A stretch of 64,000 nucleotides of DNA from assembly GCA_021783135.1 (NCBI GenBank), contig JAJXUE010000008.1, positions 1 through 64,000 on the forward strand. Direction: 5' to 3'. Each line of letters starts with the position of its first letter. Position 1 is the stretch's first letter. Source of the stretch: Bacillota bacterium (GTDB lineage: Bacteria > Bacillota > Desulfitobacteriia > Desulfitobacteriales > JAJXUE01). Below are positions 1 through 64,000 of the stretch, in pieces. Under the pieces are notes generated by a model, which had not been told where the DNA came from, searched no databases, and saw only the letters and a program-made list of their open reading frames with translations. A program made the position numbers and the translations under genes.

Positions 1-621
1 CAGGTCTCCGATGCCTTGGATGCACGTCCGGCAGATTGCTAGCATCTGGTCGTCAGATAACTTTTCACCCTTTTCAAATACAGCCACAACGTCACGGCCT
101 ACATACCAAGCCTCAACAGCCGTTTTACGGCAATCTTTGTAAATGTCCTTATAGGCCGAAAACACCAGTTGGCCGATATTGGCGTGATTCCTAACGAGGA
201 ACTTGCCCAGATCGGCTTCGAATTTGTGATGGTAGATACTCCACGGCCTGCCATGAAACAAATGGGGGTACGTTAGAGCATCCACACGATAATGCGTCAT
301 TTTTGCTAAGCAATAACGCACCATAGCAGCATTCTTTTCCGCTTTAAAATCATGGGCATCGGCACATAAACCTTTGAGACGTTCCAGAACGTCACCGTCT
401 GTCCATTTCAATTGCCCAGCAACCTCTTGCAGTTTGTACGAGTGGGCGTGGTGAATCTCAGCATCTTGGGTGATGTTATCTTTGTCGACCAGGTCAGGTA
501 GGTCAGCACCGGTCTTTAGATCTTCTGCCGTGAAACCATCGGCAATAAAAAAAGCCTGAAACGATTCAGGCATTTGTTCGAGGGCTAAAACTGGAGCAAG
601 TTGATGAAATTCTTTATTCAT
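1..621 (-). CDS. Phage protein resembling zinc-dependent phospholipase C / S1-P1 nuclease fold (partial, runs off the left edge)
   Basis: My translation of the complement from ATG at 621: MNKEFHQLAPVLALEQMPESFQAFFIADGFTAEDLKTG...HHAHSYK...CADAHDFKAEKNAAMVRYCLAKMTHYRVDALTYPHLFHGRPWSIYHHKFEADLGKF; His/Asp spacing resembles Zn-PLC. Open to window edge, so absent from the ORF track. Confidence 0.6.
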   Translation of the reverse strand, partial: MNKEFHQLAPVLALEQMPESFQAFFIADGFTAEDLKTGADLPDLVDKDNITQDAEIHHAHSYKLQEVAGQLKWTDGDVLERLKGLCADAHDFKAEKNAAMVRYCLAKMTHYRVDALTYPHLFHGRPWSIYHHKFEADLGKFLVRNHANIGQLVFSAYKDIYKDCRKTAVEAWYVGRDVVAVFEKGEKLSDDQMLAICRTCIQGIGDL

Positions 622-1052
622 TAAGCACTAACTCCCTCCAAGAGAATTGTGATCGTGCCGCTGGCTGGAGCAACGCTGCATTGTACTTGAATCGCAAATT
701 GTTGCACTGGTTCGGCAAGGGCTGGGATGTCAGCAGCCGTGATGATGCCACTCGTATTAGCGGCCAAGGTTTTGCTGCCAACGACGATCCCGTTTGTGCC
801 GTTGGAAATATAGGCCACCACGGTCACAGTAATTGCTTGATTAAGGTTGTGAACAACGTGAAGGTATTTCCTTCCGGAATAACCGGACACATCAATAGTA
901 GCAGAGCTGTGAACGGCTGTGTCGGTAATAGACAGGGCATTTTGAAACTGTACCTCGCCAACGAGCTTAGCGTTAGTGGTGGAGTACGTGCCATCACCAT
1001 TATCCCTGATTCGCATATTGAAACCGTTAAGGACAATTTGCTGGTTAGCCAA
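621..1052 (-). CDS. Hypothetical phage structural/tail-associated protein
   Basis: 143-aa ORF in the tail operon; stop overlaps the start of the next gene. Confidence 0.7.
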   Translation of the reverse strand: MANQQIVLNGFNMRIRDNGDGTYSTTNAKLVGEVQFQNALSITDTAVHSSATIDVSGYSGRKYLHVVHNLNQAITVTVVAYISNGTNGIVVGSKTLAANTSGIITAADIPALAEPVQQFAIQVQCSVAPASGTITILLEGVSA

Positions 1053-1191
1053 AGGTGTGTGCCTCCTTTAATACGGTGAACATGCTTTTTGCAACAGGAA
1101 AGAAGCCCTGCCAATCGATTGGGAGGGCTAAATGAAGGAAATCATGTTAAATTGTAGAAACTTAGTTTCGAAGAGAAAGGAGAGATAGAGT

Positions 1192-1464
1192 ATGAATTTT
1201 GGGGGTAACGTACCACCGACCTTTGGAGGAGCACCAATGGGCATAGGCTTTAAACCAGTACTGGGTTTACTGGGTGTAGGACTGCCCATACTACTGCTGT
1301 CGATTGCACTCTTTTTCCTGATGAGTGGCATCCTAATGTGGTTGTGGAATATTACTATTACTCGGATCTTTAATATTAGGGAGATTACCTATTGGGAAGC
1401 ATTCCGCCTATTGATCATAGCGGGAATCCTACTTGGGAAGTTCGGGTTTAACATGAACTTATGA
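1192..1464 (+). CDS. Small membrane protein, antisense-oriented moron in the tail module
   Basis: RBS aaaggagag; hydrophobic helices; C-terminal IFNIREITYWEAFRLLIIAGILLGKF resembles a small host membrane-protein family; own terminator downstream. Confidence 0.75.
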   Translation: MNFGGNVPPTFGGAPMGIGFKPVLGLLGVGLPILLLSIALFFLMSGILMWLWNITITRIFNIREITYWEAFRLLIIAGILLGKFGFNMNL

Positions 1465-1472
1465 TAATGACG

Positions 1473-1507
1473 ATGGCCCTCAGGCTTGAAACTGGGGGCC
1501 ATTTTTT
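1473..1507 (+). terminator. Intrinsic terminator of the 1192-1464 gene
   Basis: ATGGCCCTCAG-GCTTGAAA-CTGGGGGCCAT followed by TTTTTT. Confidence 0.8.
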
Positions 1508-1531
1508 GAGGACATAGGGCAAGTCACTCTA

Positions 1532-4033
1532 TTAGCTGGAAACTACATTCATTTGAAGTCGAATCCTACGAGCAATGTCATCGGCCAGGTCTTTGTCGTT
1601 CTTGCCACGACCATTAATTTGGATTGTAATGTTGTTAACCTGATTCTTACCTTTACCTCCTGTGGCACCTTGAGTCAGCTTGTCCAGATTGAGAATGTCC
1701 GACAGCTTGTTAAGTGGCAATACAGCTTCTGAACCGGACTCGCCAACACCAATCGTTTGCGGACTGTTGAAGATACCGCCTTTGGCGTACCAATCAACGC
1801 CTACTTTCGGCATAGATGGCGGGTTCAAACTAAAGCTGCCACTAATTTTTAAGTGGGGTAATTTGATCGCATTCATCAGCGATTTGATACCATTAGCAAA
1901 ATTGGTCATTAGATTTTTGCCCGCATTAAACAAGTCATCCGCACTACTACCGAAGATGCCGAGAATGTCATTGATGACGTTTGTAACGGCAGTTTTCAAA
2001 TCAGTCCAAATAGCACCCCAGTTGCCATGCAGAATATCACCAAATACTTTAAAGATTCCTTGGATGATAGCAAGTTGAGCACTAATATAACCGCTAATAA
2101 CTTCCCAGATGGCGTTCCCCACAGTTTTAATGCCATTCCAGAAACTATTCCACTCACTGCTTAAACTGGACTTGAAACTATGCCAAGATGTATTAATCCC
2201 TGCCCAAAAGTCATCCCACGTTTTAGAGATGCCTTTGCAAAGGTTGACGATGTCCTGCCACAAACCCTTAAAGCAACCAACGACAGCAAGGATAACAGCG
2301 TTAACGCCGTCTCGGAACGTTTGGGAGTGTTGGTACAACTCATAAAGTGCTACTCCCAGCAGTACTAGACCGGCGATGATGAGAATAATTGGGTTAGCCA
2401 TAAGGAACTCAGTGAACACGCTAAAGGCTTTACCGATGCCACTAATTCCCTTGACTACGATACCGCCTACAGTTTTAAAAGCACCACCGACTTGAGTAAT
2501 TGCACCGCTGATTTTTGACATGCTCTTGAAACCTTCCGCTAAGTTGCCAATATTCTTTAACGCTACACCCATCATTTGCAGGGAAGAAATAAAGGAAGCA
2601 AGCTTACCGATAACAAGCGTGGCAATGCCACCAATCGCTGCGACACGGACTATTAAGGTCTTCGTACTTGGACTTAGCTTATTGAACCAGGCGAGTAGGC
2701 CGGAAGCAGAAGTCATTAATTGTGAGGCGACAGGAATTAGGCCCACGCCAATTTGAGTTTTCAAATTATCGTACTGGTTGCTTAATTTCTGGGCTTGCCC
2801 AGCAGCATTATCCATTTTGCCATTTGCTAAATCCTGTGCTTCACCGTGTTTGGTAATCTGAGCACTCAAGTTCTTAACATCAGTAGAACTGGCATCTACG
2901 ATGGCATTCATACCCGAAAGGGCATACTGACCAAAGATAGTTTTTAACGCTGCTTCCTTTTGAGCGATAGAAAGACCTTTTAACTTGTCAGACAAAATAG
3001 CTTGAATCTCGCCAAAACTTTTGATCTTGCCAGTGGATTGGTCGAACAAAAGACTGTTCTTACCGACCCCAATACCTAAGGTATTCAGTTCCTTAGAAGC
3101 AGCAGCGGTAGGGGCGGTGAGGTTGGTTAACATACGTCTTAAAGTTGTACCTGCTTGGTTAGCCTTGATGCCGTGCTCACCTAACAAAGCAACTGCGGTG
3201 GACACGTCAGTGATGCTCATTCCCATTGCAGAGGCTTGCGGACCGACATATTTAAGTGCTCCTAGGAAGTCGGTCATCGACATCCGGGCATTATGCATAG
3301 CACCTGAGATTGCGTCGGCAACACCGCCCATCTGGTCCTTGACGTTACTGCCAAACTCGTCTTTAAGTTCGCCACCCATTTCATGGATGATGTCGCTGAC
3401 AGTATTTGTTGTAGAACTTAGGTTAGAGTCAGTTGCTTTGGCAAGGTCTTGGATGCTGTTCATAGCACCGCCCATGATGTCTTTGTAGTTGATACCCTGG
3501 CGTGCCAGGACGTACATGCCTTCAGAAAGTTGGTTGGAAGTAAAGTAGCCTTTGTTGGATAAATCCATCGCTTTCTGACCGAGGGCTTCGATTTGCTGCC
3601 CAGAAAGTTTAGCACCGTTAGTGATTTGCGAGTTTAACGTAACCCCAATTTTCTTGACGGTTTGATCGAAGGTCATACCCTGTCCGGTTGCACCTTCGAA
3701 GAAGCTTGTCGCAGCCATACCGGCATTGGTGAAACGAGCACCGATATCCTGCAGGGCGGCAATACCGGCCATGTGCGTGAACTCATCACTTAGACCTCTG
3801 GCTGCACCGGTGCTCGCCTCGGCGACATTTCCAACTTCAGCAATTGCCTCAGACGCACCACGCGTATTGGCCTCAGCACTGATATTACTGATGGTTTCAC
3901 CGAGCGTCCTAGCTTCGGTGTTAGCAGAGCTAAATGCAGACATTATATTACGAGCCAACGCTTCAAAAATGGGGGAAGCCTTGTCATTAGCAGTAATGAC
4001 TAAGCCTAATTGTGCATTAACATTAGCTGCCAA
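1532..4033 (-). CDS. Phage tail tape measure protein (TP901 type)
   Basis: 833 aa; FDQTVKKIGVTLNSQ, LLGEHGIKANQAGTTLRRMLTNLTAPT motifs; hydrophobic central segments; C-terminal GVGESGSEAVLPLNKL. Confidence 0.95.
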   Translation of the reverse strand: MAANVNAQLGLVITANDKASPIFEALARNIMSAFSSANTEARTLGETISNISAEANTRGASEAIAEVGNVAEASTGAARGLSDEFTHMAGIAALQDIGARFTNAGMAATSFFEGATGQGMTFDQTVKKIGVTLNSQITNGAKLSGQQIEALGQKAMDLSNKGYFTSNQLSEGMYVLARQGINYKDIMGGAMNSIQDLAKATDSNLSSTTNTVSDIIHEMGGELKDEFGSNVKDQMGGVADAISGAMHNARMSMTDFLGALKYVGPQASAMGMSITDVSTAVALLGEHGIKANQAGTTLRRMLTNLTAPTAAASKELNTLGIGVGKNSLLFDQSTGKIKSFGEIQAILSDKLKGLSIAQKEAALKTIFGQYALSGMNAIVDASSTDVKNLSAQITKHGEAQDLANGKMDNAAGQAQKLSNQYDNLKTQIGVGLIPVASQLMTSASGLLAWFNKLSPSTKTLIVRVAAIGGIATLVIGKLASFISSLQMMGVALKNIGNLAEGFKSMSKISGAITQVGGAFKTVGGIVVKGISGIGKAFSVFTEFLMANPIILIIAGLVLLGVALYELYQHSQTFRDGVNAVILAVVGCFKGLWQDIVNLCKGISKTWDDFWAGINTSWHSFKSSLSSEWNSFWNGIKTVGNAIWEVISGYISAQLAIIQGIFKVFGDILHGNWGAIWTDLKTAVTNVINDILGIFGSSADDLFNAGKNLMTNFANGIKSLMNAIKLPHLKISGSFSLNPPSMPKVGVDWYAKGGIFNSPQTIGVGESGSEAVLPLNKLSDILNLDKLTQGATGGKGKNQVNNITIQINGRGKNDKDLADDIARRIRLQMNVVSS

Positions 4034-4052
4034 TTGGATTTACCTCCTGCCC

Positions 4053-4570
4053 CTAGGTGTCCGTTTCCTTTAACTTCCGTGCGACTCCCTCACGCTGGAG
4101 AAACAAAAAAGCCAACTCGACCTTTTCGGACGGTTGGTTCTCTAGCTCCGTATATGTCCAACCCATTTCCCGGATCAAACAAAACTCGGCGTATTCCAGT
4201 GGCACTTTTTCGGTGTACCCACGCAGAGCGGAGTCAACACGGTTTATGAGTTTTTTCTGTCTGCTTTGGCACCTTTGAGTTCAGCGAATTTCTCAGCTAC
4301 CTTCTCAACAACAACACCGGGAACTTCCTTCACGTTGTCAACGGTAAGAGGAAAAACAAAAGGAACGCCATCTTCGTTGAGGACGTTCCCGTTCTTTACC
4401 AGGGAGATGGCTACATATTCAGCCACGTTCATATGGGCATCCATATCGTTGGCATCAGAGCTTAAGAGCGTGGTAATCTCCTTTTGCACCCCCCACGGTA
4501 GGTAGCGAGGGTCGCGAATCTCGACAAACTGGTTTTCACCAAGTTCAGGTAGCTCAACGCGAATAGCCAT
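4053..4570 (-). CDS. Predicted -1 frameshift fusion of tail assembly chaperones (gpG-gpT-like)
   Basis: 0-frame ORF 4244-4570 ends AGA AAA AAC TCA TAA; slippery A_AAA_AAC at 4256-4250; -1 frame stays open to TAG at 4053-4055 and has no evident start. Confidence 0.75.
4244..4570 (-). CDS. Tail assembly chaperone (short form)
   Basis: 108 aa between tail tube and tape measure genes, typical position. Confidence 0.8.
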   Translation of the reverse strand: MAIRVELPELGENQFVEIRDPRYLPWGVQKEITTLLSSDANDMDAHMNVAEYVAISLVKNGNVLNEDGVPFVFPLTVDNVKEVPGVVVEKVAEKFAELKGAKADRKNS

Positions 4571-4599
4571 AATGATTTAAACCTCCGTATATTTGCGAA

Positions 4600-5514
4600 T
4601 TAATAACTGGCAACGCTATTTTTCAAAGAGATGGTGGCAATACCAGCGTCTGTGACGTTATATACAGTCGAGAATTCAAGATCAACGCGAACGAACTCTT
4701 GCGATGTGTCGATTGTAGCTTTGTCAATGTGAGCAGCACTGAATGAAAATTCCAGTGAATGGTTGGCATCTTGGCTTAGAATAAAATCAAGGGTTTGTAA
4801 ACCGCTGCCGAGCAGAGCTAACTCAGCTTCGTCCTCGACATCAAACGTAAATTTACCCGTCATATCGATGCGACCACTGGAAAATTTATTGGGCGATTGG
4901 GAATTGTTTGCACCGTAGAGCAGCTTCACTTCACGCTTGATATCAATTTCCCCGCCCACCATGTTGGTATTGGAAGCTCCCCCAATCTTCAGCGAGGAAC
5001 CCCAACCCATGAAGGCATTTATTGGGGAGAAGGAGGGAGTCGTGGTCGCAACCGGAGCACCTTTGATGCCATCAAACTTACCAGTGGCGGTGACAACACT
5101 TTCCGTATCAAACTTCAGGCTTAGTTCACTTAACACAGAACCGGCGTAAGCATGTTCGGCAATACCGTTGAAGTAGGAAAGGGTCAGGGAAGGGGCCAGG
5201 GCGTTTACGACTTGAAACTTGTGAACATATGGGGCTGAACCGGTGACAACGTCTTGACCCATGATTGCTTTTAGCAAGTACCCGATGGCATCCGGGTAGC
5301 AATCGAACTCCACATCGAACGTGCTGGAAGTCACACCGTCATACACGGCGAAGGTCTTGGATAGATTAGCACGTCTACCCTCATCTGCAATTTTCTTAAT
5401 CTCGTCCTGGGGTTTAGCAGAACTAACAGGCAGCCAAAAGCTAGGAACAACAGCGGTTCCATACGCAGTTTCGTAGGCTAGTCCAAGGTGTTGTAAGGCA
5501 GATAGTTTGGACAT
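4600..5514 (-). CDS. Major tail (tube) protein
   Basis: 304 aa; position after neck genes and before tail chaperone. Confidence 0.8.
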   Translation of the reverse strand: MSKLSALQHLGLAYETAYGTAVVPSFWLPVSSAKPQDEIKKIADEGRRANLSKTFAVYDGVTSSTFDVEFDCYPDAIGYLLKAIMGQDVVTGSAPYVHKFQVVNALAPSLTLSYFNGIAEHAYAGSVLSELSLKFDTESVVTATGKFDGIKGAPVATTTPSFSPINAFMGWGSSLKIGGASNTNMVGGEIDIKREVKLLYGANNSQSPNKFSSGRIDMTGKFTFDVEDEAELALLGSGLQTLDFILSQDANHSLEFSFSAAHIDKATIDTSQEFVRVDLEFSTVYNVTDAGIATISLKNSVASY

Positions 5515-5672
5515 TAGTTTTTATCCCCTTTCTTGATCTGCTTGTTGCCAACTAAAATAAAATGGATATTCGCGAAATCATCGGGAACATCCACTTCGTC
5601 ACCTTTATTTACTTTAATGCCGAGTGTTGGCAGGATCTTTTCCTCTTCACCTTCGTAGCGAACCTTCTTCAA
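5514..5672 (-). CDS. Small phage protein (about 52 aa)
   Basis: Translation LKKVRYEGEEEKILPTLGIKVNKGDEVDVPDDFANIHFILVGNKQIKKGDKN from TTG at 5672; stop overlaps next start. Confidence 0.6.
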   Translation of the reverse strand: MKKVRYEGEEEKILPTLGIKVNKGDEVDVPDDFANIHFILVGNKQIKKGDKN

Positions 5673-5683
5673 ATTAAGACCTC

Positions 5684-6130
5684 CTAAGCCCCTGATATTG
5701 TAACGGTAATATCAAACTTCTTCAGCCCGACCCGAAATATATTTTGACCTTCCACCATCTGGGGAGCAGCGATGTGAGTTTCCAAGTTTTTAATCGCAGA
5801 ACCATCAACAACACCGGCTAGGTTGAAGGCTTGCCTTAATTTAGTGTCGATAGCATCGAGGATACCATCAAAAATAGCTTCGCCAACCTCTGTTTGCGGA
5901 TTAACGTCAATCATGATTACTTCTAACAAGCCAGTAAGCTCAATTCGACGCTTGCCATTTGGGGCAGGGCCGGTTAATTGGGCTTCTTTTACGTCGGGCA
6001 GGTAAATTGTAATCACCGGCGTTTGTGAGTTCGGAGTTAATCTCTGCCTCGCGGTGAAAATAGCCTTTACGTTTGGAACACCTTGGAGGGCCGTTTGCAG
6101 GGCATTCTTTACTTGCTGTCTGGTCATCAT
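5684..6130 (-). CDS. Phage tail terminator-like protein
   Basis: 148 aa; position between gp10-like neck protein and tail tube. Confidence 0.6.
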   Translation of the reverse strand: MMTRQQVKNALQTALQGVPNVKAIFTARQRLTPNSQTPVITIYLPDVKEAQLTGPAPNGKRRIELTGLLEVIMIDVNPQTEVGEAIFDGILDAIDTKLRQAFNLAGVVDGSAIKNLETHIAAPQMVEGQNIFRVGLKKFDITVTISGA

Positions 6131-6648
6131 AACATCACCAACTCCTGTAGATACTGTTCCAAATATGTGTCACAGAATGTGTTCAAGTTATCCGCTAACC
6201 ATTGGGCGGTCTTTGCCGAGAAGTGGGTCGGAGCATCCGGGGTGGTGTGACCCATACCGTGAATCGTACTGCTCCAGGTAACTTGTGAATAATCCCCACC
6301 GGCACTACGCAACCCAACAGGGAATGCTCTACCGCTGCTGCGTCGGATGCCTACATTGGCAGGGAAGTTGCCGATATCCATATAGTTGCCATACCAAAGT
6401 CCGCCAAAGGTAACTCTAAAACTTCGTGACCCTACACTGGTGCTATAGGCTAAGCTGTTCGCCAACGCTTCATTACCTTGGTAATAGGCGGATACGTGGG
6501 TCATTGGCTTGATGTGCTCAACTGCTTCTTGACCTAGGCGGTTGGATAGTGCTTGAGCAAAGGTTTGCCAATAAGGTTTGGGGTCGGAAAAGTGCTGCAC
6601 GATCTCATTAGCCTGGGGCGAGAGTGAGATAACCACGGAGGTTGACAT
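6127..6648 (-). CDS. HK97 gp10-like neck / head-tail joining protein
   Basis: 173 aa; 4-bp overlap with neighbour; order of genes. Confidence 0.6.
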   Translation of the reverse strand: MSTSVVISLSPQANEIVQHFSDPKPYWQTFAQALSNRLGQEAVEHIKPMTHVSAYYQGNEALANSLAYSTSVGSRSFRVTFGGLWYGNYMDIGNFPANVGIRRSSGRAFPVGLRSAGGDYSQVTWSSTIHGMGHTTPDAPTHFSAKTAQWLADNLNTFCDTYLEQYLQELVML

Positions 6649-7520
6649 TAGCTAACCACGCCCCGAATGAACGGTCGGAGCATTTCCTTGGCGGTATCAA
6701 TATCCGAGGCATCCTTATAACGACTAATACCTTGCATCGAGGACTCATTCATGGTGATTGATAGAGCACCGCGTTCTTTAATTAGGTAGGCAGCCAACAT
6801 GACACATGCTTGCTTAACGTGGGCTGGGAGGTTGCTAATCGGAATGTTAGCAGCATGATCAAATAAGGTGGGGGTAGATAAAGTGACAACATTACCGGCA
6901 ACGGATTGCACCGTTATTTCTTCGGTAAACTCGTTATCATAGATGGTTAAAAGCTGTCCTTGGGTCAGGCCAACCGGATTAATCACATCGATTGTGCCAG
7001 AGCCAGCAGGGGAGGGGTCCTTGGTTAAGGTGTTTGGGTAGCCGTTAATATAGGTGTATTGTATTGTCAAAGGAATCCTCTGGAGGTCACGGATACGGTA
7101 AGGTGAAAAGTAGGAGAAGGTTGGAAACTGCAATGCCAGAGCCGAGGAAATCGAGAACGTGTTTAAGTTGTAAATCACGAAATATCTGTCCAACGTTTGG
7201 ATGTATTCAAGCGGCAGGTCAATCCACGGTCCTGCCGGAGAAATGCGATATTGAGGCGTGCTCAAAGATAAAATAGGCATCATATCAGGATGAACTCGAA
7301 TCAGACCACTGTTGTTCATGGTGACTTCCTTGGTTTCCGTGTTCTGCGTTGCTTCCAACGTTTTTTGCTTACATATCTCGTCAATCCACGCACTGGCACG
7401 TCTGATGATGTTGAACAATTCTGCATCGCTTTGAGCTTGCGTGCCTCCGGGAATGATATTGCTACAGTCGATCCCTGTGGGTGCGTTTTTGAACTCTTGC
7501 ACTGTCAAATACATGGACAT
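6648..7520 (-). CDS. Phage head-tail connector-region protein
   Basis: 290-aa ORF in the head-tail joining cluster. Confidence 0.6.
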   Translation of the reverse strand: MSMYLTVQEFKNAPTGIDCSNIIPGGTQAQSDAELFNIIRRASAWIDEICKQKTLEATQNTETKEVTMNNSGLIRVHPDMMPILSLSTPQYRISPAGPWIDLPLEYIQTLDRYFVIYNLNTFSISSALALQFPTFSYFSPYRIRDLQRIPLTIQYTYINGYPNTLTKDPSPAGSGTIDVINPVGLTQGQLLTIYDNEFTEEITVQSVAGNVVTLSTPTLFDHAANIPISNLPAHVKQACVMLAAYLIKERGALSITMNESSMQGISRYKDASDIDTAKEMLRPFIRGVVS

Positions 7521-7537
7521 TTATGGTAGCCACCTCC

Positions 7538-7990
7538 TCACCGCTTTTTGTACTTGTTGATGGTCAACAATGTAGCGTGACTCAAAGGAACGTTCCAACT
7601 ATTAGCCTTGTCATTGTGCATGAGGTCTGAAATCTCTTGAACTGCACTTGCGATAGCGTCAGGGATTTCTTCCGCACCGGCGTAGTATTGCACCCGAACT
7701 TGGGCGTAGGGGATTTGAAAGATTGAAGGAGGTATATCCAAAACTCTGCCCATGCAGCAGATATGTTGGGTGGGAATATCAGTCCATTGTTCAAGCTTCA
7801 TTGCCGGGTATTGCAAGTAGCCTTCAGCTTTGACAACCTCAATGGGTTCAAACCGGAGACGAATCTGATTACCGGTTGATTTGCTAAAGGTGTGAACTTC
7901 AGTGTAGAGAGCTTTAGCAAAGGGGTAGCCAATGAGGCGTTCGAATAAAGACTCTGCTTCGGGATGAGCGTTGCTGATGTAACGACCCAT
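7538..7990 (-). CDS. Phage head-tail joining-region protein
   Basis: 150-aa ORF in the structural operon. Confidence 0.6.
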   Translation of the reverse strand: MGRYISNAHPEAESLFERLIGYPFAKALYTEVHTFSKSTGNQIRLRFEPIEVVKAEGYLQYPAMKLEQWTDIPTQHICCMGRVLDIPPSIFQIPYAQVRVQYYAGAEEIPDAIASAVQEISDLMHNDKANSWNVPLSHATLLTINKYKKR

Positions 7991-8211
7991 TACTTAATCA
8001 AACCGAGTTTCTTTAATTCCTTGGCAATTTCGTTGTCCACTTCCGCCACGCCGTTTTGGAACTTAACAACAACGCTGCCTGTGAAAACGGTATGAAGGCC
8101 ATGTTCAACTTGCTTCAATTCAACTTTAATTTTAGCGTCAAGCCTGTTAGTTTCAGCCCGTACCTCGGCTGCAACTTTTTCAGCGTCCTTTTTTATAGCC
8201 ACAGATTGCAA
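7990..8211 (-). CDS. Small phage protein of the head module
   Basis: 73-aa ORF overlapping the next start by 1 nt. Confidence 0.55.
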   Translation of the reverse strand: MQSVAIKKDAEKVAAEVRAETNRLDAKIKVELKQVEHGLHTVFTGSVVVKFQNGVAEVDNEIAKELKKLGLIK

Positions 8212-8273
8212 CCTCCCTTAATTGAAAGTGCAGGAGCGTACCCCGCAAGATACGCTCCATACATAAACTTAGA

Positions 8274-9281
8274 TTAGAACTGGATCGCACCCAGAACGTG
8301 AGCATAGGCAGCAGCTTTGACGACCGGAGCACCGAATAGAATGCCGACGTATTGCTCATTTAGGTTAGCCAAGGTTCCGAGTTGGAAAACACGGGGTTCT
8401 TTGCTACCGATATAGTGATACTCAATTAAGTCCTCGCAAACGATGGCGAAGGTGTAGTTGTGCTGATTGGTAGGAGCAGCAGCGAATACGGAAGGGTCAA
8501 CCGGGCAGAAAGGCTCAGGAATAATCGGGAGAGCACCGAGAGCGGTACGGATGCGGTCAACGGTGATGCCAGCCCCAACTTGGTCAGCATCAGACTCGAT
8601 ATAACGCATCAAAGTAGTGCCGTTTTTGGCTTCTTTTTCTAGGGCATCCAGTGCCAGAGGATTGATATACAGGCTGTACTTACGGCCTAACAGATTGTAC
8701 TGGGTAGAGGAAGCTAAGGTAGCACACTGAGTACGGATGGCATCGATCATACTGGCGGTACTGGCAACGGTAATTTTGTTTGAGAGCTGGTTTACCAGAC
8801 CAACGTACTCAGTACCACCATTACCAACTTGGTTACCGGCAACGGTATCAGACCCTTGCCACAATCCTTGAGCGTGGAGTAGCATGATGGACCCAACCAT
8901 GTCCCGCATGTCTTTCGCCTTTAACTCGGCAAACACTCTTTGTTGGGCAATGGTTTCCAGGTCGAACAAGCTGTAGTTGATTTGGGCGTTCAAACCTTTA
9001 ATGGTTACAGACTTTTCCACCCGGGTCGGGTTACCTGGAGTGGGAGTAATAGCTCCACCGGCACTACCGCCGGGAGTAGTAAAGGTAGCAGTTTGGATCG
9101 CCGTTTGCTCGAAGAAACGCGAAGGCGAACCGGTGGCAGGAACCCATTGGACGCGATTGGAAAGAACACCCGAACGGCGAACGATGTCGGTAATTTCTTT
9201 TTGGAACTCAGGAACGATAATACCACCGTTAACCAAGGCATCAGCAGCAGCGTTCAGGTTGACGAATTGTGCTTGACTCAT
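8274..9281 (-). CDS. Phage major capsid protein
   Basis: 335 aa; downstream of protease/scaffold; VIVPEFQKEITDIVRRSGVL-like N-terminus. Confidence 0.88.
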   Translation of the reverse strand: MSQAQFVNLNAAADALVNGGIIVPEFQKEITDIVRRSGVLSNRVQWVPATGSPSRFFEQTAIQTATFTTPGGSAGGAITPTPGNPTRVEKSVTIKGLNAQINYSLFDLETIAQQRVFAELKAKDMRDMVGSIMLLHAQGLWQGSDTVAGNQVGNGGTEYVGLVNQLSNKITVASTASMIDAIRTQCATLASSTQYNLLGRKYSLYINPLALDALEKEAKNGTTLMRYIESDADQVGAGITVDRIRTALGALPIIPEPFCPVDPSVFAAAPTNQHNYTFAIVCEDLIEYHYIGSKEPRVFQLGTLANLNEQYVGILFGAPVVKAAAYAHVLGAIQF

Positions 9282-9382
9282 TGATTTGTTTCCTCCTTAA
9301 TTTGTGTGGGAATTCGGGGAAATAAAAAAAGACGTGCCATTGGCAACGTCCTTCACGCAGAGCTGATTTTGTTGGTCGCTCT

Positions 9383-10543
9383 TTACTTTTTGAGATGCTT
9401 CTGACGCAGTTCGAATTTGAGGGCCATGCGTTCCTCTGTGCTTAAGCCGTTCATAGCGTCTACCTCAGCGATTTGTGCCTCGTAACTGTCGGCTTCTGCC
9501 TTTAAGTTGTACTTAGCAGCTAAATTCATCGGGTACGCAAACCCCTTGTGGCTATTTTGCTCCTTGGCATCAGCTTCAGCTTTTAGATCCGCTTTTGCTT
9601 GTTCCAAATCAGTTTTCATAGCATCAAGCCGAGCCTGAAGGTCTACTGCCATTGCCTGAAAGTCCACGATTTGTACGTTTTGGCTGGCGTCTTTAACCTC
9701 GCCTTGGGCCTTCGCGGTGAGGTCAGTAGCTGCTTCAACTTGAACTACTTGTTGTTCAGTGGTTTGGTCGCCTTCACCAACACCTTCAACGTTTACATCC
9801 GTCTGTTCACCAGCAACTGTTTCCTCAGATGCAGTTAAGTTGGTTGAACTACTAGCCCCATCAGGGTTGGTCATTGTTTCTTGTAGCCCTTTGGCCTGTA
9901 AGTCATACTTTGCTTCCATAGATGACATGACCGCTGCAATAATTTGGTCGAGTTCCAAGTTAGTTACCTCCTGTTCTTGATCTTGAGACTGGGCTGCCAG
10001 TGACGTGGTAGTGAACGCTGCTTTCTCTGCCAGCAAGATTGCAGCCCCACCGAATACCAACTCGTCACAAACCCTCAGTACGGTTTCACCCTCGTAGAGA
10101 GTGTCCATTACCGGAGTATCGATAGTTTCATAGGAAAAGCCTAAGTCAGCTTGATACTGTTTGATATCTAGTGCTTCATCGGGGAAATCGTAGGCGAAGA
10201 TATGCCCGGAGATAAAAACAGGCAACCCACCGTTGGCTTGGCGGTCACCTACACTAGCGTTTTCGATCATGCCGATTTTGTGTTTAGGCACGTGCTTGTC
10301 CATCAGCAGCGGGTCAAAGTCTACCGCCATACCCTGTAAACTTGCGAGGGCTGGGATGCCATATTCGGCAGGGATGATTACCCGCTTACCGCCAGCACCC
10401 CCTACGGGCTTGTCGGAGGGTACGTCAAAATAGGTGAGCAGACCACTAAACGGCATTTTGTTGGGATGCTCTAACTCGCCCAACTCAATTGAACCGGCTT
10501 GTAGCGAAACTACTTTAAGAATTTGCTTGTCCGTTGTACTCAC
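9383..10543 (-). CDS. Prohead protease with C-terminal scaffold-like coiled coil
   Basis: N-terminal protease-like region plus long Ala/Gln/Glu-rich helical C-terminus; between portal and capsid. Confidence 0.7.
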   Translation of the reverse strand: MSTTDKQILKVVSLQAGSIELGELEHPNKMPFSGLLTYFDVPSDKPVGGAGGKRVIIPAEYGIPALASLQGMAVDFDPLLMDKHVPKHKIGMIENASVGDRQANGGLPVFISGHIFAYDFPDEALDIKQYQADLGFSYETIDTPVMDTLYEGETVLRVCDELVFGGAAILLAEKAAFTTTSLAAQSQDQEQEVTNLELDQIIAAVMSSMEAKYDLQAKGLQETMTNPDGASSSTNLTASEETVAGEQTDVNVEGVGEGDQTTEQQVVQVEAATDLTAKAQGEVKDASQNVQIVDFQAMAVDLQARLDAMKTDLEQAKADLKAEADAKEQNSHKGFAYPMNLAAKYNLKAEADSYEAQIAEVDAMNGLSTEERMALKFELRQKHLKK

Positions 10544-10549
10544 CCCTCC

Positions 10550-12034
10550 CTAACCTTCATCTGTGTTCAAATCCTTGCCCTGAAAGAGTGAATCATTTTT
10601 CGGAGTGGGGGAACCATGCACTCCGTTTTTCCCCTTTTGGGCATCCGTTTTTTGGTCTTCCGGCAGATCACTTGAAGTGTCTGGTTTATTCGGTGAGTTT
10701 TGCTGACCAAAATCCTGGGCAGTAGGAACTTTACCTACGCCAGCAATTGGCCCAAACTTAGCTTGCATATAGGCACGGTAACCGGTTAGGGTTAGATCTC
10801 CGGGTGACATACCTAATCCAGCATCAACGGGGAGGGGGAGGTAGCCTTGCTCGGCTCTAGCTTCATTAACCGTCAAGGTGTCATCTTGGAGCATGATTTG
10901 TTGCACGACCGCAAGTGCCTTTTTGTCCGTCGCGGAAGTAGTGAACTTAAACTTGAACTCAGCTACCTCGTAGATGCCGTATTGACGCAGGAAGTAATCA
11001 TTAATTGAGTTCTCAATCATAGTGGCAATCGGACGAATCGCGGACTCATCGGTGGTGTCGTCCATTTGATCACCGGTACTTCGATTAACTCCGGTAACTA
11101 CACCGAATTTCTGAACGTCAATGCCAAAGGCATTAGCGATTACTTTAATTAGTTGATCTTGCCACTGGATAAATAAACTTTGGTCGGAATCAGCACCAAG
11201 TTCGATTGATGTCGGGGCTTTCGTACCACCTAAGATTGGGAGAGTGCCACGACCCTCGACTTCATCACGCCAATACATCCGAACTTCCTTGACGAACTCA
11301 GGGTCAGCATCTTCGCCTAGATGCAGCAATTTCTTTGGATGAGCCTGGGAAGCAACGTTCCCGGCATAACCCATCGCTGCGAGCAGGTATTCGATCTCCT
11401 GATTTGCCACAGCCATAGGGGGAAGGCCAAAGGGGTCGGAAGTTCGGGGGTCGTACTTGATTACGAATAGTTCTCCCGGTAAGAAATCAACTCTATCGCC
11501 TTGAAGCGACCACTGGGCGTACTTCCTTTGTTGAGGCGAACCATTCCAATCAAGATAAACTTGGAAGGAAGCTGCATCCGAAGGAAACAACAACATCGGA
11601 TGGTCAGGATGCTCGCTCCAATTTTTGACTACAGTCGTAGACCAACCGCACACAAGCATGTCCTCTACCCAACGCTCAAGCATCGATTTCCAAGTATCCT
11701 CACCGTTAGGGGATTGGAAAACACTGTTGAGTGAATCGATTACTTTCTTTTGCTTCGCGGTAGCTTTCACGCCTTGTTTGACAACAACTCCACATTCCAG
11801 ACGCGATACTTGGGACTTGATATACCGGATAGCACGTCTAGGAATCGGTGTTTCCGACAGCTTCCGCAATCTTTGGTAATTCATTTCCGGTTTATCTTGC
11901 GGCATACCCGCATTAGAAATGAAACCACCCCAGAAGTAGGGGTGAGAGAAACCCTTTTGTGGGGGGATTCGACCAAGCATAGCGTCAGCAGCAGCACGAA
12001 GGCGTTGGGACAAGGTCATTCTTTCCTGACTCAA
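10550..12034 (-). CDS. Phage portal protein
   Basis: ORF 10550-12100; likely TTG start at 12034 after a GGGGG-rich RBS; FGLPPMAVANQEIEYLLAAMGYAGNVASQ, ANAFGIDVQKFGVVTGVNRSTGDQM. Confidence 0.9.
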   Translation of the reverse strand: MSQERMTLSQRLRAAADAMLGRIPPQKGFSHPYFWGGFISNAGMPQDKPEMNYQRLRKLSETPIPRRAIRYIKSQVSRLECGVVVKQGVKATAKQKKVIDSLNSVFQSPNGEDTWKSMLERWVEDMLVCGWSTTVVKNWSEHPDHPMLLFPSDAASFQVYLDWNGSPQQRKYAQWSLQGDRVDFLPGELFVIKYDPRTSDPFGLPPMAVANQEIEYLLAAMGYAGNVASQAHPKKLLHLGEDADPEFVKEVRMYWRDEVEGRGTLPILGGTKAPTSIELGADSDQSLFIQWQDQLIKVIANAFGIDVQKFGVVTGVNRSTGDQMDDTTDESAIRPIATMIENSINDYFLRQYGIYEVAEFKFKFTTSATDKKALAVVQQIMLQDDTLTVNEARAEQGYLPLPVDAGLGMSPGDLTLTGYRAYMQAKFGPIAGVGKVPTAQDFGQQNSPNKPDTSSDLPEDQKTDAQKGKNGVHGSPTPKNDSLFQGKDLNTDEG

Positions 12035-12050
12035 ATACTCGCCCCCTTTT

Positions 12051-13706
12051 CTATAATCTTGCAATAACACCGTGACCAGACTTCTTGCGATCTGTTTCAA
12101 TAATTTGAGCCAAGCAATCTAAAATGTCGTCATGCTTGACCTTCGGGAAGTAGGTTAATTGCTCAATCAAATCCATCTGGGTGGGGTGGAAACGGACATA
12201 ACCGTTAGTGACCATCGGTTCGAGGGATTTAATTCGGACTTCTTTCTTAACCGTGGATTTGAACTCTTTAACATTCAGGTAGATCCCGGCCATTGCACTT
12301 CGTTTGCGAACTTCATCCGCGAAGAACTGTTGGAACTGAACGGCTTCAATGGCGACCCACTTGAACGTGAAAGACGTAGTTTTACGGAATAAGTCTTCCA
12401 TGATGGCATCGGGAGCACGTTTCTTGTTGTCAACATTCAGGACATAAAAAATACCCGTCTTGCTTTTCCCCACAACGAGGATTGCCGACGGGTCTGAGCG
12501 TTTTGTTTCCTTTAAGCTAGGGTCTACACCACCGAGAATTTCTAGCTCCTCGATATCGAACTCATCAACGTTGTAGAAGGTGTATGACTTAAAGACTTGA
12601 GTTTCAACATCCACAGGATCATTTTGCAACTCGGTACTAAACGCATACGGGTTTGTGGCCCTTTGTTTCATAATTTCAAGCAATGGCATCCGTTCCGGCC
12701 ACAACACTCTAGCACCTGCCTCCATTGCAGCTTCATGTGCTGTGTAGAAGGTTTGTGCTTTATGGCCAGCGATACGTGCTGCATCGGCAGGAGTGTCGCC
12801 TTCATCTCGGCTGTGGTAAATACGCTGCCATTCGTCCCACAGGTGCATGTTGGTCGGATATTCAAGCAGGGCGGGATAAACTTTGGCTTCCCAATCGGGT
12901 CGCTTATTAATCAGTGTTGCTAGTAGGGATTGGTAATGTAGTATGGTTCCGACCATGATGTAGCAGGATCGCTTCGGATCACCCAGGTTCGTTACTGTTT
13001 GGTCAAACCAGGTTAGCGTCTTAGTAATTTGCTCTGGCGTACTAACATTATCCGGGCCTTCAAGGTCATCGCACAACACGTTAGGGCGTTGGGCTAAGTG
13101 ACGTAACCCACGCAAGGCTTCGCCGGAACCGGCAGCTTGCACCTTACAACCATTGGCAGTAACGATTTCTAACTGATTCCACGTCCGAGTCGTAAGGTCG
13201 CCGAAGTCATTTTTGATGCGTTCGTTTTCTTCGAAGGTGTTCTTGACTACGGCAAGTTGTTGGGCTGCGGTAGCTTGTTTATCGCCGAGCAGAATCCAGT
13301 AATACCGCTGGATGTCCTCGATGTAGCAGACAACCCACACTAAAAAGATGTTTGAGGCAAAGGTTGACTTGGAGTGGGAACGAGCAGCAGCGATAGCGGT
13401 TTTGGAGCCCCACTCGTTAACGGCTATATCGCGTAACATTCCTGTCAGTTCCCAGTGGAAGGGAGGGTTTGGGGTATGGTCTTGCAACAAATCTTGTGGG
13501 CCAGAACCGGAGAAGTAGTTCTTAGCGAACGTCATAATATCTTGATAACCAGCTTCAATCCGTTGTAGCTTAGCGTAGTCGGAGAGAGCGGCATGGTATT
13601 TAAGCATGTCATCCCTGCCGAGTGATCCGGCCTGTTCTAGTTGCTCATACAGGCTAACCTTTTGTTCTAGCAGTTGGATCGCTGCTAGACGTTCCGCAGA
13701 TTTCAT
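12051..13706 (-). CDS. Terminase large subunit
   Basis: 551 aa; ILLGDKQATAAQQ, NVLCDDLEGPDNVSTPEQ (Walker B-like), nuclease-type GGVDPSLKETKRSDPSAILVV and DDILDCLAQ. Confidence 0.93.
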   Translation of the reverse strand: MKSAERLAAIQLLEQKVSLYEQLEQAGSLGRDDMLKYHAALSDYAKLQRIEAGYQDIMTFAKNYFSGSGPQDLLQDHTPNPPFHWELTGMLRDIAVNEWGSKTAIAAARSHSKSTFASNIFLVWVVCYIEDIQRYYWILLGDKQATAAQQLAVVKNTFEENERIKNDFGDLTTRTWNQLEIVTANGCKVQAAGSGEALRGLRHLAQRPNVLCDDLEGPDNVSTPEQITKTLTWFDQTVTNLGDPKRSCYIMVGTILHYQSLLATLINKRPDWEAKVYPALLEYPTNMHLWDEWQRIYHSRDEGDTPADAARIAGHKAQTFYTAHEAAMEAGARVLWPERMPLLEIMKQRATNPYAFSTELQNDPVDVETQVFKSYTFYNVDEFDIEELEILGGVDPSLKETKRSDPSAILVVGKSKTGIFYVLNVDNKKRAPDAIMEDLFRKTTSFTFKWVAIEAVQFQQFFADEVRKRSAMAGIYLNVKEFKSTVKKEVRIKSLEPMVTNGYVRFHPTQMDLIEQLTYFPKVKHDDILDCLAQIIETDRKKSGHGVIARL

Positions 13707-14191
13707 GCATCGTCACTTCGCTTCGTAGTTAACTCAGCATCGATGATTTGTTCTGGCAACGCTTTTGGCGTATCACCAGCCAGTTTGCCAACCTTGCGTT
13801 TTAATTCCAGAATCTCAGCTTTTAAAGCATCTTCAGTCAGCGATTCAGCTTTCGCAGTAACTTCTAAACTGCCACTGACTTCTTTACGGTCAATCAATTT
13901 ACCCCGGTTTTTCAACACTAGCTCTGCAGCACGCGTATTGCCGTTTCTTACTTGTTTTCTCAGGCTTGCGTACAACTCAGGTACGAAGGCATCCTGAGCG
14001 AGTTCGGCATAGTGATTAAGCAGTTCGATGAAGTCGGGATCTGTTTTCCAACGGTACAAAGTGCGTTCGGAACAAGCACATTCCCTGGCGATATCGGCAT
14101 CGCTCAGTCCGTTGGCATCTTTATTAGCAAGCAACTGTGCTGCCAAAACCTTTTCGTCACTGAATCCCTCGGTGCTGAACCTTTCTGCCAT
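13703..14191 (-). CDS. Terminase small subunit (HTH type)
   Basis: SDADIARECACSERTLYRWKTDPDFIELLN helix-turn-helix; overlaps terL start by 4 nt. Confidence 0.8.
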   Translation of the reverse strand: MAERFSTEGFSDEKVLAAQLLANKDANGLSDADIARECACSERTLYRWKTDPDFIELLNHYAELAQDAFVPELYASLRKQVRNGNTRAAELVLKNRGKLIDRKEVSGSLEVTAKAESLTEDALKAEILELKRKVGKLAGDTPKALPEQIIDAELTTKRSDDA

Positions 14192-14226
14192 ATCGCCACC
14201 TCATTTCTGTAGCAGGGAAGTTTTTT

Positions 14227-14409
14227 TTATCTTTCTTTGAAGAAATCTTCTTCGCTACAAACATCCAAGGTTTCTGGAAATATCAATTCACCTTTACAAT
14301 AGTGAAGTATTGCATCATCAATAACTTCAAGTTCGTGATATTTACAAATCATACACCGAGGAAGAATTTCGTTGAATTTGGGAGCGTCCCAATCAATGTT
14401 TTTGTGCAT
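14227..14409 (-). CDS. Small cysteine-containing phage protein
   Basis: 60 aa with CMICKYHE...HYC motif; in packaging operon. Confidence 0.5.
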   Translation of the reverse strand: MHKNIDWDAPKFNEILPRCMICKYHELEVIDDAILHYCKGELIFPETLDVCSEEDFFKER

Positions 14410-14424
14410 GGGGAAGTAGTCCTT

Positions 14425-14847
14425 TCAACCATCTTCGTCTACGTCTACGTCTTCTACCGAAAACTTGTGCTTTGGGTGTCCTGACCAATCACCGAATAAC
14501 CCTTGTTTACGAATATCTTCGATGTAGGGCATTAGTGCTGTCCAAGCAGCGAAAGGCATGTCCCGGCGAATTGTATTACAACGAACACAAGCAGGAAGAA
14601 CATTGTCCTTTGTATGGCCCTTGTCATTATCGATACGGTCAAGCGTCATTCTCGATGGGGTTTCATCACCACAATAAATACAACCGGGAGCAATCATTTC
14701 TTTGACAAATTGTTCGTCTAGGTCGTTTATCAAACCTTTTGAAGCGTCAGCAGCACGGCAGTTTCGGATTATCTGTCCTGGTAAATACACAGGATTATTT
14801 CGCCATTCTTTTCGCTGCTCTTTAAGCTGTTCAGCGGTCTTACTCAT
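14425..14847 (-). CDS. HNH endonuclease upstream of terminase
   Basis: CIYCGDETPSRMTLDRIDNDKGHTKDNVLPACVRCNTIRRDM; likely ATG at 14847 (MSKTAEQLKEQRKEWR). Confidence 0.88.
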   Translation of the reverse strand: MSKTAEQLKEQRKEWRNNPVYLPGQIIRNCRAADASKGLINDLDEQFVKEMIAPGCIYCGDETPSRMTLDRIDNDKGHTKDNVLPACVRCNTIRRDMPFAAWTALMPYIEDIRKQGLFGDWSGHPKHKFSVEDVDVDEDG

Positions 14848-14885
14848 TTCTTTCCTCCAGTTTTGTAGTTCTCCAGAAAAGGACA

Positions 14886-14965
14886 TAAAAAAAAGACCGT
14901 CTAGCATCGGGTCTGGAGAACCCTTAACGTGGAGTAGCTAATTCCACGCTGCTTACGGTCTATCT
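14886..14965 (-). promoter_or_regulatory. Three-way-junction leader structure ending in a U-tract (attenuator-like) upstream of the HNH-terS-terL operon
   Basis: Minus-strand RNA: AGACCGU...[CGUGGA-auuagcuac-UCCACG]...[GGGU-ucuccag-ACCC]...ACGGUCUUUUUUUU. Confidence 0.6.
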
Positions 14966-14978
14966 CAAATATTTACCC

Positions 14979-15023
14979 CTCTAACAACATAGGCACTCTA
15001 CAAGCATGTTGGGGGGTAATTTT
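14979..15023 (+). repeat. Direct repeat copy 1: CTCTAACAAYATAGGCA-N16-GGGGGTARTTTT
   Basis: Same two blocks with identical 33-nt offset recur at 15297-15341. Confidence 0.75.
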
Positions 15024-15035
15024 TAAAATTTATTT

Positions 15036-15291
15036 TCTACGTTATAATAACGTTACTTACGTTTCTATACGTTATAAACGTTATTACTATTACAGAGACA
15101 TTAAAAGACGAACAGACGAAAATGGGAATGTTTAGGTAACGTTATTAACGCTAAGAATCGTTATTTGTGAGAAAAAAATGCTATCGCATTTCTTCCTCAT
15201 GGTTTTTTAAACCGTTTTAATTGTTTTATTAACGGCTAGGCTTAAACAATCTTATAATCGTTATGGACGTTTTTGACGTTATTAACGTTGA
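15036..15291. repeat. Helically phased ACGTT arrays (three clusters)
   Basis: ACGTT/ACGTA-type cores at 15039, 15050, 15059, 15069, 15078; 15139, 15148, 15158; 15258, 15267, 15276, 15285: spacing 9-11 bp inside clusters. Confidence 0.8.
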
Positions 15292-15296
15292 TGTGT

Positions 15297-15341
15297 CTCT
15301 AACAATATAGGCAAGTTAAAGAACCTAGTGGGGGTAGTTTT
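15297..15341 (+). repeat. Direct repeat copy 2: CTCTAACAAYATAGGCA-N16-GGGGGTARTTTT
   Basis: See copy 1 (14979-15023). Confidence 0.75.
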
Positions 15342-15498
15342 ACATTTGGTAATTTGAGGAGTCACATGGCTACGTGGCTTATAACGCATTAGTAGGATAA
15401 TGTGCAGTAAGGCAATAAATTTAATTCTCTCCTTTGTCAGAAGGGTATTTATTCCAAGAGGCCGAAGATAAATAAAAAGGAGATGGGGGGCTACTTGT

Positions 15499-15708
15499 AT
15501 GAATCCTATAAGTGTTAATTTTGGGTTGTTTGGTTTGATTTCTATTTTGAATGTTTTGCTCTGGATTTTGGGTTTTATTTGTTTAATTCAGCTTCTACGT
15601 TTTTTAATTAAAGGTATTAAAGCATTGGACATTTACATTGCTAAAAGCAAGTCAGACCTGGAAATGGAAGTAAAAACTACTCGTATTGATTCTGAAAAGC
15701 AAACCTAA
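15499..15708 (+). CDS. Small membrane protein (N-terminal TM, charged C-terminal tail)
   Basis: RBS aaaggagatgg; 69 aa, hydrophobic N-terminus. Confidence 0.65.
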   Translation: MNPISVNFGLFGLISILNVLLWILGFICLIQLLRFLIKGIKALDIYIAKSKSDLEMEVKTTRIDSEKQT

Positions 15709-15788
15709 TTGTTAATTGCTTACACATTTAGTTTTAAGGAAGTGTACAATAATCCCATTGTCCAAATTGTATCCTGTACATTTTTTCT

Positions 15789-15841
15789 TATACCCGCTAG
15801 TATAAATGCCACCCCAAAAGGGCGGCATTCGTAGGATTATG
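15789..15841 (+). repeat. 53-bp repeat copy 1 with hairpin
   Basis: TATACCCGCTAGTATAAATGCCACCCCAAAAGGGCGGCATTCGTAGGATTATG; one mismatch to copy 2. Confidence 0.9.
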
Positions 15842-15868
15842 CGAAACAAAACTAGGGGAGGGGATTTA

Positions 15869-16054
15869 GTGAATCCAATTGCATTTGACTTTACATTAAT
15901 TGCCCAAGTAATATCTTTTTTAATTGTATCGCTTCTTATTTGCGGAATTATTTATATCTTGGTATTTGTTAGAAGGAAACAAAAACAAGACAAGGAAATT
16001 GTGTCAAAGTTAAACCACATAATTAAACTATTAGAGAATGACAAAAAGATTTAG
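15869..16054 (+). CDS. Small membrane protein with coiled-coil tail
   Basis: GTG start at 15869 after aggggagggg; MNPIAFDFTLIAQVISFLIVSLLICGIIYILVFVRRKQKQDKEIVSKLNHIIKLLENDKKI. Confidence 0.7.
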   Translation: MNPIAFDFTLIAQVISFLIVSLLICGIIYILVFVRRKQKQDKEIVSKLNHIIKLLENDKKI

Positions 16055-16058
16055 TTCA

Positions 16059-16111
16059 TATACCCGCTAGTATAAATGCCACCCCAAAAGGGCGGCATTC
16101 GTAGGATAATG
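16059..16111 (+). repeat. 53-bp repeat copy 2 with hairpin
   Basis: TATACCCGCTAGTATAAATGCCACCCCAAAAGGGCGGCATTCGTAGGATAATG; exactly 270 bp downstream of copy 1. Confidence 0.9.
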
Positions 16112-16285
16112 GGAAGAAATGGTTTATAATGTTAATGAACGTCTTCGCTCGGGAAAAGTCCATTTGAAGGGTAAATTCTCGAAACTTTTTACGGGGTCCA
16201 GTTGTTTAATGAATTTTCCAAGGTTTATATAAACTAAATATTCTCTAAGAGAGGATAAAAATAATATTGAGAGGAGAAAAAGGTA

Positions 16286-16771
16286 ATGAGAAAACAGATT
16301 AAGACTCTAGTGTTAATATTTGGTTTGATAGCACTTGTTACGGGATGTACTAAAGAAACATTAAATGCAAATCAAATAAATCCTATAAACGGGAATGAAA
16401 TCCGTGTTATGACAGTAACAGCTGGTAATTCAAATACAAAAGAAATTACTGACCAAGCCCTTATTAAATCTATTATTAAGAACTTGAATAATATTAAATT
16501 TACAAAACTAAATAAGAATGATGAAGCTAAAGTTATGGATAATGGACAAATATTGATATTAAACTCTACATATACGGTTGAGTTAATGAAGGAAGAACCT
16601 GGAAAGTATCTATCTAACCTAATAGCTATTTCCGAAGACAAGTTGGTGTTAGCTGATTCCAAAACCATGCAGAGCAATGAGAGAACAGTTTCATATCTCA
16701 ATGAAAACGATAAAGCATCATTAAACTCCGTGAAAGAGATTTATTCGTTGCTCAAATTGGCAGAGAAGTAA
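16286..16771 (+). CDS. Lipoprotein
   Basis: Signal peptide with lipobox LVTGC; RBS agaggag. Confidence 0.75.
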   Translation: MRKQIKTLVLIFGLIALVTGCTKETLNANQINPINGNEIRVMTVTAGNSNTKEITDQALIKSIIKNLNNIKFTKLNKNDEAKVMDNGQILILNSTYTVELMKEEPGKYLSNLIAISEDKLVLADSKTMQSNERTVSYLNENDKASLNSVKEIYSLLKLAEK

Positions 16772-16927
16772 GTTTACGTGTTGAAATTACTTGTTAGAAG
16801 AATTTCGCATTGTTCTTATAATCTACCAATTAATGAACAAAGAGTACATTGTTTTAGAATAGCAATTTCCCGAAAGTTTAAAAAACTTTATTCGGTCGTG
16901 TATCTATTTTATAAGGAGTTACCATTA

Positions 16928-17497
16928 ATGAGCATTGAAAATAAGAATGTATACCCTGACTGTCCAACAATTATCAGAACGATTGAGGTAGGCGGTCTTA
17001 CGAAATTCCAGCTTATCCAAAAGTTGCAACAACACTCCGTTTTGATGAATGAGTCTGCAGAGAGGCTATTCGCTGATAATAAGTTTACCACATCTGATTT
17101 AACATATTTCCTGAAGACCGTAGAACTGACCGTTCGTGACCTTGGCTTTGCCGAGGGAGCTACTACAGCTCAAATCTTTAAAAGAGCGAGCGAGGTTGGT
17201 TTGGATCTATGTCCGCTTGAACTAGGACCTCGCATGAGATTCCAGTATCTGGACCAACCTGAAGGTTATTTGGGAAAACCTTCCCTTCCACATCAAGCTC
17301 CGTACGGGTCTATCACAATAGCATCAGAGGTACTAAGTGAAGATGAAGACTTTCCGAAAGGCTTCTATCTGAGACGAATCGACGGCGTGTTGTGGTTGCG
17401 TGGATATCGTGCTAAGCAGACGTATGTTTGGAAACCTGATGACCATTTAATCTTTTTGTCAAACAAAGAAGAGTCTGCAATAAATCATGGGGAATAG
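16928..17497 (+). CDS. Conserved soluble protein of unknown function (LGLCPLELxPxxRxQYLDQPEG...FYLRRxDGVLWLRGYRA family)
   Basis: ATG at 16928 with RBS aaggag; recognisable conserved motifs recalled from many bacterial proteins. Confidence 0.7.
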   Translation: MSIENKNVYPDCPTIIRTIEVGGLTKFQLIQKLQQHSVLMNESAERLFADNKFTTSDLTYFLKTVELTVRDLGFAEGATTAQIFKRASEVGLDLCPLELGPRMRFQYLDQPEGYLGKPSLPHQAPYGSITIASEVLSEDEDFPKGFYLRRIDGVLWLRGYRAKQTYVWKPDDHLIFLSNKEESAINHGE

Positions 17498-17710
17498 ATT
17501 AAAAGGGATATTGGGCCGTTCTCAGGGTCCTAGTTTAGGACTGCTTTGAAGGTAATTCTTTGTGCAGAAAATTGATAAAATAACTTCCGATTGTTCTTAC
17601 AATGCACCAAATAATGGTTGCCGAGATGAAGCTTGCGAAGTACGATAATGTGTACCTTCTAATGATCGGTGATTCAATTTGCAAATCCCAAGCAAAAATA
17701 ATTTCCAGAG

Positions 17711-18112
17711 ATGGAAGCAACGGGAGGGGTTGTGAAATTGCAAAAAGCACAAAAACGAATTGCAATTACAATTATAGCTATCGTGCTTTCGCTAGGTATT
17801 TTAGGTTCTGTATTATTTATGGCGTATTATGTTCATAACCAAACAATATTAAGAGATTTAACTGCCGCGTCGACACCTTCACACAGTGTTATTAATGCCG
17901 CAGAGGTTGCAATATCAGCAAACTCCAAAGTCAATACGAAAGACATTAAGGTAGTTAGTGTGCGGACAATCAAGAGTAGAGACTGGTTTATTTTGTACAA
18001 GATTAAAAACTCAAAAGGCTTTTGGGTCCCCTTAGAGGTAGACGCCAATTACGGAGTAGAAGTGACTGAAACCGTAAGCGGTCAATTCCACTCATATTTC
18101 CATCGGTATTAG
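17711..18112 (+). CDS. Membrane-anchored hypothetical protein
   Basis: 133 aa, one N-terminal TM segment (ITIIAIVLSLGILGSVLFMAYYV). Confidence 0.65.
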   Translation: MEATGGVVKLQKAQKRIAITIIAIVLSLGILGSVLFMAYYVHNQTILRDLTAASTPSHSVINAAEVAISANSKVNTKDIKVVSVRTIKSRDWFILYKIKNSKGFWVPLEVDANYGVEVTETVSGQFHSYFHRY

Positions 18113-18280
18113 AGCCATAAATTTGTCTTTTGAGGCGTTAGTAATAGATGAAATGACTTTCACGAATTCCTATTCCCCACAGTTATCTCCCAAAATGCTA
18201 ACTTCAGAAAATTCTTAAACCGTGACTCAGACCGTTGTAATAACATGGTAACTAGATGCTTGCTGTTGGGGGAAGTGTTA

Positions 18281-18841
18281 ATGTTAAAAGATAAGGCGAG
18301 ATTTCTAATGGTGTTAGTTGTTATTCTACTGTTAATCGGGTTTTACGGATTTGCCGTTTTTACTAATAGTAAATCATACATTGCGAACAAAGATTTAACG
18401 CACGATGAACTAACAAAATGTATTGACCAATACTGGTTTCAGGGTAAACCAATAAACTTTACTATTGAGTTAGAAAAAGATGTTGACAACCTGCATTTAC
18501 TGCTTTTGTCATACCAACCAACTCCGAATTTTCCTCAAGTGACTGGACTAGCAGTGTTTAAACGTCTGCCAAATAATAAATACAAATATGATATTTTCTT
18601 TCAAGGGTCTTCTTTGAGTCAAAGTTCCCAAACGGTAGTGGTTACAAATGAAGGGTCTAATTTAGAGAAACAATATGGCGTTTTTTACGGCATGATTGCC
18701 GATAATCAGCCAACCAGGTATTTATTTACGATTAATGGCGGCAAAGAATTTATTGATACTTTCAAAAAAAATAAGTATTTTATAAACGTATATGATTTAA
18801 ACCATCATAATGGTTTTGCCATGCAACCAATTGATAACTAG
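18281..18841 (+). CDS. Membrane-anchored hypothetical protein
   Basis: ATG at 18281; N-terminal TM (FLMVLVVILLLIGFYGFAVF). Confidence 0.65.
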   Translation: MLKDKARFLMVLVVILLLIGFYGFAVFTNSKSYIANKDLTHDELTKCIDQYWFQGKPINFTIELEKDVDNLHLLLLSYQPTPNFPQVTGLAVFKRLPNNKYKYDIFFQGSSLSQSSQTVVVTNEGSNLEKQYGVFYGMIADNQPTRYLFTINGGKEFIDTFKKNKYFINVYDLNHHNGFAMQPIDN

Positions 18842-19016
18842 GCGTAGTTCTATATTTACCTTCACATTGGTAACAGATAACTTCAGGGTATTCATATTGC
18901 CTACCAAATAGTGGATAATAAGTAGGATTATGTGAAATAGAGTTAATTGGAAGAAATTATAGAATGGTGAAATAACCTGAAAGTTATAATTAGTTCTTAA
19001 GTGGGAGGGAAAACAA

Positions 19017-19199
19017 ATGACAGCCTTTGCCCAAATAATTACTATTATTCCAGTTATACTTATACTTTTCTTTCTTATAAGCATCATAGATTTTATGAAA
19101 AAAAAGACCAAGAATGATGAACTTCTTATCAATAAGCTTGACCAGTTACTTGAAAGATTAACAGACAAAAAAAGTAATGAATATCCAAAAGAGCATTGA
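19017..19199 (+). CDS. Small membrane protein with coiled-coil tail
   Basis: RBS gggaggg; MTAFAQIITIIPVILILFFLISIIDFMKKKTKNDELLINKLDQLLERLTDKKSNEYPKEH. Confidence 0.7.
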   Translation: MTAFAQIITIIPVILILFFLISIIDFMKKKTKNDELLINKLDQLLERLTDKKSNEYPKEH

Positions 19200-19307
19200 C
19201 CTTTTGCTATACATGCTTCAAAGCAAATTATCCGATGTTAGGTACAAAAAAGCTTAAGCCCAGAAAAATTTCCATGTGCGAAAAGACTGAACGTTAATGT
19301 CATAAAC

Positions 19308-19755
19308 TGACGAAATTTTCCCCTGACCAAGCATATACGGCAAGTAGCATGGTTGTGTTCCTGCTCTAAGCCTTGGGGCTTCGTGCCGTAACACAACGGG
19401 AAAATTCGTTGACCAAACGGGCCGGGACACTCATATTTCGAAAATATATGTATTACTTACGTAGACATACACGATTAGGTACTTCATTGCTTCTAGGGTG
19501 GCATAGGGGAGGTAGAGGGACGGCAAAAGTCGTTTACGGGCGTAAGGGGCGTTTAGCACGGAAATATGCGTTATTGCTCGTCTATCTATTTTACACCAGG
19601 CGTATGCCTTGTGTGTCGTGCCCGTTTCTCGCGGTGGGGTGGCTCAAAAGGTTTATAAAACACAAAGGTTTGTTAAACGTGATATTTAAACAACCTTTAT
19701 TCAACCATTTTATGGTAGGAAGTAACGTTTTTTGACGTGCTGACTACCATTTTTT
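19308..19755 (+). ncRNA. Candidate structured phage noncoding RNA ending in an intrinsic terminator
   Basis: Nested stems ACGAA(A)TTTTCCC/GGGAAAATTCGT and GTTGTGTT/AACACAAC, apical AAGCC/GGCTT, possible pseudoknot ACGGCA/TGCCGT; hairpin 19664-19698; terminator ATGGTAG...CTACCAT-TTTTT 19712-19755. Confidence 0.5.
19712..19755 (+). terminator. Intrinsic terminator-like hairpin of the candidate ncRNA
   Basis: ATGGTAG (19712-19718) pairs CTACCAT (19744-19750), inner ACGT/ACGT, followed by a T-run. Confidence 0.6.
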
Positions 19756-19944
19756 GTATTGGAAAAATAAAGTAATGCCTACGAACATATGTTTTATGGG
19801 ATGTTTTTGCCCTTATACGTAGAGCCAAAATGTGGCAAATGTTATGATGTTTCCAAACGTTCAAATCGTCCATATATTTCCTTGCACGCAATCAACGAAT
19901 AATAACGTATAACAAACGTTCGTTCCGTATTTGTTCGTTGCAAT

Positions 19945-20066
19945 CTACGTTTATTCGTATTGTAACGTTTATTTGCTGAATGTGATCTTATTTGCTTATA
20001 ACGTTTATTGCTGTAAAGGATCTATTCGCTATATACAACCATTCGCTGCTTATACGTGTATTCGCT
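19945..20066 (+). repeat. Degenerate about 18-bp tandem (iteron-like) array, core TTATTYGCT
   Basis: ATTYG/ATTG cores at 19953, 19971, 19990, 20007, 20024, 20041, 20060 (17-19 bp spacing); three with AACGTTTATT. Confidence 0.65.
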
Positions 20067-20316
20067 ATTTATTTTGGCGGGTTAATGAAAGACCGGTTTT
20101 TCAAGTGGTATTTTCTATCCTTATATGGCATGAATTTTAGATACGACTATTTACATAGGCAAAACATTGGTAAAAATTGTGCAATTGACTAACAAAGTAG
20201 GCGGTGATACCATAAGGCCATGGACAAACACGAACGACAAACAGGAGGTAAACAAAACTGAATAGCGTTATAAATATTTAAAGAAACTAAATGACTAAAC
20301 AGGTGGAGGAAGAAAA

Positions 20317-21045
20317 ATGAAAAGCTATACTTTAATTGAATTGCAAGAGATTTCTACACGGGTTGAAGAAGGTAAAAGTTGTGTTTGTTCCAACCAAAAA
20401 ACGTATAAATCTCTGGATTTAACCTCCATTTGTCCTAAGCTACTGGCAGGAGATCCTTGTAAATACTGCTATGTTCAAACTAGTAGGGAAGAAGGGTTTA
20501 ACGCAAAAATCGTATATGGACGTATTACCTACAATGGCGAGATTTCCAGAATGAACCAAGCCACAATAACTAAGTTAAATGAATGTGGCGGTTTGAGAGT
20601 ATTTTCCTTCGCTGATTACTACTCTTGGATGGATGATGATCTTGAAAAAATTGTTGCAGACGCTAAAAAACGTGGTTTAAAGTTAAAGGCTATTACCAAA
20701 CAAGCCCAATTCGTTCATAAATTTTGGAAGGATTTTGATGTGATCCACGTATCAGTTGACAATATTGGCGATGGAATGGCCTGGGAAACAGCGAAAAACT
20801 TACGCGAGATGTATCCAACCGTATTAGTCCGATCTGTCATCACTAAGGACGAAGACATTCAAGCCTTGGCATGGACGGACATTTTAACACTAAATCATGG
20901 AAACAACGGCTTCAAAAATTACTCTAAGAAGAACAACGACCAATTGAGCCAAGTATTTCCGGGTAAAGTATGCTGCTCAACAGGAAAATGCCAAACCTGC
21001 AAAGTAAAATGTGGATTGACAAAAGTTGGTGATAAAAATATTTAA
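20317..21045 (+). CDS. Phage radical-SAM-like protein
   Basis: RBS ggaggaag; CPKLLAGDPCKYCYVQ (C-x8-C-x2-C) and C-terminal CCSTGKCQTCKVKCG cysteine cluster. Confidence 0.7.
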   Translation: MKSYTLIELQEISTRVEEGKSCVCSNQKTYKSLDLTSICPKLLAGDPCKYCYVQTSREEGFNAKIVYGRITYNGEISRMNQATITKLNECGGLRVFSFADYYSWMDDDLEKIVADAKKRGLKLKAITKQAQFVHKFWKDFDVIHVSVDNIGDGMAWETAKNLREMYPTVLVRSVITKDEDIQALAWTDILTLNHGNNGFKNYSKKNNDQLSQVFPGKVCCSTGKCQTCKVKCGLTKVGDKNI

Positions 21046-21168
21046 CGCAATAAAGTGACTAACAAGGTGGAAGAGCTGGCTCGGATTACGGGCTGGCAAA
21101 TCCTCTCAGATTTAATTCACAATCGTTAAAAATGTTGCCATCTATAAATAGCCATAAAAATTGGAGGA

Positions 21169-21615
21169 ATGGAAATGAAAAGAGTAAACATCGTATCAAT
21201 CCAGTTGGTCAAAGAAAAAAGCCTGTCCTATGTAACAAACGTGGTTACCTGTCCTAAAGATGCTTCAGTCATTGCAGAGGACTTTCTAAAAGGAGTTGAC
21301 AGGGAACATTTCGTGGTAATGTGTCTAGATACCAAAAATAAGGTTAATGCGATCAACACAGTTTCAATTGGTGGTTTAAATAGCTGTCCAGTTCATCCGC
21401 GGGAAGTGTTTAAAGCTGCAATACTCTCCAATAGTGCTTCAATTATCCTAGTCCATAATCATCCAACAGGCGACACAACCCCATCCAGAGAGGATAAAGA
21501 AGTAAGCAAACGTCTAGTTGAAGCTGGGGAAATCCTGGGAATTGGAGTTTTCGACCACATTATAGTGGGGGAAAACGGCAAATTCATTAGTTTGAAAGAG
21601 CGGGGGGATATGTAG
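21169..21615 (+). CDS. RadC-like JAB/MPN-domain protein
   Basis: HNHPTGDTTPSREDKEVSKRL motif; RADC-type C-terminal domain only. Confidence 0.88.
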   Translation: MEMKRVNIVSIQLVKEKSLSYVTNVVTCPKDASVIAEDFLKGVDREHFVVMCLDTKNKVNAINTVSIGGLNSCPVHPREVFKAAILSNSASIILVHNHPTGDTTPSREDKEVSKRLVEAGEILGIGVFDHIIVGENGKFISLKERGDM

Positions 21616-21617
21616 CA

Positions 21618-21794
21618 ATGGTCAAGCACGTTTTTATTAAGGATCTCGCCGGGAACTATCTAACAAAAAAATCAGTTGCTGCTGAGTTCTCGTTCACTAA
21701 TAACAAAGCTTTCGCTTATGTATTTGACACTGAAGAGCAAGCACAAGCCGTAATAAAGCTCTTAGGCCTAGAGGCCAATGTTGCGGAGGGATAA
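21618..21794 (+). CDS. Small phage protein
   Basis: Translation MVKHVFIKDLAGNYLTKKSVAAEFSFTNNKAFAYVFDTEEQAQAVIKLLGLEANVAEG, directly downstream of the RadC-like gene. Confidence 0.6.
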   Translation: MVKHVFIKDLAGNYLTKKSVAAEFSFTNNKAFAYVFDTEEQAQAVIKLLGLEANVAEG

Positions 21795-21866
21795 ATAGCC
21801 AGAGTAGCGAGTTTGGAGAGTAGTCAAAAATAATTGAAAGTCAAAAATTGAAAGGTAGTGCTATTA

Positions 21867-22331
21867 ATGAAAAAGGTGTTAACAATAATTATTTCTCTGA
21901 TCGTGGTGTTTGGTTTAGTTTCTGGCTGTGGTTCAGCACCTGCTCCAAAAGACCCAACTGTTAAAATGGATGGTCAAATCCAACCGTCTGACGCAGTGGT
22001 TGGTCAACCAGTAGATCTTAGTTTAACGGTTACTAACACTAGTAAGCAAAATATTAAGGATTTGGTACTGATAGTTAATGGTTCATTGATGAAAAACGTG
22101 GTTGTAACCCAAACTTCTCCAAAAGCGTATTTTACAGACAATCAATTTGAGTATGGAGTGTTAAACGCCGGGGAGAAGAAAACATTCGATATTACAATTG
22201 TTGCCAAGACTGCTGGTAACCTTGATTTCGGTATCCTTCCATCAGATTTTAACAATGACAGCTTCAACTTCTTAAAGGACGCACAAGACCAAGACCCGTC
22301 ATTAAACGGAAGCTTGACAGTTACCCCATAA
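21867..22331 (+). CDS. Lipoprotein with Ig-like/DUF11-like fold
   Basis: Lipobox LVSGCG; VGQPVDLSLTVTNTSKQNIKDLVLIV...LNAGEKKTFDITIVAKTAG. Confidence 0.75.
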   Translation: MKKVLTIIISLIVVFGLVSGCGSAPAPKDPTVKMDGQIQPSDAVVGQPVDLSLTVTNTSKQNIKDLVLIVNGSLMKNVVVTQTSPKAYFTDNQFEYGVLNAGEKKTFDITIVAKTAGNLDFGILPSDFNNDSFNFLKDAQDQDPSLNGSLTVTP

Positions 22332-22419
22332 ATTGGAATAGTAGTATTTAACAAAACATATTAACTATCTTGGTAGACTATGATAAAATGCAAAGTGTCA
22401 GAGAACATTAGCTAAAGGG

Positions 22420-22884
22420 ATGAGAACAATGGCATTCACGGGTTCTGCTCCTAGCACAAACATTCTGAACGGTAATGCTGCACTTGGAGCCACGTTCGTT
22501 GGCGGTTCTGCGGCAGTACCAAAAGCTACGACCAAGAAGACAACTAAGAAGACGACAGTGCAGAATCCAGTCTACCATTTGACCCCGACAGATGCCCATA
22601 AATATGATCAATTTAAAACTCCTAGCACGACTCGTGCAGTGCAAGCCAATACACCACTTCTTCCACCTGAGTTAAGCATGAGTAACCAACATTACAATCC
22701 TTGGACAACCATAGGGTTACCGCTTATAATCGCTCTAAGTTTAATCACTTTGTTCATGTGGCTAGGATATAAACTAACAGAAGGACGTGTTCCAGCAGTT
22801 GGATATGCCCACAGGCACAAAAGAGTTGGCGGGCCATCACATAACACGCCGGGAAAAATGCGTCCGCGTATCTTTAAACATTAA
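22420..22884 (+). CDS. Single-pass membrane protein
   Basis: One TM (IGLPLIIALSLITLFMWLGY), Thr/Lys-rich linker. Confidence 0.6.
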   Translation: MRTMAFTGSAPSTNILNGNAALGATFVGGSAAVPKATTKKTTKKTTVQNPVYHLTPTDAHKYDQFKTPSTTRAVQANTPLLPPELSMSNQHYNPWTTIGLPLIIALSLITLFMWLGYKLTEGRVPAVGYAHRHKRVGGPSHNTPGKMRPRIFKH

Positions 22885-22939
22885 TGATCGTGCAATACAA
22901 CTTTTCTGGGGTGAAAGTCAATTTGGAAAAAGGGAGACA

Positions 22940-23170
22940 ATGAATATGAAAAGATTAAATGAACAGTACTCCAAGCTCGTACTAAACGCGGCTGAAAAGA
23001 ATTGGGACAATAACAAGGACAAAATGCTAAAACGGGGCATTGATAAGAACTCTTACATGCTTGGTTACCTCCATGGATGGGAAGCGTGTTTCAGCACGTA
23101 TGACTTAGACCATGAGGGATTGGAGGATAATCAACATGGTGTTAGAGAAAACGAACCTACAGATCATTGA
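22940..23170 (+). CDS. Small phage protein
   Basis: RBS gggagac; ATG at 22940; overlaps start of the tyrosine recombinase. Confidence 0.6.
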   Translation: MNMKRLNEQYSKLVLNAAEKNWDNNKDKMLKRGIDKNSYMLGYLHGWEACFSTYDLDHEGLEDNQHGVRENEPTDH

Positions 23171-24023
23171 TGATTTTCTCAGCACGAAGAAATCCGAGCA
23201 GACAAAAAAAGTGTATAGAGTGGAGTTACAGAAATTCGCTAACTTTGTGAACAAGTCCTTTGATGAAGTTACGAATTGGGATATTATAGATTTCAATAAA
23301 GTGTTGATGGCTAACAGCAAGTCAGACGCAACACGACAACGCATTTATTCGACCATCCGCTCACTTTATACTTGGCTAGTTAAAATGCACGTTATCTCAG
23401 CCGAGCAAAACCCGACAAATGGCACGATTGAAAAGCTAACGCCACATGTAGACCTGGAAAACAAATTTTTAACTGTGAAGGAAGTTGAAGCCTTTAAAGA
23501 GAAGGCAAAACCGAATGCACGTAATTACGCCATGGTAGCAGTTTTAGCCACTACAGGCTTACGGATTAGTGAAGCTCTAGGAATCAACTGGAATGACATT
23601 GTTTATCTGGAAACACCTGAAGGTTCTGGGTGGTTCGCCAGCGTTACCCGCAAAGGGGGAAAGAAGCAAAACATTTTCCTGCCAGATGGAACGTATGAAG
23701 CACTTATGCGGTTGCGGAGAAACATTCCCATCAACCCGAAAGATGATTCACCGGTATTTACTTCTCTGTTCGCTGGGCAACACAAACGGATTACAGCAAC
23801 CGGAGCAAGAAAAACGTTGGAGCAAATAGCCAAAGCTGCCGGAATTGAAAAGGAGTTCACACCGCATTGGTTTCGCCACACCTTCGTTAGTCAGTGCATT
23901 GCTGCTGGGGCCAATCCGAGGGATGTGCAATGGCAAGCAGGACATAGTTCTTTCCGCACGACTGAGCGTTACCTACATGCAATGAGCAAAGGGGTAGGCA
24001 AGTTCTTTCCGGTGAAATTCTAA
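23136..24023 (+). CDS. Tyrosine recombinase (XerC/D-like)
   Basis: R-K-HxxR-H-Y residues: TGLRISEA, TRKGGK, HWFRHTF, AGHSSFRTTERYLH. Confidence 0.93.
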   Translation: MVLEKTNLQIIDDFLSTKKSEQTKKVYRVELQKFANFVNKSFDEVTNWDIIDFNKVLMANSKSDATRQRIYSTIRSLYTWLVKMHVISAEQNPTNGTIEKLTPHVDLENKFLTVKEVEAFKEKAKPNARNYAMVAVLATTGLRISEALGINWNDIVYLETPEGSGWFASVTRKGGKKQNIFLPDGTYEALMRLRRNIPINPKDDSPVFTSLFAGQHKRITATGARKTLEQIAKAAGIEKEFTPHWFRHTFVSQCIAAGANPRDVQWQAGHSSFRTTERYLHAMSKGVGKFFPVKF

Positions 24024-24041
24024 ATAAGGAGTTTGATGTAG

Positions 24042-24362
24042 ATGGCACGTTTTAAAACTAAGTTTTACGCTCATACCGACAATTCTGAGGAAGCTGCTTT
24101 TAATGGTGTTGGCAAATTGTTTGACTTCCAGGGATATCGATTCTTAGAAGGTACGGATTCCAACGATGAGCCACGCTATATAATAGCCGATTATACTGTT
24201 AATCCTAAATCTCCAGTGTTTTATGAGTTGGAATTGACTGATTTCTACCGGCTAATTGCTTACTATCTCATTGGGCTGCAGCCGGATAAGGCACATGCAA
24301 ATGACACGCTACTAGGTGAATTGGAGCAGATGACTGGGCGGCGAGAGAGTTACTTTAAATAG
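24042..24362 (+). CDS. Hypothetical phage protein
   Basis: 106 aa, RBS aaggag. Confidence 0.6.
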   Translation: MARFKTKFYAHTDNSEEAAFNGVGKLFDFQGYRFLEGTDSNDEPRYIIADYTVNPKSPVFYELELTDFYRLIAYYLIGLQPDKAHANDTLLGELEQMTGRRESYFK

Positions 24363-24435
24363 ACAAAGTCTTTTATTGTGGAGGTTTCACGGCAAGTAAG
24401 CACTAATTGTTAAATTCTAAGTTAATGCATGAGAA

Positions 24436-24474
24436 AAGCCAGGAGGTCGGATAAAACCTTCCTGGCTTGTTTTT
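24436..24474 (+). terminator. Intrinsic terminator
   Basis: AAGCCAGGAGG...CCTTCCTGGCTT followed by GTTTTT. Confidence 0.8.
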
Positions 24475-24765
24475 CGTGGTTATTCTAAATTCTGGACAAC
24501 ATTTGCCAGAAGGGATATTATGAAGGTGGTATTTTCCTATTTAACCTTTTCTTTTTTCGGTAATAATTGGCTTTATGCTCGTTTTTGTAAGATATAATTG
24601 AGGGCAACATCTACGAACTTGATTCGTATAATTACTGTTCTAAGGAGTATTCGCGAAAGCACTTTGTAGATACTAAATAGTTTTGTGACATTGCCGCTTA
24701 TCTATGCATTGTGAATGAAAATTGATTTATTAGGTAGGAAATGTTTTGCGGAGGTTTTATGTGAA

Positions 24766-25269
24766 ATGATTTTCTTGGATTTTTTGATTATTTTTCTTTC
24801 AGGATATCTTTCGAAAACCCGATTAAGCATTTTAAACTATATTTTAATACTAACGCTTCTGCCGTTAGCAAGTATTGCCATTATGATTGCTGACATGAAA
24901 TATGACCGCTATGATTTTTATGGATACATAGTCATAATCTTGCTAACGGGGGTGTCATTTTTAAGCGTTTGGGTTTTTCCAGCATTGTATGGAGAGAACA
25001 AAAAAGTAGAATTGTCGATGTACTTTGTGACCGGATTTGTAGTATTAATCTCTATGGTTCTGTTTGCTATGACAGAAGTGTTGCCAAACGACATAATTGA
25101 GTCTTTCCTTAAACCGTTGATGATCATAAAAGGTAACACTTATGATCTATGGAGCCTACCTCCTTACCAATTAGCGCACTTTAGCATTATGGTGGTATCA
25201 TTTCCCTATATTGCGTCGTTTATTATTAGTAAAACGATATTCAAGTTTAAGAAATATCAAAAGGAATGA
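24766..25269 (+). CDS. Multi-pass membrane protein
   Basis: Several hydrophobic segments. Confidence 0.6.
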   Translation: MIFLDFLIIFLSGYLSKTRLSILNYILILTLLPLASIAIMIADMKYDRYDFYGYIVIILLTGVSFLSVWVFPALYGENKKVELSMYFVTGFVVLISMVLFAMTEVLPNDIIESFLKPLMIIKGNTYDLWSLPPYQLAHFSIMVVSFPYIASFIISKTIFKFKKYQKE

Positions 25270-25397
25270 TTATTGCTAAATATAGGGGGGCGGCAACATC
25301 ACATAACAGCGTATTCTTAAAATCTGAGAAAACATGAAAAAGTATGCGGACTTCGGGAATACGCGGGACGTTTAGTGACATCTAATTTTCTATAGAG

Positions 25398-26189
25398 ATG
25401 GTGGCTAAATGTTGGGGGCGGGTTTCGGGGACTGGTAAACGTTGGATGTTTGATAAGGTGGTTATGAATTTGTTGTTTACTATCAGTGTTGAGGATTATA
25501 AAACTGCTCTAACGTGCAAATCGTTGAGCGATTCTCAAAGGAAAATGCTTACGGTGCACTATGAAGCATCACGGCACAATATTACTGCATCCGAATTGGC
25601 AAAAAGAATGTCATTTGTTAACTATAATCTTGCAAATTTGTTCTACGGTAAATTAGGAAGAATTATTGGAGAACGTCTTGAATTGAAAGACATACCAGAA
25701 ACTCTCCCGGAAAAGATATTTGTAAGCATTTTGGCGACCTTTGAGAAACCTTTATTAGAATGGCACTGGATTATGAGACCTGAACTAGCTCGGGCTTTAG
25801 AAGAGTTAGGCTGGGTTAACAATGAAATAACTTCATATTTTCCTGAAGAAATAAATAATACGGGTACTTTTTTCGAGGGTTCTTTAAAAAAGATAACAGT
25901 AAATGCTTATGAAAGGAATCGGGAGGCAAGAGAAAAATGCATAAAGTTTTATGGTTGCATTTGCCAAGTGTGTGGCATTGATTTGTGTAACAATTATGGT
26001 GAAATTGCAAAAGGGTATATTCATATACACCATCTAAAGCCATTGAGCCAAATAGGAGAGGAATATGAAATTAATCCTGATTTAGACTTGATACCCGTTT
26101 GTCCTAATTGTCATGCAGTTATTCATATGAGCTCTCCTCCGTATACAATTGAAGAGATGAGAAAAATAGTAGCTAAGAAATATGAGTAA
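25398..26189 (+). CDS. HNH endonuclease with N-terminal domain (McrA-like, type IV restriction-like)
   Basis: CQVCGIDLCNNYGEIAKGYIHIHHLKPLSQIGEEYEINPDLDLIPVCPNCHAVIHMSSPPYTIEEMR. Confidence 0.85.
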   Translation: MVAKCWGRVSGTGKRWMFDKVVMNLLFTISVEDYKTALTCKSLSDSQRKMLTVHYEASRHNITASELAKRMSFVNYNLANLFYGKLGRIIGERLELKDIPETLPEKIFVSILATFEKPLLEWHWIMRPELARALEELGWVNNEITSYFPEEINNTGTFFEGSLKKITVNAYERNREAREKCIKFYGCICQVCGIDLCNNYGEIAKGYIHIHHLKPLSQIGEEYEINPDLDLIPVCPNCHAVIHMSSPPYTIEEMRKIVAKKYE

Positions 26190-26319
26190 TTCTATGATTA
26201 GTTTTATTTTTATCATGAACAACTTTCTTCTATTTGATTTGGAAGAAAGATTAACTCGTATGGCGCATTATCTCATAAAAATTCAACCACGGGGAATTAT
26301 AACCCGATGGAGGGGTTTT

Positions 26320-26475
26320 ATGGAACAGCACGAACAGAATTTCCACCCTGTAGAATTTGTATCGTCTTCTGGACACAAAGTAATAATACCGAACGACCCA
26401 TCGCCCCAAGCGTGTGAACGATTTGTCAGAGTTTTGATGGACATAAAAGCTAAGAACGGCATTACGAATAACTAG
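26320..26475 (+). CDS. Small (51 aa) protein upstream of the serine recombinase
   Basis: ATG at 26320 preceded by ggaggggtttt; MEQHEQNFHPVEFVSSSGHKVIIPNDPSPQACERFVRVLMDIKAKNGITNN. Confidence 0.65.
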   Translation: MEQHEQNFHPVEFVSSSGHKVIIPNDPSPQACERFVRVLMDIKAKNGITNN

Positions 26476-26585
26476 TAAGGATTGGGCAAGTTGGTATTCC
26501 AGCTTGTCCTTTTCCATGCTATAATTAGGATACAACAGCATGTGGTGTCTACAAATGATACCGAATACTTATCAGAGGTGAAGAT

Positions 26586-28088
26586 ATGTCTCATGACTAT
26601 GATATAAGGACTGTAGCCTTGTATCTGCGTAAATCACGGGGGCAGAACAATGAGGAAATTGACGATTTAGCACAACACAGGGCAGAACTAATAGCCATGT
26701 GTGAGGAGCGAGGATGGGCATACACCGAATACGCTGAAATAGGTACAGGCGATAAGATAAATGTCCGTCCTAAAATGCTGGAACTGCTGCAGGATGTTGA
26801 GCAACAAATGTATGACGCTGTTGTAGCAGTCCACTTCGACCGACTCAGCCGTGGTGACGAGTCTGACCAAGCTCGAATTAAGAAAACGTTTGCCATGACT
26901 GAAACATTATTTGTCACTATTACCAGGGTGTACGATTACAACAATGACCAAGATATTATGATGGCTGACTTTGAAGGAATGATGGCAAGGTTGGAATATA
27001 AGACCATTGCCAGGCGTTTTCGACAAGGTAAGGCTCGCCGAGCGAAGCAAGGATTTTGGTCGAACGGCACGCCACCCTTTCCCTACGTATTCGACCGTGA
27101 AACAGGTAAGGCCAAACCTGACGAAGCAAATCTGTTGGTTTATAGGCGAATGATCGATCTGTGCTTAAACGGTTACGCTGCTACGGATATAGCTTGGGAA
27201 TTGAATAAGGAAGGTATACCTAGCCCACGGGGTCAGTTGTGGAGTCCAGCGGTTGTAAGGCGGTTATTGATGGATGAAGTACATCTTGGACGCTTAGTAG
27301 TTGGCAAGAAACGCAAGCTGGTCGGAGCGGATGCAATTGTCCGTAAGCCTAAAGATGAGTGGATTGTTTATTATAACTGCCATCAGGCTGTTAAAACTGA
27401 ACAGGAGCACAACAAAATTCTTTTCTTAATACAGCGGCAAAAAGAAACGCCACCAGCAGCTAGAGCAGGTTCTAGCCAATTCAGTGGATTAATCAGATGT
27501 GGTATCTGTGGTCACACAATGCAGATTCAAAAGCGAAGTGACCGCCCGTCGGATCTTTTGAAAAGCTGTACACATCGTGACCATTTCGGCGTGCGTTGCC
27601 CAAACCTCGGGGGAGCCATAATTGACATAGCTATTTCGGTCAAAGAGGCAATCCTAGCCAAGCAAGAGCAATTGGAAGCGGCAATTCGAAGTGGTATTCA
27701 GTTGGAGGATATCCGAGTTATCTTGGAATTGTCAGAGCAGAAATTAGCCGAAATGAAACAGTATGATTCAATGCTTTCCAAGCTGGAAGATGCCTTCTTC
27801 GCTGAAAAGATAAGTGAAGAACGTTATATGTTAAAGAAGGCAGAGTACGAAACAAGAATTCATGCCCTGGAAGAAGAGTACAAAATCATTCAAAAACAAG
27901 CAGACAATACCCAAAATGCTAGAAACGAGGATATGCTGGATTCCGTCAAAAAGGTTCTTGCGGTTATTAATAGTAAAGACATTGAACCCAAAGATATCAA
28001 TCGGGCCTACAAAAGTATCATCCACTCAATTGAGTGGGAACGCGATGATTTTGACGACTGTGGAGCCATGAAGGTAAATTTTCTATAG
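26586..28088 (+). CDS. Large serine recombinase (prophage integrase)
   Basis: N-terminal resolvase domain with YLRKSRG catalytic Ser, DRLSRG; zinc ribbon CGICGHTMQ...CTHRDHFGVRCPN; coiled-coil. Confidence 0.95.
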   Translation: MSHDYDIRTVALYLRKSRGQNNEEIDDLAQHRAELIAMCEERGWAYTEYAEIGTGDKINVRPKMLELLQDVEQQMYDAVVAVHFDRLSRGDESDQARIKKTFAMTETLFVTITRVYDYNNDQDIMMADFEGMMARLEYKTIARRFRQGKARRAKQGFWSNGTPPFPYVFDRETGKAKPDEANLLVYRRMIDLCLNGYAATDIAWELNKEGIPSPRGQLWSPAVVRRLLMDEVHLGRLVVGKKRKLVGADAIVRKPKDEWIVYYNCHQAVKTEQEHNKILFLIQRQKETPPAARAGSSQFSGLIRCGICGHTMQIQKRSDRPSDLLKSCTHRDHFGVRCPNLGGAIIDIAISVKEAILAKQEQLEAAIRSGIQLEDIRVILELSEQKLAEMKQYDSMLSKLEDAFFAEKISEERYMLKKAEYETRIHALEEEYKIIQKQADNTQNARNEDMLDSVKKVLAVINSKDIEPKDINRAYKSIIHSIEWERDDFDDCGAMKVNFL

Positions 28089-28139
28089 GGGTCTAACACG
28101 TCAAAAGGACTTTAGGAGCCTTGCCGGTCACGGTATCGT

Positions 28140-28493
28140 TTGGAAACACCGGATGGAAGCGTGATCATCCCGGTTAGCCGCGTGGCGTGTGGCTTCGCAG
28201 CCGGGGGGTCAGAATTTGATACCGGGGCAGCGTCGCCTAAAGACCAAAATGATACCGGTCTTCCCTTTGGCGGGGGGAGCGGGGCCGGTGTGTCAGTGCA
28301 ACCAGTAGGTTTTTTGGTAGTAGGCAATGATCAAGTGCGGTTATTGCCGGTCGACAGCAATGTAGTTTTCGATCGGGTAATCGATGCTGTTCCCGGTATT
28401 ATTGACAAAGTTACGCAGATGCTAAAAAAAGATGGTCATGCCGAAAAGTCTTGTCAAGACAAACCAACGGTCAAATTAGAACCAGAAGATTAG
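28140..28493 (+). pseudogene. ytfJ: 3' part of sporulation protein YtfJ/GerW, interrupted by the prophage
   Basis: ETPDGSVIIPVSRVACGFAAGGSEFDTGAA...LPFGGGSGAGVSVQPVGFLVV matches YtfJ; the conserved N-terminus is missing; in-frame TAG at 28113-28115. Confidence 0.9.
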
Positions 28494-28519
28494 GAGCGTA
28501 TAAGCGCTCCTAATTTTTT
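28492..28519 (+). terminator. Intrinsic terminator after ytfJ
   Basis: AGGAGCG-TATAAG-CGCTCCT followed by AATTTTTT. Confidence 0.85.
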
Positions 28520-28619
28520 GTTAGGCTGAGTATCCTTAAATTTACATACACCTCTCGGGTGAGAAGTTACGTATTATATCTAAGATTCGCGTAGGTAACC
28601 CATAGCCGGAGGTTGGAAA

Positions 28620-28946
28620 ATGGAATTGCAACAACGTCTCACGCGGTGTTTGGCACAGTTGAACTTACCGGAAGATGAGCGGGCTTATCTGGCGGCCAAT
28701 CTGCTTACCATTATCGACGCAAGAGTCCAAGCGTTGCAGCAGACCATTGCTAAGGCGCAAGAGAATAGCATGAACTTTGCCAAACAGTACTCTATGGAAT
28801 TTTGTCAGGTTCAACAACCACTCCTAGCTAAAAGCGTGCCGCAAACAGATTTCATCAACTGGTGCTTTTGGGAAAAGGTAATTGCCAATCGCCTGGCGTT
28901 GGTTGCCAGGTATGAGAGACTGCGCCGAACTCATATAGATACTTAA
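28620..28946 (+). CDS. Hypothetical helical protein
   Basis: 108 aa, RBS ggagg. Confidence 0.65.
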   Translation: MELQQRLTRCLAQLNLPEDERAYLAANLLTIIDARVQALQQTIAKAQENSMNFAKQYSMEFCQVQQPLLAKSVPQTDFINWCFWEKVIANRLALVARYERLRRTHIDT

Positions 28947-29072
28947 GCGAGCCGAGCTACTTGTGGAACCTACCATTGGATATTCATAGATACATTGTGA
29001 TGCTGTACTGTACATAACGTTCTAAGGTTGTCCTTCCCTTCATAGGAATTTAGAAGAGGGGAAGGGATAACC

Positions 29073-29660
29073 TTGGTCAATGCAGTATGGCTTTTTTTGT
29101 TGGTAACCGGAATCATGACCGCGGCCATCAGCGGGCGGATTGATATAGTCACCACCTCAGCGATGGAAGCAGCTAAAATAGGTGTCGAAACAGCCATTGG
29201 TTTAGTCGGTGTGATGAGCCTGTGGTTAGGCTTGATGCGTCTGGCCGAAGCAGCTGGGATGGTCCGAGCGTTAGCCCGCGTTGTACAGCCTTTTACACGC
29301 TGGTTGTTCCCCTCTGTTCCTAAGGAGCATCCAGCTCTGGGAGCAATAATTTTAAACATCAGCGCCAATATACTCGGGCTTGGCAATGCGGCGACCCCTT
29401 TTGGTTTAAAAGCGATGGAGGAACTGCAGAAGCTTAACGCGGGCAAAGATGAGGCGAGTGAAGCCATGTGCACCTTCTTAGCCCTTAACACCTCAGCCAT
29501 TACTTTAATACCTGCTACAATTATTGGAGTTAGAGTTAAGGCTGGGTCTGCTAATCCGTCGGAAATAATCGGCACAACTATCTTTGCCACTAGTTGCGCG
29601 ATGCTTGTCGCCATTACAGCTGATTTCCTCTTCCGACGGGCAGGAGGAACCAGGCGATGA
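29073..29660 (+). CDS. spmA: Spore maturation protein A
   Basis: Nucleoside-recognition Gate family motifs GNAATPFGLKAMEELQKLN; adjacent spmB. Confidence 0.95.
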   Translation: MVNAVWLFLLVTGIMTAAISGRIDIVTTSAMEAAKIGVETAIGLVGVMSLWLGLMRLAEAAGMVRALARVVQPFTRWLFPSVPKEHPALGAIILNISANILGLGNAATPFGLKAMEELQKLNAGKDEASEAMCTFLALNTSAITLIPATIIGVRVKAGSANPSEIIGTTIFATSCAMLVAITADFLFRRAGGTRR

Positions 29661-30196
29661 AGGTTATAGCGGAAATATCGCGGTGGGCAATTCCGGCTTT
29701 TTTACTTTTAGTACCTGTAATAGCTTATTTGCGTAAAGTAAAGGTATACGAAGTGTTTGTCACCGGGGCTGAGGATGGTTTTTGGACTGCCGTCAAAATA
29801 ATTCCGTATTTGGTTGGAATGTTAGTGGCAATTAAGATCTTCGTGGATTCAGGAGCCATCGAAATTCTCGCTGCCGGGTTAAAACCTCTTTTCAATCTAC
29901 TTGGCTTGAGGCACGACTTAGTGCAAATTATCCCTTTAGCGATTATGCGCCCGCTTTCCGGTTCCGGTGCGCTTGGTGTCGCCACTCAGGTAATAACAGA
30001 GCATGGACCGGATTCCTTCCTGGGTAAATTGGCCTCCACCATGCAAGGGAGCACAGATACCACTTTTTTTGTTTTAACGGTTTATTTTGGCTCGGTCGGA
30101 GTAAAGAAGTACCGCTATGCTTTAAAATTAGGTTTGTTGGCTGATTTGACCGGCTTAATTGCCTCAATTTACATTGTCAGTAAAATTTTTGGCTAA
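29657..30196 (+). CDS. spmB: Spore maturation protein B
   Basis: MRPLSGSGALGVATQVITEHGPDSFLGKLASTMQGSTDTTFFVL. Confidence 0.95.
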   Translation: MKVIAEISRWAIPAFLLLVPVIAYLRKVKVYEVFVTGAEDGFWTAVKIIPYLVGMLVAIKIFVDSGAIEILAAGLKPLFNLLGLRHDLVQIIPLAIMRPLSGSGALGVATQVITEHGPDSFLGKLASTMQGSTDTTFFVLTVYFGSVGVKKYRYALKLGLLADLTGLIASIYIVSKIFG

Positions 30197-30290
30197 TGGT
30201 GAGGTTTTTGCCATAACCTGTTGAAATTGATGTTGGATATGGGTATACTAGGCAAAGGTTATCTACGTAGGAACACAAGAAGGTGGATTA

Positions 30291-31037
30291 ATGCTTTGTG
30301 TGGTATTGCCTGCTTATAATGAAGAAGCGGCTTTGCGCAAATTACTACCCAGATTAGTTGAAGTCGTAAAAGACTATCCATATAAAATTTTTGTCATTGA
30401 TGATGGTAGCACTGATCAAACGGCCGCTGTCGCCGAATTATTTGCCGGCAACTGCGGAACGGTGTTAGGCCACAAGTGCAATAGGGGTTTAGGTGAGGCC
30501 TTGCGTACGGGTTTGCTCGCGGCTATCGGGCAAACGCAGTATGACGATGTCATTGTTACCTTGGACTCAGACGATACCCATCCGCCGGAAATAATTCCGG
30601 CCATGCTTGAGAAAATCCAGTCCGGCTTAGATTTGGTCGTAGCTTCCCGCTTTACGTCGGGAGGTCAAGAGGTAGGGCTGCATATGCATCGCAAGGTACT
30701 GAGCCACGGCGCCGGGTGGATAATGGGGACGTTTTTTCCGCTCCCGGGTATCCGCGATTACTCTTCCGGTTTCCGCGCTTATCGCGCGGGTTTTTTGGCG
30801 AAGGGTTTTGCTTATTATGGGGCGCAAATGTTTGAAAGCAGTGGCTTCGCCGTGATGGTGGAATTGCTGTTAAAATTGTCAATGTTTAAACCACGTTGCG
30901 GGGAAGTCCCGTTGGTGTTGAGGTATGATCGGAAATTGGGCAAAAGCAAGATGCCGGTTGCACGTACCATCGTGGGGTATTTGAGCTTGATTGTTAAACT
31001 GCGTAAAGTTACGCCGCCGGCTGAGGTGGAAGCATGA
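30291..31037 (+). CDS. Glycosyltransferase family 2
   Basis: VVLPAYNEEAALRKLLPRL, IDDGSTDQT. Confidence 0.93.
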   Translation: MLCVVLPAYNEEAALRKLLPRLVEVVKDYPYKIFVIDDGSTDQTAAVAELFAGNCGTVLGHKCNRGLGEALRTGLLAAIGQTQYDDVIVTLDSDDTHPPEIIPAMLEKIQSGLDLVVASRFTSGGQEVGLHMHRKVLSHGAGWIMGTFFPLPGIRDYSSGFRAYRAGFLAKGFAYYGAQMFESSGFAVMVELLLKLSMFKPRCGEVPLVLRYDRKLGKSKMPVARTIVGYLSLIVKLRKVTPPAEVEA

Positions 31038-31393
31038 GACTGTTCCTATTATTATTTTCTGTATTCTTGGGGGCCATCGGTCAGGTTTTGCTTAAAATTG
31101 GCATGCGGCACATCCGTCCGGAACTGTCGTTGCTCGGTCTAATCAAATTAATCGGCCAAGTTTTTACCACCCCGGCTTTGTTATCCGGCTTAGTTTGCTT
31201 TGGGTCCAGCTTTTTGCTGTGGCTGGTAGTTATCAGTCAAGAGGATTTAAGCTATGCCTATCCGATGGTGAGTCTCGGTTATATAGTCGCCTTTCTAGCT
31301 TCATGGCTGCTGTTTAAAGAAAATATCACGCTGCTGCGTGTGGCTGGTTTGCTCTTGATTTGCTGTGGCGTATCGCTTGTGGCGAGGAGTTAG
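31034..31393 (+). CDS. EamA/SMR-type small membrane transporter (ArnE-like)
   Basis: GAIGQVLLKIGMRHI, LSYAYPMVSLGYIVAFLASWLLFKE. Confidence 0.85.
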   Translation: MRLFLLLFSVFLGAIGQVLLKIGMRHIRPELSLLGLIKLIGQVFTTPALLSGLVCFGSSFLLWLVVISQEDLSYAYPMVSLGYIVAFLASWLLFKENITLLRVAGLLLICCGVSLVARS

Positions 31394-31397
31394 GTCT

Positions 31398-32783
31398 ATG
31401 TCCAAGAAAACTTGGTTTTGGCTCATTTTGCTGCTCGGCATTGCGATCCGTTGTTATGGCATTACTGCTCCGTTGTTGGACACCCAGGCATGGCGTCAGG
31501 CTGACACTGCATCTATGGCTGCTAACTTTGTGCAACATGGATTTTGGCCGCCCTTCCCTCAGCTTAACTATGACGGTCCGCCCCCTAACTATGTGGAGTT
31601 GGAATTTCCGCTGATCCCTTTACTTACGGCTCTTGTGTGGCAGGTGGTTGGACAGTATGACATCATTGCCCGGGCAATAGTAATCGCCTTTTCCGGCCTG
31701 ACCTTGGGCTTTATCTATCGCTTGGGCAAGGAACTCTATGATGAGACCAGCGGCCTTTTAGCCATGGTCTTTTTTGCACTTAATCCTTTAGCCATCTATT
31801 ATGGACGGGCGGTAATGCCTGATGCCGCTATGCTTTTCTTTATGACTGCCGCTGCCTACTATATGGTGCGTTGGGCTAAGCAGGCCAAAGACCGTGACTT
31901 AATCCTGACTGCAGGAAGCTTTGCGTTGGCTGGCCTGGCAAAACTACCTGCCCTAATGATGGGAGCTCCGTTGCTCGTGCCTTTTATCCGGCGTTATAAG
32001 TTGACGGTGCTCCGGCATAGATCAGTATGGCTATTCCTCGGCATTGGTCTGCTTCCTACTTTTGCCTATTACTATTTGGCCCACCTGCAGGCCGCCCACA
32101 CCGTAAATCAGTTTGTCAGCGGCATCATCACCGGCCAGATGAATACGAGTTTTTTTGACTATACCTATCTACGTAAGACATTAGTGCAGATGATTACCAT
32201 GCCTTTATTGCTTTTGGCTTTAGGAGCTCCCTTGTTACGCAAAACCAGAATCGGTAACGCCTTTGTCTGGGTATGGCTCGCCGTGCTGCTAGCCTATACT
32301 ATCATTGTTTGCAGCCGGATTCAGCTAAATTATTATCTGTTGCCCTTGCTGCCGCTGCTAAGTGTGTTAGCAGGCGCAACCTTAGGACGCTTTTGGGGTG
32401 AGACACCTGGTATCATGAGCAGTGTGCTCATTTTTGGCCTGTGTGCGCACCTTGCGGTGCAAGGGTTGCAATTTTACTATGTGCCGCAGTATGCTTATTT
32501 GCCTCAGGCCAAGCTGATTGAGCACTATACGCAACCGGCCGATTTGCTCATTTTGGACGATGCGCCGCCGATGACGTTTTATTATAGTAATCGAAAAGGT
32601 TGGCGGCTATTACCGGCGCAACAAACGCCTCAAGCCGTAGAAGCGCTGCGTGCGCAAGGGGCCAAGTTATTTGTTGAATTGCCTTATGCTACAGTGCAAC
32701 CTGTCTTACAGAAGTATTTAACAAGGCATTACACTTGGGTCGCGCAAGGTAGTTTTTTTGACTTGAGCCGGCCGAAAAGTTGA
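31398..32783 (+). CDS. ArnT/PMT-like glycosyltransferase family 39
   Basis: DTQAWRQADTASMAANF; multiple TM; ATG at 31398. Confidence 0.88.
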   Translation: MSKKTWFWLILLLGIAIRCYGITAPLLDTQAWRQADTASMAANFVQHGFWPPFPQLNYDGPPPNYVELEFPLIPLLTALVWQVVGQYDIIARAIVIAFSGLTLGFIYRLGKELYDETSGLLAMVFFALNPLAIYYGRAVMPDAAMLFFMTAAAYYMVRWAKQAKDRDLILTAGSFALAGLAKLPALMMGAPLLVPFIRRYKLTVLRHRSVWLFLGIGLLPTFAYYYLAHLQAAHTVNQFVSGIITGQMNTSFFDYTYLRKTLVQMITMPLLLLALGAPLLRKTRIGNAFVWVWLAVLLAYTIIVCSRIQLNYYLLPLLPLLSVLAGATLGRFWGETPGIMSSVLIFGLCAHLAVQGLQFYYVPQYAYLPQAKLIEHYTQPADLLILDDAPPMTFYYSNRKGWRLLPAQQTPQAVEALRAQGAKLFVELPYATVQPVLQKYLTRHYTWVAQGSFFDLSRPKS

Positions 32784-32799
32784 GATAAGAGGTGGACCC

Positions 32800-33522
32800 A
32801 TGGAACGGTTACATAAAGTCCTGGCTGCTGCAGGCGTGGCCTCCAGACGTAAGGCCGAGGCATTAATCCTCCAAGGTAAGGTTCGTGTTAACGGACAGGT
32901 TGTGAGTATTCTCGGCACGCAAGTTGACCCAGCGGTGGATAAAATCAGCGTCGAAGGCAAACCTGTCGTTCCAACGGAACGTAAGTCCTATTTCCTCCTG
33001 CATAAGCCGGCAGGCTATGTCACAACCCTAGATGACCCTCAAGGGCGGCCTAAGGTCACAGATTTACTGACCGGGGTGAAACACAGGGTCTATCCAATCG
33101 GTAGGTTGGATTATGCTACGGAAGGCCTATTATTGTTAACCAATGACGGTGATTTGGCGTATCGGCTTACCCATCCCAAGTATGGTGTGGTAAAAACCTA
33201 TCAAGCCCTCGTCTTGGGTATACCCGATGCTACGGCCTTAAATACGCTGCGTAGCGGAGTGCGTCTGGAGGATGGGCTCACGGCTCCGGCAGAAGTGCGT
33301 TTGATTAACAGCAAACAAGGCAGCGCATTACTGGAATTGAAAATCCATGAAGGGCGTAACCGTCAGGTCAGAAGAATGTGCGATGCTATCGGTTATCCGG
33401 TGCAAAGACTGCGGCGCACCGGCTTTGGTGGCTTGACCTTAAACGGAGTGCCGGTGGGGTCGTTTCGCACCCTCAGCCCTGCGGAGGTAGCCGCACTGCG
33501 GGAACAAGGTGGGACGCAATAG
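32800..33522 (+). CDS. rluB: 23S rRNA pseudouridine synthase (RluB family)
   Basis: S4 domain, GRLDYATEGLLLLTNDG, EGRNRQVRRMCDAIGYPVQRLRR. Confidence 0.93.
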   Translation: MERLHKVLAAAGVASRRKAEALILQGKVRVNGQVVSILGTQVDPAVDKISVEGKPVVPTERKSYFLLHKPAGYVTTLDDPQGRPKVTDLLTGVKHRVYPIGRLDYATEGLLLLTNDGDLAYRLTHPKYGVVKTYQALVLGIPDATALNTLRSGVRLEDGLTAPAEVRLINSKQGSALLELKIHEGRNRQVRRMCDAIGYPVQRLRRTGFGGLTLNGVPVGSFRTLSPAEVAALREQGGTQ

Positions 33523-33546
33523 CCTACCCAAAGCATCACACGCCAA

Positions 33547-33593
33547 AAAATACCCTCAGAACCGGAGACTTCACTTCCGTTCTGAGGGTATTT
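33547..33593. terminator. Bidirectional terminator between convergent genes
   Basis: AATACCCTCAGAAC...GTTCTGAGGGTATT with A/T tails on both sides. Confidence 0.9.
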
Positions 33594-33611
33594 CACTCTA
33601 TTATCCAGCTA

Positions 33612-35369
33612 TTATTCCGTTATATCAACCGCCGGCAAACGTACATAAAACGTTGCCCCATGCCCGGGCATACTGCTTAAAGCAACCTGTCCATGGTACG
33701 CTTGAGTTAGGGTATTGACAATAGCTAAGCCCAGTCCGGTACTGCCTGTCACATTGCGTCCGTTGGTACCGCGCACAAAACGCCCCCAAATGAGAGGCTG
33801 ATCCGCTTCAGGTATACCAGGACCTTGATCTGTGACTGATATCTCGACCCAGGGTGCTTGATACCGTGCACTAAGCTTAATTTCACTTGGGGTAGGGGAA
33901 AATTTTAAAGCATTTTCACACAGGTTCAGCAAGATTTGCTTAAGTCGATCAAAGCCGCAGTCCACCTGGGGCAAATTAGGTTCAATTTCTAAGCGTAGGG
34001 TAACTTGTTTTTGTTGTGCGGAGGGGCTGATCTGCTGGGAGATATTCTCGATAGCTTCTGATACATCCACATTTTCATGAGGGAACTCCAAGGGGCCGCC
34101 GTACTCAATCCGGCTGAGATCGAGGATATCGTTGACCAGACGGCGCAGGCGCAGTGTTTCGTTGAGAATGGTCTGCAAATAACGTCTGCGCTGCTGCTCG
34201 TCTTGTACCACATTGTCCAATAAGGCCTCCGTGTACCCCTGCAAATACGATAAAGGGGTTCGCAGTTCGTGTGATACATTTGCCACAAATTCACGCCTCA
34301 TCTTATCCAAACGACGATCTTTGGTAACGTCATGCCATACTGCAACTAACCCACGTTCCGCTTCCGTGCCTAATAGAGAGATTTCTACGCTGAATATTTG
34401 GTCATTCCAGGCAAATTCACCATTACTGGGAGCGGATTGCGCCAAAGCATGTTCTAACAGGGTACTGAGGTCGGAGGGTAAATCGGCCAAAGTTAATTTT
34501 TCTGCAGTGGGGCTGGGAGCAAACTGCTCCAGTGCAACCCGGTTGGACATGACGATCTGTTTGGCGGGAGATAAAGTCAACACGCCGTCTTCAATGCTGG
34601 ACAAGATGTTAGCGAGTTGGTGGCGTTCACGGGAAATCTGGTCAAAGTAGAGCTTAATCCCTTCAGATAGGGTGTTAACCGATTGCCCCAACGAGGCTAA
34701 TTCTTGAGTTGAATCGAGTGTGATTACGCGTCCGTAGTTGCCCGTTGCAATGTCGCGCACGGCCTTGTCCATCTCCACCACCGGACTGACCAACTTTTTA
34801 GAGAGGAAAATGCCGCCGGGCAGTGCCATGAGAAAGGACAGGGTTAAACCCCACCCAATCGAATGATTGACCGAACTGCTTACCGCGTTTAGGTGTGTAA
34901 AAGGTTCAAACACAAATACAGCGCCGATTATTTTGTGGCTCTTCCAAATGGGTAACGCAACCTTGATGATATGGGGACTGAGATAAGGCACGCTGCCTTC
35001 AAAGGAAATATTATTGCCTTGTTTAATTTGTTGCATGTCTTGCGTTGGCATGGTGAAACCGTGCCAGTTACGTAGCCGTGAGGTGCTTAAAACTACTTTG
35101 CCGCTAGGGTCTGTTGCTACAATGTCGTATTTTAACACGTTGCCCAAAAAATCAAAGTGTCCGAGTGCATTTTGCATATCGGGGAGTGACGCTAGATATG
35201 TTGAGAGACTGGCGGCAGTGTTCGTTAATTCCTCATTTTCCTCAGCTGCGTAGCCATAGTAGAAATCATGGGTTGATTTAGCCAATATGCCACCGAAAAA
35301 GAGCAGGAGTAAAAACATCCACGCAATAATAATTACCCATATTTTGGTGGCAAAACTGCGTGGAATCAT
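33612..35369 (-). CDS. Sensor histidine kinase (HAMP, PAS, HisKA, HATPase)
   Basis: FVANVSHELRTPLSYLQGY, LCENALKFSP, DQGPGIPE, GSTGLGLAI. Confidence 0.95.
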   Translation of the reverse strand: MIPRSFATKIWVIIIAWMFLLLLFFGGILAKSTHDFYYGYAAEENEELTNTAASLSTYLASLPDMQNALGHFDFLGNVLKYDIVATDPSGKVVLSTSRLRNWHGFTMPTQDMQQIKQGNNISFEGSVPYLSPHIIKVALPIWKSHKIIGAVFVFEPFTHLNAVSSSVNHSIGWGLTLSFLMALPGGIFLSKKLVSPVVEMDKAVRDIATGNYGRVITLDSTQELASLGQSVNTLSEGIKLYFDQISRERHQLANILSSIEDGVLTLSPAKQIVMSNRVALEQFAPSPTAEKLTLADLPSDLSTLLEHALAQSAPSNGEFAWNDQIFSVEISLLGTEAERGLVAVWHDVTKDRRLDKMRREFVANVSHELRTPLSYLQGYTEALLDNVVQDEQQRRRYLQTILNETLRLRRLVNDILDLSRIEYGGPLEFPHENVDVSEAIENISQQISPSAQQKQVTLRLEIEPNLPQVDCGFDRLKQILLNLCENALKFSPTPSEIKLSARYQAPWVEISVTDQGPGIPEADQPLIWGRFVRGTNGRNVTGSTGLGLAIVNTLTQAYHGQVALSSMPGHGATFYVRLPAVDITE

Positions 35370-36064
35370 GGAATTACCTCAAACTTGTAGCCAACACCGC
35401 GTACGGTCTGCAGATAATTGAATGGAGCAATGATGTTAAATTTTTCACGTAGGTTTTTAATGTGTACATCTACAATGCGTAGCTCAGCAAAGTAGTTTTC
35501 CCCCCAAGCCGAAGACATTATTTGCTCGCGGGTGAACGCGATACGCGGTGTTTTAGCCAAAAGATAGAGTAGACTAAATTCCTTTGGTGTCAAGATGACT
35601 TCCACCCCGTGCCATTCTAAGCGATGGAGGGCCTGGTCGATAGTGAGGCCGGGGAACGACAATGTGCCTTCATTGGAGTTAGAAACTTTAGTGGAGCGAC
35701 GCAGCATCGCTTTGGCTCTGGCGGCCAGCTCGCGTGGACTAAAAGGTTTAACAACGTAATCGTCTGCACCGCATTCAAAACCCAGCAGGCGATCTTCCTC
35801 CTCGCCCTTTGCAGTAAGGAGCATAATCGGCAAACCTTCGTAGAGTATACGTACTTTTCTGCACAAGGTGAGGCCGTCCATTTTAGGCATCATAATATCA
35901 ATGATCAGCAAATCGAACTTGTCTTCGTTGATTAGTCTTTCGGCGTCTAGACCGTCTGCAGCTTCTCTGACTTCAAAACCGTTGTTTTCCAAGTAAACTC
36001 GTAACAGTTCGCGTAACCCGGCTTCATCATCTGCCAGCAGCACCTTAGGCTTTATAATTGTCAT
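35366..36064 (-). CDS. OmpR-family response regulator
   Basis: LLADDEAGL, IDIMMPKMDG, VKPFSPRELAARAKAMLRR; winged-helix C-terminus. Confidence 0.96.
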   Translation of the reverse strand: MTIIKPKVLLADDEAGLRELLRVYLENNGFEVREAADGLDAERLINEDKFDLLIIDIMMPKMDGLTLCRKVRILYEGLPIMLLTAKGEEEDRLLGFECGADDYVVKPFSPRELAARAKAMLRRSTKVSNSNEGTLSFPGLTIDQALHRLEWHGVEVILTPKEFSLLYLLAKTPRIAFTREQIMSSAWGENYFAELRIVDVHIKNLREKFNIIAPFNYLQTVRGVGYKFEVIP

Positions 36065-36330
36065 TCACATCACCTCAGTCTTATTATAAACAAGAATCAA
36101 ATATTATCCTAGTCTAAATCTTTACATAATCTTCATATTTTCTTAATCAAAACCACAATTTAGTCTTTTAATATCAAGTAATGTTAGGAGTTTTACATAA
36201 TGCTGGAGCCAAGAACGCAGAAAGGGGGAGCAACTGGCTAAAAAAACAGCTTTAATCAGAAGGCAAAAAGCAAAAACCACTTCTAATTGTAAAATTATAC
36301 AGAAAATGTATTTGGGAGGATAAAAAATTT

Positions 36331-37221
36331 ATGAAGAAACCCTTACTAGTTCTTGCACCTGTCGTGTTGATAGCCCTGTTAGGAGTCACTGCCTGTGGTA
36401 CTTCGAATGCTCCGGCTGCTGCGCCTGCTGCCAGCACACCGGCCGCTACAGCCCCTGCTGCGACAACGCCGGCTACAACTGCAAGCGCCACTCAAACTGC
36501 TAATCCGGTCGGACTAGCCATGACCATCCTGCCGGGAGGCAAGCTTGGTCCGGATGGAAAAATGCACGACATCTTTTCTCCGACAGATTTGACTGTGGTT
36601 CAAGGCCAAGCAACGACTGTAACCGTTTATAACTATGACACCGGAGCACATAGCTTCACATCGAAAGACTTAAACCTGAACGTTATGATTCCTGGCGCTA
36701 AGAAAGACGGCGCGCCTGCTGTGACCACCTTTACCATTAACGCTACTAAAGCTGGTGATTTCCACTGGCTCTGCACTGTAAAATGCGATACAGATGCAAA
36801 TGGTTGGGCCATGGCTAATGACGGCTATATGGCCGGAACAGTGCATGTCCTGGCACAACAACCGGATCATGATACTTTAGCTATGACTATTAAAGACGGC
36901 GCGAAACTCGGTCCGGATGGCAAAATGCATGATGTGTTCACTAATACTGATTTGACGGTTCGAAAAGGCGTTCCGGCACAAGTTACAGTTTATAACTATG
37001 ACACCGGAGATCACAGCTTTACGAGTAAAGATTTAGGCCTTAACGTGCATATCCTCGGTGCCAAGAAGGCAGGGGTGCCCTCGGTTACCACCTTCACCAT
37101 TAATGCTACTAAGACCGGTAGCTTCCATTGGCTGTGCACTATTAAATGTGACTCTGACGCTAATGGTTGGGCTATGGCTAATAATGGCTATATGGCCGGT
37201 ACAGTAACAGTAGTCGACTAA
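36331..37221 (+). CDS. Secreted lipoprotein with two tandem cupredoxin domains
   Basis: Lipobox VTACG; Ala/Thr/Pro linker; repeated units each with VYNYDTGxHSFTSKDL...FHWLCTxKCDxDANGWAMANxGYMAG. Confidence 0.85.
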   Translation: MKKPLLVLAPVVLIALLGVTACGTSNAPAAAPAASTPAATAPAATTPATTASATQTANPVGLAMTILPGGKLGPDGKMHDIFSPTDLTVVQGQATTVTVYNYDTGAHSFTSKDLNLNVMIPGAKKDGAPAVTTFTINATKAGDFHWLCTVKCDTDANGWAMANDGYMAGTVHVLAQQPDHDTLAMTIKDGAKLGPDGKMHDVFTNTDLTVRKGVPAQVTVYNYDTGDHSFTSKDLGLNVHILGAKKAGVPSVTTFTINATKTGSFHWLCTIKCDSDANGWAMANNGYMAGTVTVVD

Positions 37222-37443
37222 CTCAGATTAAAAACTTAACTTATGATAAATCGCCCGTAATTAGGGCGATTTATCTTTTTTAGCTGATTTTCGCGTACAA
37301 ATAAAAACTTCATCCAATATTCATGCGGTCTTAATTAAAAAAACACAAGAAATTCCTATTATTAATAGTGAATTTAAGTACAGCCCGTGTGGCTTAACCA
37401 CAATGCTTAAGAAAAATATAAGAATCAAGGAGGTAGGTCCAGC

Positions 37444-37902
37444 ATGCAGGATAAGAAACCGGCTAAGCTATCGCGCAGAAGTTTTTTAAGCCTCGGCGTT
37501 GGTACCATCGGTGCTGTAGTAGGTGTTAGTTACCTTGGCCTTGTCGGCGACTTTTTGAATCCGCCCCCGGCCGGCGCAGCACCATTGCAAGAAGTGGGTA
37601 AAGTAGCGGACTTCGCGGTGAATACGCCAACTTTAGTCAGTTATCAGGGTGATGGTATCGAACAAGGTGTTTATGTAGTTAATCTTGGCAGTGAAGGTTG
37701 GATAGCCATCGATTTTCACTGCACCCATTTGCAATGCGGGATTAACTGGGTCGATTCCGTCGGCAAATTCATGTGTCCCTGTCATGGCGGAGTTTATGAC
37801 ATTAAAGGCAATGTGCTTTCCGGTCCGCCGCCACGTCCCTTACACCGTAGAGTTATTCAAGTGCAAGGCGATTCTGTCCAGGTCGGAGGGCTATCAACAT
37901 GA
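37444..37902 (+). CDS. Rieske 2Fe-2S protein
   Basis: Tat-like RRSFLSLGVG; CTHLQC...CPCHGGVYD. Confidence 0.95.
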   Translation: MQDKKPAKLSRRSFLSLGVGTIGAVVGVSYLGLVGDFLNPPPAGAAPLQEVGKVADFAVNTPTLVSYQGDGIEQGVYVVNLGSEGWIAIDFHCTHLQCGINWVDSVGKFMCPCHGGVYDIKGNVLSGPPPRPLHRRVIQVQGDSVQVGGLST

Positions 37903-39248
37903 TGAAATGGTTGAATGAACGGCTCAATATCGACGCACTTATGGCATCCATGTTTGAACATCCGGTGCCCAAACGCAGTAATTTTCTCGACTACTTAGGT
38001 TTTGCCACGCTGTTCGTGTTTATCAGCCAAGCTGTTACCGGGATTTTGCTGGCGACAAAATATATTCCATCGGCGGACGGAGCCTGGGCCAGCGTCAAAA
38101 ATATCGACAGTACAGTTATCGGACATTGTGTACGCTCGCTGCATTCGTGGGGCGCCAATTTCATGATCGTCATCGTGGTATTGCACTTATTGAGAGTATT
38201 TTATGAAGGCGCGTATAAGAAACCGCGTGAATTGACTTGGGTAGCCGGAGCGATTCTTCTCCTTGGCACCATCGGACTTTCCTTTACCGGGTATCTTCTC
38301 CCTTGGGATCAAACCGGTTATTGGGCGACCGTTGTGGGAACTGCCTTGACTTCATACATGCCGGGCATAGGCGTATATATTCAAGATATGATGCGTGATG
38401 GCTCCGTAGTTACCGGCGCAACCTTGACCCGTTTTTACTCCGTCCACATGTTGATTCTCCCAGCCATTATTTTACTCGCTTTTGGCCTGCACTTTTTCTT
38501 TGTCTTGCGGCAAGGCATGTCAGCTACCGATGAACTTACCGAAGCTAAACACCGCGGTGAAGACATCGAGAAGCAATCGCTGCCGTTTTGGCCTAATGTA
38601 GCGTGGCGCATGATTCTGACTGTAGCCGTAGTGGCCATAGCGCTTTGGGTGCTGGCGGGAGTTTTCCCGAAGGGCTTGGGCGATGCCGCAGATCCTTTAA
38701 ATAAGGCACACTTTATTCCTCAGCCAGCCTGGTATTTCTTTGGCGTTTACCAAATGCTAAAATACTTCCATGGCAGTATGGACATCGTGGGTATGGTAGT
38801 GCTGCCGCTAGTTTTTGTAGTAGTGATCCTGGCCTTACCTTGGCTAGACCGCAATCCTAGTCGCCTGAAGCGCAAACGGCCGGTGGCCTTGAGCGTAGCA
38901 GCCCTAATCGTGTTAGGCTTGGTTTTCTTGACTTACCAAGGTATGGAATCAGTACCAAAACCATTGCCATCTGGGATAGTTGCTCACCCCAGTTTTGCTG
39001 CTAATATTGAACCAATTTTCCAAAGCAAATGCATTAGTTGCCATGGACCGGGCAGCGTGTATGTACTCGATAATTATAAAGATGTGACCTCTAAGAATAT
39101 CGTGCCCGGTAAGCCGGACTCTTCCAAGTTAATCCTTAAGCTTGAAGGCAAGATTCAACCGCAGATGCCGTTAGGGCAAACGCCGCTTAAGAATGATCAA
39201 ATTCAAACCATCCGCAACTGGATTATCGATGGAGCCAAGAATAACTAA
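37899..39248 (+). CDS. Cytochrome b fused to C-terminal c-type cytochrome
   Basis: Cytochrome b core (FTGYLLPWDQTGYWA), PAWYFFGVYQMLKYF, C-terminal CISCHG heme-binding motif. Confidence 0.93.
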   Translation: MMKWLNERLNIDALMASMFEHPVPKRSNFLDYLGFATLFVFISQAVTGILLATKYIPSADGAWASVKNIDSTVIGHCVRSLHSWGANFMIVIVVLHLLRVFYEGAYKKPRELTWVAGAILLLGTIGLSFTGYLLPWDQTGYWATVVGTALTSYMPGIGVYIQDMMRDGSVVTGATLTRFYSVHMLILPAIILLAFGLHFFFVLRQGMSATDELTEAKHRGEDIEKQSLPFWPNVAWRMILTVAVVAIALWVLAGVFPKGLGDAADPLNKAHFIPQPAWYFFGVYQMLKYFHGSMDIVGMVVLPLVFVVVILALPWLDRNPSRLKRKRPVALSVAALIVLGLVFLTYQGMESVPKPLPSGIVAHPSFAANIEPIFQSKCISCHGPGSVYVLDNYKDVTSKNIVPGKPDSSKLILKLEGKIQPQMPLGQTPLKNDQIQTIRNWIIDGAKNN

Positions 39249-39405
39249 TTGGGCTAAAAATTAGGCTAAAAAAATAATACAGTAAAAATTAAAACCGGAA
39301 ATCCTCCGGTTTTAATTTTGTTTGGGCAACAACGACGAAGGACTTTCCTTGAATTTTGTCGAAAGAACCGATATACACTGGCATATGTACAAGGAGTGGA
39401 ATGAC

Positions 39406-41499
39406 TTGAAGCTTAGTATTTGCATGATGGTTAAAGACGAGGAAACTAATTTGCCAAGGTGTTTGGCGAGCCTGCACTCTTTGTTGACTGCAGTACAAGC
39501 GGAACTGATTATCGTAGATACCGGCTCGAGCGATAGTACTGTGGGGATTGCCCAAAGCTATACAGATAAAGTTTATTTTCATCCTTGGGAAAATGATTTC
39601 TCGGGCATGCGTAATATCACGATTTCTTATGCTACAGGTGAGTGGATTTTAATCATTGACGCCGATGAAGAGCTTGAAGACGCAACCGACATAATTAAAA
39701 TGCTGAACTCAACGCCTGACGCATCATTCGGGGCAGCTTCGGTAATGGTTACGAATGTTGTCGCAGAGAATGCCGCGACGCGAGATGTTTTTGTGGGCTC
39801 ACCGCGGCTGTTTAAAAACGATGGATATTTTCACTATGCAGGCACAGTACATAACCAACCGCTGTTTAATGGCAATGTGCAGGAATTACATAGCAAGTTG
39901 CGCCATTACGGTTACGTGTCTTCAGATAAAGCTCTAATGGACCGCAAATTTCGCAGAACCGCGGAGTTACTTAAGTTAGAGTTAGAAAAAAATCCGGAAA
40001 GTTTGTACTACAGATACCAATTGGCAGTTTCCTATAACATGCATCATGATAAGGCAGAAGCTTTCACGGAAATTCTCAAAGCATATGAGATGCTGCAGGC
40101 AAGAGACTGTAATCAACGGCAATATTTGTACATTTATCACGAGATGGTAATCGCGTATCTGGATCGCAAAAATTATCGTGAAGCAGAAACAGTATGCCTA
40201 GAGGCTTTACAGCTAGAACCAAGGCATATTGACTTATACTTCTTTTTAGGCAAAATCTATCTTGGTCTGGATAAGCTGGACGACGCACGCAAGTATTACC
40301 TGAAATTTATCAAAATGTTAGATACTTTTGCGCAATCATCGATTACAAGCGATCTTTCACTTAAATTTGCCACACCTAACCGTAATGAAGAGGCGTATTT
40401 AGACATCTTCAATATTTATATGACCCAAAAAAAGTACGTTTCGGCCCAAAGATATCTGGCCAAGGTCACCCAAAAAGAGTATACCAAGCTTGTCTTCCAG
40501 GCTTATGTGAAGTTATATTTTGCGATGCAAAAGTTGGAAAAGCTCAAGCAATACTATGAACAAACAGTGTTGCAAGAGGAAGATGAGAGTTTGATCGACG
40601 CTTTTTTGCTGGCCTTAGAAGGCTATCGGCAGAGTGCAAGCGCACCGGAGTCAGCGCAATTTGCACAGATATTTGCTAAGGGGACTACAGATTATGCCAG
40701 GTTAAATCAAGTCCGATTGTTGTTAGCGGCTGACGACTCTAAAGCACTTGAGCATGCGGAACAATTGGCAGCAAAAGTTGATTTAAATAAATTGATATAT
40801 ACTGATTTAATCTATTGTTTTTTACATTTTAATAGCCCGCTTGGGGCTATCTTGTCCCGCATTGCGGAAAAAAATATCAATGCCTACTTAGATAATTTAC
40901 TCAAGCTATATCCTGAGGCCCACCAGCTCCTCGTTGATAACATCAATGTCGGAGCTGAAGCGCAGGATTTTGCAACTATTCGCACCAATAAAATTGTGGG
41001 TAGGTTCTTGCTGTTGCGGGAAACGCTGGAGCAAGATTTTTACGCAACAATTCTCCACACCTATATCGACAGCGGCATCCAATACTTGCAAGCGATCTAC
41101 AGCGAAAAAGTAATCATGGAAGAATTAATTTATGATGTTGGCACTGCTGCCGAGGCCGCGCTAATCATGGTTTTACTTGCCCAAACGAAGGGGGCCAGTG
41201 ATGACGCAATGTTTATCAAATATTTGCGCCGTGCAATTCATCTCGATGCACCCTTAGTTAAAGGCTATAAAATTTTACTCGATGCCAAACAACAGCGATT
41301 TAACGAGGTTGCTGCGGCGCAGAACGAATTTGCCCTATATCAAGTCCAAGTCAAACAAGTTATTGCGGACTTGATTGATGCCAGCCGGTTTGATGAAGCC
41401 AGCAATATTATTGCCGAGTACCAGACTATGGTTCAAGACGATCCGGAAATTGTCCAATTGCTGGGTAGAATTGAGACAGCGGGAAATGCCCAGCATTAA
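39406..41499 (+). CDS. Glycosyltransferase family 2 with TPR repeats
   Basis: LSICMMVKDEETNLPRCLASL, IVDTGSSDST, IDADEE, followed by TPR-like helices; TTG start near 39406. Confidence 0.88.
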   Translation: MKLSICMMVKDEETNLPRCLASLHSLLTAVQAELIIVDTGSSDSTVGIAQSYTDKVYFHPWENDFSGMRNITISYATGEWILIIDADEELEDATDIIKMLNSTPDASFGAASVMVTNVVAENAATRDVFVGSPRLFKNDGYFHYAGTVHNQPLFNGNVQELHSKLRHYGYVSSDKALMDRKFRRTAELLKLELEKNPESLYYRYQLAVSYNMHHDKAEAFTEILKAYEMLQARDCNQRQYLYIYHEMVIAYLDRKNYREAETVCLEALQLEPRHIDLYFFLGKIYLGLDKLDDARKYYLKFIKMLDTFAQSSITSDLSLKFATPNRNEEAYLDIFNIYMTQKKYVSAQRYLAKVTQKEYTKLVFQAYVKLYFAMQKLEKLKQYYEQTVLQEEDESLIDAFLLALEGYRQSASAPESAQFAQIFAKGTTDYARLNQVRLLLAADDSKALEHAEQLAAKVDLNKLIYTDLIYCFLHFNSPLGAILSRIAEKNINAYLDNLLKLYPEAHQLLVDNINVGAEAQDFATIRTNKIVGRFLLLRETLEQDFYATILHTYIDSGIQYLQAIYSEKVIMEELIYDVGTAAEAALIMVLLAQTKGASDDAMFIKYLRRAIHLDAPLVKGYKILLDAKQQRFNEVAAAQNEFALYQVQVKQVIADLIDASRFDEASNIIAEYQTMVQDDPEIVQLLGRIETAGNAQH

Positions 41500-41612
41500 A
41501 CCATGCTTGAGTACATTAGCAAATTTGCCGGATAAATATGGCAGGATTTCCGGGCGACACAGCGAAATCAAACATATACTATCGGCTAAGTATGTCCGTG
41601 GAGGTAAATATA

Positions 41613-42077
41613 ATGGTGAAAGTTCTCGCAGGGGACGATTTGATTACCAGGCGTTTGAGGGCGAAAGTCCGCTTGGATTATAAGAGTGAAACCAAACCGA
41701 ACAAGTTCTTGTTTGGCGGCAAAAATGTCGAGGATGCAGCAGAAGAAGTAAGAGAACAAAAAGTTTCCTTGCTGCGCAACGTGCCTATCCAAGGAATTGG
41801 CATTGAGGATATTGACATGTCTGTGGAGATATACGTAGTAAAGGATGACATGTCCGGGCATACCGTCGCCTATGCCCCTGTTTTAATCACCGTTAGTGCG
41901 GACTCGATTGAAGACCTCAGCCGCTTCATTATCGCCGACGAATTTCGTAAAATTGAGATTTTGGAACCGGAACAGATTTTTTATGACCGACAGGACCTTG
42001 AAAGGTTTTTGTTTAAAATCAGTCAAGAGATGAGGCAGTATATTGGGCAAATTGAGCGACGTTACACCCAAAAATAG
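41613..42077 (+). CDS. Hypothetical protein
   Basis: ATG at 41613 with RBS ggaggtaa. Confidence 0.65.
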   Translation: MVKVLAGDDLITRRLRAKVRLDYKSETKPNKFLFGGKNVEDAAEEVREQKVSLLRNVPIQGIGIEDIDMSVEIYVVKDDMSGHTVAYAPVLITVSADSIEDLSRFIIADEFRKIEILEPEQIFYDRQDLERFLFKISQEMRQYIGQIERRYTQK

Positions 42078-42108
42078 CTTTACAATGCCCGCTTTAGCTT
42101 AAGTGAAC

Positions 42109-42141
42109 TCAAACTGTAGCAGTAGCAAGCTACAGTTTTTT
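42109..42141 (+). terminator. Intrinsic terminator
   Basis: AACTGTAGC-AGTAGCAA-GCTACAGTT followed by TTTTT. Confidence 0.8.
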
Positions 42142-42198
42142 CATGTCGTTTTTGCTCTAACTATTGAAATCTTCGCAAAATTGCTTTAATATAAAAAG

Positions 42199-42209
42199 TG
42201 GTCAGACCA
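42199..42209. promoter_or_regulatory. FadR/LldR-type operator upstream of glcDF
   Basis: Perfect palindrome TGGTCAGACCA (TGGTnnnACCA), with a FadR-type GntR regulator encoded downstream. Confidence 0.6.
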
Positions 42210-42279
42210 TAATACGTATGATAATATACCGGTCGACTAATACTTTTTATATAGGTAGTAGAGCAGGAGGGATTGTCCA

Positions 42280-43668
42280 ATGTTGCCGACGCAGTTAATT
42301 GCGGAATTAAAATCAACGTTAGGTGCCGCAAACGTACTCACCGACAAAGAAGATATGATTACCTATTCCTTTGATGCGACAGCAGGTATGCCTAGTAAAA
42401 ACCCCGATTTGGTGGTTTGTCCGAATTCGACCGAGGATGTAGTGGCCATTGTTAAATTGGCCAACAAGTACAATATTCCGATTTACCCGCGGGGGTCAGG
42501 TACCAATTTAAGTGGGGGGACCATCCCCATTGAAGGCGGAATAGTGCTCTCAATGTTAAATATGAATCAGATTTTGGAAGTCGACCAGGATAATTTGGTT
42601 GCGGTGGTCCAACCGGGCGTTGTCATTCAAAGCTTGAATAATGAAGTTCTCAAATATGGTCTAATCTACCCGCCGGACCCGGGTACTGTAACCACGGCAA
42701 CCATGGGTGGATCTACTATGGAATGTTCCGGTGGTTTGCGGGGGCTGAAATACGGTGTCACTAAGCACTATATCATGGGCATGCAGTTGGTCTTAGCCAG
42801 TGGCGAAGTGATCAAATGGGGCGGCAAAACAGTCAAAAATGTCAGCGGATATGACCTTACAGCGTTGTTTACTGGCTCAGAGGGTACGTTAGGCATTGTG
42901 ACCGAAATTTTGGTTAAGCTCATTCCGACGCCGGAGGCAAGGCAGTCTTTCTTGGCCGTGTTTGATGATGTGGATAAGGCAGGTCGCTGTATTTCAGCCA
43001 TTATCCGCAATAAGATTATCCCAGCAACCTTGGAAATTATGGATAATATGACGATTCGTACCGTGGAAGAGTATGCGAAAATTGGGCTTCCGACGGATGC
43101 GGAAGCTGTGTTGTTAATTGAGGTCGATGGCTACCGGGAAAGTGTTGCGCGCGAAGCGGAACAAGTATTGAAGGTCTGTCGGGAGGAAGGGGCGAGCGAC
43201 GTTCAGGCGGCTAAAGATGATGCCGCAAGGGACAAGTTGTGGGCGGCCCGTCGCGCGGCATTGCCCGCCCTGGCCCGAGTCAGCCCTACTACCGTCTTGG
43301 AAGATGCCACAGTACCCCGCAGTCGAATTCCCGAAATGCTCAAAGCAATTCGTCAGATCGCGTTAAAATATGACTTGAAAATCGGTACGTTTGGCCATGC
43401 CGGTGATGGGAATTTGCACCCTACGATTCTTACGGATAAGCACAATGCCGCTGAGATGCATCGGGTGGAACAAGCTGTCAATGAAATTTTTACTGTTGCC
43501 ATAAGTCTTGGAGGTACGCTGTCAGGGGAACACGGCATTGGCATGGCTAAAGCAGGTTTCTTGAATATGGAGTTTGGACCGGCAGGGGTAGATGTATTAC
43601 GGCGCCTTAAAGAGGCGCTGGACCCTGACTATCGCTTGAACCCCGGCAAGATTGTAAGGAGGGACTAG
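42280..43668 (+). CDS. glcD: FAD-linked glycolate/lactate oxidase subunit GlcD
   Basis: PRGSGTNLSGG, GHAGDGNLHPTIL, SGEHGIGMAKAGFL. Confidence 0.93.
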   Translation: MLPTQLIAELKSTLGAANVLTDKEDMITYSFDATAGMPSKNPDLVVCPNSTEDVVAIVKLANKYNIPIYPRGSGTNLSGGTIPIEGGIVLSMLNMNQILEVDQDNLVAVVQPGVVIQSLNNEVLKYGLIYPPDPGTVTTATMGGSTMECSGGLRGLKYGVTKHYIMGMQLVLASGEVIKWGGKTVKNVSGYDLTALFTGSEGTLGIVTEILVKLIPTPEARQSFLAVFDDVDKAGRCISAIIRNKIIPATLEIMDNMTIRTVEEYAKIGLPTDAEAVLLIEVDGYRESVAREAEQVLKVCREEGASDVQAAKDDAARDKLWAARRAALPALARVSPTTVLEDATVPRSRIPEMLKAIRQIALKYDLKIGTFGHAGDGNLHPTILTDKHNAAEMHRVEQAVNEIFTVAISLGGTLSGEHGIGMAKAGFLNMEFGPAGVDVLRRLKEALDPDYRLNPGKIVRRD

Positions 43669-43670
43669 CT

Positions 43671-44972
43671 ATGTCAGAATTCCAATCTTTGCAGGAAGTT
43701 CAACACGAAGTAAATAAATGCATGAAATGCGGCAATTGCCAAGCGGTTTGTCCTGTTTATCAGGAAACTCGGCAAGAGGTTGGGGAGGCGCGCGGTAAGA
43801 TTAAGCTGGTGGAGGCTTTACTTGAAGGTCAAATTGCTGTCACAGAAGGGCTTGCCGACCGGTTTTTGCTCTGCACAACCTGTGGGGCCTGTACCCAGAT
43901 TTGCCCGTGCGGCGTAAGGTTTGACAAGATTATTATGGGAGCGCGGGCCGAGGCCGTGCGCCATAAAGGCTTAGGTTCCATCAAAAAGTATGCCTTTACC
44001 GCGCTCAAACATCCAAAATTGTTTGACTTCGGGCTCAAGACAGGTGCGCGTTTTCAGTCGCTGGCCTTCAAACGAGTGAGTGACAAAGGCGGCAGAGCGC
44101 GCTTCCCAATCGGGATTGATCGTAAAAAGATTATTCCGGCTCTCGCCAAGGTTCCGCTTAAGGATCAACTGCCGGAGATTGTGCACGTTGCTAAACCAAA
44201 GTTAAAAGCGGCTTTCTTTGTAGGTTGCATGACCAATTACATCTATCCTGACATGGGGCGTGCTTTGGTGGATGTGCTGACGGCTAACAATGTTGAAGTC
44301 ATCATTCCGCACGATCAGCACTGTTGCGGCACCCCGGTCTATGCCAACGGAGAAGTTGCGACCGCGATTGCGATGGCAAAATCTAACTTAGATATCTTTG
44401 ACCGGACGGGCGCCGATGCCATAGTGCTTGATTGCGGCACTTGTACCGATTCCTGGAAGCATAATTATGTTAAACTGTTGGAGCAAGATACTTCTGGGTA
44501 TAAGGAAAAGGCCGAACGATGGGCTGCCAAAACTTACGAGATATCGGACTTTCTGGTTAATGTTATTGGCTTTACTCCAGAGAATTTAGGCCCTGTCAAG
44601 CGTAGAGTTACCTATCATGACCCCTGTCACGTAGCAAGAAGTTTAGGCATTACCAAGGAACCGCGCCTGTTGTTAAACAGCATCCCCGGACTGGAACTGG
44701 TGGAAATGAATGACCCGGGACGCTGTTGTGGGATGGCCGGCTCGTTTAGCTTAACCTTTCCTGATTTATCAGACAAAATTCTTGCCCATAAGGTCAAAAA
44801 TATTGCTGCTACTAATGTGGACGCAGTTGCAACCAGCTGTCCGGCCTGCCGCATGCAACTAGCCGGCGGCGTAGAAAATGCTTCGCTGCAGCATGATGTT
44901 GTGCATGTCGTGCAACTTCTCGCTGCAGCCTATCGAGCCAAAGTGCAACCAAAGGATCAGGCCGCGAAGTAA
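43671..44972 (+). CDS. glcF: Glycolate oxidase Fe-S subunit GlcF
   Basis: Two CxxCxxCxxxCP clusters; two CCG motifs. Confidence 0.93.
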   Translation: MSEFQSLQEVQHEVNKCMKCGNCQAVCPVYQETRQEVGEARGKIKLVEALLEGQIAVTEGLADRFLLCTTCGACTQICPCGVRFDKIIMGARAEAVRHKGLGSIKKYAFTALKHPKLFDFGLKTGARFQSLAFKRVSDKGGRARFPIGIDRKKIIPALAKVPLKDQLPEIVHVAKPKLKAAFFVGCMTNYIYPDMGRALVDVLTANNVEVIIPHDQHCCGTPVYANGEVATAIAMAKSNLDIFDRTGADAIVLDCGTCTDSWKHNYVKLLEQDTSGYKEKAERWAAKTYEISDFLVNVIGFTPENLGPVKRRVTYHDPCHVARSLGITKEPRLLLNSIPGLELVEMNDPGRCCGMAGSFSLTFPDLSDKILAHKVKNIAATNVDAVATSCPACRMQLAGGVENASLQHDVVHVVQLLAAAYRAKVQPKDQAAK

Positions 44973-45188
44973 TCTTAGCTAACTACATGCAGTAAGGTGA
45001 AAAGCATCAAAAGAGTTGTGTCCAGCCTAAGGAGCATTGGCCACGCTTGTTTGATGCTTTGCTGCATTGCTAGCATAATTCGGACGATTAGGTTCTGAGT
45101 TTGACATTGTTTCTGTAATAAGATAAAATTTTTCTGTTACATGATAATCTTGCTGCGCAAAAGATCTAAGGCCTGAGGTGTAAATAGT

Positions 45189-45890
45189 TTGGAATTTGAA
45201 CCGATTAAAACTAAAAAAATATACGAACAGATTGTAGAACAGATTCGCGAGTTAATTCAAGGCGGTGACCTCGAACCAGGGGACAAGCTCTTGTCCGAAC
45301 GCGAATTGTCCGAAAAATTGCGGGTTAGCCGCGCCTCAGTTCGCGAAGCGCTCAGTGCGCTCGAGATAATGGGGTTAATTGATGTTAGACCGGGTGGTGG
45401 CACGTTTATTCGGCACACTTCTGTGGATTCTATCATCGGCCCAATGGCTTTGATTCTGTCCATGGAAAAAGACACTGTGCTGGAACTGTTAGAGGTGCGT
45501 AAGGTGCTTGAAGTCGAAGCCGCAGGGTTGGCTGCACAACGGGCTAATCCGAATGAATTGGCTGAGATGTGGGATGCGCTGGAAGAGATGAGGTTGGATC
45601 TGGCCCAAGGTCGCTTGGGCGAGGAAGCAGATCATCAATTTCATTTTGCAGTAGCGAATGCTACGCATAACTCCATCCTGATGCGCCTAATGAATACTAT
45701 TTCTGACACTATGCGTAAGACGCTGCGCTCTAGTCGGCAGAGCTTATATTTACGCAAGGGTACGCCGGAACGGCTCTATGCTGAGCATGAGAAGGTATAT
45801 CAAGCTATCTTCCGGCATGATGTCGCGGTGGCACGTGAGGAAATGTACCGGCATTTGGTCGGTGTGGAAGAGCGTATTGTTCATGAATAG
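45189..45890 (+). CDS. FadR-family GntR transcriptional regulator
   Basis: GDLEPGDKLLSERELSEKLRVSRASVREALSALEIMGLIDVRPGGGTFI. Confidence 0.93.
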   Translation: MEFEPIKTKKIYEQIVEQIRELIQGGDLEPGDKLLSERELSEKLRVSRASVREALSALEIMGLIDVRPGGGTFIRHTSVDSIIGPMALILSMEKDTVLELLEVRKVLEVEAAGLAAQRANPNELAEMWDALEEMRLDLAQGRLGEEADHQFHFAVANATHNSILMRLMNTISDTMRKTLRSSRQSLYLRKGTPERLYAEHEKVYQAIFRHDVAVAREEMYRHLVGVEERIVHE

Positions 45891-45898
45891 GTGCTAAG

Positions 45899-45925
45899 AA
45901 CCCCCGCATGGGGGTTTTCGCTTTT
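45899..45925 (+). terminator. Intrinsic terminator
   Basis: AACCCCC-GCAT-GGGGGTTTTCGCTTTT. Confidence 0.75.
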
Positions 45926-45943
45926 CAAACTGAGGTGTATGGC

Positions 45944-46924
45944 ATGTCTAGTTTACTACCTAAAATCCCCAAATTAACCAAACTGCCTAAATTACCAAGT
46001 TGGGCTCAAGTTATCCAAGCGTTGCGACGACACCGCAAAGCGCTGTTGGAAGCCGGGGTCTGGTTGGTAATAATTGCAGTTGTATTTTTCGTGCCGCAAA
46101 CACGGCTCACCGCGAATCGCCTGATTTATGTTCTCAGTAATCGTAAACCTCCGGCGTGGGTAAGCCTGCCTAAAGGTGCAAAAATTGATGTTGATAGCAC
46201 GGAACGCTATAAACGGCAGGAACTGGCCGAGTTTAATGCCAAAATGACCGGGGTCGGTCGCGACGTGCTGACTGCGCTGGGACTCAAGCGTCCGCTTGTG
46301 ACCGTGACTCTCAAACCCAGTCTCTATGGCTGGCCTAAAGTGCGACAGGATTTGCAGGCGGCAGGCAATACTTTTGTGGAGTTTTGGGGCGTTTCGATCC
46401 TGACCTATCAGGGACAGACTTATATCATGGGTATTGTGGGGGCGACGTCCACGCCAATTAATATGAGCGACAACGTGTTGCGTTGGCAAAAGGATATCGA
46501 GGCTTCCGCCCAAAAATATCACGTTGAAGCGGCCTTGGTTGCGGCCGTGATCGAGACCGAATCCGGCGGCGACCCTGATGCGCTTAGTCCTGTTGGTGCC
46601 ATTGGTCTGATGCAGCTAATGCCGGGTACGGCTGCTTCCCTAGGAGTTAATCCGTACGATCCAGCACAAAATATTGACGGAGGCACACATTACCTGGAAG
46701 TACAGCTACAACATTTCGGCAGCCTAGAAGGAGCTTTAGCAGCTTATAATGCCGGTCCGGGTGAGGTTGCAAGCGGTAATTGGGTGAAGCTGCCGGAAAC
46801 ACTAAACTATGTCCAAAAAGTGCCTATGCTGCAAGAAAAATACGAACGTATTTGGGCACAGCATGCAGCGGCGGACGCGCAAAGGGCCAAGGCGCGTGAA
46901 CAGGCGATGGCCAAGCATAATTAG
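45944..46924 (+). CDS. Lytic transglycosylase (SLT domain)
   Basis: ALVAAVIETESGGDPDALSPVGAIGLMQLMPGTA; AYNAGPGEV. Confidence 0.92.
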   Translation: MSSLLPKIPKLTKLPKLPSWAQVIQALRRHRKALLEAGVWLVIIAVVFFVPQTRLTANRLIYVLSNRKPPAWVSLPKGAKIDVDSTERYKRQELAEFNAKMTGVGRDVLTALGLKRPLVTVTLKPSLYGWPKVRQDLQAAGNTFVEFWGVSILTYQGQTYIMGIVGATSTPINMSDNVLRWQKDIEASAQKYHVEAALVAAVIETESGGDPDALSPVGAIGLMQLMPGTAASLGVNPYDPAQNIDGGTHYLEVQLQHFGSLEGALAAYNAGPGEVASGNWVKLPETLNYVQKVPMLQEKYERIWAQHAAADAQRAKAREQAMAKHN

Positions 46925-46939
46925 CATGGTAGGTTTGGA

Positions 46940-48202
46940 GTGAATGGATTGTACGATGTAATTGTGGTCGGCGGGGGAGCCGCAGGCATGATGGCAGCAG
47001 GTCAAGCTGCCATGACCGGTGCGAAGGCTGTACTTCTGGAAAAGACGGACCGGCTTGGCAAAAAGGTGGCCATCTCTGGCAAGGGACGATGCAATATAAC
47101 TAATGCTGCGGATGTGGCGACCATAATCAAGCAATTTCCCGGCAATGGCAATTTTTTATATGGTCCTTTGTACACCTTTGATAATCAAGCTCTGGTTGAA
47201 TTCCTGGCCCAACGTGGTGTTGCCACGAAAGTGGAACGCGGACAGCGCGTTTTTCCCGTATCTGATGACGCTGAACAAATCGTGGATGCTTTTAAGCAAT
47301 TTTTACGGCAAACTGGTGTCGAGATCAGAACGCAGGCGCAAGTTAATAAAATTTTGCGGCAAGAGCAGCAGATCACAGGGGTCCGCCTAACGAGCGGGGA
47401 GATTGTGCCGGGCAAAGCCGTCATAATTTGTACGGGCGGGTTGTCTTATCCGGCAACAGGGTCGACGGGCGACGGCTATCACTGGGCGCAAGAGTTAGGA
47501 CATACAGTTATCCCCACCCGCCCGGCACTTGTTCCGTTGGTCAGTGCGGAAAGTTGGGTTAAGCAGCTCCAAGGGTTAGCCTTGCGCAATGTGCAGCTTA
47601 CAGCGTGGCGGGGCAGCAAGGTGCTCGATACCCAGTTTGGCGAAATGCTGTTTGCGCATTTCGGTATTACCGGCCCGATAGTCCTTTCCATCAGTCGCGC
47701 CGTGGTTGATGAGTTAGCACGTGCCAAACAGCATGTCCTGGTTACGCTGGATTTGAAACCGGCCTTAAGTGGAGAACAACTTGATGCCAGACTGCAGCGC
47801 GATTTTACCGCCTTGGCTCGCAAACAGTTTAAAAATTCACTCCAGGATCTGTTGCCAAAAAACCTGATACCGGTCATTATTGACCTGTCCCAAATTCCAC
47901 CAGAGAAAGAAGTACACCAAATCACGCGGGAAGAGCGACTGCATTTGGGCCGATTGTTGAAGCGACTGCCCATGACAATCATTAAGTCGCTGCCGATTGC
48001 TGCTGCAATAGTCACGGCCGGCGGCGTATCGGTCAAGGAAATAAATCCGAAGACTCTTGAATCAAAGCTTTGTCAGGGCCTGTTTTTTGCCGGCGAAGTG
48101 ATTGACGTGGATGCCTATACGGGCGGTTACAATCTGCAAGCGGCTTTTTCCACCGGATACCTCGCAGGTAAAAGCGCGGCAATAGGTTCTAGCGAGCATT
48201 AG
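46940..48202 (+). CDS. NAD(P)/FAD-dependent oxidoreductase (BaiN/YhiN family)
   Basis: VGGGAAGMMAAGQAA; GKGRCNITN; GGYNLQAAFSTGYLAG. Confidence 0.93.
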   Translation: MNGLYDVIVVGGGAAGMMAAGQAAMTGAKAVLLEKTDRLGKKVAISGKGRCNITNAADVATIIKQFPGNGNFLYGPLYTFDNQALVEFLAQRGVATKVERGQRVFPVSDDAEQIVDAFKQFLRQTGVEIRTQAQVNKILRQEQQITGVRLTSGEIVPGKAVIICTGGLSYPATGSTGDGYHWAQELGHTVIPTRPALVPLVSAESWVKQLQGLALRNVQLTAWRGSKVLDTQFGEMLFAHFGITGPIVLSISRAVVDELARAKQHVLVTLDLKPALSGEQLDARLQRDFTALARKQFKNSLQDLLPKNLIPVIIDLSQIPPEKEVHQITREERLHLGRLLKRLPMTIIKSLPIAAAIVTAGGVSVKEINPKTLESKLCQGLFFAGEVIDVDAYTGGYNLQAAFSTGYLAGKSAAIGSSEH

Positions 48203-48240
48203 TCCCGCATAACTTGTCTTGAGGACAAGGAGGGATTGGG

Positions 48241-48708
48241 TTGGCAGACCTTGACCGTAAAGTAATGCGGCTAATGCAAAAAGTAGAGAAGGTTTTAGTG
48301 CGCATGGTAGTGCTCGGTGTTGTCGGTCTGCTGCTAATTCAACTGGTTTTAGCGCGGGCTAAGGACCCGGTTGATTTCTACCTGGCCTTTGCCCAAACGA
48401 TTGAGACAATACCCTTAGAGGGCACGAACGCGCAGTGGGAACCCAATTTGGAACTAACCGCACTCGGTGGGGACGCGTCGCGTTTAAAGGTATTGGTGAA
48501 TGAACGTGAAGTCGGCACGCTCAATAACGGTAAATTAAGCCTTAAAATACAGGCTGGGGATCGCCTTGCGGTGGATGCACGGTTGGTAGCACCGTCTGTG
48601 CGGCTCACCGTTACCGCAATCGGCCAAGACCTTGCCTATCCCAAGCTCAACCAAGTATGGCCGTTGCGCCCCGCACTACTTGATTTAGGTCAGGTCAAGC
48701 ATAAGTAA
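48241..48708 (+). CDS. Hypothetical membrane-anchored protein
   Basis: N-terminal TM; 155 aa. Confidence 0.65.
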   Translation: MADLDRKVMRLMQKVEKVLVRMVVLGVVGLLLIQLVLARAKDPVDFYLAFAQTIETIPLEGTNAQWEPNLELTALGGDASRLKVLVNEREVGTLNNGKLSLKIQAGDRLAVDARLVAPSVRLTVTAIGQDLAYPKLNQVWPLRPALLDLGQVKHK

Positions 48709-48746
48709 TTCTGCTTGCATCTTGTACTCTTACATACTACAATGAC

Positions 48747-48858
48747 TATAATCAACGGTAGAATGGTAGGATGGAAAGAGCATGATTGTTGCAGGTGGCG
48801 GGGATTACCCTTGCTCACCTGATAATTAGCCTTGAAGCACCCGCCATGGGTGCTTTTT
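48747..48858 (+). promoter_or_regulatory. hutP leader: promoter -10, GGTAG repeats, mutually exclusive antiterminator/terminator
   Basis: TATAAT 48747-48752; GGTAGAATGGTAGGATGG 48757-48774; AGGTG/CACCT stem; TGGCGGG (48796-48802)/CCCGCCA (48840-48846) versus AGCACCC/GGGTGCT-TTTT terminator (48836-48858). Confidence 0.7.
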
Positions 48859-48885
48859 GAGCTTTAAACTCCGGAGGTTTTAGCT

Positions 48886-49308
48886 ATGAATCTTGGCAGC
48901 AAAAAAGTTGCGATGGTGGCCTTGCGTATGGCCTTAAGTGAATCAAGGGAAGAAGAATCACATTTAAAAGAACATTTTGCCAAAAGCGGGATTAAAACTG
49001 CAGGGGTAGATTATGGGGGTGAATTTGTTCCCTCCGTGCGCAAAATTGTCGAGAGGGCTGTAGTCGCAGCCAAACGTGAGGGAGTAATTCAAGAAACACA
49101 TGGCGGTGAAGGCGCTGTGGCGGGGGCGGCCCGTGAAGCTTTGAGTCAGATCATGCCTAAAGCCGTAGGACTCAATATTGGCGGGAAAATAGGCGTGGCG
49201 CGTTACCAAGAGCATCTCAGTGTGGCTGTATTTGTCGGCATTGGGCTACTGCATTTGGACGAAGTAGCCGTAGGGCTTGGTCACCGCGCCCTAGCTAAGG
49301 AGGGATAG
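48886..49308 (+). CDS. hutP: HutP-family RNA-binding antiterminator
   Basis: Alignable by eye with B. subtilis Hut[21 protein letters not shown], [14 protein letters not shown], [26 protein letters not shown]. Confidence 0.85.
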
Positions 49309-49309
49309 G

Positions 49310-49675
49310 ATGTTTGTCAGAGGAATTAGAGGAGCTACTTCGGTAACGGAGAACACCCCTGAGGCCATCAGGATTGCAACCAGGGAGCTGTTGCGTACGA
49401 TCGTGCAGGAAAATGAACTGGACCTCTCGATGCTTGTAAGTGCTATCTTCACGGTTACTAAAGATCTAAACGCCGACTTTCCGGCTTCGACTGCGCGGGA
49501 ATTGGGCTGGAATAGTGTACCCCTGATTTGCGCAACTGAGATCGATGTACCTGGGGCGATGCCTCTGGTGATCAGGGTCTTAATTCACACCAACACCACA
49601 AAGAGTCAAACTGAGATCAAGCATGTTTACCTGGGTGCGGCGGCCGGATTGCGGCGTGATTTAGCTGCACAATAA
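49310..49675 (+). CDS. aroH: Monofunctional chorismate mutase
   Basis: [17 protein letters not shown], LLxxIVQENEL, [13 protein letters not shown]. Confidence 0.95.
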
Positions 49676-49676
49676 G

Positions 49677-49712
49677 AAAAGCGCGCATCTGTTTCCTCTT
49701 TGCGCGCTTTTC
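49677..49712. terminator. Terminator after hutP-aroH
   Basis: AAAAGCGCGCA...TGCGCGCTTTT. Confidence 0.85.
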
Positions 49713-49780
49713 CGCGTACTATCTTCCGCTGTCCTCGCCTGGTTGGCGAGGTTATACTTTCTGATAGTATGAAAAAATGG

Positions 49781-49809
49781 TTGACATTTCCCAGTCGCAT
49801 ACATATAAT
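49781..49809 (+). promoter_or_regulatory. trp operon sigma-A-type promoter
   Basis: TTGACA - 17 bp - TATAAT. Confidence 0.9.
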
Positions 49810-49821
49810 TTAATATATATT

Positions 49822-50005
49822 TAGAGTAGTCAGAGTGTTAGGCAGTAGTTGAGCTGAGAATTAAGTATGCGATTGAGCTAAGTAAAGTTATGTTGTGTTA
49901 GTTGAGTTAGTTGAGCAAAGTTGAGCTGAGCTGAGATGAGAATGCTGCGCTGGGAACATAATTGTTCATTACCGGACCAGTACTCATTTGAGTACTGGTC
50001 TTTTT
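49822..50005 (+). promoter_or_regulatory. trp leader with NAG-triplet array (TRAP-like) and intrinsic terminator
   Basis: NAG triplets at 49899, 49904, 49908, 49913, 49918, 49923, 49928, 49933, 49938 plus a less regular upstream set (49822-49887); terminator GACCAGTACTCA-TT-TGAGTACTGGTC-TTTTT 49975-50005. Confidence 0.8.
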
Positions 50006-50030
50006 GCGTCCGAAAAAGGGAGGAACGGCG

Positions 50031-51509
50031 ATGTCAGGTATTTCCTATGAAGACTTTACGGCTTTAGCCAAAGATTATGAGTATATTCCCATGTGGAGTG
50101 ACTTAACAGGGGATTTAGATACGCCGGTGTCGTTAGTGAAGAAACTGGGCGGTTGTGTATACCTGCTAGAAAGTGTCGAACGCGGCGAAAGCCTTGGACG
50201 GCATTCCTTTATCGGTATCGATACAATGCTTACTTTTGCCGTAAATGGTGACTTATGCCGGATCACGGGCAATGGTCGCACTCAAAGCAGCGAAGCCGGC
50301 GACCCGCTGCAACTTTTAGCGGCTACCTTAAGCGACTTAAAAGTTGCTCCGGTGGCGGAATTGCAAGGCTTCTCCGGCGGAGCCGTAGGATACTTAGGTT
50401 ACGACATGGTGCGCAGATTAGAGAACTTACCGCACCTGGCAGAGGATGATTTGGCCTTGCCGGAAAGTAAATTTGTCATCACCAAGGGTGTTATTGCCGT
50501 CGACCACATTTCCCGGCAGATTCGGGTCATCGCCTTGGTGCAACGGGGACAAGATTTGGCGCAAAGTTATGCCCAAGGTCAGAAATATCTGGACGCTATT
50601 GTGCGCAAATTGCAAGGTCCCCTGCCGGCGCAGCCTGTCCCGTGCAGCACAGCAGGTATGGAGGTAAAATCAAATTTAACCCGTGCCAAATATATCACAA
50701 TGGTTGAGAAGGCTAAAGAATATATCAAGGCAGGAGACATTTTTCAGGTGGTGTTGTCGCAACGCTTTACCTCCCCCATCACGGAGGAACCTTTTGAAAT
50801 ATATCGCCGTCTGCGTTCCATCAACCCCTCACCCTATTTGTATTATCTGGATTTTGGACCCACCAAGCTAATTGGTTCATCGCCGGAAATGTTGGTCAGG
50901 GCCGGGGCCAAACGGGTGGAGACCTGTCCCATCGCCGGGACCAGACCTAGAGGCGCAACTGAACAACAGGATCAAGCTTTGGCGGAGGAACTCTTGGCCA
51001 ATGCCAAAGAACGAGCCGAACACATCATGCTGGTGGATCTCAGTCGCAACGATTTAGGGCGGGTGTGCCGCTACGGCAGTGTTAAGGCAGAACAAATGCT
51101 GCAGGTGGAACGTTTTTCCCACGTCATGCATCTGGTTTCCCGGGTTGCCGGAGAATTACGCCCCGAATTTTCGGGTTTTGACGCTTTAAAGGTGTGCTTT
51201 CCGGCAGGAACTCTATCCGGAGCACCGAAAATAAGGGCGATGGAGATAATCGAAGAACTTGAGCCGACCCGACGCGGGCCGTACGGTGGTGCTATCGGCT
51301 ATCTAGGTTTTAATGGCGAATTGGATTCATGTATTACCATCCGTACCATCTTGATTAAAGATCAGACCGCGTATGTTCAGGCTGGAGCGGGTATTGTAGC
51401 TGACTCGGACCCGGAACGCGAATATGAAGAGACTGTAAATAAAGCCGGTGCGCTGTTGCAAGCCATTAATCCGGCCCAGGAGGGGAAATTAATTGTTGTT
51501 AATGATTGA
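50031..51509 (+). CDS. trpE: Anthranilate synthase component I
   Basis: ATG 50031; [48 protein letters not shown]. Confidence 0.97.
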
Positions 51510-52092
51510 TAACTACGACTCCTTCACCTACAACCTAGTCCAATATTTAGGCGAGTTAGGCCAGGATATCCGCGTATATCGCAATGACAAAATCACTTTG
51601 GCGGAAATTGCCGCGCTCCGTCCCGACCACATCGTAATTTCACCCGGACCCTGTACCCCTAATGAAGCAGGAATTTCTTTGGACGTAATCCGGCGCTTCG
51701 CGGGGGAAGTCCCTTTGCTGGGCGTGTGTTTAGGTCACCAGTCCATCGGACAGGTATTTGGCGGTGAGGTTGTGCGGGCTCCGCGCTTGATGCATGGCAA
51801 GACTTCCTCCATCCAGCATGACGGACGCACCATCTTTCGCGGCTTACCCAATCCATTTACTGCCACGCGTTACCATTCCCTGATCGTACGTAAAGAATCA
51901 CTGCCGGACTGTCTGGAAATCAGCGCCACTACTGATCAGGGTGAAATAATGGGCTTACGCCATAAACAACTGGTCGTCGAAGGTGTCCAATTCCATCCGG
52001 AAAGTATTCTGACCGAAGCAGGTAAAGATCTGCTGCGCAATTTTTTGGCTACCACTGAGGCCGTGCGCGAAATTACGCCAACCACAGTGTAA
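51493..52092 (+). CDS. trpG: Anthranilate synthase component II
   Basis: [33 protein letters not shown]. Confidence 0.97.
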
Positions 52093-52139
52093 AACCCAGT
52101 GTAACCCCAGATGAGTAAAGTTGAGAGGAGACGAGCACA

Positions 52140-53195
52140 ATGGAAATACGTCAGGCCATTGCCCAAGTAGCAGGCGGCCAAAGCTTGTCGGAGTTACAAG
52201 CTGAGGCAGTTATGGATCACATTATGCAGGGCGAAGCGACCCCGGCCCAAATCGCAGCCTTATTGGTTGCTTTGCGTATGAAACAAGAAACGGTGGAGGA
52301 GATTGCCGGCTTGGCACGCGGGATGCGCCGTGCCGCCCTGCAAGTAGAGCTGCCCGGTATGGAGTTAATCGACACCTGTGGGACAGGTGGTGACGGAGCC
52401 GGTACCTTTAATATTTCTACCACTGCCGCGTTTGTCGCTGCCGGGGCGGGTTTAAGGGTGGCAAAACACGGCAACCGTTTTGCCTCTAGCCAGTGCGGGA
52501 GTGCCGATGTATTGGAAGCGCTGGGTATTAACGTTAATCTGCCCCCGGCTGAGGTGGCCAAATGCATCGAACAAGTAGGAATTGGATTCCTGTTTGCCTT
52601 GGTGCATCACCTGGCGATGCGACATGTAATTGGTCCGCGGCGTGAAATCGGGATGCGCACCGTGTTTAACCTCTTAGGACCGCTGACCAATCCCGCCACG
52701 GCGTCTTACCAGGTGGTCGGGGTATTTGAGCCTAATCTGACCGAAACTATCGCCGCTGTTTTACACCGGTTGGGTACACGGCGTGCCATGGTAGTACATG
52801 GTGGCGACGGTTTAGATGAAATTTCCATTACGGCTCCGACTAAGGTCAGTGAACTCAAGCACGGAACTATTGCCACATACCAATTAGACCCGCGCGATTA
52901 CGGCATGCAGCTTGTGTCAGGCTCGGAAATCAAGGGCGGCGATGCGCTGACAAATGCTGGGATTACGCGTGCAATATTAACCGGTGAGCAAGGCCCACGC
53001 CGTGACATCGTGGTCTTAAACGCTGCTGCGGCCATCTATACGGGTCGAGGCAACATCAGTTTCAGTGAGGCTATTACTATCGCGACCCAAACACTTGATT
53101 CCGGCGCAGCCTTAGCCAAATTGGAAGCGATGGCTAAGTTGACCACATTATTAGGAGAGAGTAACCATGATCCTAGACAAGATTGTGCAAGTTAA
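52140..53195 (+). CDS. trpD: Anthranilate phosphoribosyltransferase
   Basis: DTCGTGGDGAGTFNIST, KHGNRFASSQCGSADVLEALG. Confidence 0.97.
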   Translation: MEIRQAIAQVAGGQSLSELQAEAVMDHIMQGEATPAQIAALLVALRMKQETVEEIAGLARGMRRAALQVELPGMELIDTCGTGGDGAGTFNISTTAAFVAAGAGLRVAKHGNRFASSQCGSADVLEALGINVNLPPAEVAKCIEQVGIGFLFALVHHLAMRHVIGPRREIGMRTVFNLLGPLTNPATASYQVVGVFEPNLTETIAAVLHRLGTRRAMVVHGGDGLDEISITAPTKVSELKHGTIATYQLDPRDYGMQLVSGSEIKGGDALTNAGITRAILTGEQGPRRDIVVLNAAAAIYTGRGNISFSEAITIATQTLDSGAALAKLEAMAKLTTLLGESNHDPRQDCAS

Positions 53196-53952
53196 ATATG
53201 CTGAAGTTGCCGAACGCCAAGTAAAAGTCCCTCAGGTCGAATTATTGGCACGTGTGGCTGGGTTACCGATAACGCGCGACTTTAAGGCCGCAATTGCCGG
53301 CAAGGAGTCCGTAAGTCTGATCGCCGAAGTCAAACAGGCCTCCCCGTCAAAAGGCCTGATTTGCCGGGACTTTGATCCTGTCCGTTTGGCCGGGCAATAC
53401 CACGCCGGCGGCGCCGCGGCGATTTCTGTCCTAACAGATGAACAGTTCTTTCGGGGCTCCTTGGATTTTCTTAGTCTAATTCGCGCCAAGGTCGCCTTGC
53501 CGCTCCTGCGCAAAGACTTTGTTATCGACTCGTACCAGATCGTTGAAGCCCGGGCTGCAGGCGCGGATGCTCTGTTGCTGATTGCGCGTATCCTTGCACC
53601 CAGTCAATTGCAAGAATTCATAAGTCAGGCAGCGGAGCTGGGTTTAGCAGCCTTAGTAGAGGTGCATGATGAACAGGAGTTAGCGCAAAGTATTGCTGCC
53701 GGGGCCACAATTATCGGTATCAACAATCGAGACCTGGCGACGTTTAATACGGATTTGGCAGTTACGCTGCGTCTGGCGCAAGCGGTACCGCTCGGATATG
53801 TGCTGGTCAGCGAGAGCGGCATCCATGCCGCGCAGGATGTTAAACGAATGCAGGCAGCAGGTATAGATGCAGTACTTGTAGGTGAAGCTCTGGCCAAAGC
53901 GGATAATGTGGTCGAGGCTACCGAGCAAATGGTTTTAGGAGGCAAAAGTTAA
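53167..53952 (+). CDS. trpC: Indole-3-glycerol phosphate synthase
   Basis: LIAEVKQASPSKG, LLRKDFVID, IIGINNRDLATF. Confidence 0.97.
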   Translation: MILDKIVQVKYAEVAERQVKVPQVELLARVAGLPITRDFKAAIAGKESVSLIAEVKQASPSKGLICRDFDPVRLAGQYHAGGAAAISVLTDEQFFRGSLDFLSLIRAKVALPLLRKDFVIDSYQIVEARAAGADALLLIARILAPSQLQEFISQAAELGLAALVEVHDEQELAQSIAAGATIIGINNRDLATFNTDLAVTLRLAQAVPLGYVLVSESGIHAAQDVKRMQAAGIDAVLVGEALAKADNVVEATEQMVLGGKS

Positions 53953-53956
53953 CGAA

Positions 53957-54583
53957 ATGACGAGAGTTAAGATTTGCGGCATTAGAACATTGGAAGCTGC
54001 TCATACGGCAGTGGAAGCGGGAGCCTACGCGTTAGGTTTTGTCTTCGCTCCCAGTCCGCGGCGCATCAATCCGGAACTGGCGCGCGAGATCATCTTGAGT
54101 TTGCCGCCATTTGTGAGTAAAGTGGGCGTTTTTGTCAATGAACCGCGCTACAGTGTCGAGGAACTGGCTACCTTTTGTAAGCTGGATGTATTGCAATTTC
54201 ACGGCGAGGAAACGCCGGAATACTGTCGCAAGTGGAGCTATCAGATCATCAAGGGTTTTGCAGTTGATCACGCCTGGCAACCGGAAGTATTAGCGCAATA
54301 TGAAGCAGATGCATTTTTACTGGATACCAAGGTAGCGGGTGCCACTGGCGGGACAGGCCAAAGTTTCGATTGGAACTTAGCTTTGCCGGCTAAGGCATAC
54401 GGAAAACCGCTTATTCTGGCCGGGGGCTTAAACCCGGCTAATGTAGCCCGTGCGATTGACCTGGTGCATCCCTATGCAGTGGATGTGAGCAGCGGGGTGG
54501 AGCTAGAAGGCAGTAAGGATAATGCGTTGATTCGTCAATTTATTACTGCAACCAACTTATCACAGCAACAAGGAGGAATTTAG
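53957..54583 (+). CDS. trpF: Phosphoribosylanthranilate isomerase
   Basis: KICGIRTLEAA, LGFVFAPSPR, LAGGLNPANV, VDVSSGVE. Confidence 0.97.
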   Translation: MTRVKICGIRTLEAAHTAVEAGAYALGFVFAPSPRRINPELAREIILSLPPFVSKVGVFVNEPRYSVEELATFCKLDVLQFHGEETPEYCRKWSYQIIKGFAVDHAWQPEVLAQYEADAFLLDTKVAGATGGTGQSFDWNLALPAKAYGKPLILAGGLNPANVARAIDLVHPYAVDVSSGVELEGSKDNALIRQFITATNLSQQQGGI

Positions 54584-55771
54584 ATGAGCTTGCCTGATGA
54601 GCGGGGACGCTTTGGTGATTTCGGAGGTATGTATGTGCCGGAAACCCTGATGCCGGCGCTGGAAGAATTAGCGGATGCCTATGCCAAGGCCAAAAACGAT
54701 CCTCTGTTTCAAGCAGAGTACCTCACGTATTTACGCGACTATGTTGGCAGACCATCTCTGCTTTATAATGCGGAACGCTTAACGCAGCACTTAGGCGGCG
54801 CTCAGATTTTTTTAAAACGCGAAGATCTCAACCACACCGGTGCACACAAGATTAATAATACCATCGGTCAGATTCTGTTAGCCAAACGCATGGGCAAAAC
54901 CAGAGTAATTGCGGAAACCGGAGCGGGTCAGCATGGCGTGGCTACGGCAACCGCGTGTGCTCTGTTCGGCCTCAAATGTGAGGTTTATATGGGTGAGGAA
55001 GACATCCGCCGTCAGGAACTTAATGTGTTTCGGATGCGCTTGCTCGGCGCCAAAGTAATCTCGGTTACCTCCGGCAGTAAAACCTTAAAAGATGCCATCA
55101 ATGAGGCATTTCGGGACTGGGTTACTAATGTGGGCGACACCTTTTATTGTTTCGGTACGGCGGCCGGTCCGCATCCCTATCCTGCTATAGTACGTGACTT
55201 CCAATGTATAATTGGGACTGAAACCAAGGAGCAAGCGCTGCAAAGACTGGGCAGACTGCCGGATTGCTTGGTTGCCTGCGTCGGTGGCGGCAGTAACGCC
55301 ATCGGCATGTTTCATCCCTTTATCGCGGATACTCAAGTTCGCTTGATTGGAGTCGAGGCGGGAGGACGCGGCATTGATAGTGGCGCCCACGCCGCAACCT
55401 TAACCGCCGGCAATACCGGGGTGTTGCACGGTTCGCTAAGTTACGTTTTGCAAAACAAAGACGGGCAGATTACGGCGACGCACTCAGTATCTGCCGGTCT
55501 AGATTATCCCGGCGTGGGACCGGAGCATAGTTGGCTTAAAGATAGCGGGCGGGCTGAATATGTAGCGGTTACGGATGAGGAAGCTCTGGACGCTTGTCGT
55601 TTGCTGTCAGAAACCGAAGGAATTATTCCCGCGTTGGAGAGCGCTCACGCTGTCGCCTATGCAGCCAAGCTGGCTCCTTCTTTGCCGTCCACCCAGGTTG
55701 TGGTGGTCAATTTGTCCGGACGTGGCGACAAAGACGTCCAGACCATTGCTCAACTATTGGAGGTGGAGTAA
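54584..55771 (+). CDS. trpB: Tryptophan synthase beta
   Basis: [44 protein letters not shown]. Confidence 0.98.
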
Positions 55772-55772
55772 A

Positions 55773-56588
55773 ATGGAGCTTAGGGTCAAAAATAGGATTG
55801 ATAGCATGTTCGGCGCTTTAGCCGCTAAGCACGAAAAGGCCTTGATAACTTATATCATGGCCGGGGATCCGGACTTGCCTACCACGGAAATGTTGGTAAA
55901 AACCCTTGCTGCCGGTGGCGCAGACCTAATTGAGTTGGGCGTACCTTTTTCGGACCCGGTGGCAGACGGCTTAGCCATTCAACGCGCGGGCCAACGTTCG
56001 CTCGAAGCCGGAGCAAGTTTGCAGGCTATCTTGGACTTGGTGCGCAGCCTGCGTCAGGATACTGAGGTTCCTTTGGTCCTTATGAGCTATTACAATCCGA
56101 TTTTACAATATGGTTTGGCTGAATTTGCCGCTCAGGCTGCCCTTGTCGGGGTTGATGGTGTAATTGTGCCGGATCTCCCTCTGGAAGAAAGTGTAACTCT
56201 GGCCGAGTTGCTTGCGGCGCGCGGGGCGTATTTAGTTCCTCTTTTGGCACCAACCAGCACTGCAGCCAAAATTGCTAAAGTTGCCGCGCAAGCCGGTGGT
56301 TTCGTCTACTGTGTTTCTTTGACAGGTGTGACCGGAACCAGAACGGAATTGCCGCTCAATGTGGGTGAATTTTTAGCCCGAGTTCGTGAGAGAGTACCGC
56401 GCCCGCTGGCAGTCGGTTTTGGCATTGCAACCCCGGAACAGGCACGCCAGTTGAGCAGTTACACCGATGGTGTAATTGTCGGCAGCGCTATTGTGAATCT
56501 AATTGAACAATATGGCGCAGACAAGGCGTTATTGCATACAAAAATTAAACAGTTTGTGGCAAACCTAAAAGCAGGGCTTAAAGCTTAA
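55773..56588 (+). CDS. trpA: Tryptophan synthase alpha
   Basis: ATG 55773; LIELGVPFSDPVADGLAIQRA, GFVYCVSLTGVTG. Confidence 0.97.
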   Translation: MELRVKNRIDSMFGALAAKHEKALITYIMAGDPDLPTTEMLVKTLAAGGADLIELGVPFSDPVADGLAIQRAGQRSLEAGASLQAILDLVRSLRQDTEVPLVLMSYYNPILQYGLAEFAAQAALVGVDGVIVPDLPLEESVTLAELLAARGAYLVPLLAPTSTAAKIAKVAAQAGGFVYCVSLTGVTGTRTELPLNVGEFLARVRERVPRPLAVGFGIATPEQARQLSSYTDGVIVGSAIVNLIEQYGADKALLHTKIKQFVANLKAGLKA

Positions 56589-56645
56589 TTGCCCTTGGGT
56601 ACACTATCAACAGCTCAAGCAGCTTGAGATCGAGGAGGGACAGTA

Positions 56646-57461
56646 ATGAAAACATTGAAATACGCAAGACTTGCGGAGCATGACCACACAGTTGTGAGCG
56701 TTGGTTCTGTATTAATCGGCGGTCCTTCCATTCCTGTCATGGCCGGTCCTTGTGCTGTGGAAAGCAGGGAACAGCTGTTATCAGTCGCCATCAGTCTGAA
56801 AGATTTAGGCGCATCGTTGCTGCGCGGCGGTGCGTTCAAACCGCGCACATCACCGTATGCGTTTCGGGGTCTGGCCGAAGAAGGCCTTAAGATGTTGGCG
56901 GAAGCCAGGGAACTTACCGGCTTGCCGATTGTCACCGAAGTGATGGATGCCAGAGACGTAGAACTCGTTGCCCGCTATGCTGATATGCTGCAAATCGGCA
57001 GCCGCAATATGCAGAATTTTACTTTGCTGCAGGCAGTGGGAGATGTCGCTAAGCCTGTTTTACTCAAACGTGGTTTGTCCGCAACGCTCGAAGAATGGCT
57101 AATGGCTGCGGAATATATTTTGGCTACCGGTAATCCGCAAGTGGTATTGTGTGAACGCGGTATTCGCACCTTTGAGACTTGGACGCGAAATACCGTCGAT
57201 ATCACGGCGATTCCGGCAGTGAAGGAACTGTCGCATCTGCCGATTATCCTTGACCCCAGTCACGGCACAGGCCGCTGGAAGATGGTTGCGCCGGTAGCCA
57301 AGGCCGCAATTGCCGCAGGAGCGGATGGTTTACTGATTGAAGTTCACCCTGACCCTGACTGTGCTTTAAGTGATGGTCCGCAATCCTTAACACCGGAGAA
57401 CTTTCACACCCTGATGCAGGAACTAAAACCGTTGGCGAAGGCAGTCGGCCGTATCATCTAG
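56646..57461 (+). CDS. aroF: DAHP synthase, type I-beta core without N-terminal regulatory domain
   Basis: [44 protein letters not shown]. Confidence 0.95.
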
Positions 57462-57485
57462 GTCCGCTTTTTGGTAGCAAAGGGA

Positions 57486-57648
57486 TTGTCAGCCGCATAT
57501 AACTATGGTATTATCTAACTTAATTATTGGTAGGTAGGGGCTTGGCCCACGGTAGAATGGTAGTATGGATTTTGGAGTTAAAAACTTATGTAGGATGGTA
57601 GTACGGTAGGGACAGGTGAGATTTTAGGGCGCCCTTATACCGGGGCGT
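57486..57648 (+). promoter_or_regulatory. hisC operon promoter and leader with GGTAG repeats and terminator
   Basis: TTGTCA(57486)-17-TATTAT(57509); GGTAG at 57529, 57551, 57559, 57597, 57605 (TAG also 57535, 57591); terminator GGCGCCC-TTATACCG-GGGCGTC-TTTATTT. Confidence 0.7.
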
Positions 57649-57681
57649 CTTTATTTATAGGCAAAAAGAGGAGGAAAGGCT

Positions 57682-58773
57682 GTGCTAAGTAAGGTAAGAC
57701 CGAGTGTCGAGAACCTGGCAGTTTATGTACCGGGCAAACCGATTGAAGAGGTCCAGCGCGAACTTGGTTTGACGCAGGTCATCAAGTTGGCTTCCAATGA
57801 AAACCCGTGGGGCCCGTCACCCCGGGCTTTGCAAGCGATAAGTAAGGCGTTAAGTGAAATCTATCTTTACCCTGATGCCAATGCCCAGGACTTAAAAGAG
57901 TCGCTGGGAAGTGAACTCGCAGTTGATGCCAATCAAATCATTATTGGTAATGGCTCGGAAGAAATTGTGCAAATGATTGCCAAAACCTTCGTCGATCCAG
58001 GCGATGAGGTCGTTATGGCAGCGCCCAGTTTTCCACGCTATCAAACTGTCACCGAGATGATGGCGGGTATATCGCGAGAGGTAATGCTGGTCGATTACCG
58101 CCACGACTTATTGACGATGGCGCAGCAAATCACGTCGCGCACCAAAGTGATTTTTGTTTGCAACCCCAATAATCCGACAGGTACCATTGTAACTGAAACG
58201 GAGCTAGATGAATTTATGCGCCAGGTTCCGGCGGATATTCTCGTAGTATTTGATGAAGCCTACTATGAGTATGTTGCAGATCCAAGCTTCGTCAGCGGGC
58301 TTAAATATCTTAAGGACGGACGGCGCGTTTTGATTCTGCGTACCTTTTCCAAAGCATATGGGCTGGCTGGCCTGCGCTTAGGATATGGCATCGGCGATGC
58401 CGCTGTTATCGACATGTTGAATCGGGTGCGTGAACCATTTAACGGTAATCTGTTGGCTCAAGTTGCCGCTCAGGCTGCTTGGCTGGATAAAGAGCATTTG
58501 CAACAGGTGCTGCAAAACACTGCCGCCGGACTGCAACAGCTGACGCAAGGCCTGGCACGTTTAGGACTGCAGGCGATACCTTCGCATACCAACTTTTTCC
58601 TTGTAGATGTCGGCCAGCCCAGCCCAGAAGTGTTCCAGGCTTTGCTTAGGCAAGGAATCATTATCCGACCGGGACATCTCTTTGGCTATGCTAACGCAAT
58701 TCGGGTTACGGTTGGCACAACAGAGCAAAACCAAGCCTTTTTGCAGGCTTTAACCGGCATTTTGCGACGCTAA
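57682..58773 (+). CDS. hisC: Histidinol-phosphate aminotransferase
   Basis: KLASNENPWGPSP, CNPNNPTGT, DEAYYEY, RTFSKAYGLAGLRLGY. Confidence 0.96.
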   Translation: MLSKVRPSVENLAVYVPGKPIEEVQRELGLTQVIKLASNENPWGPSPRALQAISKALSEIYLYPDANAQDLKESLGSELAVDANQIIIGNGSEEIVQMIAKTFVDPGDEVVMAAPSFPRYQTVTEMMAGISREVMLVDYRHDLLTMAQQITSRTKVIFVCNPNNPTGTIVTETELDEFMRQVPADILVVFDEAYYEYVADPSFVSGLKYLKDGRRVLILRTFSKAYGLAGLRLGYGIGDAAVIDMLNRVREPFNGNLLAQVAAQAAWLDKEHLQQVLQNTAAGLQQLTQGLARLGLQAIPSHTNFFLVDVGQPSPEVFQALLRQGIIIRPGHLFGYANAIRVTVGTTEQNQAFLQALTGILRR

Positions 58774-58848
58774 CCACGGAATTAACTGAAAACCCGATCG
58801 TAAACCTAATTGTAACCTGATCGCAAACCTGATAAGGAGGACAAACTT

Positions 58849-59865
58849 ATGATTATTGTCATGCAGCACGGGGCTACCCCGGAACAAATTGCGGAGGTAA
58901 CCGATCGCTTAGAGCAAGACGGTTTCAAAATTCACCTTTCGGAAGGGGTAGAAAAGACAATTATCGGCGCTGTCGGAGACAAGTCGCGTCTTGACGCTAT
59001 GTCCCTGGAAGCATACCCGGCAGTGGAAAAGGTCATTCCAGTACTCAAGCCATATAAACTGGCGGGACGCGAATTTCACCCGCATGATACTGTAATTAAT
59101 GTAGGAAATTTGACAATTGGCGGGGATACCCTTCAGGTTATGGCAGGCCCGTGTGCAGTTGAGAGTAGAGACCAGATTTTGCAGACCGCCCGGGCGGTAA
59201 AGGCCGCAGGCGCTACAATTTTACGCGGGGGAGCCTTCAAACCACGCACTTCACCTTATGCTTTCCAAGGGCTAGAGGAAGAAGGGCTCAAACTTTTGGC
59301 CGAAGCGCGGGAAGAGACCGGTCTTTTGATCATAACGGAAGTTGTCGATCCCCGCGATGTAACCTTGGTGGCCTCGTATGCAGATATTTTGCAAATTGGT
59401 GCGCGAAATATGCAGAATTTCTTGCTCTTGCGCGAGGTAGCCAAACTCAGTAAGCCTGTAATGCTGAAACGAGGACCTTCCGCCACCTTTGAAGAGTGGA
59501 TTATGGCCGCTGAATATATCATGGCCGGCGGTAACTATGATGTCATGTTCTGTGAGCGCGGTATTCGCACGTTTGAAAACTATACCCGTAATACGCTTGA
59601 TCTAAGTGCAGTGCCTGTCTTAAAAAGCTTGTCACACCTTCCGGTCGTAGTTGACCCGAGTCATGGAACTGGTCGCTGGGATTTGGTGCAACCGATGTCG
59701 CGTGCGGCGGTAGCAGCCGGGGCAGACGCTTTGATCATCGAAGTGCATCCGGAACCGGCCAAAGCTATGTCCGACGGACCCCAATCCCTCACCCCAGATA
59801 ATTTTACGAGCCTCATGGCTGACTTGCGTCAGATTGTCCAAGTCACCGGCCGAAGCTTGGCCTAG
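58849..59865 (+). CDS. aroF: DAHP synthase, type I-beta with N-terminal ferredoxin-like regulatory domain
   Basis: N-terminal [33 protein letters not shown]...; catalytic core as in 56646-57461. Confidence 0.96.
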
Positions 59866-59875
59866 GGGGTTGCGG

Positions 59876-60961
59876 GTGGAAATCAAGCGTGTAACCATTG
59901 TTGGCTTGGGTTTGATTGGGGGCTCATTAGGCCGGGCGATGGTCAAATTAGGCTATGACGTGACAGCAGTCGATCAAGATCAGGCTGCTTTGGATAAAGG
60001 TGTTGCACTTGGTGCTGCCTGCCGCGGAACTCGGGATTTGGCGGACGGGATCACCAACGCCCAACTAATTTTTCTAGCAGTACCGGTGGGGTCCGCCGTA
60101 GATATTCTACGCCAGATGACCGACTTCTTGCCGCCTGATATCATTGTAACTGACGTCGGCAGTGTAAAATCCGAAATTGTGCATTTAGCCGAGGAACTGG
60201 TCGATGGGCAAGTCAATTTCGTGGGTGGTCACCCTATGGCGGGGACCGAACACAGCGGGATTGATGGAGCGGACCCACTGTTATTTGTTAATGCCTACTA
60301 CGTCTTAACACCCGGTGCCAAATGTTCCGGCTCGGCGGTAGAAGTTGTAGCGGACATTGTCCGCAAGCTGGGGGCGTTTCCGGTCATTATGGATGCCTTA
60401 ATTCACGATCGGGCTGTAGCGACGCTCAGCCACTTGCCGCACTTGTTGGCCGTAGCCTTGGCCCAGACGGCCGGAACTTTGGAGCTTAAACAGCCGGGCA
60501 GTATTAAATTGGCGGCAGGCAGCTTTCGCGACGGCACCAGAGTAGTCGCCAGCAGCCCAGTGATGTGGCAAGATATTTGTGTGGCCAACCAACCAATGAT
60601 TTTGGAAGCGCTGCAAACCTTTCGCCACACACTAGCGGAATTAGAACGGGCCGTTGTGGCTAAGGACGGCGCAGCCATCGCTAACGCATTTATCGCCGCC
60701 GGTAAGGTTAAGCAGACTTCAACCCATAAGTTTGGGGAGGAAATTGCGGAGCTCGCAGTGAGTATTCCTGATGCCCCCGGTGCTTTGGGCCAATTGGCTC
60801 AAGCCTTAGGCTGCGCCGGCATTAATATAGTCGGCATTGAAATTTTGCACAGCCGTGAAGGGTTGCCTGGCAGCGTAGTGTTGAGCTTTCAAGATAAAGA
60901 TACAGCTGATGCGGCCTCGACTGTCATCAACTCCCTTCATATTCCGGTACAAGCTAGGTAA
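59876..60961 (+). CDS. tyrA: Prephenate dehydrogenase with C-terminal ACT domain
   Basis: GTG near 59876; [33 protein letters not shown]. Confidence 0.95.
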
Positions 60962-60972
60962 AGGAGCAGGTT

Positions 60973-62262
60973 ATGGATATTGTAATCAACCCCGCGGCAA
61001 AACTGTCCGGCCAATTGAGTGTTCCCGGCGATAAGTCAATTTCGCACCGAGCCGTGATGCTGGGCGCTTTAGCCGAAGGAGTTACCGAAATCGAAGGGTT
61101 CTTACCGGGGGCAGACTGTCTGAGTACTGTGGCCTGTGTGCGACAATTGGGCATAACAATTGACAATATCGGCCCGGAACACCTAAGGGTATATGGTCAG
61201 GGGCTACACGGTTTGCAGGAACCGGAGGACGTGCTTAACGTAGGTAATTCAGGTACCACGCTGCGCTTATTGTTAGGCATACTGGCCGGCCAAAATTTCG
61301 TCAGCATGTTAACCGGTGATAGTACAATCCGGCGGCGACCGATGGCTCGGATTACGGTTCCCCTGCAGCAGATGGGAGCGACGATTGTCGGGCGGGAGCG
61401 GGGTAAATTGGCCCCGTTAGCCGTCAACGGCGGCAATTTGCACGCCATCAACTATGTAAGTCCGGTGGCGAGTGCTCAGGTTAAAAGCGGCATCTTGCTC
61501 GCCGGCTTATATGCTGAAGGTGTTACCAGTGTCCAAGAACCCTATGTCTCGCGGGATCATACTGAAAGGATGCTGCGTGCTTTCGGAGCCAATGTCGTAA
61601 GCGAAGCTAATACGGTAAGTGTTTATCCCGGACGAATGCTGAAGGGACAAAAGGTGCAAGTGCCAGGAGATATTTCCTCTGCGGCATTCTTTTTGGTTGC
61701 CGGTTCAATCATCGGGCAAGGTGAAATTTGTGTGCAAAATGTGGGGGTTAATCCAACGCGTGACGGCATTATAACAGCACTCAGGGCTATGGGGGCGGAC
61801 ATCCGGCTTACCAACGAGCGAGAAGTTTCCGGCGAAAAACTGGCCGATTTGGTGGTCACACCAGCTGCATTACGCGGCATTCAAATCGGTGGGGAATTAA
61901 TCCCACGGCTCATTGACGAAATTCCGATTTTAGCTGTCGCGGCAGCCTTGGCGCAGGGGACCACCGAGATTCGCGATGCAGCAGAACTTAAAGTCAAAGA
62001 AACCAACCGGATTGCGGCAGTGGCTAGGGAGTTGGCCAAATTTGGGGTTAACGTTGAGGAACTCCCGGACGGCATGCGGATTCACGGGGGGAGCAAATTG
62101 CACGGAGCAGAGGTCGATACCTATGGGGACCATCGCATGGCCATGGCGATGAGCATCGCCGCCTTAGCTGCGAGTGGAAGCTCACTTATCAAGGCTGCAG
62201 ATGTCGCCGATGTATCCTTTCCCGGGTTTTACCGTTGTCTTGCCGATTTGCAGCAAAACTAA
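60973..62262 (+). CDS. aroA: EPSP synthase
   Basis: [37 protein letters not shown]. Confidence 0.98.
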
Positions 62263-62276
62263 CACGCTGTATTTCC

Positions 62277-62298
62277 CGCCTCTGAGGCGGGATTTTTC
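62277..62298 (+). terminator. Intrinsic terminator after aroA
   Basis: CCCGCCTC-TGAGGCGGG-ATTTTT. Confidence 0.85.
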
Positions 62299-62389
62299 AT
62301 GTACCAAGCAAATTGTCTGCGCTAGCCCTATACTAGCAACACGGAGTTGGTTTGTGCTACAATTAGGTGCAGCAAAGGAGACGAGTCAG

Positions 62390-63061
62390 ATGAATAGGCT
62401 AAACATTGCCATAGACGGACCGGCCGGAGCCGGCAAAAGTACAGTAGCCAAACAAATAGCAGTCAAGCTCGGCCTTATTTATATCGATACCGGAGCTATG
62501 TACCGCGCGCTGACCTGGAAGGCGTTGCAAAATAAAGTTAGCATTACTGATGCAGCAGCGTTGACTAAACTAGCGGCGGCAACAGAAGTCGTTCTTAGCC
62601 GGGCCCTAACCGGACAATTGGTGGTGCGGTGTGATGGGGTTGACGTCAGTGACGCCATACGCACCCCCGAAGTCTCGTCGCATGTCGCAGAGCTAGCCAG
62701 TTGCCCCGGTGTAAGGCGCCGTCTGGTGGAAATGCAGCAGCACATGGCAGCCCAAGGCGGCGTGATTATGGATGGGCGCGACATCGGTTCCACCGTTTTA
62801 CCAAATGCCGCTTACAAATTTTTTTTAACGGCATCGTTGGCGGAGCGGGCGCGGAGGCGCTGGCTGGAGTTGCAAGCTAGTGGTTATCAAATAGAATATC
62901 AAGATTTAGAGGCCGAAATTGCAACCAGAGATCGCCAAGATTCCAATCGAGCCGTTGCACCGCTCCAAATGGCACCGGATGCAATCTGTATTAATAGTGA
63001 TGGTCTTAACCTTGAGCAGGTGATAGATAAGATATTATCGTACATTAGTGCAGAATTTTAA
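62390..63061 (+). CDS. cmk: Cytidylate kinase
   Basis: ATG 62390; IAIDGPAGAGKSTVAKQIA, YIDTGAMYRALT, MDGRDIGSTVLP. Confidence 0.97.
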   Translation: MNRLNIAIDGPAGAGKSTVAKQIAVKLGLIYIDTGAMYRALTWKALQNKVSITDAAALTKLAAATEVVLSRALTGQLVVRCDGVDVSDAIRTPEVSSHVAELASCPGVRRRLVEMQQHMAAQGGVIMDGRDIGSTVLPNAAYKFFLTASLAERARRRWLELQASGYQIEYQDLEAEIATRDRQDSNRAVAPLQMAPDAICINSDGLNLEQVIDKILSYISAEF

Positions 63062-63180
63062 TCGATTTAACCGTTTAAGCAGGAATTAGACTTAGCACTA
63101 GCGAAAATAAAATGTTGGTTTGACATTTGCATATTCTCCTAGTCTAATATAAAGACTAAGACTAACTGGGAGGTTAGGCT

Positions 63181-64000
63181 TTGCAAGTAATCTTAGCACG
63201 TAGTGCCGGTTTTTGTTTCGGTGTCAAACGTGCCTTGGATATGGCAGAAAAGACTGCCAATACCGGACAAGCATATACTTACGGACCGTTAATTCATAAC
63301 AGTCAAGTAGTTGAACGCCTAGAACAACAAGGTTTGCGACCGATAAATGACTTGACTGAAGGCCGAGGAACAGTAATAATTCGCTCCCATGGCGTAGCAC
63401 CTGAGGTCTATGCGCAGGGTGAGGAGCTTAAGCTTGAATTGGTGGATGCGACTTGTCCGTTCGTCCAAAAAGCTCAACGCCTGGCTATGCAGTTTCAACA
63501 ACAAGGTCGTCAGGTTATCTTGGTAGGTGACCGGAGCCATCCTGAGGTCCAGGGAATAATCGGCTGGACAGGCAATCAAGGCCTTGTGGTTGAAAATCCT
63601 GCCGAGGCGAAACAACTCCCACCGTTGGGGCCGGTAGCAGTGCTGGCACAGACGACACAGCCAGAACAGAACTTTTCCGCTGTGGTGGAAGAACTTCGAA
63701 CCAAAAGTCCGGATGTTGTGGTGCATAATACCATCTGCAGTGCTACCGGAGAACGCCAGAAGGCGGCTTTGGAATTGGCAAGTCAGGTAGAAATAATGAT
63801 CGTGGTTGGCGGTAAAAACAGCGCCAACACCAGGAAGTTAATGAGCCTGTGCCAAAAAACGGGCACTGTAACTTATCAGGTCGAAACGGCTGAAGAATTA
63901 GAACCTAGCTGGTTTGCGGGAGCGAACAGTGCAGGCTTAACGGCTGGCGCTTCTACACCGGATTGGATTATCGAGGAGGTTTACAAAAAGATGTCAGAAA
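63181..64000 (+). CDS. ispH: HMBPP reductase IspH (truncated at the window edge; may continue into an S1-domain fusion)
   Basis: TTG start; translation LQVILARSAGFCFGVKRALDMAEKT...; open to 64000. Confidence 0.93.
   Translation, partial: MQVILARSAGFCFGVKRALDMAEKTANTGQAYTYGPLIHNSQVVERLEQQGLRPINDLTEGRGTVIIRSHGVAPEVYAQGEELKLELVDATCPFVQKAQRLAMQFQQQGRQVILVGDRSHPEVQGIIGWTGNQGLVVENPAEAKQLPPLGPVAVLAQTTQPEQNFSAVVEELRTKSPDVVVHNTICSATGERQKAALELASQVEIMIVVGGKNSANTRKLMSLCQKTGTVTYQVETAEELEPSWFAGANSAGLTAGASTPDWIIEEVYKKMSE

Follow-up and report, generated by a model that had tools for sequence, protein, structure and literature searches.

In a prophage of a spore-forming bacterium, about 450 nt at positions 19308-19755 of the 64-kb stretch of DNA analysed here (the window) encode no recognisable protein and resemble a gene for an RNA that is closed by a stop signal of its own. 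Phage head genes that are read leftward are located at about 10.5-13.7 kb. The element is preceded on the same strand by a 60-aa ORF (19017-19199), which stops just upstream of it, and is followed by a gene at 20317-21045 and then by RadC. The product of gene 20317-21045 has no Pfam or PHROGs match. It shares 51% identity with a hypothetical protein encoded by Moorella phage MTATph1, where about 165 nt alone lie between this relative and the upstream gene. From its cysteines only, judged by eye, we would call the product radical-SAM-like. No relative of the gene was found in the order (1 of 73 genomes, which is its own) or in viral contigs. The G+C content is 0.43-0.48 in the three 250-nt windows covering most of the element and is lower, 0.29-0.36, in the flanking windows.

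Further features were noted in the surroundings. An imperfect tandem repeat (period 35, 2.1 copies) is present at 19963-20035. A second noncoding region, 14908-15498, lies between leftward phage genes and a rightward ORF at 15499. Other genomes of the order also contain the leader and the small membrane ORF found at 15499 (MNPISVNFGLFG..., 15378-15708). The noncoding stretch before this ORF is matched in 7 of 82 genomes besides the window's own, with four of the matches falling within one genome; at least one match (L310) looked unrelated. At the rightward prophage end a serine recombinase (26586-28088) lies directly before a Spore_YtfJ domain (region 26586-28493), the frame of which starts at 28140, at the domain's first residues. 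Since the recombinase abuts the start of this frame, the prophage may interrupt a sporulation gene; other sporulation genes are known to be interrupted by prophages, as described in excerpts of PMC5595907 and PMC4191935.

The features of the element and of its related noncoding region are as follows.
15026-15299, no strand: densest AACGTTA array of the window, with runs at 9-11 bp spacing, before the ORF at 15499
19205-19213, plus strand: extended −10-like sequence TGCTATACA, weak, picked by eye from the sequence only
19309-19410, plus strand: 5' hairpin domain, with outer stem, inner stem and apical hairpin
19309-19322/19398-19410, plus strand: outer stem, helix probabilities 0.80 and 0.99
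19337-19342 and 19384-19389, plus strand: candidate pseudoknot partners ACGGCA and TGCCGT, in a-b-a'-b' order
19352-19359/19390-19397, plus strand: inner stem GTTGTGTT/AACACAAC, probability 0.96 for 19355-19359/19390-19394
19368-19372/19377-19381, plus strand: apical hairpin AAGCC/GGCTT, probability 0.97
19388-19609, plus strand: core conserved in Desulfosporosinus metallidurans, with identity at 138 of the 225 columns aligned
19410-19426, plus strand: 17-nt block TGACCAAACGGGCCGGG, identical in the homolog and the longest identical run (p 0.013 against column shuffles)
19415-19422/19620-19627 (span 19415-19627), plus strand: closing helix AAACGGGC/GCCCGTTT, pair probability 0.91, enclosing the multibranched core
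19510-19591, plus strand: middle domain, helix 19510-19526/19574-19591 with inner hairpins, probabilities 0.86-0.93
19712-19755, plus strand: intrinsic terminator, a hairpin and then six T, −18.2 kcal/mol, z −5.3
19720-20010, no strand: AACGTTA-like cluster (sites at 19720, 19855, 19900, 19960 and 19996), second densest in the window, before the gene at 20317

The earlier note on this DNA had stated that no credible coding sequence exists here, and this was upheld. The longest frame across the core, 120 codons from a TTG (19373-19735), has no Pfam match and no phage match, and gave one plasmid match at E 0.7. In the D. metallidurans homolog the same frame contains five stops (two TAG and three TAA). 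The differences between window and homolog fall on the three codon positions as 23/72, 26/73 and 31/73, so that no coding signature is seen. A third-codon bias in 19388-19450 disappears across the full core; on this ground, and because of the five stops, the protein-coding reading was rejected.

The long stem, the inner stem, the AAGCC/GGCTT hairpin and the crossing order of ACGGCA and TGCCGT that had been described for the 5' part were all found in the sequence, within a few bases of where the earlier note had placed them. The 104-nt 5' domain (19308-19411) is more stable than its dinucleotide shuffles (z −3.3), with 6.25% of 128 background windows of 104 nt having z below −2. Its reverse strand gives z −3.7, and this equally good folding is the pattern expected of palindromic DNA. 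The longest perfect helix of the domain, 9 bp, was reached by 0.65% of 2000 shuffles, and a 6-bp helix crossing an 8-bp helix by 0.8% of 1000. Two sampled pairs of the candidate pseudoknot had a probability of 0.003 in a model that does not include pseudoknots, and the pseudoknot arm is absent from the sole homolog. The middle domain also folds stably (z −3.25 for 19505-19595). The further hairpin proposed at 19664-19698 is not favoured, with z −0.27 for 19645-19705 and pair probabilities of 0.1-0.3. When the full 461-nt stretch was folded, its stability was ordinary (z −1.23, 10 of 100 shuffles equally good), and the hairpins on the opposite strand were of about equal strength. Such strand symmetry would suit the chief rival to an RNA gene, namely a DNA element that takes up all 1.1 kb of the noncoding stretch and carries phased sites for a phage or host protein (an operator, partition or replication region), the palindromes being features of the DNA.

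The terminator that had been claimed for 19712-19755 was borne out as a signal: it ranks 5 of 295 among the hairpin-plus-T candidates on both strands of the window, and a stricter scan listed no terminator. Such a signal fits a transcript, which argues against the DNA element. Upstream, a promoter scan detected nothing at 19205-19213, nor between the ORF 19017-19199 and the element. The stretch might be a long untranslated 3' tail to the operon that ends with the ORF at 19199, or the leader of the next operon, with a terminator and no separate RNA; the position of the 60-aa ORF, just upstream and on the same strand with no promoter found between, agrees with this. However, the core is conserved in D. 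metallidurans without the genes that neighbour the element in the window, and it seems improbable that an untranslated tail or leader accounts for the region.

The homolog came from a search of 73 genomes of the order, which gave one match besides the window's own genome: 54 nt at 81% identity (BLAST, E 1.9e-7), with a second piece of 39 nt at 82%, on contig NZ_MLBF01000040.1 of D. metallidurans. An absence of homologs had been named in the earlier note as evidence against its proposal; one homolog is now known. Identities are clustered along the alignment (p 0.016 against column shuffling). The homologous stretch is 273 nt long and is bounded on both sides by insertion-sequence ends, which recur elsewhere in related genomes. 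It is therefore a remnant, and may be decaying. It has lost the arm for the outer 5' stem as well as that for the 3' strand of the closing helix, the latter falling past the insertion-sequence end; a conserved outer 5' stem was rejected because the upstream arm is insertion-sequence DNA.

With two sequences only, 34 of 79 countable pairs of the window's predicted structure are kept in the homolog. Two-sided changes, again from two sequences, amount to 9 pairs, against 1-5 in slid controls; 1 of 500 shuffles gave as many. The helices kept best are the inner arm of the 5' domain and the middle one, and in the homolog other bases again form the inner 5' stem (GUUGUG/CAUAAC) and an apical hairpin. 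The first 46 nt of the homolog, folded alone, share the outer six pairs with the window but form another apical stem, and 17% of shuffles do equally well. The separate stems of the homolog are no better than shuffles (p 0.14 and 0.17), and its preferred fold has other partners in the middle and 3' parts, including a different pairing of the 3' strand of the middle domain. A decayed or functionless stretch with chance structure would have very few homologs, the sole one here being a remnant, and an ordinary whole-length fold. Against this, conservation is non-uniform (p 0.013-0.016), the terminator is strong and the motif clusters described below are common to two regions; we regard this explanation as unlikely.

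Wider searches added no further homolog. When 82 genomes of the class were searched with the window DNA, two were hit, D. metallidurans and the genome of the window itself, and phage and plasmid records held no homolog of the element. Model R1, run over 398 genomes of the phylum, returned the window and five weak matches (E 0.0095-0.05 per genome), which were taken as chance. A match in another genome (L003 in G002) was rejected since it lies inside an ABC-transporter gene. In searches with short sequences, chance matches were called by reading the flanks, or by BLAST together with a motif check. All 11 matches of GACCAAACGGGCCGGG in viral contigs were chance, and GCGTTATNGCTCGTC plus CAGGCGTATG gave none there. 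The block TGACCAAACGGGCCGGG occurred in 66 stretches of genome contigs, and among the matches listed the D. metallidurans contig alone was real. Chance likewise covered the matches of GCTCGTCT plus CAGGCGTATG (8 of 8) and those of the conserved block paired with GCTCGTC (14 of 14) or with its helix partner (9 of 9). For CCAAACGGGCCGGG at least 120 stretches were obtained; among the matches listed, 73 loci were new, and model R1 matched none of these. Relatives of the terminase within the class are distant, at 29-38% identity in 8 of 82 genomes besides the window's own, and one lies on a viral contig of 4.4 kb; these are uninformative for the element because they are too distant, or because the contig is too short to hold the region.

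It had been suggested that size and context resemble ROOL, GOLLD or OMEGA/HEARO-type RNAs. This likeness is unsupported: Rfam gave no match, tRNA genes are absent from the window, and the neighbouring proteins scanned include no OMEGA-type nuclease. Rfam cmscan at gathering thresholds gave no match in the whole window. At E up to 10, 19150-20350 matched two microRNA models alone, both far below threshold and on the opposite strand, and none of ROOL, GOLLD, HEARO, raiA and OLE, the families named for an Infernal check. The element is thus not a detectable RNA of these five families. The D. metallidurans homolog had no credible match either, and Rfam membership was rejected for both. OMEGA and HEARO RNAs are structured RNAs of mobile DNA, as was proposed for the element; it differs from them in having no Rfam match and no TnpB/IscB-type gene among the 20 neighbouring proteins (Pfam scan). 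ROOL, a large noncoding RNA of prophages and phages whose function is unknown, has a studied example of 659 nt, and many GOLLD RNAs, also of prophages or phages and of unknown function, exceed 800 nt (PMC12286853, in the excerpts available). The element would share with ROOL the character of a large prophage noncoding RNA; it is shorter, however, and lacks an Rfam match, and the window contains 0 tRNA genes whereas ROOL is often, not always, near tRNA islands. From GOLLD, with which it would share a prophage origin, it differs by its length and by having neither an Rfam match nor a tRNA island. In the abstracts and excerpts retrieved on Desulfosporosinus and noncoding RNA, no paper was apparently about such an element.

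The heptamer AACGTTA is over-represented in two noncoding regions, that of the element and 14908-15498, which hold the two densest clusters of the window. The two regions contain it 6 and 4 times, and the remaining 62.3 kb 7 times; that is, 10 times in 1.7 kb of these two regions together against 7 elsewhere, which favours the DNA element. In addition, CG dinucleotides in 19500-20080 show a 9.9-nt period (p 0.001 against random positions). When all 580-nt windows of the 64 kb were ranked by CG-period score, those starting at 14581 and 19421 came first and second, the former covering most of 14908-15498; this too speaks for a DNA element. A weight matrix trained on 14908-15498 alone had its densest clusters at 15026 and 19701. 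With it, 19758-20316 has 4 sites of score >=9 where 0.20 would be expected (p 5e-5), and the D. metallidurans remnant is enriched as well, with 4 sites of score >=8 against 0.19 expected (p 5e-5), two of which overlap as one palindromic site. In the RNA-like part, 19308-19710, there is in contrast 1 site of score >=9 (0.14 expected) and 1 of score >=8 (0.27 expected, p 0.23). The CG period over 19351-19628 alone has p 0.14, and the conserved 17-nt GC-rich block differs from the motif, so that these three results tell against a DNA element there. The p values of period and motif are descriptive, since both patterns were found by looking. Tandem ACGTTA-short gap-ACGTT occurs genome-wide 6 times, 4 of them in region 14908-15498 and 2 elsewhere, against 14 times for the reversed control; because the control is more frequent, the tandem pattern alone is not special, and its clustering is.

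Phages and plasmids have phased operator or iteron arrays, in which short sites recur about once per helical turn. In the window, sites repeated with such a spacing, as in a phased DNA-binding array, are found mainly at 15026-15299 and 19720-20010. The window thus resembles the known arrays in this spacing; it differs in the few sites of the RNA-like part and in that its binding protein is putative. As the density of the motif peaks behind the RNA-like part and before the next gene, part of the noncoding region of the element is probably a protein-binding array. Among the matches listed for AACGTTAT with operator and phage, the literature abstracts showed nothing apparently relevant. Taken together, a DNA element occupying the whole stretch seems rather improbable to us, although it is the strongest of the alternatives.

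We prefer, with a confidence somewhat short of even, to read the region as an orphan gene for a structured RNA with a regulatory array downstream of it. The direct basis is formed by the sequence features, the terminator signal, the one homolog and the motif clusters; transcription, the fold, action in trans and the regulator are what we infer from them. An RNA gene is supported by the lack of a conserved ORF and of codon-position bias, the identical 17-nt block and uneven conservation of the homolog, the raised G+C content, the stable 5' and middle domains, the terminator in line on the plus strand, the 9 two-sided changes and the inner 5' stem and apical hairpin that form again in the homolog. 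Against it stand the 34 of 79 pairs kept, the differing fold of the homolog and its stems no better than shuffles, the state of this homolog as a possibly decaying remnant, the lack of homologs in phage and plasmid records, the ordinary whole-length stability, the strand-symmetric hairpins and the failure to find a promoter. The earlier interpretation holds as to a noncoding, locally structured stretch with a terminator and a homolog; the likeness to ROOL, GOLLD or HEARO is not supported, and a phased DNA-level AACGTTA component, absent from the earlier note, explains part of the region.

According to the RNA-gene reading, the plus strand from about 19220-19308 to 19755 would form a gene of the prophage whose product is a stable, structured noncoding RNA of ~0.45-0.53 kb, laid out as a 5' hairpin domain, a multibranched core closed by the AAACGGGC/GCCCGTTT helix and an intrinsic terminator. 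The product of this accessory gene would act in trans as a folded RNA and would most likely bind a protein or a ribosome-type partner. The downstream AACGTTA cluster, together with the denser cluster at 15026-15299, would be the binding region for a putative regulator of the rightward operons (15499 and 20317). More tentatively, and with real doubt, the element may represent a novel class of structured RNAs that mobile DNA carries in the Desulfosporosinus order and that resembles none of the Rfam families. Its gene would lie beside, or contain, a phased operator array shared within the prophage, such that one regulator would time the RNA and its neighbours.

Large phage RNAs of unknown function are few, and each new family provides comparative leverage. 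The homolog reported here is the first for this element and opens the region to testing, and the AACGTTA array common to both noncoding regions is a concrete handle on prophage regulation in poorly studied spore formers.

Follow-up and report, generated by a model that had tools for sequence, protein, structure and literature searches.

The window, a 64,000-nucleotide stretch of DNA from a Bacillota bacterium, carries a series of tailed-phage genes, a large serine recombinase gene and, directly after it, the 3′ part of the sporulation gene ytfJ (also called gerW) followed by host genes. The features of this arrangement are as follows.

1532–4033, minus strand: phage tail tape measure protein (PHROG 1533, E 7.5e-73)
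4600–5514, minus strand: phage minor tail protein (PHROG 290, E 1e-34)
10550–12100, minus strand: phage portal protein (PHROG 12, E 2e-38)
12051–13706, minus strand: phage terminase large subunit (PHROG 38, E 2.2e-90)
13703–14191, minus strand: phage terminase small subunit (PHROG search)
26320–26475, plus strand: conserved 51-residue ORF directly upstream of the integrase, with a PS...C..F motif; candidate recombination directionality factor
26484–26509, plus strand: predicted intrinsic terminator (hairpin) between the small ORF and the integrase, with equivalents in L045, L074 and L077
26586–28088, plus strand: large serine recombinase (integrase) of 500 residues (Pfam Resolvase, Recombinase and Zn_ribbon_recom; PHROG 95, integrase)
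28132–28156, plus strand: attR, comprising the phage (P) arm, whose 25 nt run from GGT.. through the crossover GG
28155–28156, plus strand: inferred crossover dinucleotide GG in the Gly codon of TPDGSV, based on the centre of four attP palindromes and the restored Paenibacillus ytfJ frame
28157–28493, plus strand: host 3′ part of ytfJ/gerW (Pfam PF09579, E 5.5e-30 over 28143–28406)
28620–28946, plus strand: host ORF of unassigned function, with no Pfam match
29073–29660, plus strand: spmA (spore maturation protein A), host flank, order and similarity as in locus L033
29657–30196, plus strand: spmB (spore maturation protein B), host flank, order and similarity as in locus L033

According to Pfam, a Resolvase catalytic domain comes first in the integrase and the Recombinase and zinc-ribbon domains come after it, which is the domain order of a large serine recombinase. 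The genes for tape measure, minor tail and portal proteins and for both terminase subunits lie to its left, and the integrase and the structural genes inspected are uninterrupted. Position 1 of the window is base 1 of contig C28, and the left end of the prophage is therefore cut off by the contig end. We judge, jointly with the account of its insertion given below, that the window probably contains the right-hand portion of the prophage of a temperate tailed phage. Two further genes were observed within it. One, at 23112–24023 (plus strand), encodes a tyrosine-type recombinase approximately 2.5 kb upstream of the serine integrase. The other, at 20317–21045 (plus strand), is a 242-residue ORF that has no Pfam match and contains a cysteine cluster resembling CxxxxCxYC, which hints at a radical-SAM protein.

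The reading frame that follows the integrase matches the Pfam Spore_YtfJ model over positions 2–81 of 81 and retains all conserved YtfJ motifs, lacking only the approximately 32 N-terminal residues ahead of the region that Pfam covers. In-frame stops are located just upstream of the fragment, and the frame enters YtfJ at ETPDGSVIIPV. A sequence-only reading of this stretch had described exactly such a situation, in which a serine-recombinase prophage interrupts ytfJ, an in-frame stop lies just upstream of the remaining fragment and the N-terminal part is missing. All of this is borne out. The split copy is the sole YtfJ domain match in the 2.71-Mb genome (a draft of 67 contigs), and a search of 40 related genomes found a YtfJ match in 36, which is full length where loci were inspected. 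Thus, the split YtfJ is not a chance similarity.

The same reading had expected the N-terminal part at the other end of the prophage, and this is what the two Paenibacillus prophages described below show. For the window genome, searches by protein, family (DUF2953), DNA, tblastn and motif across the genome and most contig ends gave no match to the 5′ ytfJ piece or to the missing part of ytfI, and nothing elsewhere in the assembly matches YtfJ residues 1–30. Related genomes have the gene order scpA-scpB-ytfI-ytfJ. In the window genome, scpB is on contig C62, which stops 138 bases into ytfI. Because C28 starts within the prophage and C62 breaks off inside ytfI, we take the 5′ half of ytfJ to fall in an assembly gap rather than to be absent, and attL of the window prophage is placed there by inference. 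The expected order scpA-scpB-ytfI-[gap and prophage]-ytfJ′-spmA-spmB is otherwise intact.

Among 84,980 species genomes, the only close relatives of the window integrase (54–56% identical) are encoded by Paenibacillus barcinonensis CECT 7022 and Paenibacillus spiritus MER_111. In both species, a ytfJ 3′ fragment lies directly after the integrase gene at the same place, and the 5′ half of ytfJ, recognized by the pattern DVNTI[IV]G[DE], is located on the same contig. The elements measure 160,848 bp (P. barcinonensis) and 167,023 bp (P. spiritus) from core to core. When the host flanks are joined at the core, an uninterrupted YtfJ of 158 residues results in P. barcinonensis and one of 162 residues in P. 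spiritus. The target, both att sites and the reconstituted empty site are therefore seen in the two Paenibacillus genomes, and attR alone is seen in the window. An intact second copy of ytfJ, which would have told against the sequence-only reading, was found in none of the three hosts.

The two Paenibacillus phages have detectable homologues for only 55 of 282 ORFs, and their integrases are 76% identical, which argues that the shared site does not reflect one recent prophage encountered twice. Rather, ytfJ is a recurrent docking site, used by three divergent phages and at the same codon in the distantly related Paenibacillus viruses. A search of IMG/VR for further ytfJ 3′ parts returned the P. 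barcinonensis record only, and 34 IMG/VR matches to the 5′ ytfJ motif were dismissed as chance. The P. barcinonensis record fuses the ytfJ prophage with a second phage-like cluster (L065:1-12980), which follows the ytfJ 3′ fragment and includes tail-like genes and holin-like and amidase-like ORFs.

The position of the crossover was derived from four attP sites. Those of both Paenibacillus phages (rebuilt) and those carried uninterrupted by the phage contigs L045 and L048 are imperfect palindromes with GG at the centre, and this GG supplies codon positions 1 and 2 of the Gly in the TPDG sequence of ytfJ. The window phage arm, GGTATCGTTTGGAAACACCGGATGG, has the layout of the other phages to within one base, since the distance from GGT.. 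to GG is 25 nt in the window versus 24 nt in P. barcinonensis, P. spiritus and L045. Because of this agreement, the window crossover would be placed at 28155–28156, inside the apparent ytfJ, and not within about 28089–28150, where the earlier reading had sought the att core. The sequence ACACCGGATGG is present in both attL and attR of P. barcinonensis. By analogy, part of the apparent ytfJ sequence to the left of the window core is probably a phage arm that mimics ACACCGGATGG of the host site.

We propose that strand exchange occurs at the GG of this Gly codon, within the conserved TPDG[S/T]V motif. Integration would then leave a stub of about 35 residues at the 5′ end and, beyond the prophage, a 3′ ytfJ fragment that has no promoter, and excision, with the help of a directionality factor, would return the exact ytfJ reading frame.

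In a maximum-likelihood tree, the window integrase forms one fully supported group with those of the two Paenibacillus phages, L045, L047, L048 and the partial L077. This clade is separate from SPbeta SprA and the staphylococcal SPbeta-like integrases, and by its integrase the window element does not fall among the SPbeta-like phages (Spbetavirus). No phage isolate has a close integrase, the best match being 31%. The IMG/VR contigs L047 and L048 encode integrases 48–50% identical to that of the window and, like the window, carry the same small upstream ORF, with a GG core in L048. Unlike the window element, L047 has its attR in a GntP-like permease gene, where its integrase is inserted (L047:11494-16074, minus strand). 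This indicates that target specificity has shifted at least once and that the clade is not tied to ytfJ. More distant integrases from the order of the window's host (L057, L058 and L059) lie beside a thioredoxin/DUF255-like gene, with a TCHWCHVM motif in the integrase-adjacent gene of L057 and L058. This gene is apparently another recurrent insertion neighbourhood.

An ORF of approximately 50 residues with the PS...C..F motif directly precedes the integrase gene in seven of seven clade members inspected, and strong hairpins occupy the equivalent spot between the two genes in L045, L074 and L077. The conserved position and the intervening terminator fit a directionality factor that is expressed apart from the integrase, and we therefore regard the 51-residue ORF as a candidate for this role. 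Family, PDB sequence and fold searches (predicted model pTM 0.42) gave no usable match for it, and no match was obtained to the solved structure in which SPbeta YokA is fused to YotN. In the proposed mechanism, the terminator apparently sets the integrase gene apart as a transcription unit by itself, and a factor expressed independently of it, perhaps the product of the 51-residue ORF, presumably controls excision.

The timing of ytfJ expression bears directly on how this insertion should be understood. The B. subtilis sigma-F consensus is GYATA-N15-GGNNANAHTR. Matches to it are found approximately 65–115 bases upstream of ytfJ in 29 of 29 intact loci from the order of the window's host. Of these, 14 are perfect and 15 have one mismatch, where shuffles of the set of 31 would yield 0.02 and 0.28, respectively, although the element overlaps the conserved end of ytfI and this overlap could inflate its conservation. 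In genome G001 (L032:13604-15213), MarR-like and epimerase-like genes lie between ytfI and ytfJ, and a remnant of the ytfI 3′ end is kept. A perfect match is still present in front of ytfJ in this genome. The motif scores 11/12 in P. barcinonensis and 10/12 in P. spiritus. On the strength of these promoter sequences, ytfJ is a sigma-F, forespore-type gene in the window's own order as well. This agrees with the earlier description of gerW as a forespore gene and with reports that in B. subtilis and B. megaterium its expression depends on sigma-F and is confined to the forespore (PMC4366231; also PMC3416734). Its loss has no effect on germination in either species, and the B. megaterium mutant sporulates normally (PMC4366231), such that the evidence for dispensability comes from two Bacillus species.

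Several known elements resemble the one described here. SPbeta in spsM of B. subtilis is likewise a temperate phage that resides inside a sporulation gene and carries a large serine recombinase gene at its end. Its size (134 kb) is of a similar class to that of the Paenibacillus ytfJ elements (161–167 kb), and its excision restores the spsM frame (PMC4191935), just as joining the flanks restores ytfJ in Paenibacillus. However, its integrase, SprA/YokA, is only 26% identical to that of the window, and spsM excision is specific to the mother cell while the spore keeps the prophage (PMC4191935), whereas ytfJ is a sigma-F forespore target. The skin elements in sigK of B. subtilis and C. difficile also are serine-recombinase elements that split a sporulation gene in frame, but sigK encodes a mother-cell sigma factor (PMC5025042, PMC10747680), in contrast to the forespore gene ytfJ, which is dispensable in the Bacillus species tested (PMC4366231). 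The elements vfbin (spoVFB), vrin (spoVR), gin (gerE) and yin (yabG) similarly are serine-recombinase elements in sporulation genes (PMC10747680, PMC5595907, PMC4191935). They differ from the ytfJ element in that spoVFB and spoVR are expressed in the mother cell (PMC4191935), gerE acts there and yabG is controlled by SigK (PMC5595907, PMC10747680).

Descriptions of the published targets sigK, spsM, spoVFB, spoVR, gerE and yabG thus place the expression or action of every one in the mother cell (PMC4191935, PMC10747680, PMC5595907). A mother-cell target is a feature common to these published cases, though no formal criterion for an intervening element, and ytfJ does not share it. We found no mention of ytfJ/gerW as an integration site in the literature covered, which lies outside subscription journals. 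Because the mother cell is discarded, excision there costs a prophage nothing, and the recurrent use of a forespore target breaks this pattern. Mother-cell excision logic cannot serve ytfJ, given that it is a sigma-F gene; if the phage exits ytfJ, it is the spore's own chromosome that would be rearranged.

We consider it probable that the large serine recombinase encoded by the prophage inserted it at a conserved attB in ytfJ, and that this is a case of ordinary lysogeny in which a forespore gene is reversibly inactivated. The site is available to this phage lineage since the target sequence is strongly conserved across spore-formers and loss of the gene is tolerated, as is expected for a gene that is expressed only in the forespore under sigma-F and is dispensable in the Bacillus species tested. 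Tolerated inactivation is sufficient to explain the choice of site, because gerW loss produces no sporulation or germination phenotype in B. subtilis or B. megaterium. Two other explanations carry little weight. An erroneous assembly join between phage and ytfJ might be suspected in a 67-contig draft whose other junction is missing, but it is scarcely credible when two unrelated assemblies have the same junction at the same codon with a recognizable phage arm. It is also improbable that the prophage is defective and has lost the ability to excise, leaving ytfJ permanently inactive in the window strain. Although the left part of the element is unseen, its integrase and the structural genes examined are uninterrupted, the 3′ fragment keeps every conserved YtfJ motif, and relatives exist as free attP forms.

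A more serious competitor is a programmed element that leaves the chromosome in the course of sporulation, either in the forespore or earlier, and thereby makes ytfJ whole by the time sigma-F acts. This would be a germ-line excision, unlike those of skin and SPbeta, and would produce spores with a reconstituted ytfJ in which the phage is episomal or lost. The insertion inside the coding sequence of a sporulation gene, the serine recombinase encoded beside the att site, the precise restoration of the frame, the presence of three divergent phages in one sporulation gene and the forespore-type promoter of the target are all consistent with this idea. So is the terminator that insulates the integrase from the small ORF, an arrangement that would suit control of excision by a separate factor, and sporulation-controlled directionality factors are known for SPbeta and the C. 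difficile skin element (PMC5595907). However, matches to sigma-F, sigma-G, sigma-E and sigma-K promoters before phage ORFs are not in excess over shuffles, and the regions upstream of the integrase genes show no consistent sporulation-sigma match, the sigma-K/E-like matches in P. spiritus being of doubtful weight. Furthermore, gerW loss is without phenotype in B. subtilis and B. megaterium (PMC4366231), and a prophage that left the forespore chromosome would forfeit its vertical inheritance. We therefore regard programmed excision as unlikely, if still deserving of attention. Less likely by far is its specific form in which the phage leaves the forespore-line chromosome so that sigma-F expresses an intact ytfJ, persists in the spore as a circular episome and re-integrates on germination. 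The earlier suggestion of a skin-like intervening element thus holds for the split gene, the clean reconstitution and the forespore target, while promoter scans show no tie to sporulation. The observation itself is confirmed, and its interpretation as an intervening element is partly supported.

A prophage within a gene is ordinary, whereas recurrent, frame-restoring insertion in a forespore gene is a new twist on the theme of intervening elements. If forespore excision proves true, the rearrangement would take place in the germ line, contrary to skin and SPbeta, whose logic is confined to the mother cell. In the culturable strain P. barcinonensis CECT 7022, the question can be put simply: does the phage get out before the spore forms, does it get out with the spore, or has a dispensable gene been sacrificed?

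As a separate observation, each of the two Paenibacillus ytfJ prophages has a gene for a sigma factor of the sigma-70 family (L066:3705-4343 and L125:13150-13791, both minus strand). The best NCBIfam matches of these factors include the sporulation sigma factors SigK, SigE and SigH, which score below the curated cut-offs, and the genes are relevant to phage-encoded sigma factors and dormancy.

Follow-up and report, generated by a model that had tools for sequence, protein, structure and literature searches.

A HutP-family protein and NAG-repeat leaders suggest a candidate RNA regulon for aromatic amino acids

The hutP-aroH leader

The DNA analyzed here, a 64,000-nucleotide stretch of a Bacillota genome that we call the window, carries a hutP gene that is followed by aroH, and both lie downstream of a structured leader. 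The features of this region are as follows.

48715-48743, + strand: likely hutP promoter, TTGCAT-17-TACAAT, partly common to the nearest relative (locus L003)
48747-48752, + strand: TATAAT, assigned as the -10 element in a preliminary description; present in the window, absent from L003, and probably not a -10 element
48757-48774, + strand: NAG-repeat motif of the hutP-aroH leader, GGTAGAATGGTAGGATGG, a proposed HutP-binding cluster; exact match to the motif that is conserved across 19 families in the leaders of hutP and of aromatic genes
48792-48821, + strand: stem-loop between motif and terminator in the minimum-energy fold; equivalent hairpin in loci L003 and L004
48834-48857, + strand: predicted intrinsic terminator of the hutP leader, AAGCACCC-GCCAT-GGGTGCTT followed by T; conserved in L003 and L004
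48886-49308, + strand: hutP, aromatic-type subfamily, 140 amino acids; Pfam HutP 5e-49, Z 17.2 to structure 1vea
49310-49675, + strand: aroH, chorismate mutase (TIGR01796), cotranscribed with hutP

The order hutP then aroH recurs in 64 of 80 relatives' loci. The nearest recognized upstream neighbor of hutP in 33 of the 80 is a 155-amino-acid protein, encoded in the window at 48241-48708, for which no Pfam match was found.

The leader elements named in the preliminary description (TATAAT, GGTAGAATGGTAGGATGG, AGGTG at 48793 with CACCT at 48816, TGGCGGG, CCCGCCA, and the terminator) are all located where it placed them. The TTGCAT-17-TACAAT promoter is the likelier one because its region, including CATCTT and CATACTACAAT, is partly shared with L003, whereas the TATAAT at 48747 is not. 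The -35 box agrees with the consensus at three of six positions, too few for a promoter scan to have picked it up. Given this promoter, the RNA more likely begins near 48750, and the GGTAG repeats, which are present but had been assigned to the very 5' end, would lie about 7 nucleotides inside the transcript. Folding of the leader, which had been suggested as a check, gives a strong structure: from 48750 the RNA folds better than 200 of 200 shuffled sequences (z -3.6), and from 48757 the z value is -2.6.

The preliminary description also proposed that this leader is a self-contained hutP attenuator with histidine as effector, in which TGGCGGG (48796-48802) pairs with CCCGCCA (48840-48846). The two segments are indeed exactly complementary over 7 nucleotides. 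However, the best structure that includes this hairpin reaches -27.2 kcal/mol, compared to -41.7 kcal/mol for the best fold, a gap of 14.5 kcal/mol, and the pairing was looked for in L003 and L004 and is kept in neither. We therefore reject it as a working switch.

A HutP subfamily lacking the histidine ligands

The protein encoded at 48886-49308 belongs to the HutP family by its match to Pfam PF09021 (166 bits, cut-off 25). A search of NCBIfam matched no model, the HutP equivalog NF002838 included, and a HutP profile search against PDB sequences matched no HutP chain. Its similarity to a known structure came from comparison of folds: the AlphaFold (AF2) model has a pLDDT of 93 and aligns with B. 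subtilis HutP (1vea) over 127 residues, with a Z score of 17.2 and 24% sequence identity. Residues H73, H77, and H138 of B. subtilis HutP, which we take to be the Mg2+ and L-histidine ligands, correspond to G, G, and L, respectively, both in the window protein and in its relatives. The window HutP has the HutP fold without these three ligands and represents a distinct subfamily.

A related genome of the same family (G001) carries two HutP proteins, one of the aromatic type and one of the canonical type whose gene adjoins hutH (L085, G001:C59). The hutH-linked copy keeps all three histidines and passes the NF002838 model (167, cut-off 155). No close relatives of the hut-linked HutP were found in viral contigs. 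In the genome of the window, hutP is present as a single copy, a search for hutH (histidine ammonia-lyase) found none, and the neighbors of hutP are aroH and the trp genes. This agrees with the preliminary description, which had placed the gene away from hut catabolic genes.

The loss of the histidine and metal ligands and the absence of hutH also argue against the self-contained attenuator as a whole, which we consider the least probable of the alternatives discussed here despite its exact complementarity. Likewise, the replacement of the three histidines and the biosynthetic nature of the targets described below make it doubtful that the B. subtilis model, an antiterminator activated by histidine, applies here. 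Because the regulated genes are biosynthetic, end-product repression is likelier.

A second NAG-repeat leader, and a TRAP-type leader between the two

The motif, GGYAGNAYGGYAGNAYGG, consists of NAG triplets with an 8-nucleotide period, and three units of the repeat can be written as RNA as (UAGNNNNN)3. When up to two mismatches are allowed, the window holds three matches compared to 0.19 expected. Two leaders downstream of hutP-aroH are relevant, one with the motif and one of a different type.

49781-50001, + strand: trp operon promoter (TTGACA-17-TATAAT), TRAP-type (G/T)AG leader and terminator; separate regulator
57486-57514, + strand: promoter of the hisC-aroF-tyrA-aroA operon, TTGTCA-17-TATTAT
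57551-57568, + strand: NAG cluster I of the hisC leader, GGTAGAATGGTAGTATGG
57589-57610, + strand: NAG cluster II of the hisC leader, TGTAGGATGGTAGTACGGTAGG, with three NAG triplets, 20 nucleotides past cluster I
57626-57651, + strand: terminator of the hisC leader
57682-58773, + strand: hisC-type aminotransferase (TIGR01141, 355 bits)
58849-59865, + strand: aroF, DAHP synthase with ferredoxin-like domain (PF00793 and PF18152)
59885-60961, + strand: tyrA, prephenate dehydrogenase family; prephenate dehydrogenase models matched below their cut-offs
60973-62262, + strand: aroA, EPSP synthase (TIGR01356)

Two NAG clusters separated by 20 nucleotides have been described as the target of B. subtilis HutP (PMC7430163), and the hisC leader, with clusters at 57551 and 57589, has the same two-cluster arrangement. 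The window encodes two DAHP synthases. One is short, without the N-terminal ferredoxin-like domain, and lies at the end of the trp operon (56646-57461), and the other is the domain-bearing enzyme of the hisC-tyrA operon (58849-59865). This pair suggests separate control of the Trp side and the Tyr/Phe side of the pathway.

TRAP-regulated leaders contain about 11 (G/U)AG triplets with spacers of 2-3 nucleotides. The HutP-type motif, with its 5-nucleotide spacers, differs from this pattern, and the trp leader (49822-49940) fits it better: it holds 17 (G/T)AG triplets, nine of them neighboring at 5-6 nucleotides compared to 0.7 in shuffled sequences, downstream of a perfect promoter. The genome also encodes TRAP (mtrB, G000:C4:80798). 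Judged by its (G/T)AG leader, the trp operon should be controlled by TRAP. The gene cluster contains TRAP-type and HutP-type leaders next to one another.

A scan of the window with Rfam found no T-box and no other family. Among 20 sampled motif loci the sole Rfam match was one T-box, at L195, where the T-box leader (L195:1699-1979) lies 3' of a leader with motif and terminator.

Distribution of the motif among genomes

Thirty-eight genomes with hutP were scanned with one mismatch allowed, and 80 flanks were then read. Leaders of hutP carry the motif in Desulfosporosinus, in Thermincola-like lineages, and in others. The combination first described for the window, in which GGTAG repeats containing NAG and a terminator precede the gene of a HutP-family protein, is conserved in orthologous hutP leaders. 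The 38-genome scan placed the motif ahead of DAHP synthase genes in several lineages, among them Moorella, Desulfosporosinus, and Desulfofundulus. It also occurs in hutP genomes before hisC, aroE, aroK, and genes for TrpX-like ABC, Peripla_BP_6, SSF, and DctP transporters. The term "self-contained" in the preliminary description is not supported for a motif that also precedes aroF, hisC, aroE, aroK, and transporter genes.

Because a reversed-pattern control of the one-mismatch scan also gave many matches, our statistics rest on exact matches in 299 genomes of the phylum. HutP is encoded in 196 of these genomes and the exact motif is present in 41. Linkage of the motif to aromatic, uptake, or hutP genes, or in one case to a phenylacetate-CoA ligase gene, was found in 34 of the 196 genomes with hutP and in none of the 103 without it (p=3e-7, with genomes of one family not independent of each other). 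The 34 genomes span 19 families. Counted by place, linkage was seen at 37 of 39 judged places in genomes with hutP (the exceptions are L205 and L216, and two places at contig ends were left out) and at none of six in genomes without. At the screened places all matched genes lie on the strand of the motif, even when reverse-strand reading frames are included.

The exact motif is absent from 161 of the 196 genomes with hutP, and for these genomes one has to assume that the sites have diverged or are missing. Moreover, some hutP leaders (L225, L226, and that of Moorella) are without the motif or without a terminator. At L220 (G275:C60), the exact motif and a terminator precede the phenylacetate-CoA ligase gene, and from this locus aromatic amino acid degradation may belong to the regulon.

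The motif might instead be bound by another factor such as TRAP, with hutP merely a fellow target. TRAP is widespread in this genome set, with matches in 152 of 299, and NAG-like triplets are among the sequences that it binds (PMC7430163). However, its spacers of 2-3 nucleotides differ from the 5 nucleotides of the motif, and genomes with TRAP but without hutP, for example G145, G173, and G062, have no linked motif. Conversely, four genomes (G080, G089, G245, and G275) carry linked motifs without a TRAP match, and so TRAP cannot explain the association. We consider binding by such a factor quite improbable.

Leader architecture and the direction of control

In a set of 65 leaders the repeats extend past the 18-nucleotide pattern used in the search. 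A third NAG follows at the next 8-nucleotide step in 39 of the 65, and the 60 nucleotides upstream of the motif contain 29 NAG pairs spaced 8 nucleotides apart compared to 8.4 expected; both features lay outside the searched pattern. A terminator is located 3' of the motif in at least 53 of the 65 leaders, commonly at 15-60 nucleotides. The automatic terminator search missed some real ones, including that of hutP in the window, due to over-extended stems.

For many aroF leaders, base pairing is possible between the final repeat, YAGGRG, and CUCC(U) on the 5' arm of the terminator. Complementarity between the motif region and this arm is no better than in dinucleotide shuffles (mean z -0.35), and since this duplex test is not significant overall, an antiterminator is weakly supported. 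When the motif is blocked, predicted terminator formation rises by 0.44 on average, compared to 0.13 for other blocks of equal size, across the 25 leaders that had something to gain. The terminator is the default predicted fold in both window leaders, and the switch is therefore visible solely during synthesis of the hutP RNA, where, shortly before the 3' arm is transcribed, the motif transiently pairs with about half of the terminator 5' arm. At seven loci of the Desulfosporosinus type (L133, L142, L163, L165, L167, L169, and L173), an NAG cluster with the 8-nucleotide period covers the start codon (ATGGTTAGAATGGTAGG) of a Peripla_BP_6 gene, an arrangement hinting at translational control.

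We consider it probable, with some reservation, that the hutP-aroH leader belongs to a larger set of targets, an RNA regulon for aromatic amino acids run by the distinct HutP subfamily. We infer that HutP itself binds the motif and that its ligand is tyrosine and/or phenylalanine. The protein would bind NAG clusters (GGYAGNAYGGYAGNAYGG and the like, typically two) in the 5' leaders of aromatic synthesis and uptake genes, its own leader included. Tyrosine and/or phenylalanine is the most likely effector because tryptophan is covered by TRAP. When bound, HutP would cover the repeats and keep them from pairing with the 5' terminator arm further downstream. The terminator could then form, and the operon would be off while the amino acid is plentiful. 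A second cluster over the start codon would, in some leaders, block translation instead.

In this model binding promotes termination, as with TRAP and opposite to B. subtilis HutP, a direction to which the present data lend weak support. The same protein and motif could act with the opposite sign, where termination is the default and HutP, active under starvation or when unliganded, opens the operons by antitermination. The default terminator fold of both window leaders is consistent with this possibility, as is the finding that B. subtilis HutP prevents terminator formation (PMC7430163). In contrast, the motif is located upstream of the terminator rather than within it and overlaps the region that pairs with the terminator 5' arm, a blocked motif favors the terminator in most leaders able to switch, and the start-codon clusters fit repression. 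Antitermination therefore appears unlikely to us. The motif-blocking result, the nascent pairing, the start-codon clusters, and the biosynthetic targets lead us tentatively to favor end-product repression.

Relation to known systems

The proposed system resembles HutP and the hut operon of B. subtilis in protein fold, in NAG triplets arranged in two clusters, and in the presence of a leader terminator. It differs in that hutH is absent, the three histidine/Mg2+ ligands are replaced, the repeats have an 8-nucleotide period with GG flanks, the targets are aromatic synthesis and uptake genes, and the sign of regulation is probably opposite. Its proposed logic would be analogous to that of TRAP (MtrB), where triplet repeats are captured by an oligomer carrying its amino acid, with a terminator as the result, and which can also act on translation. 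However, the proteins are unrelated, the spacing is 5 rather than 2-3 nucleotides, and two short clusters in leaders of Tyr/Phe-branch genes replace 11 repeats. T-box leaders for Tyr, Phe, and Trp in Firmicutes control the same gene set at leader terminators, but the window contains no Rfam family and one T-box was the sole Rfam match in the 20 sampled motif loci.

To our knowledge, HutP is known as a histidine-specific antiterminator of one operon in Bacillus. We found no report of a clostridial HutP regulon, or of any HutP regulon outside hut, in the open-access literature, whose coverage is incomplete. What is new here would be a HutP-fold RNA regulator with new targets and probably also with a new ligand and an opposite sign.

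Implications

Control of aromatic amino acid synthesis and uptake appears to be a new role that a HutP relative has taken on in many anaerobes. The broader proposal is that HutP paralogues from 19 or more bacterial families constitute a general Tyr/Phe-sensing RNA attenuation system, with a multi-operon aromatic regulon, 8-nucleotide NAG repeats, and termination accompanied at some genes by a translation block, as a second TRAP-like solution derived from a histidine antiterminator. We give this proposal equal weight for and against.

If it is true, many of the surveyed HutP-family proteins run a multi-operon aromatic RNA regulon in anaerobes such as Moorella and Desulfosporosinus. This would provide a testable function for a common but unassigned regulator and would add another evolutionary path to control of the TRAP type. 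The motif could then be used to predict transporters of aromatic amino acids.

Follow-up and report, generated by a model that had tools for sequence, protein, structure and literature searches.

What does a hutP gene do among the genes for aromatic amino acid synthesis, and what reads the triplet repeats that precede it and a neighbouring operon? HutP is known as the switch of histidine utilisation, a breakdown pathway, in Bacillus. We analysed a 64,000-nt stretch of a Desulfitobacteriales genome (assembly GCA_021783135.1, contig JAJXUE010000008.1, positions 1 to 64,000), hereafter the window. The features of the hutP and hisC leaders and operons given below lie on its forward strand.

Two aromatic operons share a NAG-repeat leader

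The genes of the cluster follow the order flavoprotein, hutP, aroH, trp operon behind a TRAP-type leader, aroF1, and hisC-aroF2-tyrA-aroA-cmk behind a NAG-repeat leader. The cluster is similar in layout to the B. subtilis aromatic supraoperon, to which hisC belongs as an ordinary member. The hutP gene (48886-49308), assigned to an aro-type clade by PF09021 profile, fold and tree, is the proposed reader of the motif. It is co-transcribed with aroH (49310-49675), which encodes a type I chorismate mutase by profile match, and this linkage is conserved. The second controlled operon begins with a hisC-type aminotransferase gene in an aromatic operon context (57682-58773). It continues with aroF2 (58849-59865), whose product is a DAHP synthase with a ferredoxin-like regulatory domain and whose counterparts in other genomes are the genes most often preceded by the motif. 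Profile matches identify tyrA (prephenate dehydrogenase, 59873-60961) and aroA (EPSP synthase, 60973-62262).

In the hisC leader (57486-57681), a sequence scan finds a sigma-70-type promoter (TTGTCA-17-TATTAT, 57486-57514). A terminator scan finds an intrinsic terminator of 10 pairs, AGGGCGCCC-TTATACC-GGGGCGTCTT (57626-57651). The repeats lie between the two, and re-reading the sequence bore out the order of promoter, repeats and terminator given by the initial annotation. Judged by eye, the orthologous leader of the nearest relative (L194) has identical promoter hexamers and spacing. Block 1, CACGGTAGAATGGTAGTATGG (57549-57569), has TAG at 57553 and 57561. By way of correction, this block holds two NAG triplets in 8-nt register rather than three, plus a separate GGTAGGTAGGGG upstream. 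Block 2, GTAGGATGGTAGTACGGTAGGG (57590-57611), does have three TAGs at an exact 8-nt period (57591, 57599 and 57607), as claimed, and from its sequence we take it to be a full three-NAG site.

The hutP-aroH leader carries a matching block, CAACGGTAGAATGGTAGGATGG (48753-48774), with TAG at 48759 and 48767. These triplets have the same 8-nt period and stand in the same GGTAGNAYGG frame as those of the hisC leader. CACGGTAGAATGGTAGTATGG and CAACGGTAGAATGGTAGGATGG are thus the near-identical repeats that had been described. A leader scan with folding places a terminator hairpin, AGCACCCG-CCA-TGGGTGCT followed by TTTT, at 48835-48860; a stricter scan did not pick it up.

Upstream of block 1, the hisC leader has a further 5' element, GTAGGTAGGGGCTTGGCCC (57530-57548), with the core GGTAGGGGCTTGGCCC at 57533-57548. 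The element has a single exact copy in the source genome and is also found in the hisC (L194) and aroE (L193) leaders of the nearest relative. In the predicted fold of the leader transcript cut before the 3' arm of the terminator, GGTAGGTAGGGGC of this element pairs with GCCCTTATACC. The element is able to pair with the 5' arm and loop of the terminator and is a candidate antiterminator strand.

Two further features of the cluster concern other leaders and genes. The trpE leader (49822-49940) contains about 17 GAG/TAG triplets, mostly at a 5-nt period, as in a TRAP-type leader, and TRAP is encoded elsewhere in the source genome (G000:C4:80798-80998). The cluster also has two DAHP synthase genes. 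One, aroF1 (56646-57461), is the last gene of the trp operon and its product lacks the ferredoxin-like regulatory domain, whereas that of aroF2, in the operon with the NAG-repeat leader, has it. This division suggests split feedback.

The motif is rare, strand-specific and conserved

Allowing at most one mismatch, the 13-mer GGTAGNAYGGTAG occurs four times in the window, where 0.31 occurrences are expected. Its exact form has three copies in the 2.71-Mb source genome, only in the hisC and hutP leaders, and sites with one mismatch elsewhere in that genome fall inside long ORFs. The motif is thus rare outside leaders, which answers the genome-wide check proposed by the initial annotation. With two mismatches allowed, sites in the source genome were no more frequent than in the control, and we therefore claim no further targets there; the aroE gene of this genome has no site.

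The second check proposed was of orthologous leaders, and the motif is present in them across lineages. Among 80 HutP loci from GTDB genomes, a degenerate form was counted 171 times on the strand of hutP and 11 times on the opposite one (P = 5e-38, with kinship among genomes ignored). The opposite strand was chosen as control because GGTAGGATGG reads the same backwards, so that a read-backwards control would not be independent. We then used 40 representative loci (HutP identity below 88%), with dinucleotide shuffles and the reverse strand as controls. Regions upstream of DAHP synthase genes contain 33 sites, in 15 of 25 divergent lineages, compared with 0.14 in shuffles and none on the reverse strand. 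In the same set, 12 sites precede hutP and seven precede aroH (shuffle means 0.14-0.23; reverse strand 0), and trpE, tyrA, aroA, cmk, trpD and trpB have no site before them. Homologous leaders thus show a strong excess over dinucleotide shuffles, and control upstream regions show none.

The spacing of the triplets was tested by offset. In 41% of sites, an AG stands 8 nt upstream, compared with 2-22% at other offsets. Together with the base profile, this defines a full site as (NAGNAYGG)n, with roughly three NAG triplets at an 8-nt period. Classical HutP likewise recognises NAG repeats in clusters of three (PMC7430163). In our data, two hutP-hutH spacers have a 7-nt period, with NAG at 13, 20 and 27 in L264, and at 60, 67 and 74 and again at 89, 96 and 103 in L274. 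NAG spacing is less regular in two other hut-linked loci (L262 and L266). The initial annotation had suspected a variant of the classical 7-nt code, and this view holds up, with 8 nt found across dozens of lineages and 7 nt in the hutH-linked leaders. We attribute this difference in code, with both periods seen in one data set, to two branches of HutP.

The aro-type HutP has lost the histidine ligands

The hutP product matches PF09021 with 166 bits (cut-off 25) over positions 1-128 of the 128-position profile and is a true member of the HutP family. PDB sequence searches with a single HutP sequence or a profile retrieved no HutP. With an AlphaFold2 monomer model (pLDDT 93), every Foldseek match at E <= 0.001 is a HutP chain, the best being 1vea_B (TM 0.79).

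The aro-linked proteins group together with support of 100/99 in a tree of 46 HutPs, in which the position of the other groups is uncertain owing to long branches. The gene neighbourhood agrees with this grouping. In most of the 80 HutP loci, hutP adjoins aroH and aro/trp genes, and a chorismate mutase gene adjoins 29 of the 30 best-scoring HutP copies retrieved.

The L-histidine and metal ligands of Bacillus HutP are His73, His77 and His138. At about 20% identity, His73 and His77 (HALYH) align to Gly76 and Gly80 (EGAVAG), which are invariant in 34 sequences, and His138 aligns to Leu124, at a position that is not conserved. HutPs linked to hutH keep the HxxxH pattern, as does a third group (L261, L265 and L271). 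The loss of these residues, confined to the aro clade, argues for a different effector.

The third group (IHAxxHAxxEA, NHERVGLGIMH) adjoins neither hutH nor aroH, and its neighbours include CoA-transferase-like or carboxylase-like genes. One genome, G142, has three HutPs, one from each group (L259, L271 and L274), and offers a natural setting in which to compare the ligands and RNA codes of HutPs inside a single cell.

The motif precedes genes for aromatic synthesis and candidate genes for uptake and breakdown

HutP matches occur in 200 of 300 sampled genomes of the phylum, and an 18-mer form of the motif, GGNAGNAYGGNAGNAYGG, occurs in 79 of the 300. The genes 3' of the motif include aroF, hutP, aroH, hisC, tyrA, aroE (L193) and aroK (L219), as well as a gene for a TrpX-type binding protein (L220) and genes for amino-acid-type binding proteins (L190, L191, L242-L244). 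Judged from these genes, the theme is aromatic amino acids and not histidine. The motif also stands before genes for AMP-forming acyl-CoA ligases (L160, L162, L163, L181 and L185), a PaaK-type ligase (phenylacetate-CoA ligase type, L203) and, judged from its N-terminus only, an indolepyruvate oxidoreductase-like protein (L176). This placement suggests that aromatic amino acid breakdown is controlled too.

Sodium:solute and sodium:neurotransmitter-type symporter genes are likewise preceded by the motif (L167, L187, L189, L198, L200, L205 and L222). The first six of these are possible importers of aromatic amino acids or aryl-acids, and the motif before them often overlaps the start codon. At one locus (L195 1511-1528, genome G235), the 18-mer is in non-coding sequence, with a guaB-like gene 533 nt downstream and no obvious aromatic target.

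A proposed feedback repressor and its sign

In 63 distinct leaders, the site lies upstream of an intrinsic terminator. The site region is more complementary to the 5' arm and loop of the terminator than shuffles are, with a mean z of -0.70 over these 63 related leaders (kinship ignored), and 24% of leaders rank 5 or better of 100. Complementarity peaks in Moorella-type leaders, in which CAGGAG is paired with CUCCUG; in the hutP leader of the window it is no better than in shuffles (rank 33 of 100). The excess is a modest average one. Other sites lie at the start of the gene. Where DAHP synthase genes have the site on the Shine-Dalgarno sequence or start codon, the last NAG stands 16-17 nt before the start codon, and in three of the symporter genes (L167, L187 and L189) the site is on the Shine-Dalgarno sequence or start codon.

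We propose, with a probability of roughly two in three, that the repeats are the binding site of the aro-type HutP clade and that this protein is a ligand-activated feedback repressor of aromatic genes, acting by blocking an antiterminator or the ribosome-binding site. We infer the binding, the oligomer, the sign and the ligand. The active form, probably a HutP-like hexamer that carries an aromatic amino acid or related metabolite, would bind the nascent leader. Upstream of a terminator, it would cover sequence needed for the antiterminator, so that the terminator forms. When product is plentiful, hisC-aroF-tyrA-aroA and hutP-aroH itself would be shut off. In other genomes, binding over the Shine-Dalgarno sequence or start codon would block translation. 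The outcome would be feedback repression of genes for aromatic amino acid synthesis, uptake and breakdown, beside the control of the trp operon by Trp and TRAP. A repressor fits both arrangements because the bound protein would block the antiterminator in one and exclude the ribosome in the other.

The same protein and sites could act with the opposite sign. Ligand-bound HutP would then prevent the terminator and activate the operon, with aromatic shortage or histidine as the signal. The family has such a precedent in classical hut antitermination (PMC7430163), and sites upstream of terminators suit it. Against it, binding should repress at the many sites that overlap a ribosome-binding site or start codon, the region of the site tends to pair with the 5' arm of the terminator, and the clade no longer has the L-His/metal residues. 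We consider activation unlikely.

The effector of the proposed repressor is likeliest Phe and/or Tyr, or a related metabolite, a choice we hold with as much doubt as confidence. It follows from the division of labour in the cluster, since Trp already has TRAP, aroF1 lies in the TRAP-type operon, and aroF2 and tyrA lie in the operon with the HutP motif. The initial annotation had pointed to histidine on the strength of hisC. That link is not borne out, as the targets are aromatic-pathway genes, hisC is ordinary in a trp-hisC-tyrA-aroA cluster, and His73 and His77 are gone.

HutP is the likely reader of the repeats

We favour HutP as reader because it is the common factor of these leaders, is encoded in the same operons and has its own site before hutP. 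Among the sampled genomes, the 18-mer occurs in 63 of 171 with a strong, aro-type HutP (E < 1e-37) and in none of the 29 whose only HutPs are weaker matches (P = 7e-6). The strict 18-mer is absent from the other 108 aro-type genomes, where sites are weaker, different or absent. Conservation, linkage and co-occurrence thus support the original idea of a HutP RNA regulon shared by the hisC and hutP leaders, with the binding itself as the proposed step.

Another RNA- or DNA-binding protein might instead read the motif, with hutP a passenger in aromatic clusters. The 18-mer is indeed found in 16 of 100 genomes with no HutP match. Yet the hits in HutP-negative genomes lie mostly within coding sequence (14 of 18 loci); only 4 of the 18 fetched loci are intergenic, compared with 54 of 82 in HutP-positive genomes. 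One of these four (L160) comes from a genome that is 91% complete and has a HutP-bearing sister in the same genus. HutP is known to target NAG triplets in threes, and the motif both follows the aro-type clade and stands in the leader of hutP itself. The strand bias and the position of the sites speak against a DNA operator. A different reader is therefore improbable.

TRAP is encoded in the source genome and binds (G/U)AG repeats, but it is a very poor candidate for these leaders. Their period is 8 nt rather than 5-6, they have 2-3 triplets per block rather than 11, and the cluster has its TRAP-type leader elsewhere, before trpE. We rejected TRAP on finding that all seven Desulfosporosinus genomes checked (G301-G307) have strong sites and no TRAP match. 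Finally, a chance or functionless low-complexity purine tract, for which the purine-rich motif and the two-mismatch search might speak, is refuted by the excess over shuffles in homologous leaders, with none in control regions, and by the confinement of exact sites to two leaders of the source genome.

Relation to known systems and significance

The HutP proteins of B. subtilis and Geobacillus (PDB 1vea, 1wmq, 1wpv, 4h4l and 4ok9) share with the aro-type protein their fold, PF09021, clusters of about three NAGs and leader terminators. The aro-type protein differs in its sequence (about 20% identity), its invariant glycines for His73 and His77 and its non-conserved counterpart of His138. Its NAG period is 8 rather than 7 nt, its targets are aromatic rather than histidine-utilisation genes, and its proposed action is repression rather than antitermination. 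None of the marks of a classical histidine-responsive HutP (His ligands, 7-nt period, hut linkage) was found in the aro-type system.

TRAP (MtrB) of the Bacillus trp genes has a similar logic, in which an amino-acid-activated protein on NAG-like leader triplets acts on termination and translation. It has an unrelated fold, uses about 11 (G/U)AG triplets at a 5-6-nt period and is Trp-specific. The hisC and hutP leaders, with their longer period, few triplets per block and occurrence in genomes without TRAP, are not TRAP leaders; TRAP is a separate system in the source genome and is absent from the motif-bearing Desulfosporosinus genomes checked.

T-box, PCE and ARO leader elements control aromatic genes in low-GC Gram-positives, and these too place the pathway under leader control. 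Rfam covariance models, which served for the comparison with known riboswitches and T-boxes, gave no hit at the gathering score in the window, nor at these leaders in eight loci.

These data describe a real, conserved regulatory system that represents HutP control in altered form and is undescribed in the literature searched. That search, which covered few subscription papers, returned nothing relevant on HutP with aromatics or chorismate, or on the HutP family and its homologs. On balance, we think that this widespread HutP branch may well serve anaerobic Firmicutes as a general sensor of aromatic amino acids. It would be an RNA-binding repressor similar to TRAP, with a NAG code of 8-nt period and a remodelled ligand pocket, and would control the synthesis, uptake and breakdown of aromatics by attenuation and translation block. 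If so, a large group of HutPs, a family present in two-thirds of the sampled genomes, would gain a function, and a single RNA-binding scaffold would have switched to another ligand and to another spacing code. Besides TRAP, aromatic amino acids would then have a second attenuation system that relies on a protein.
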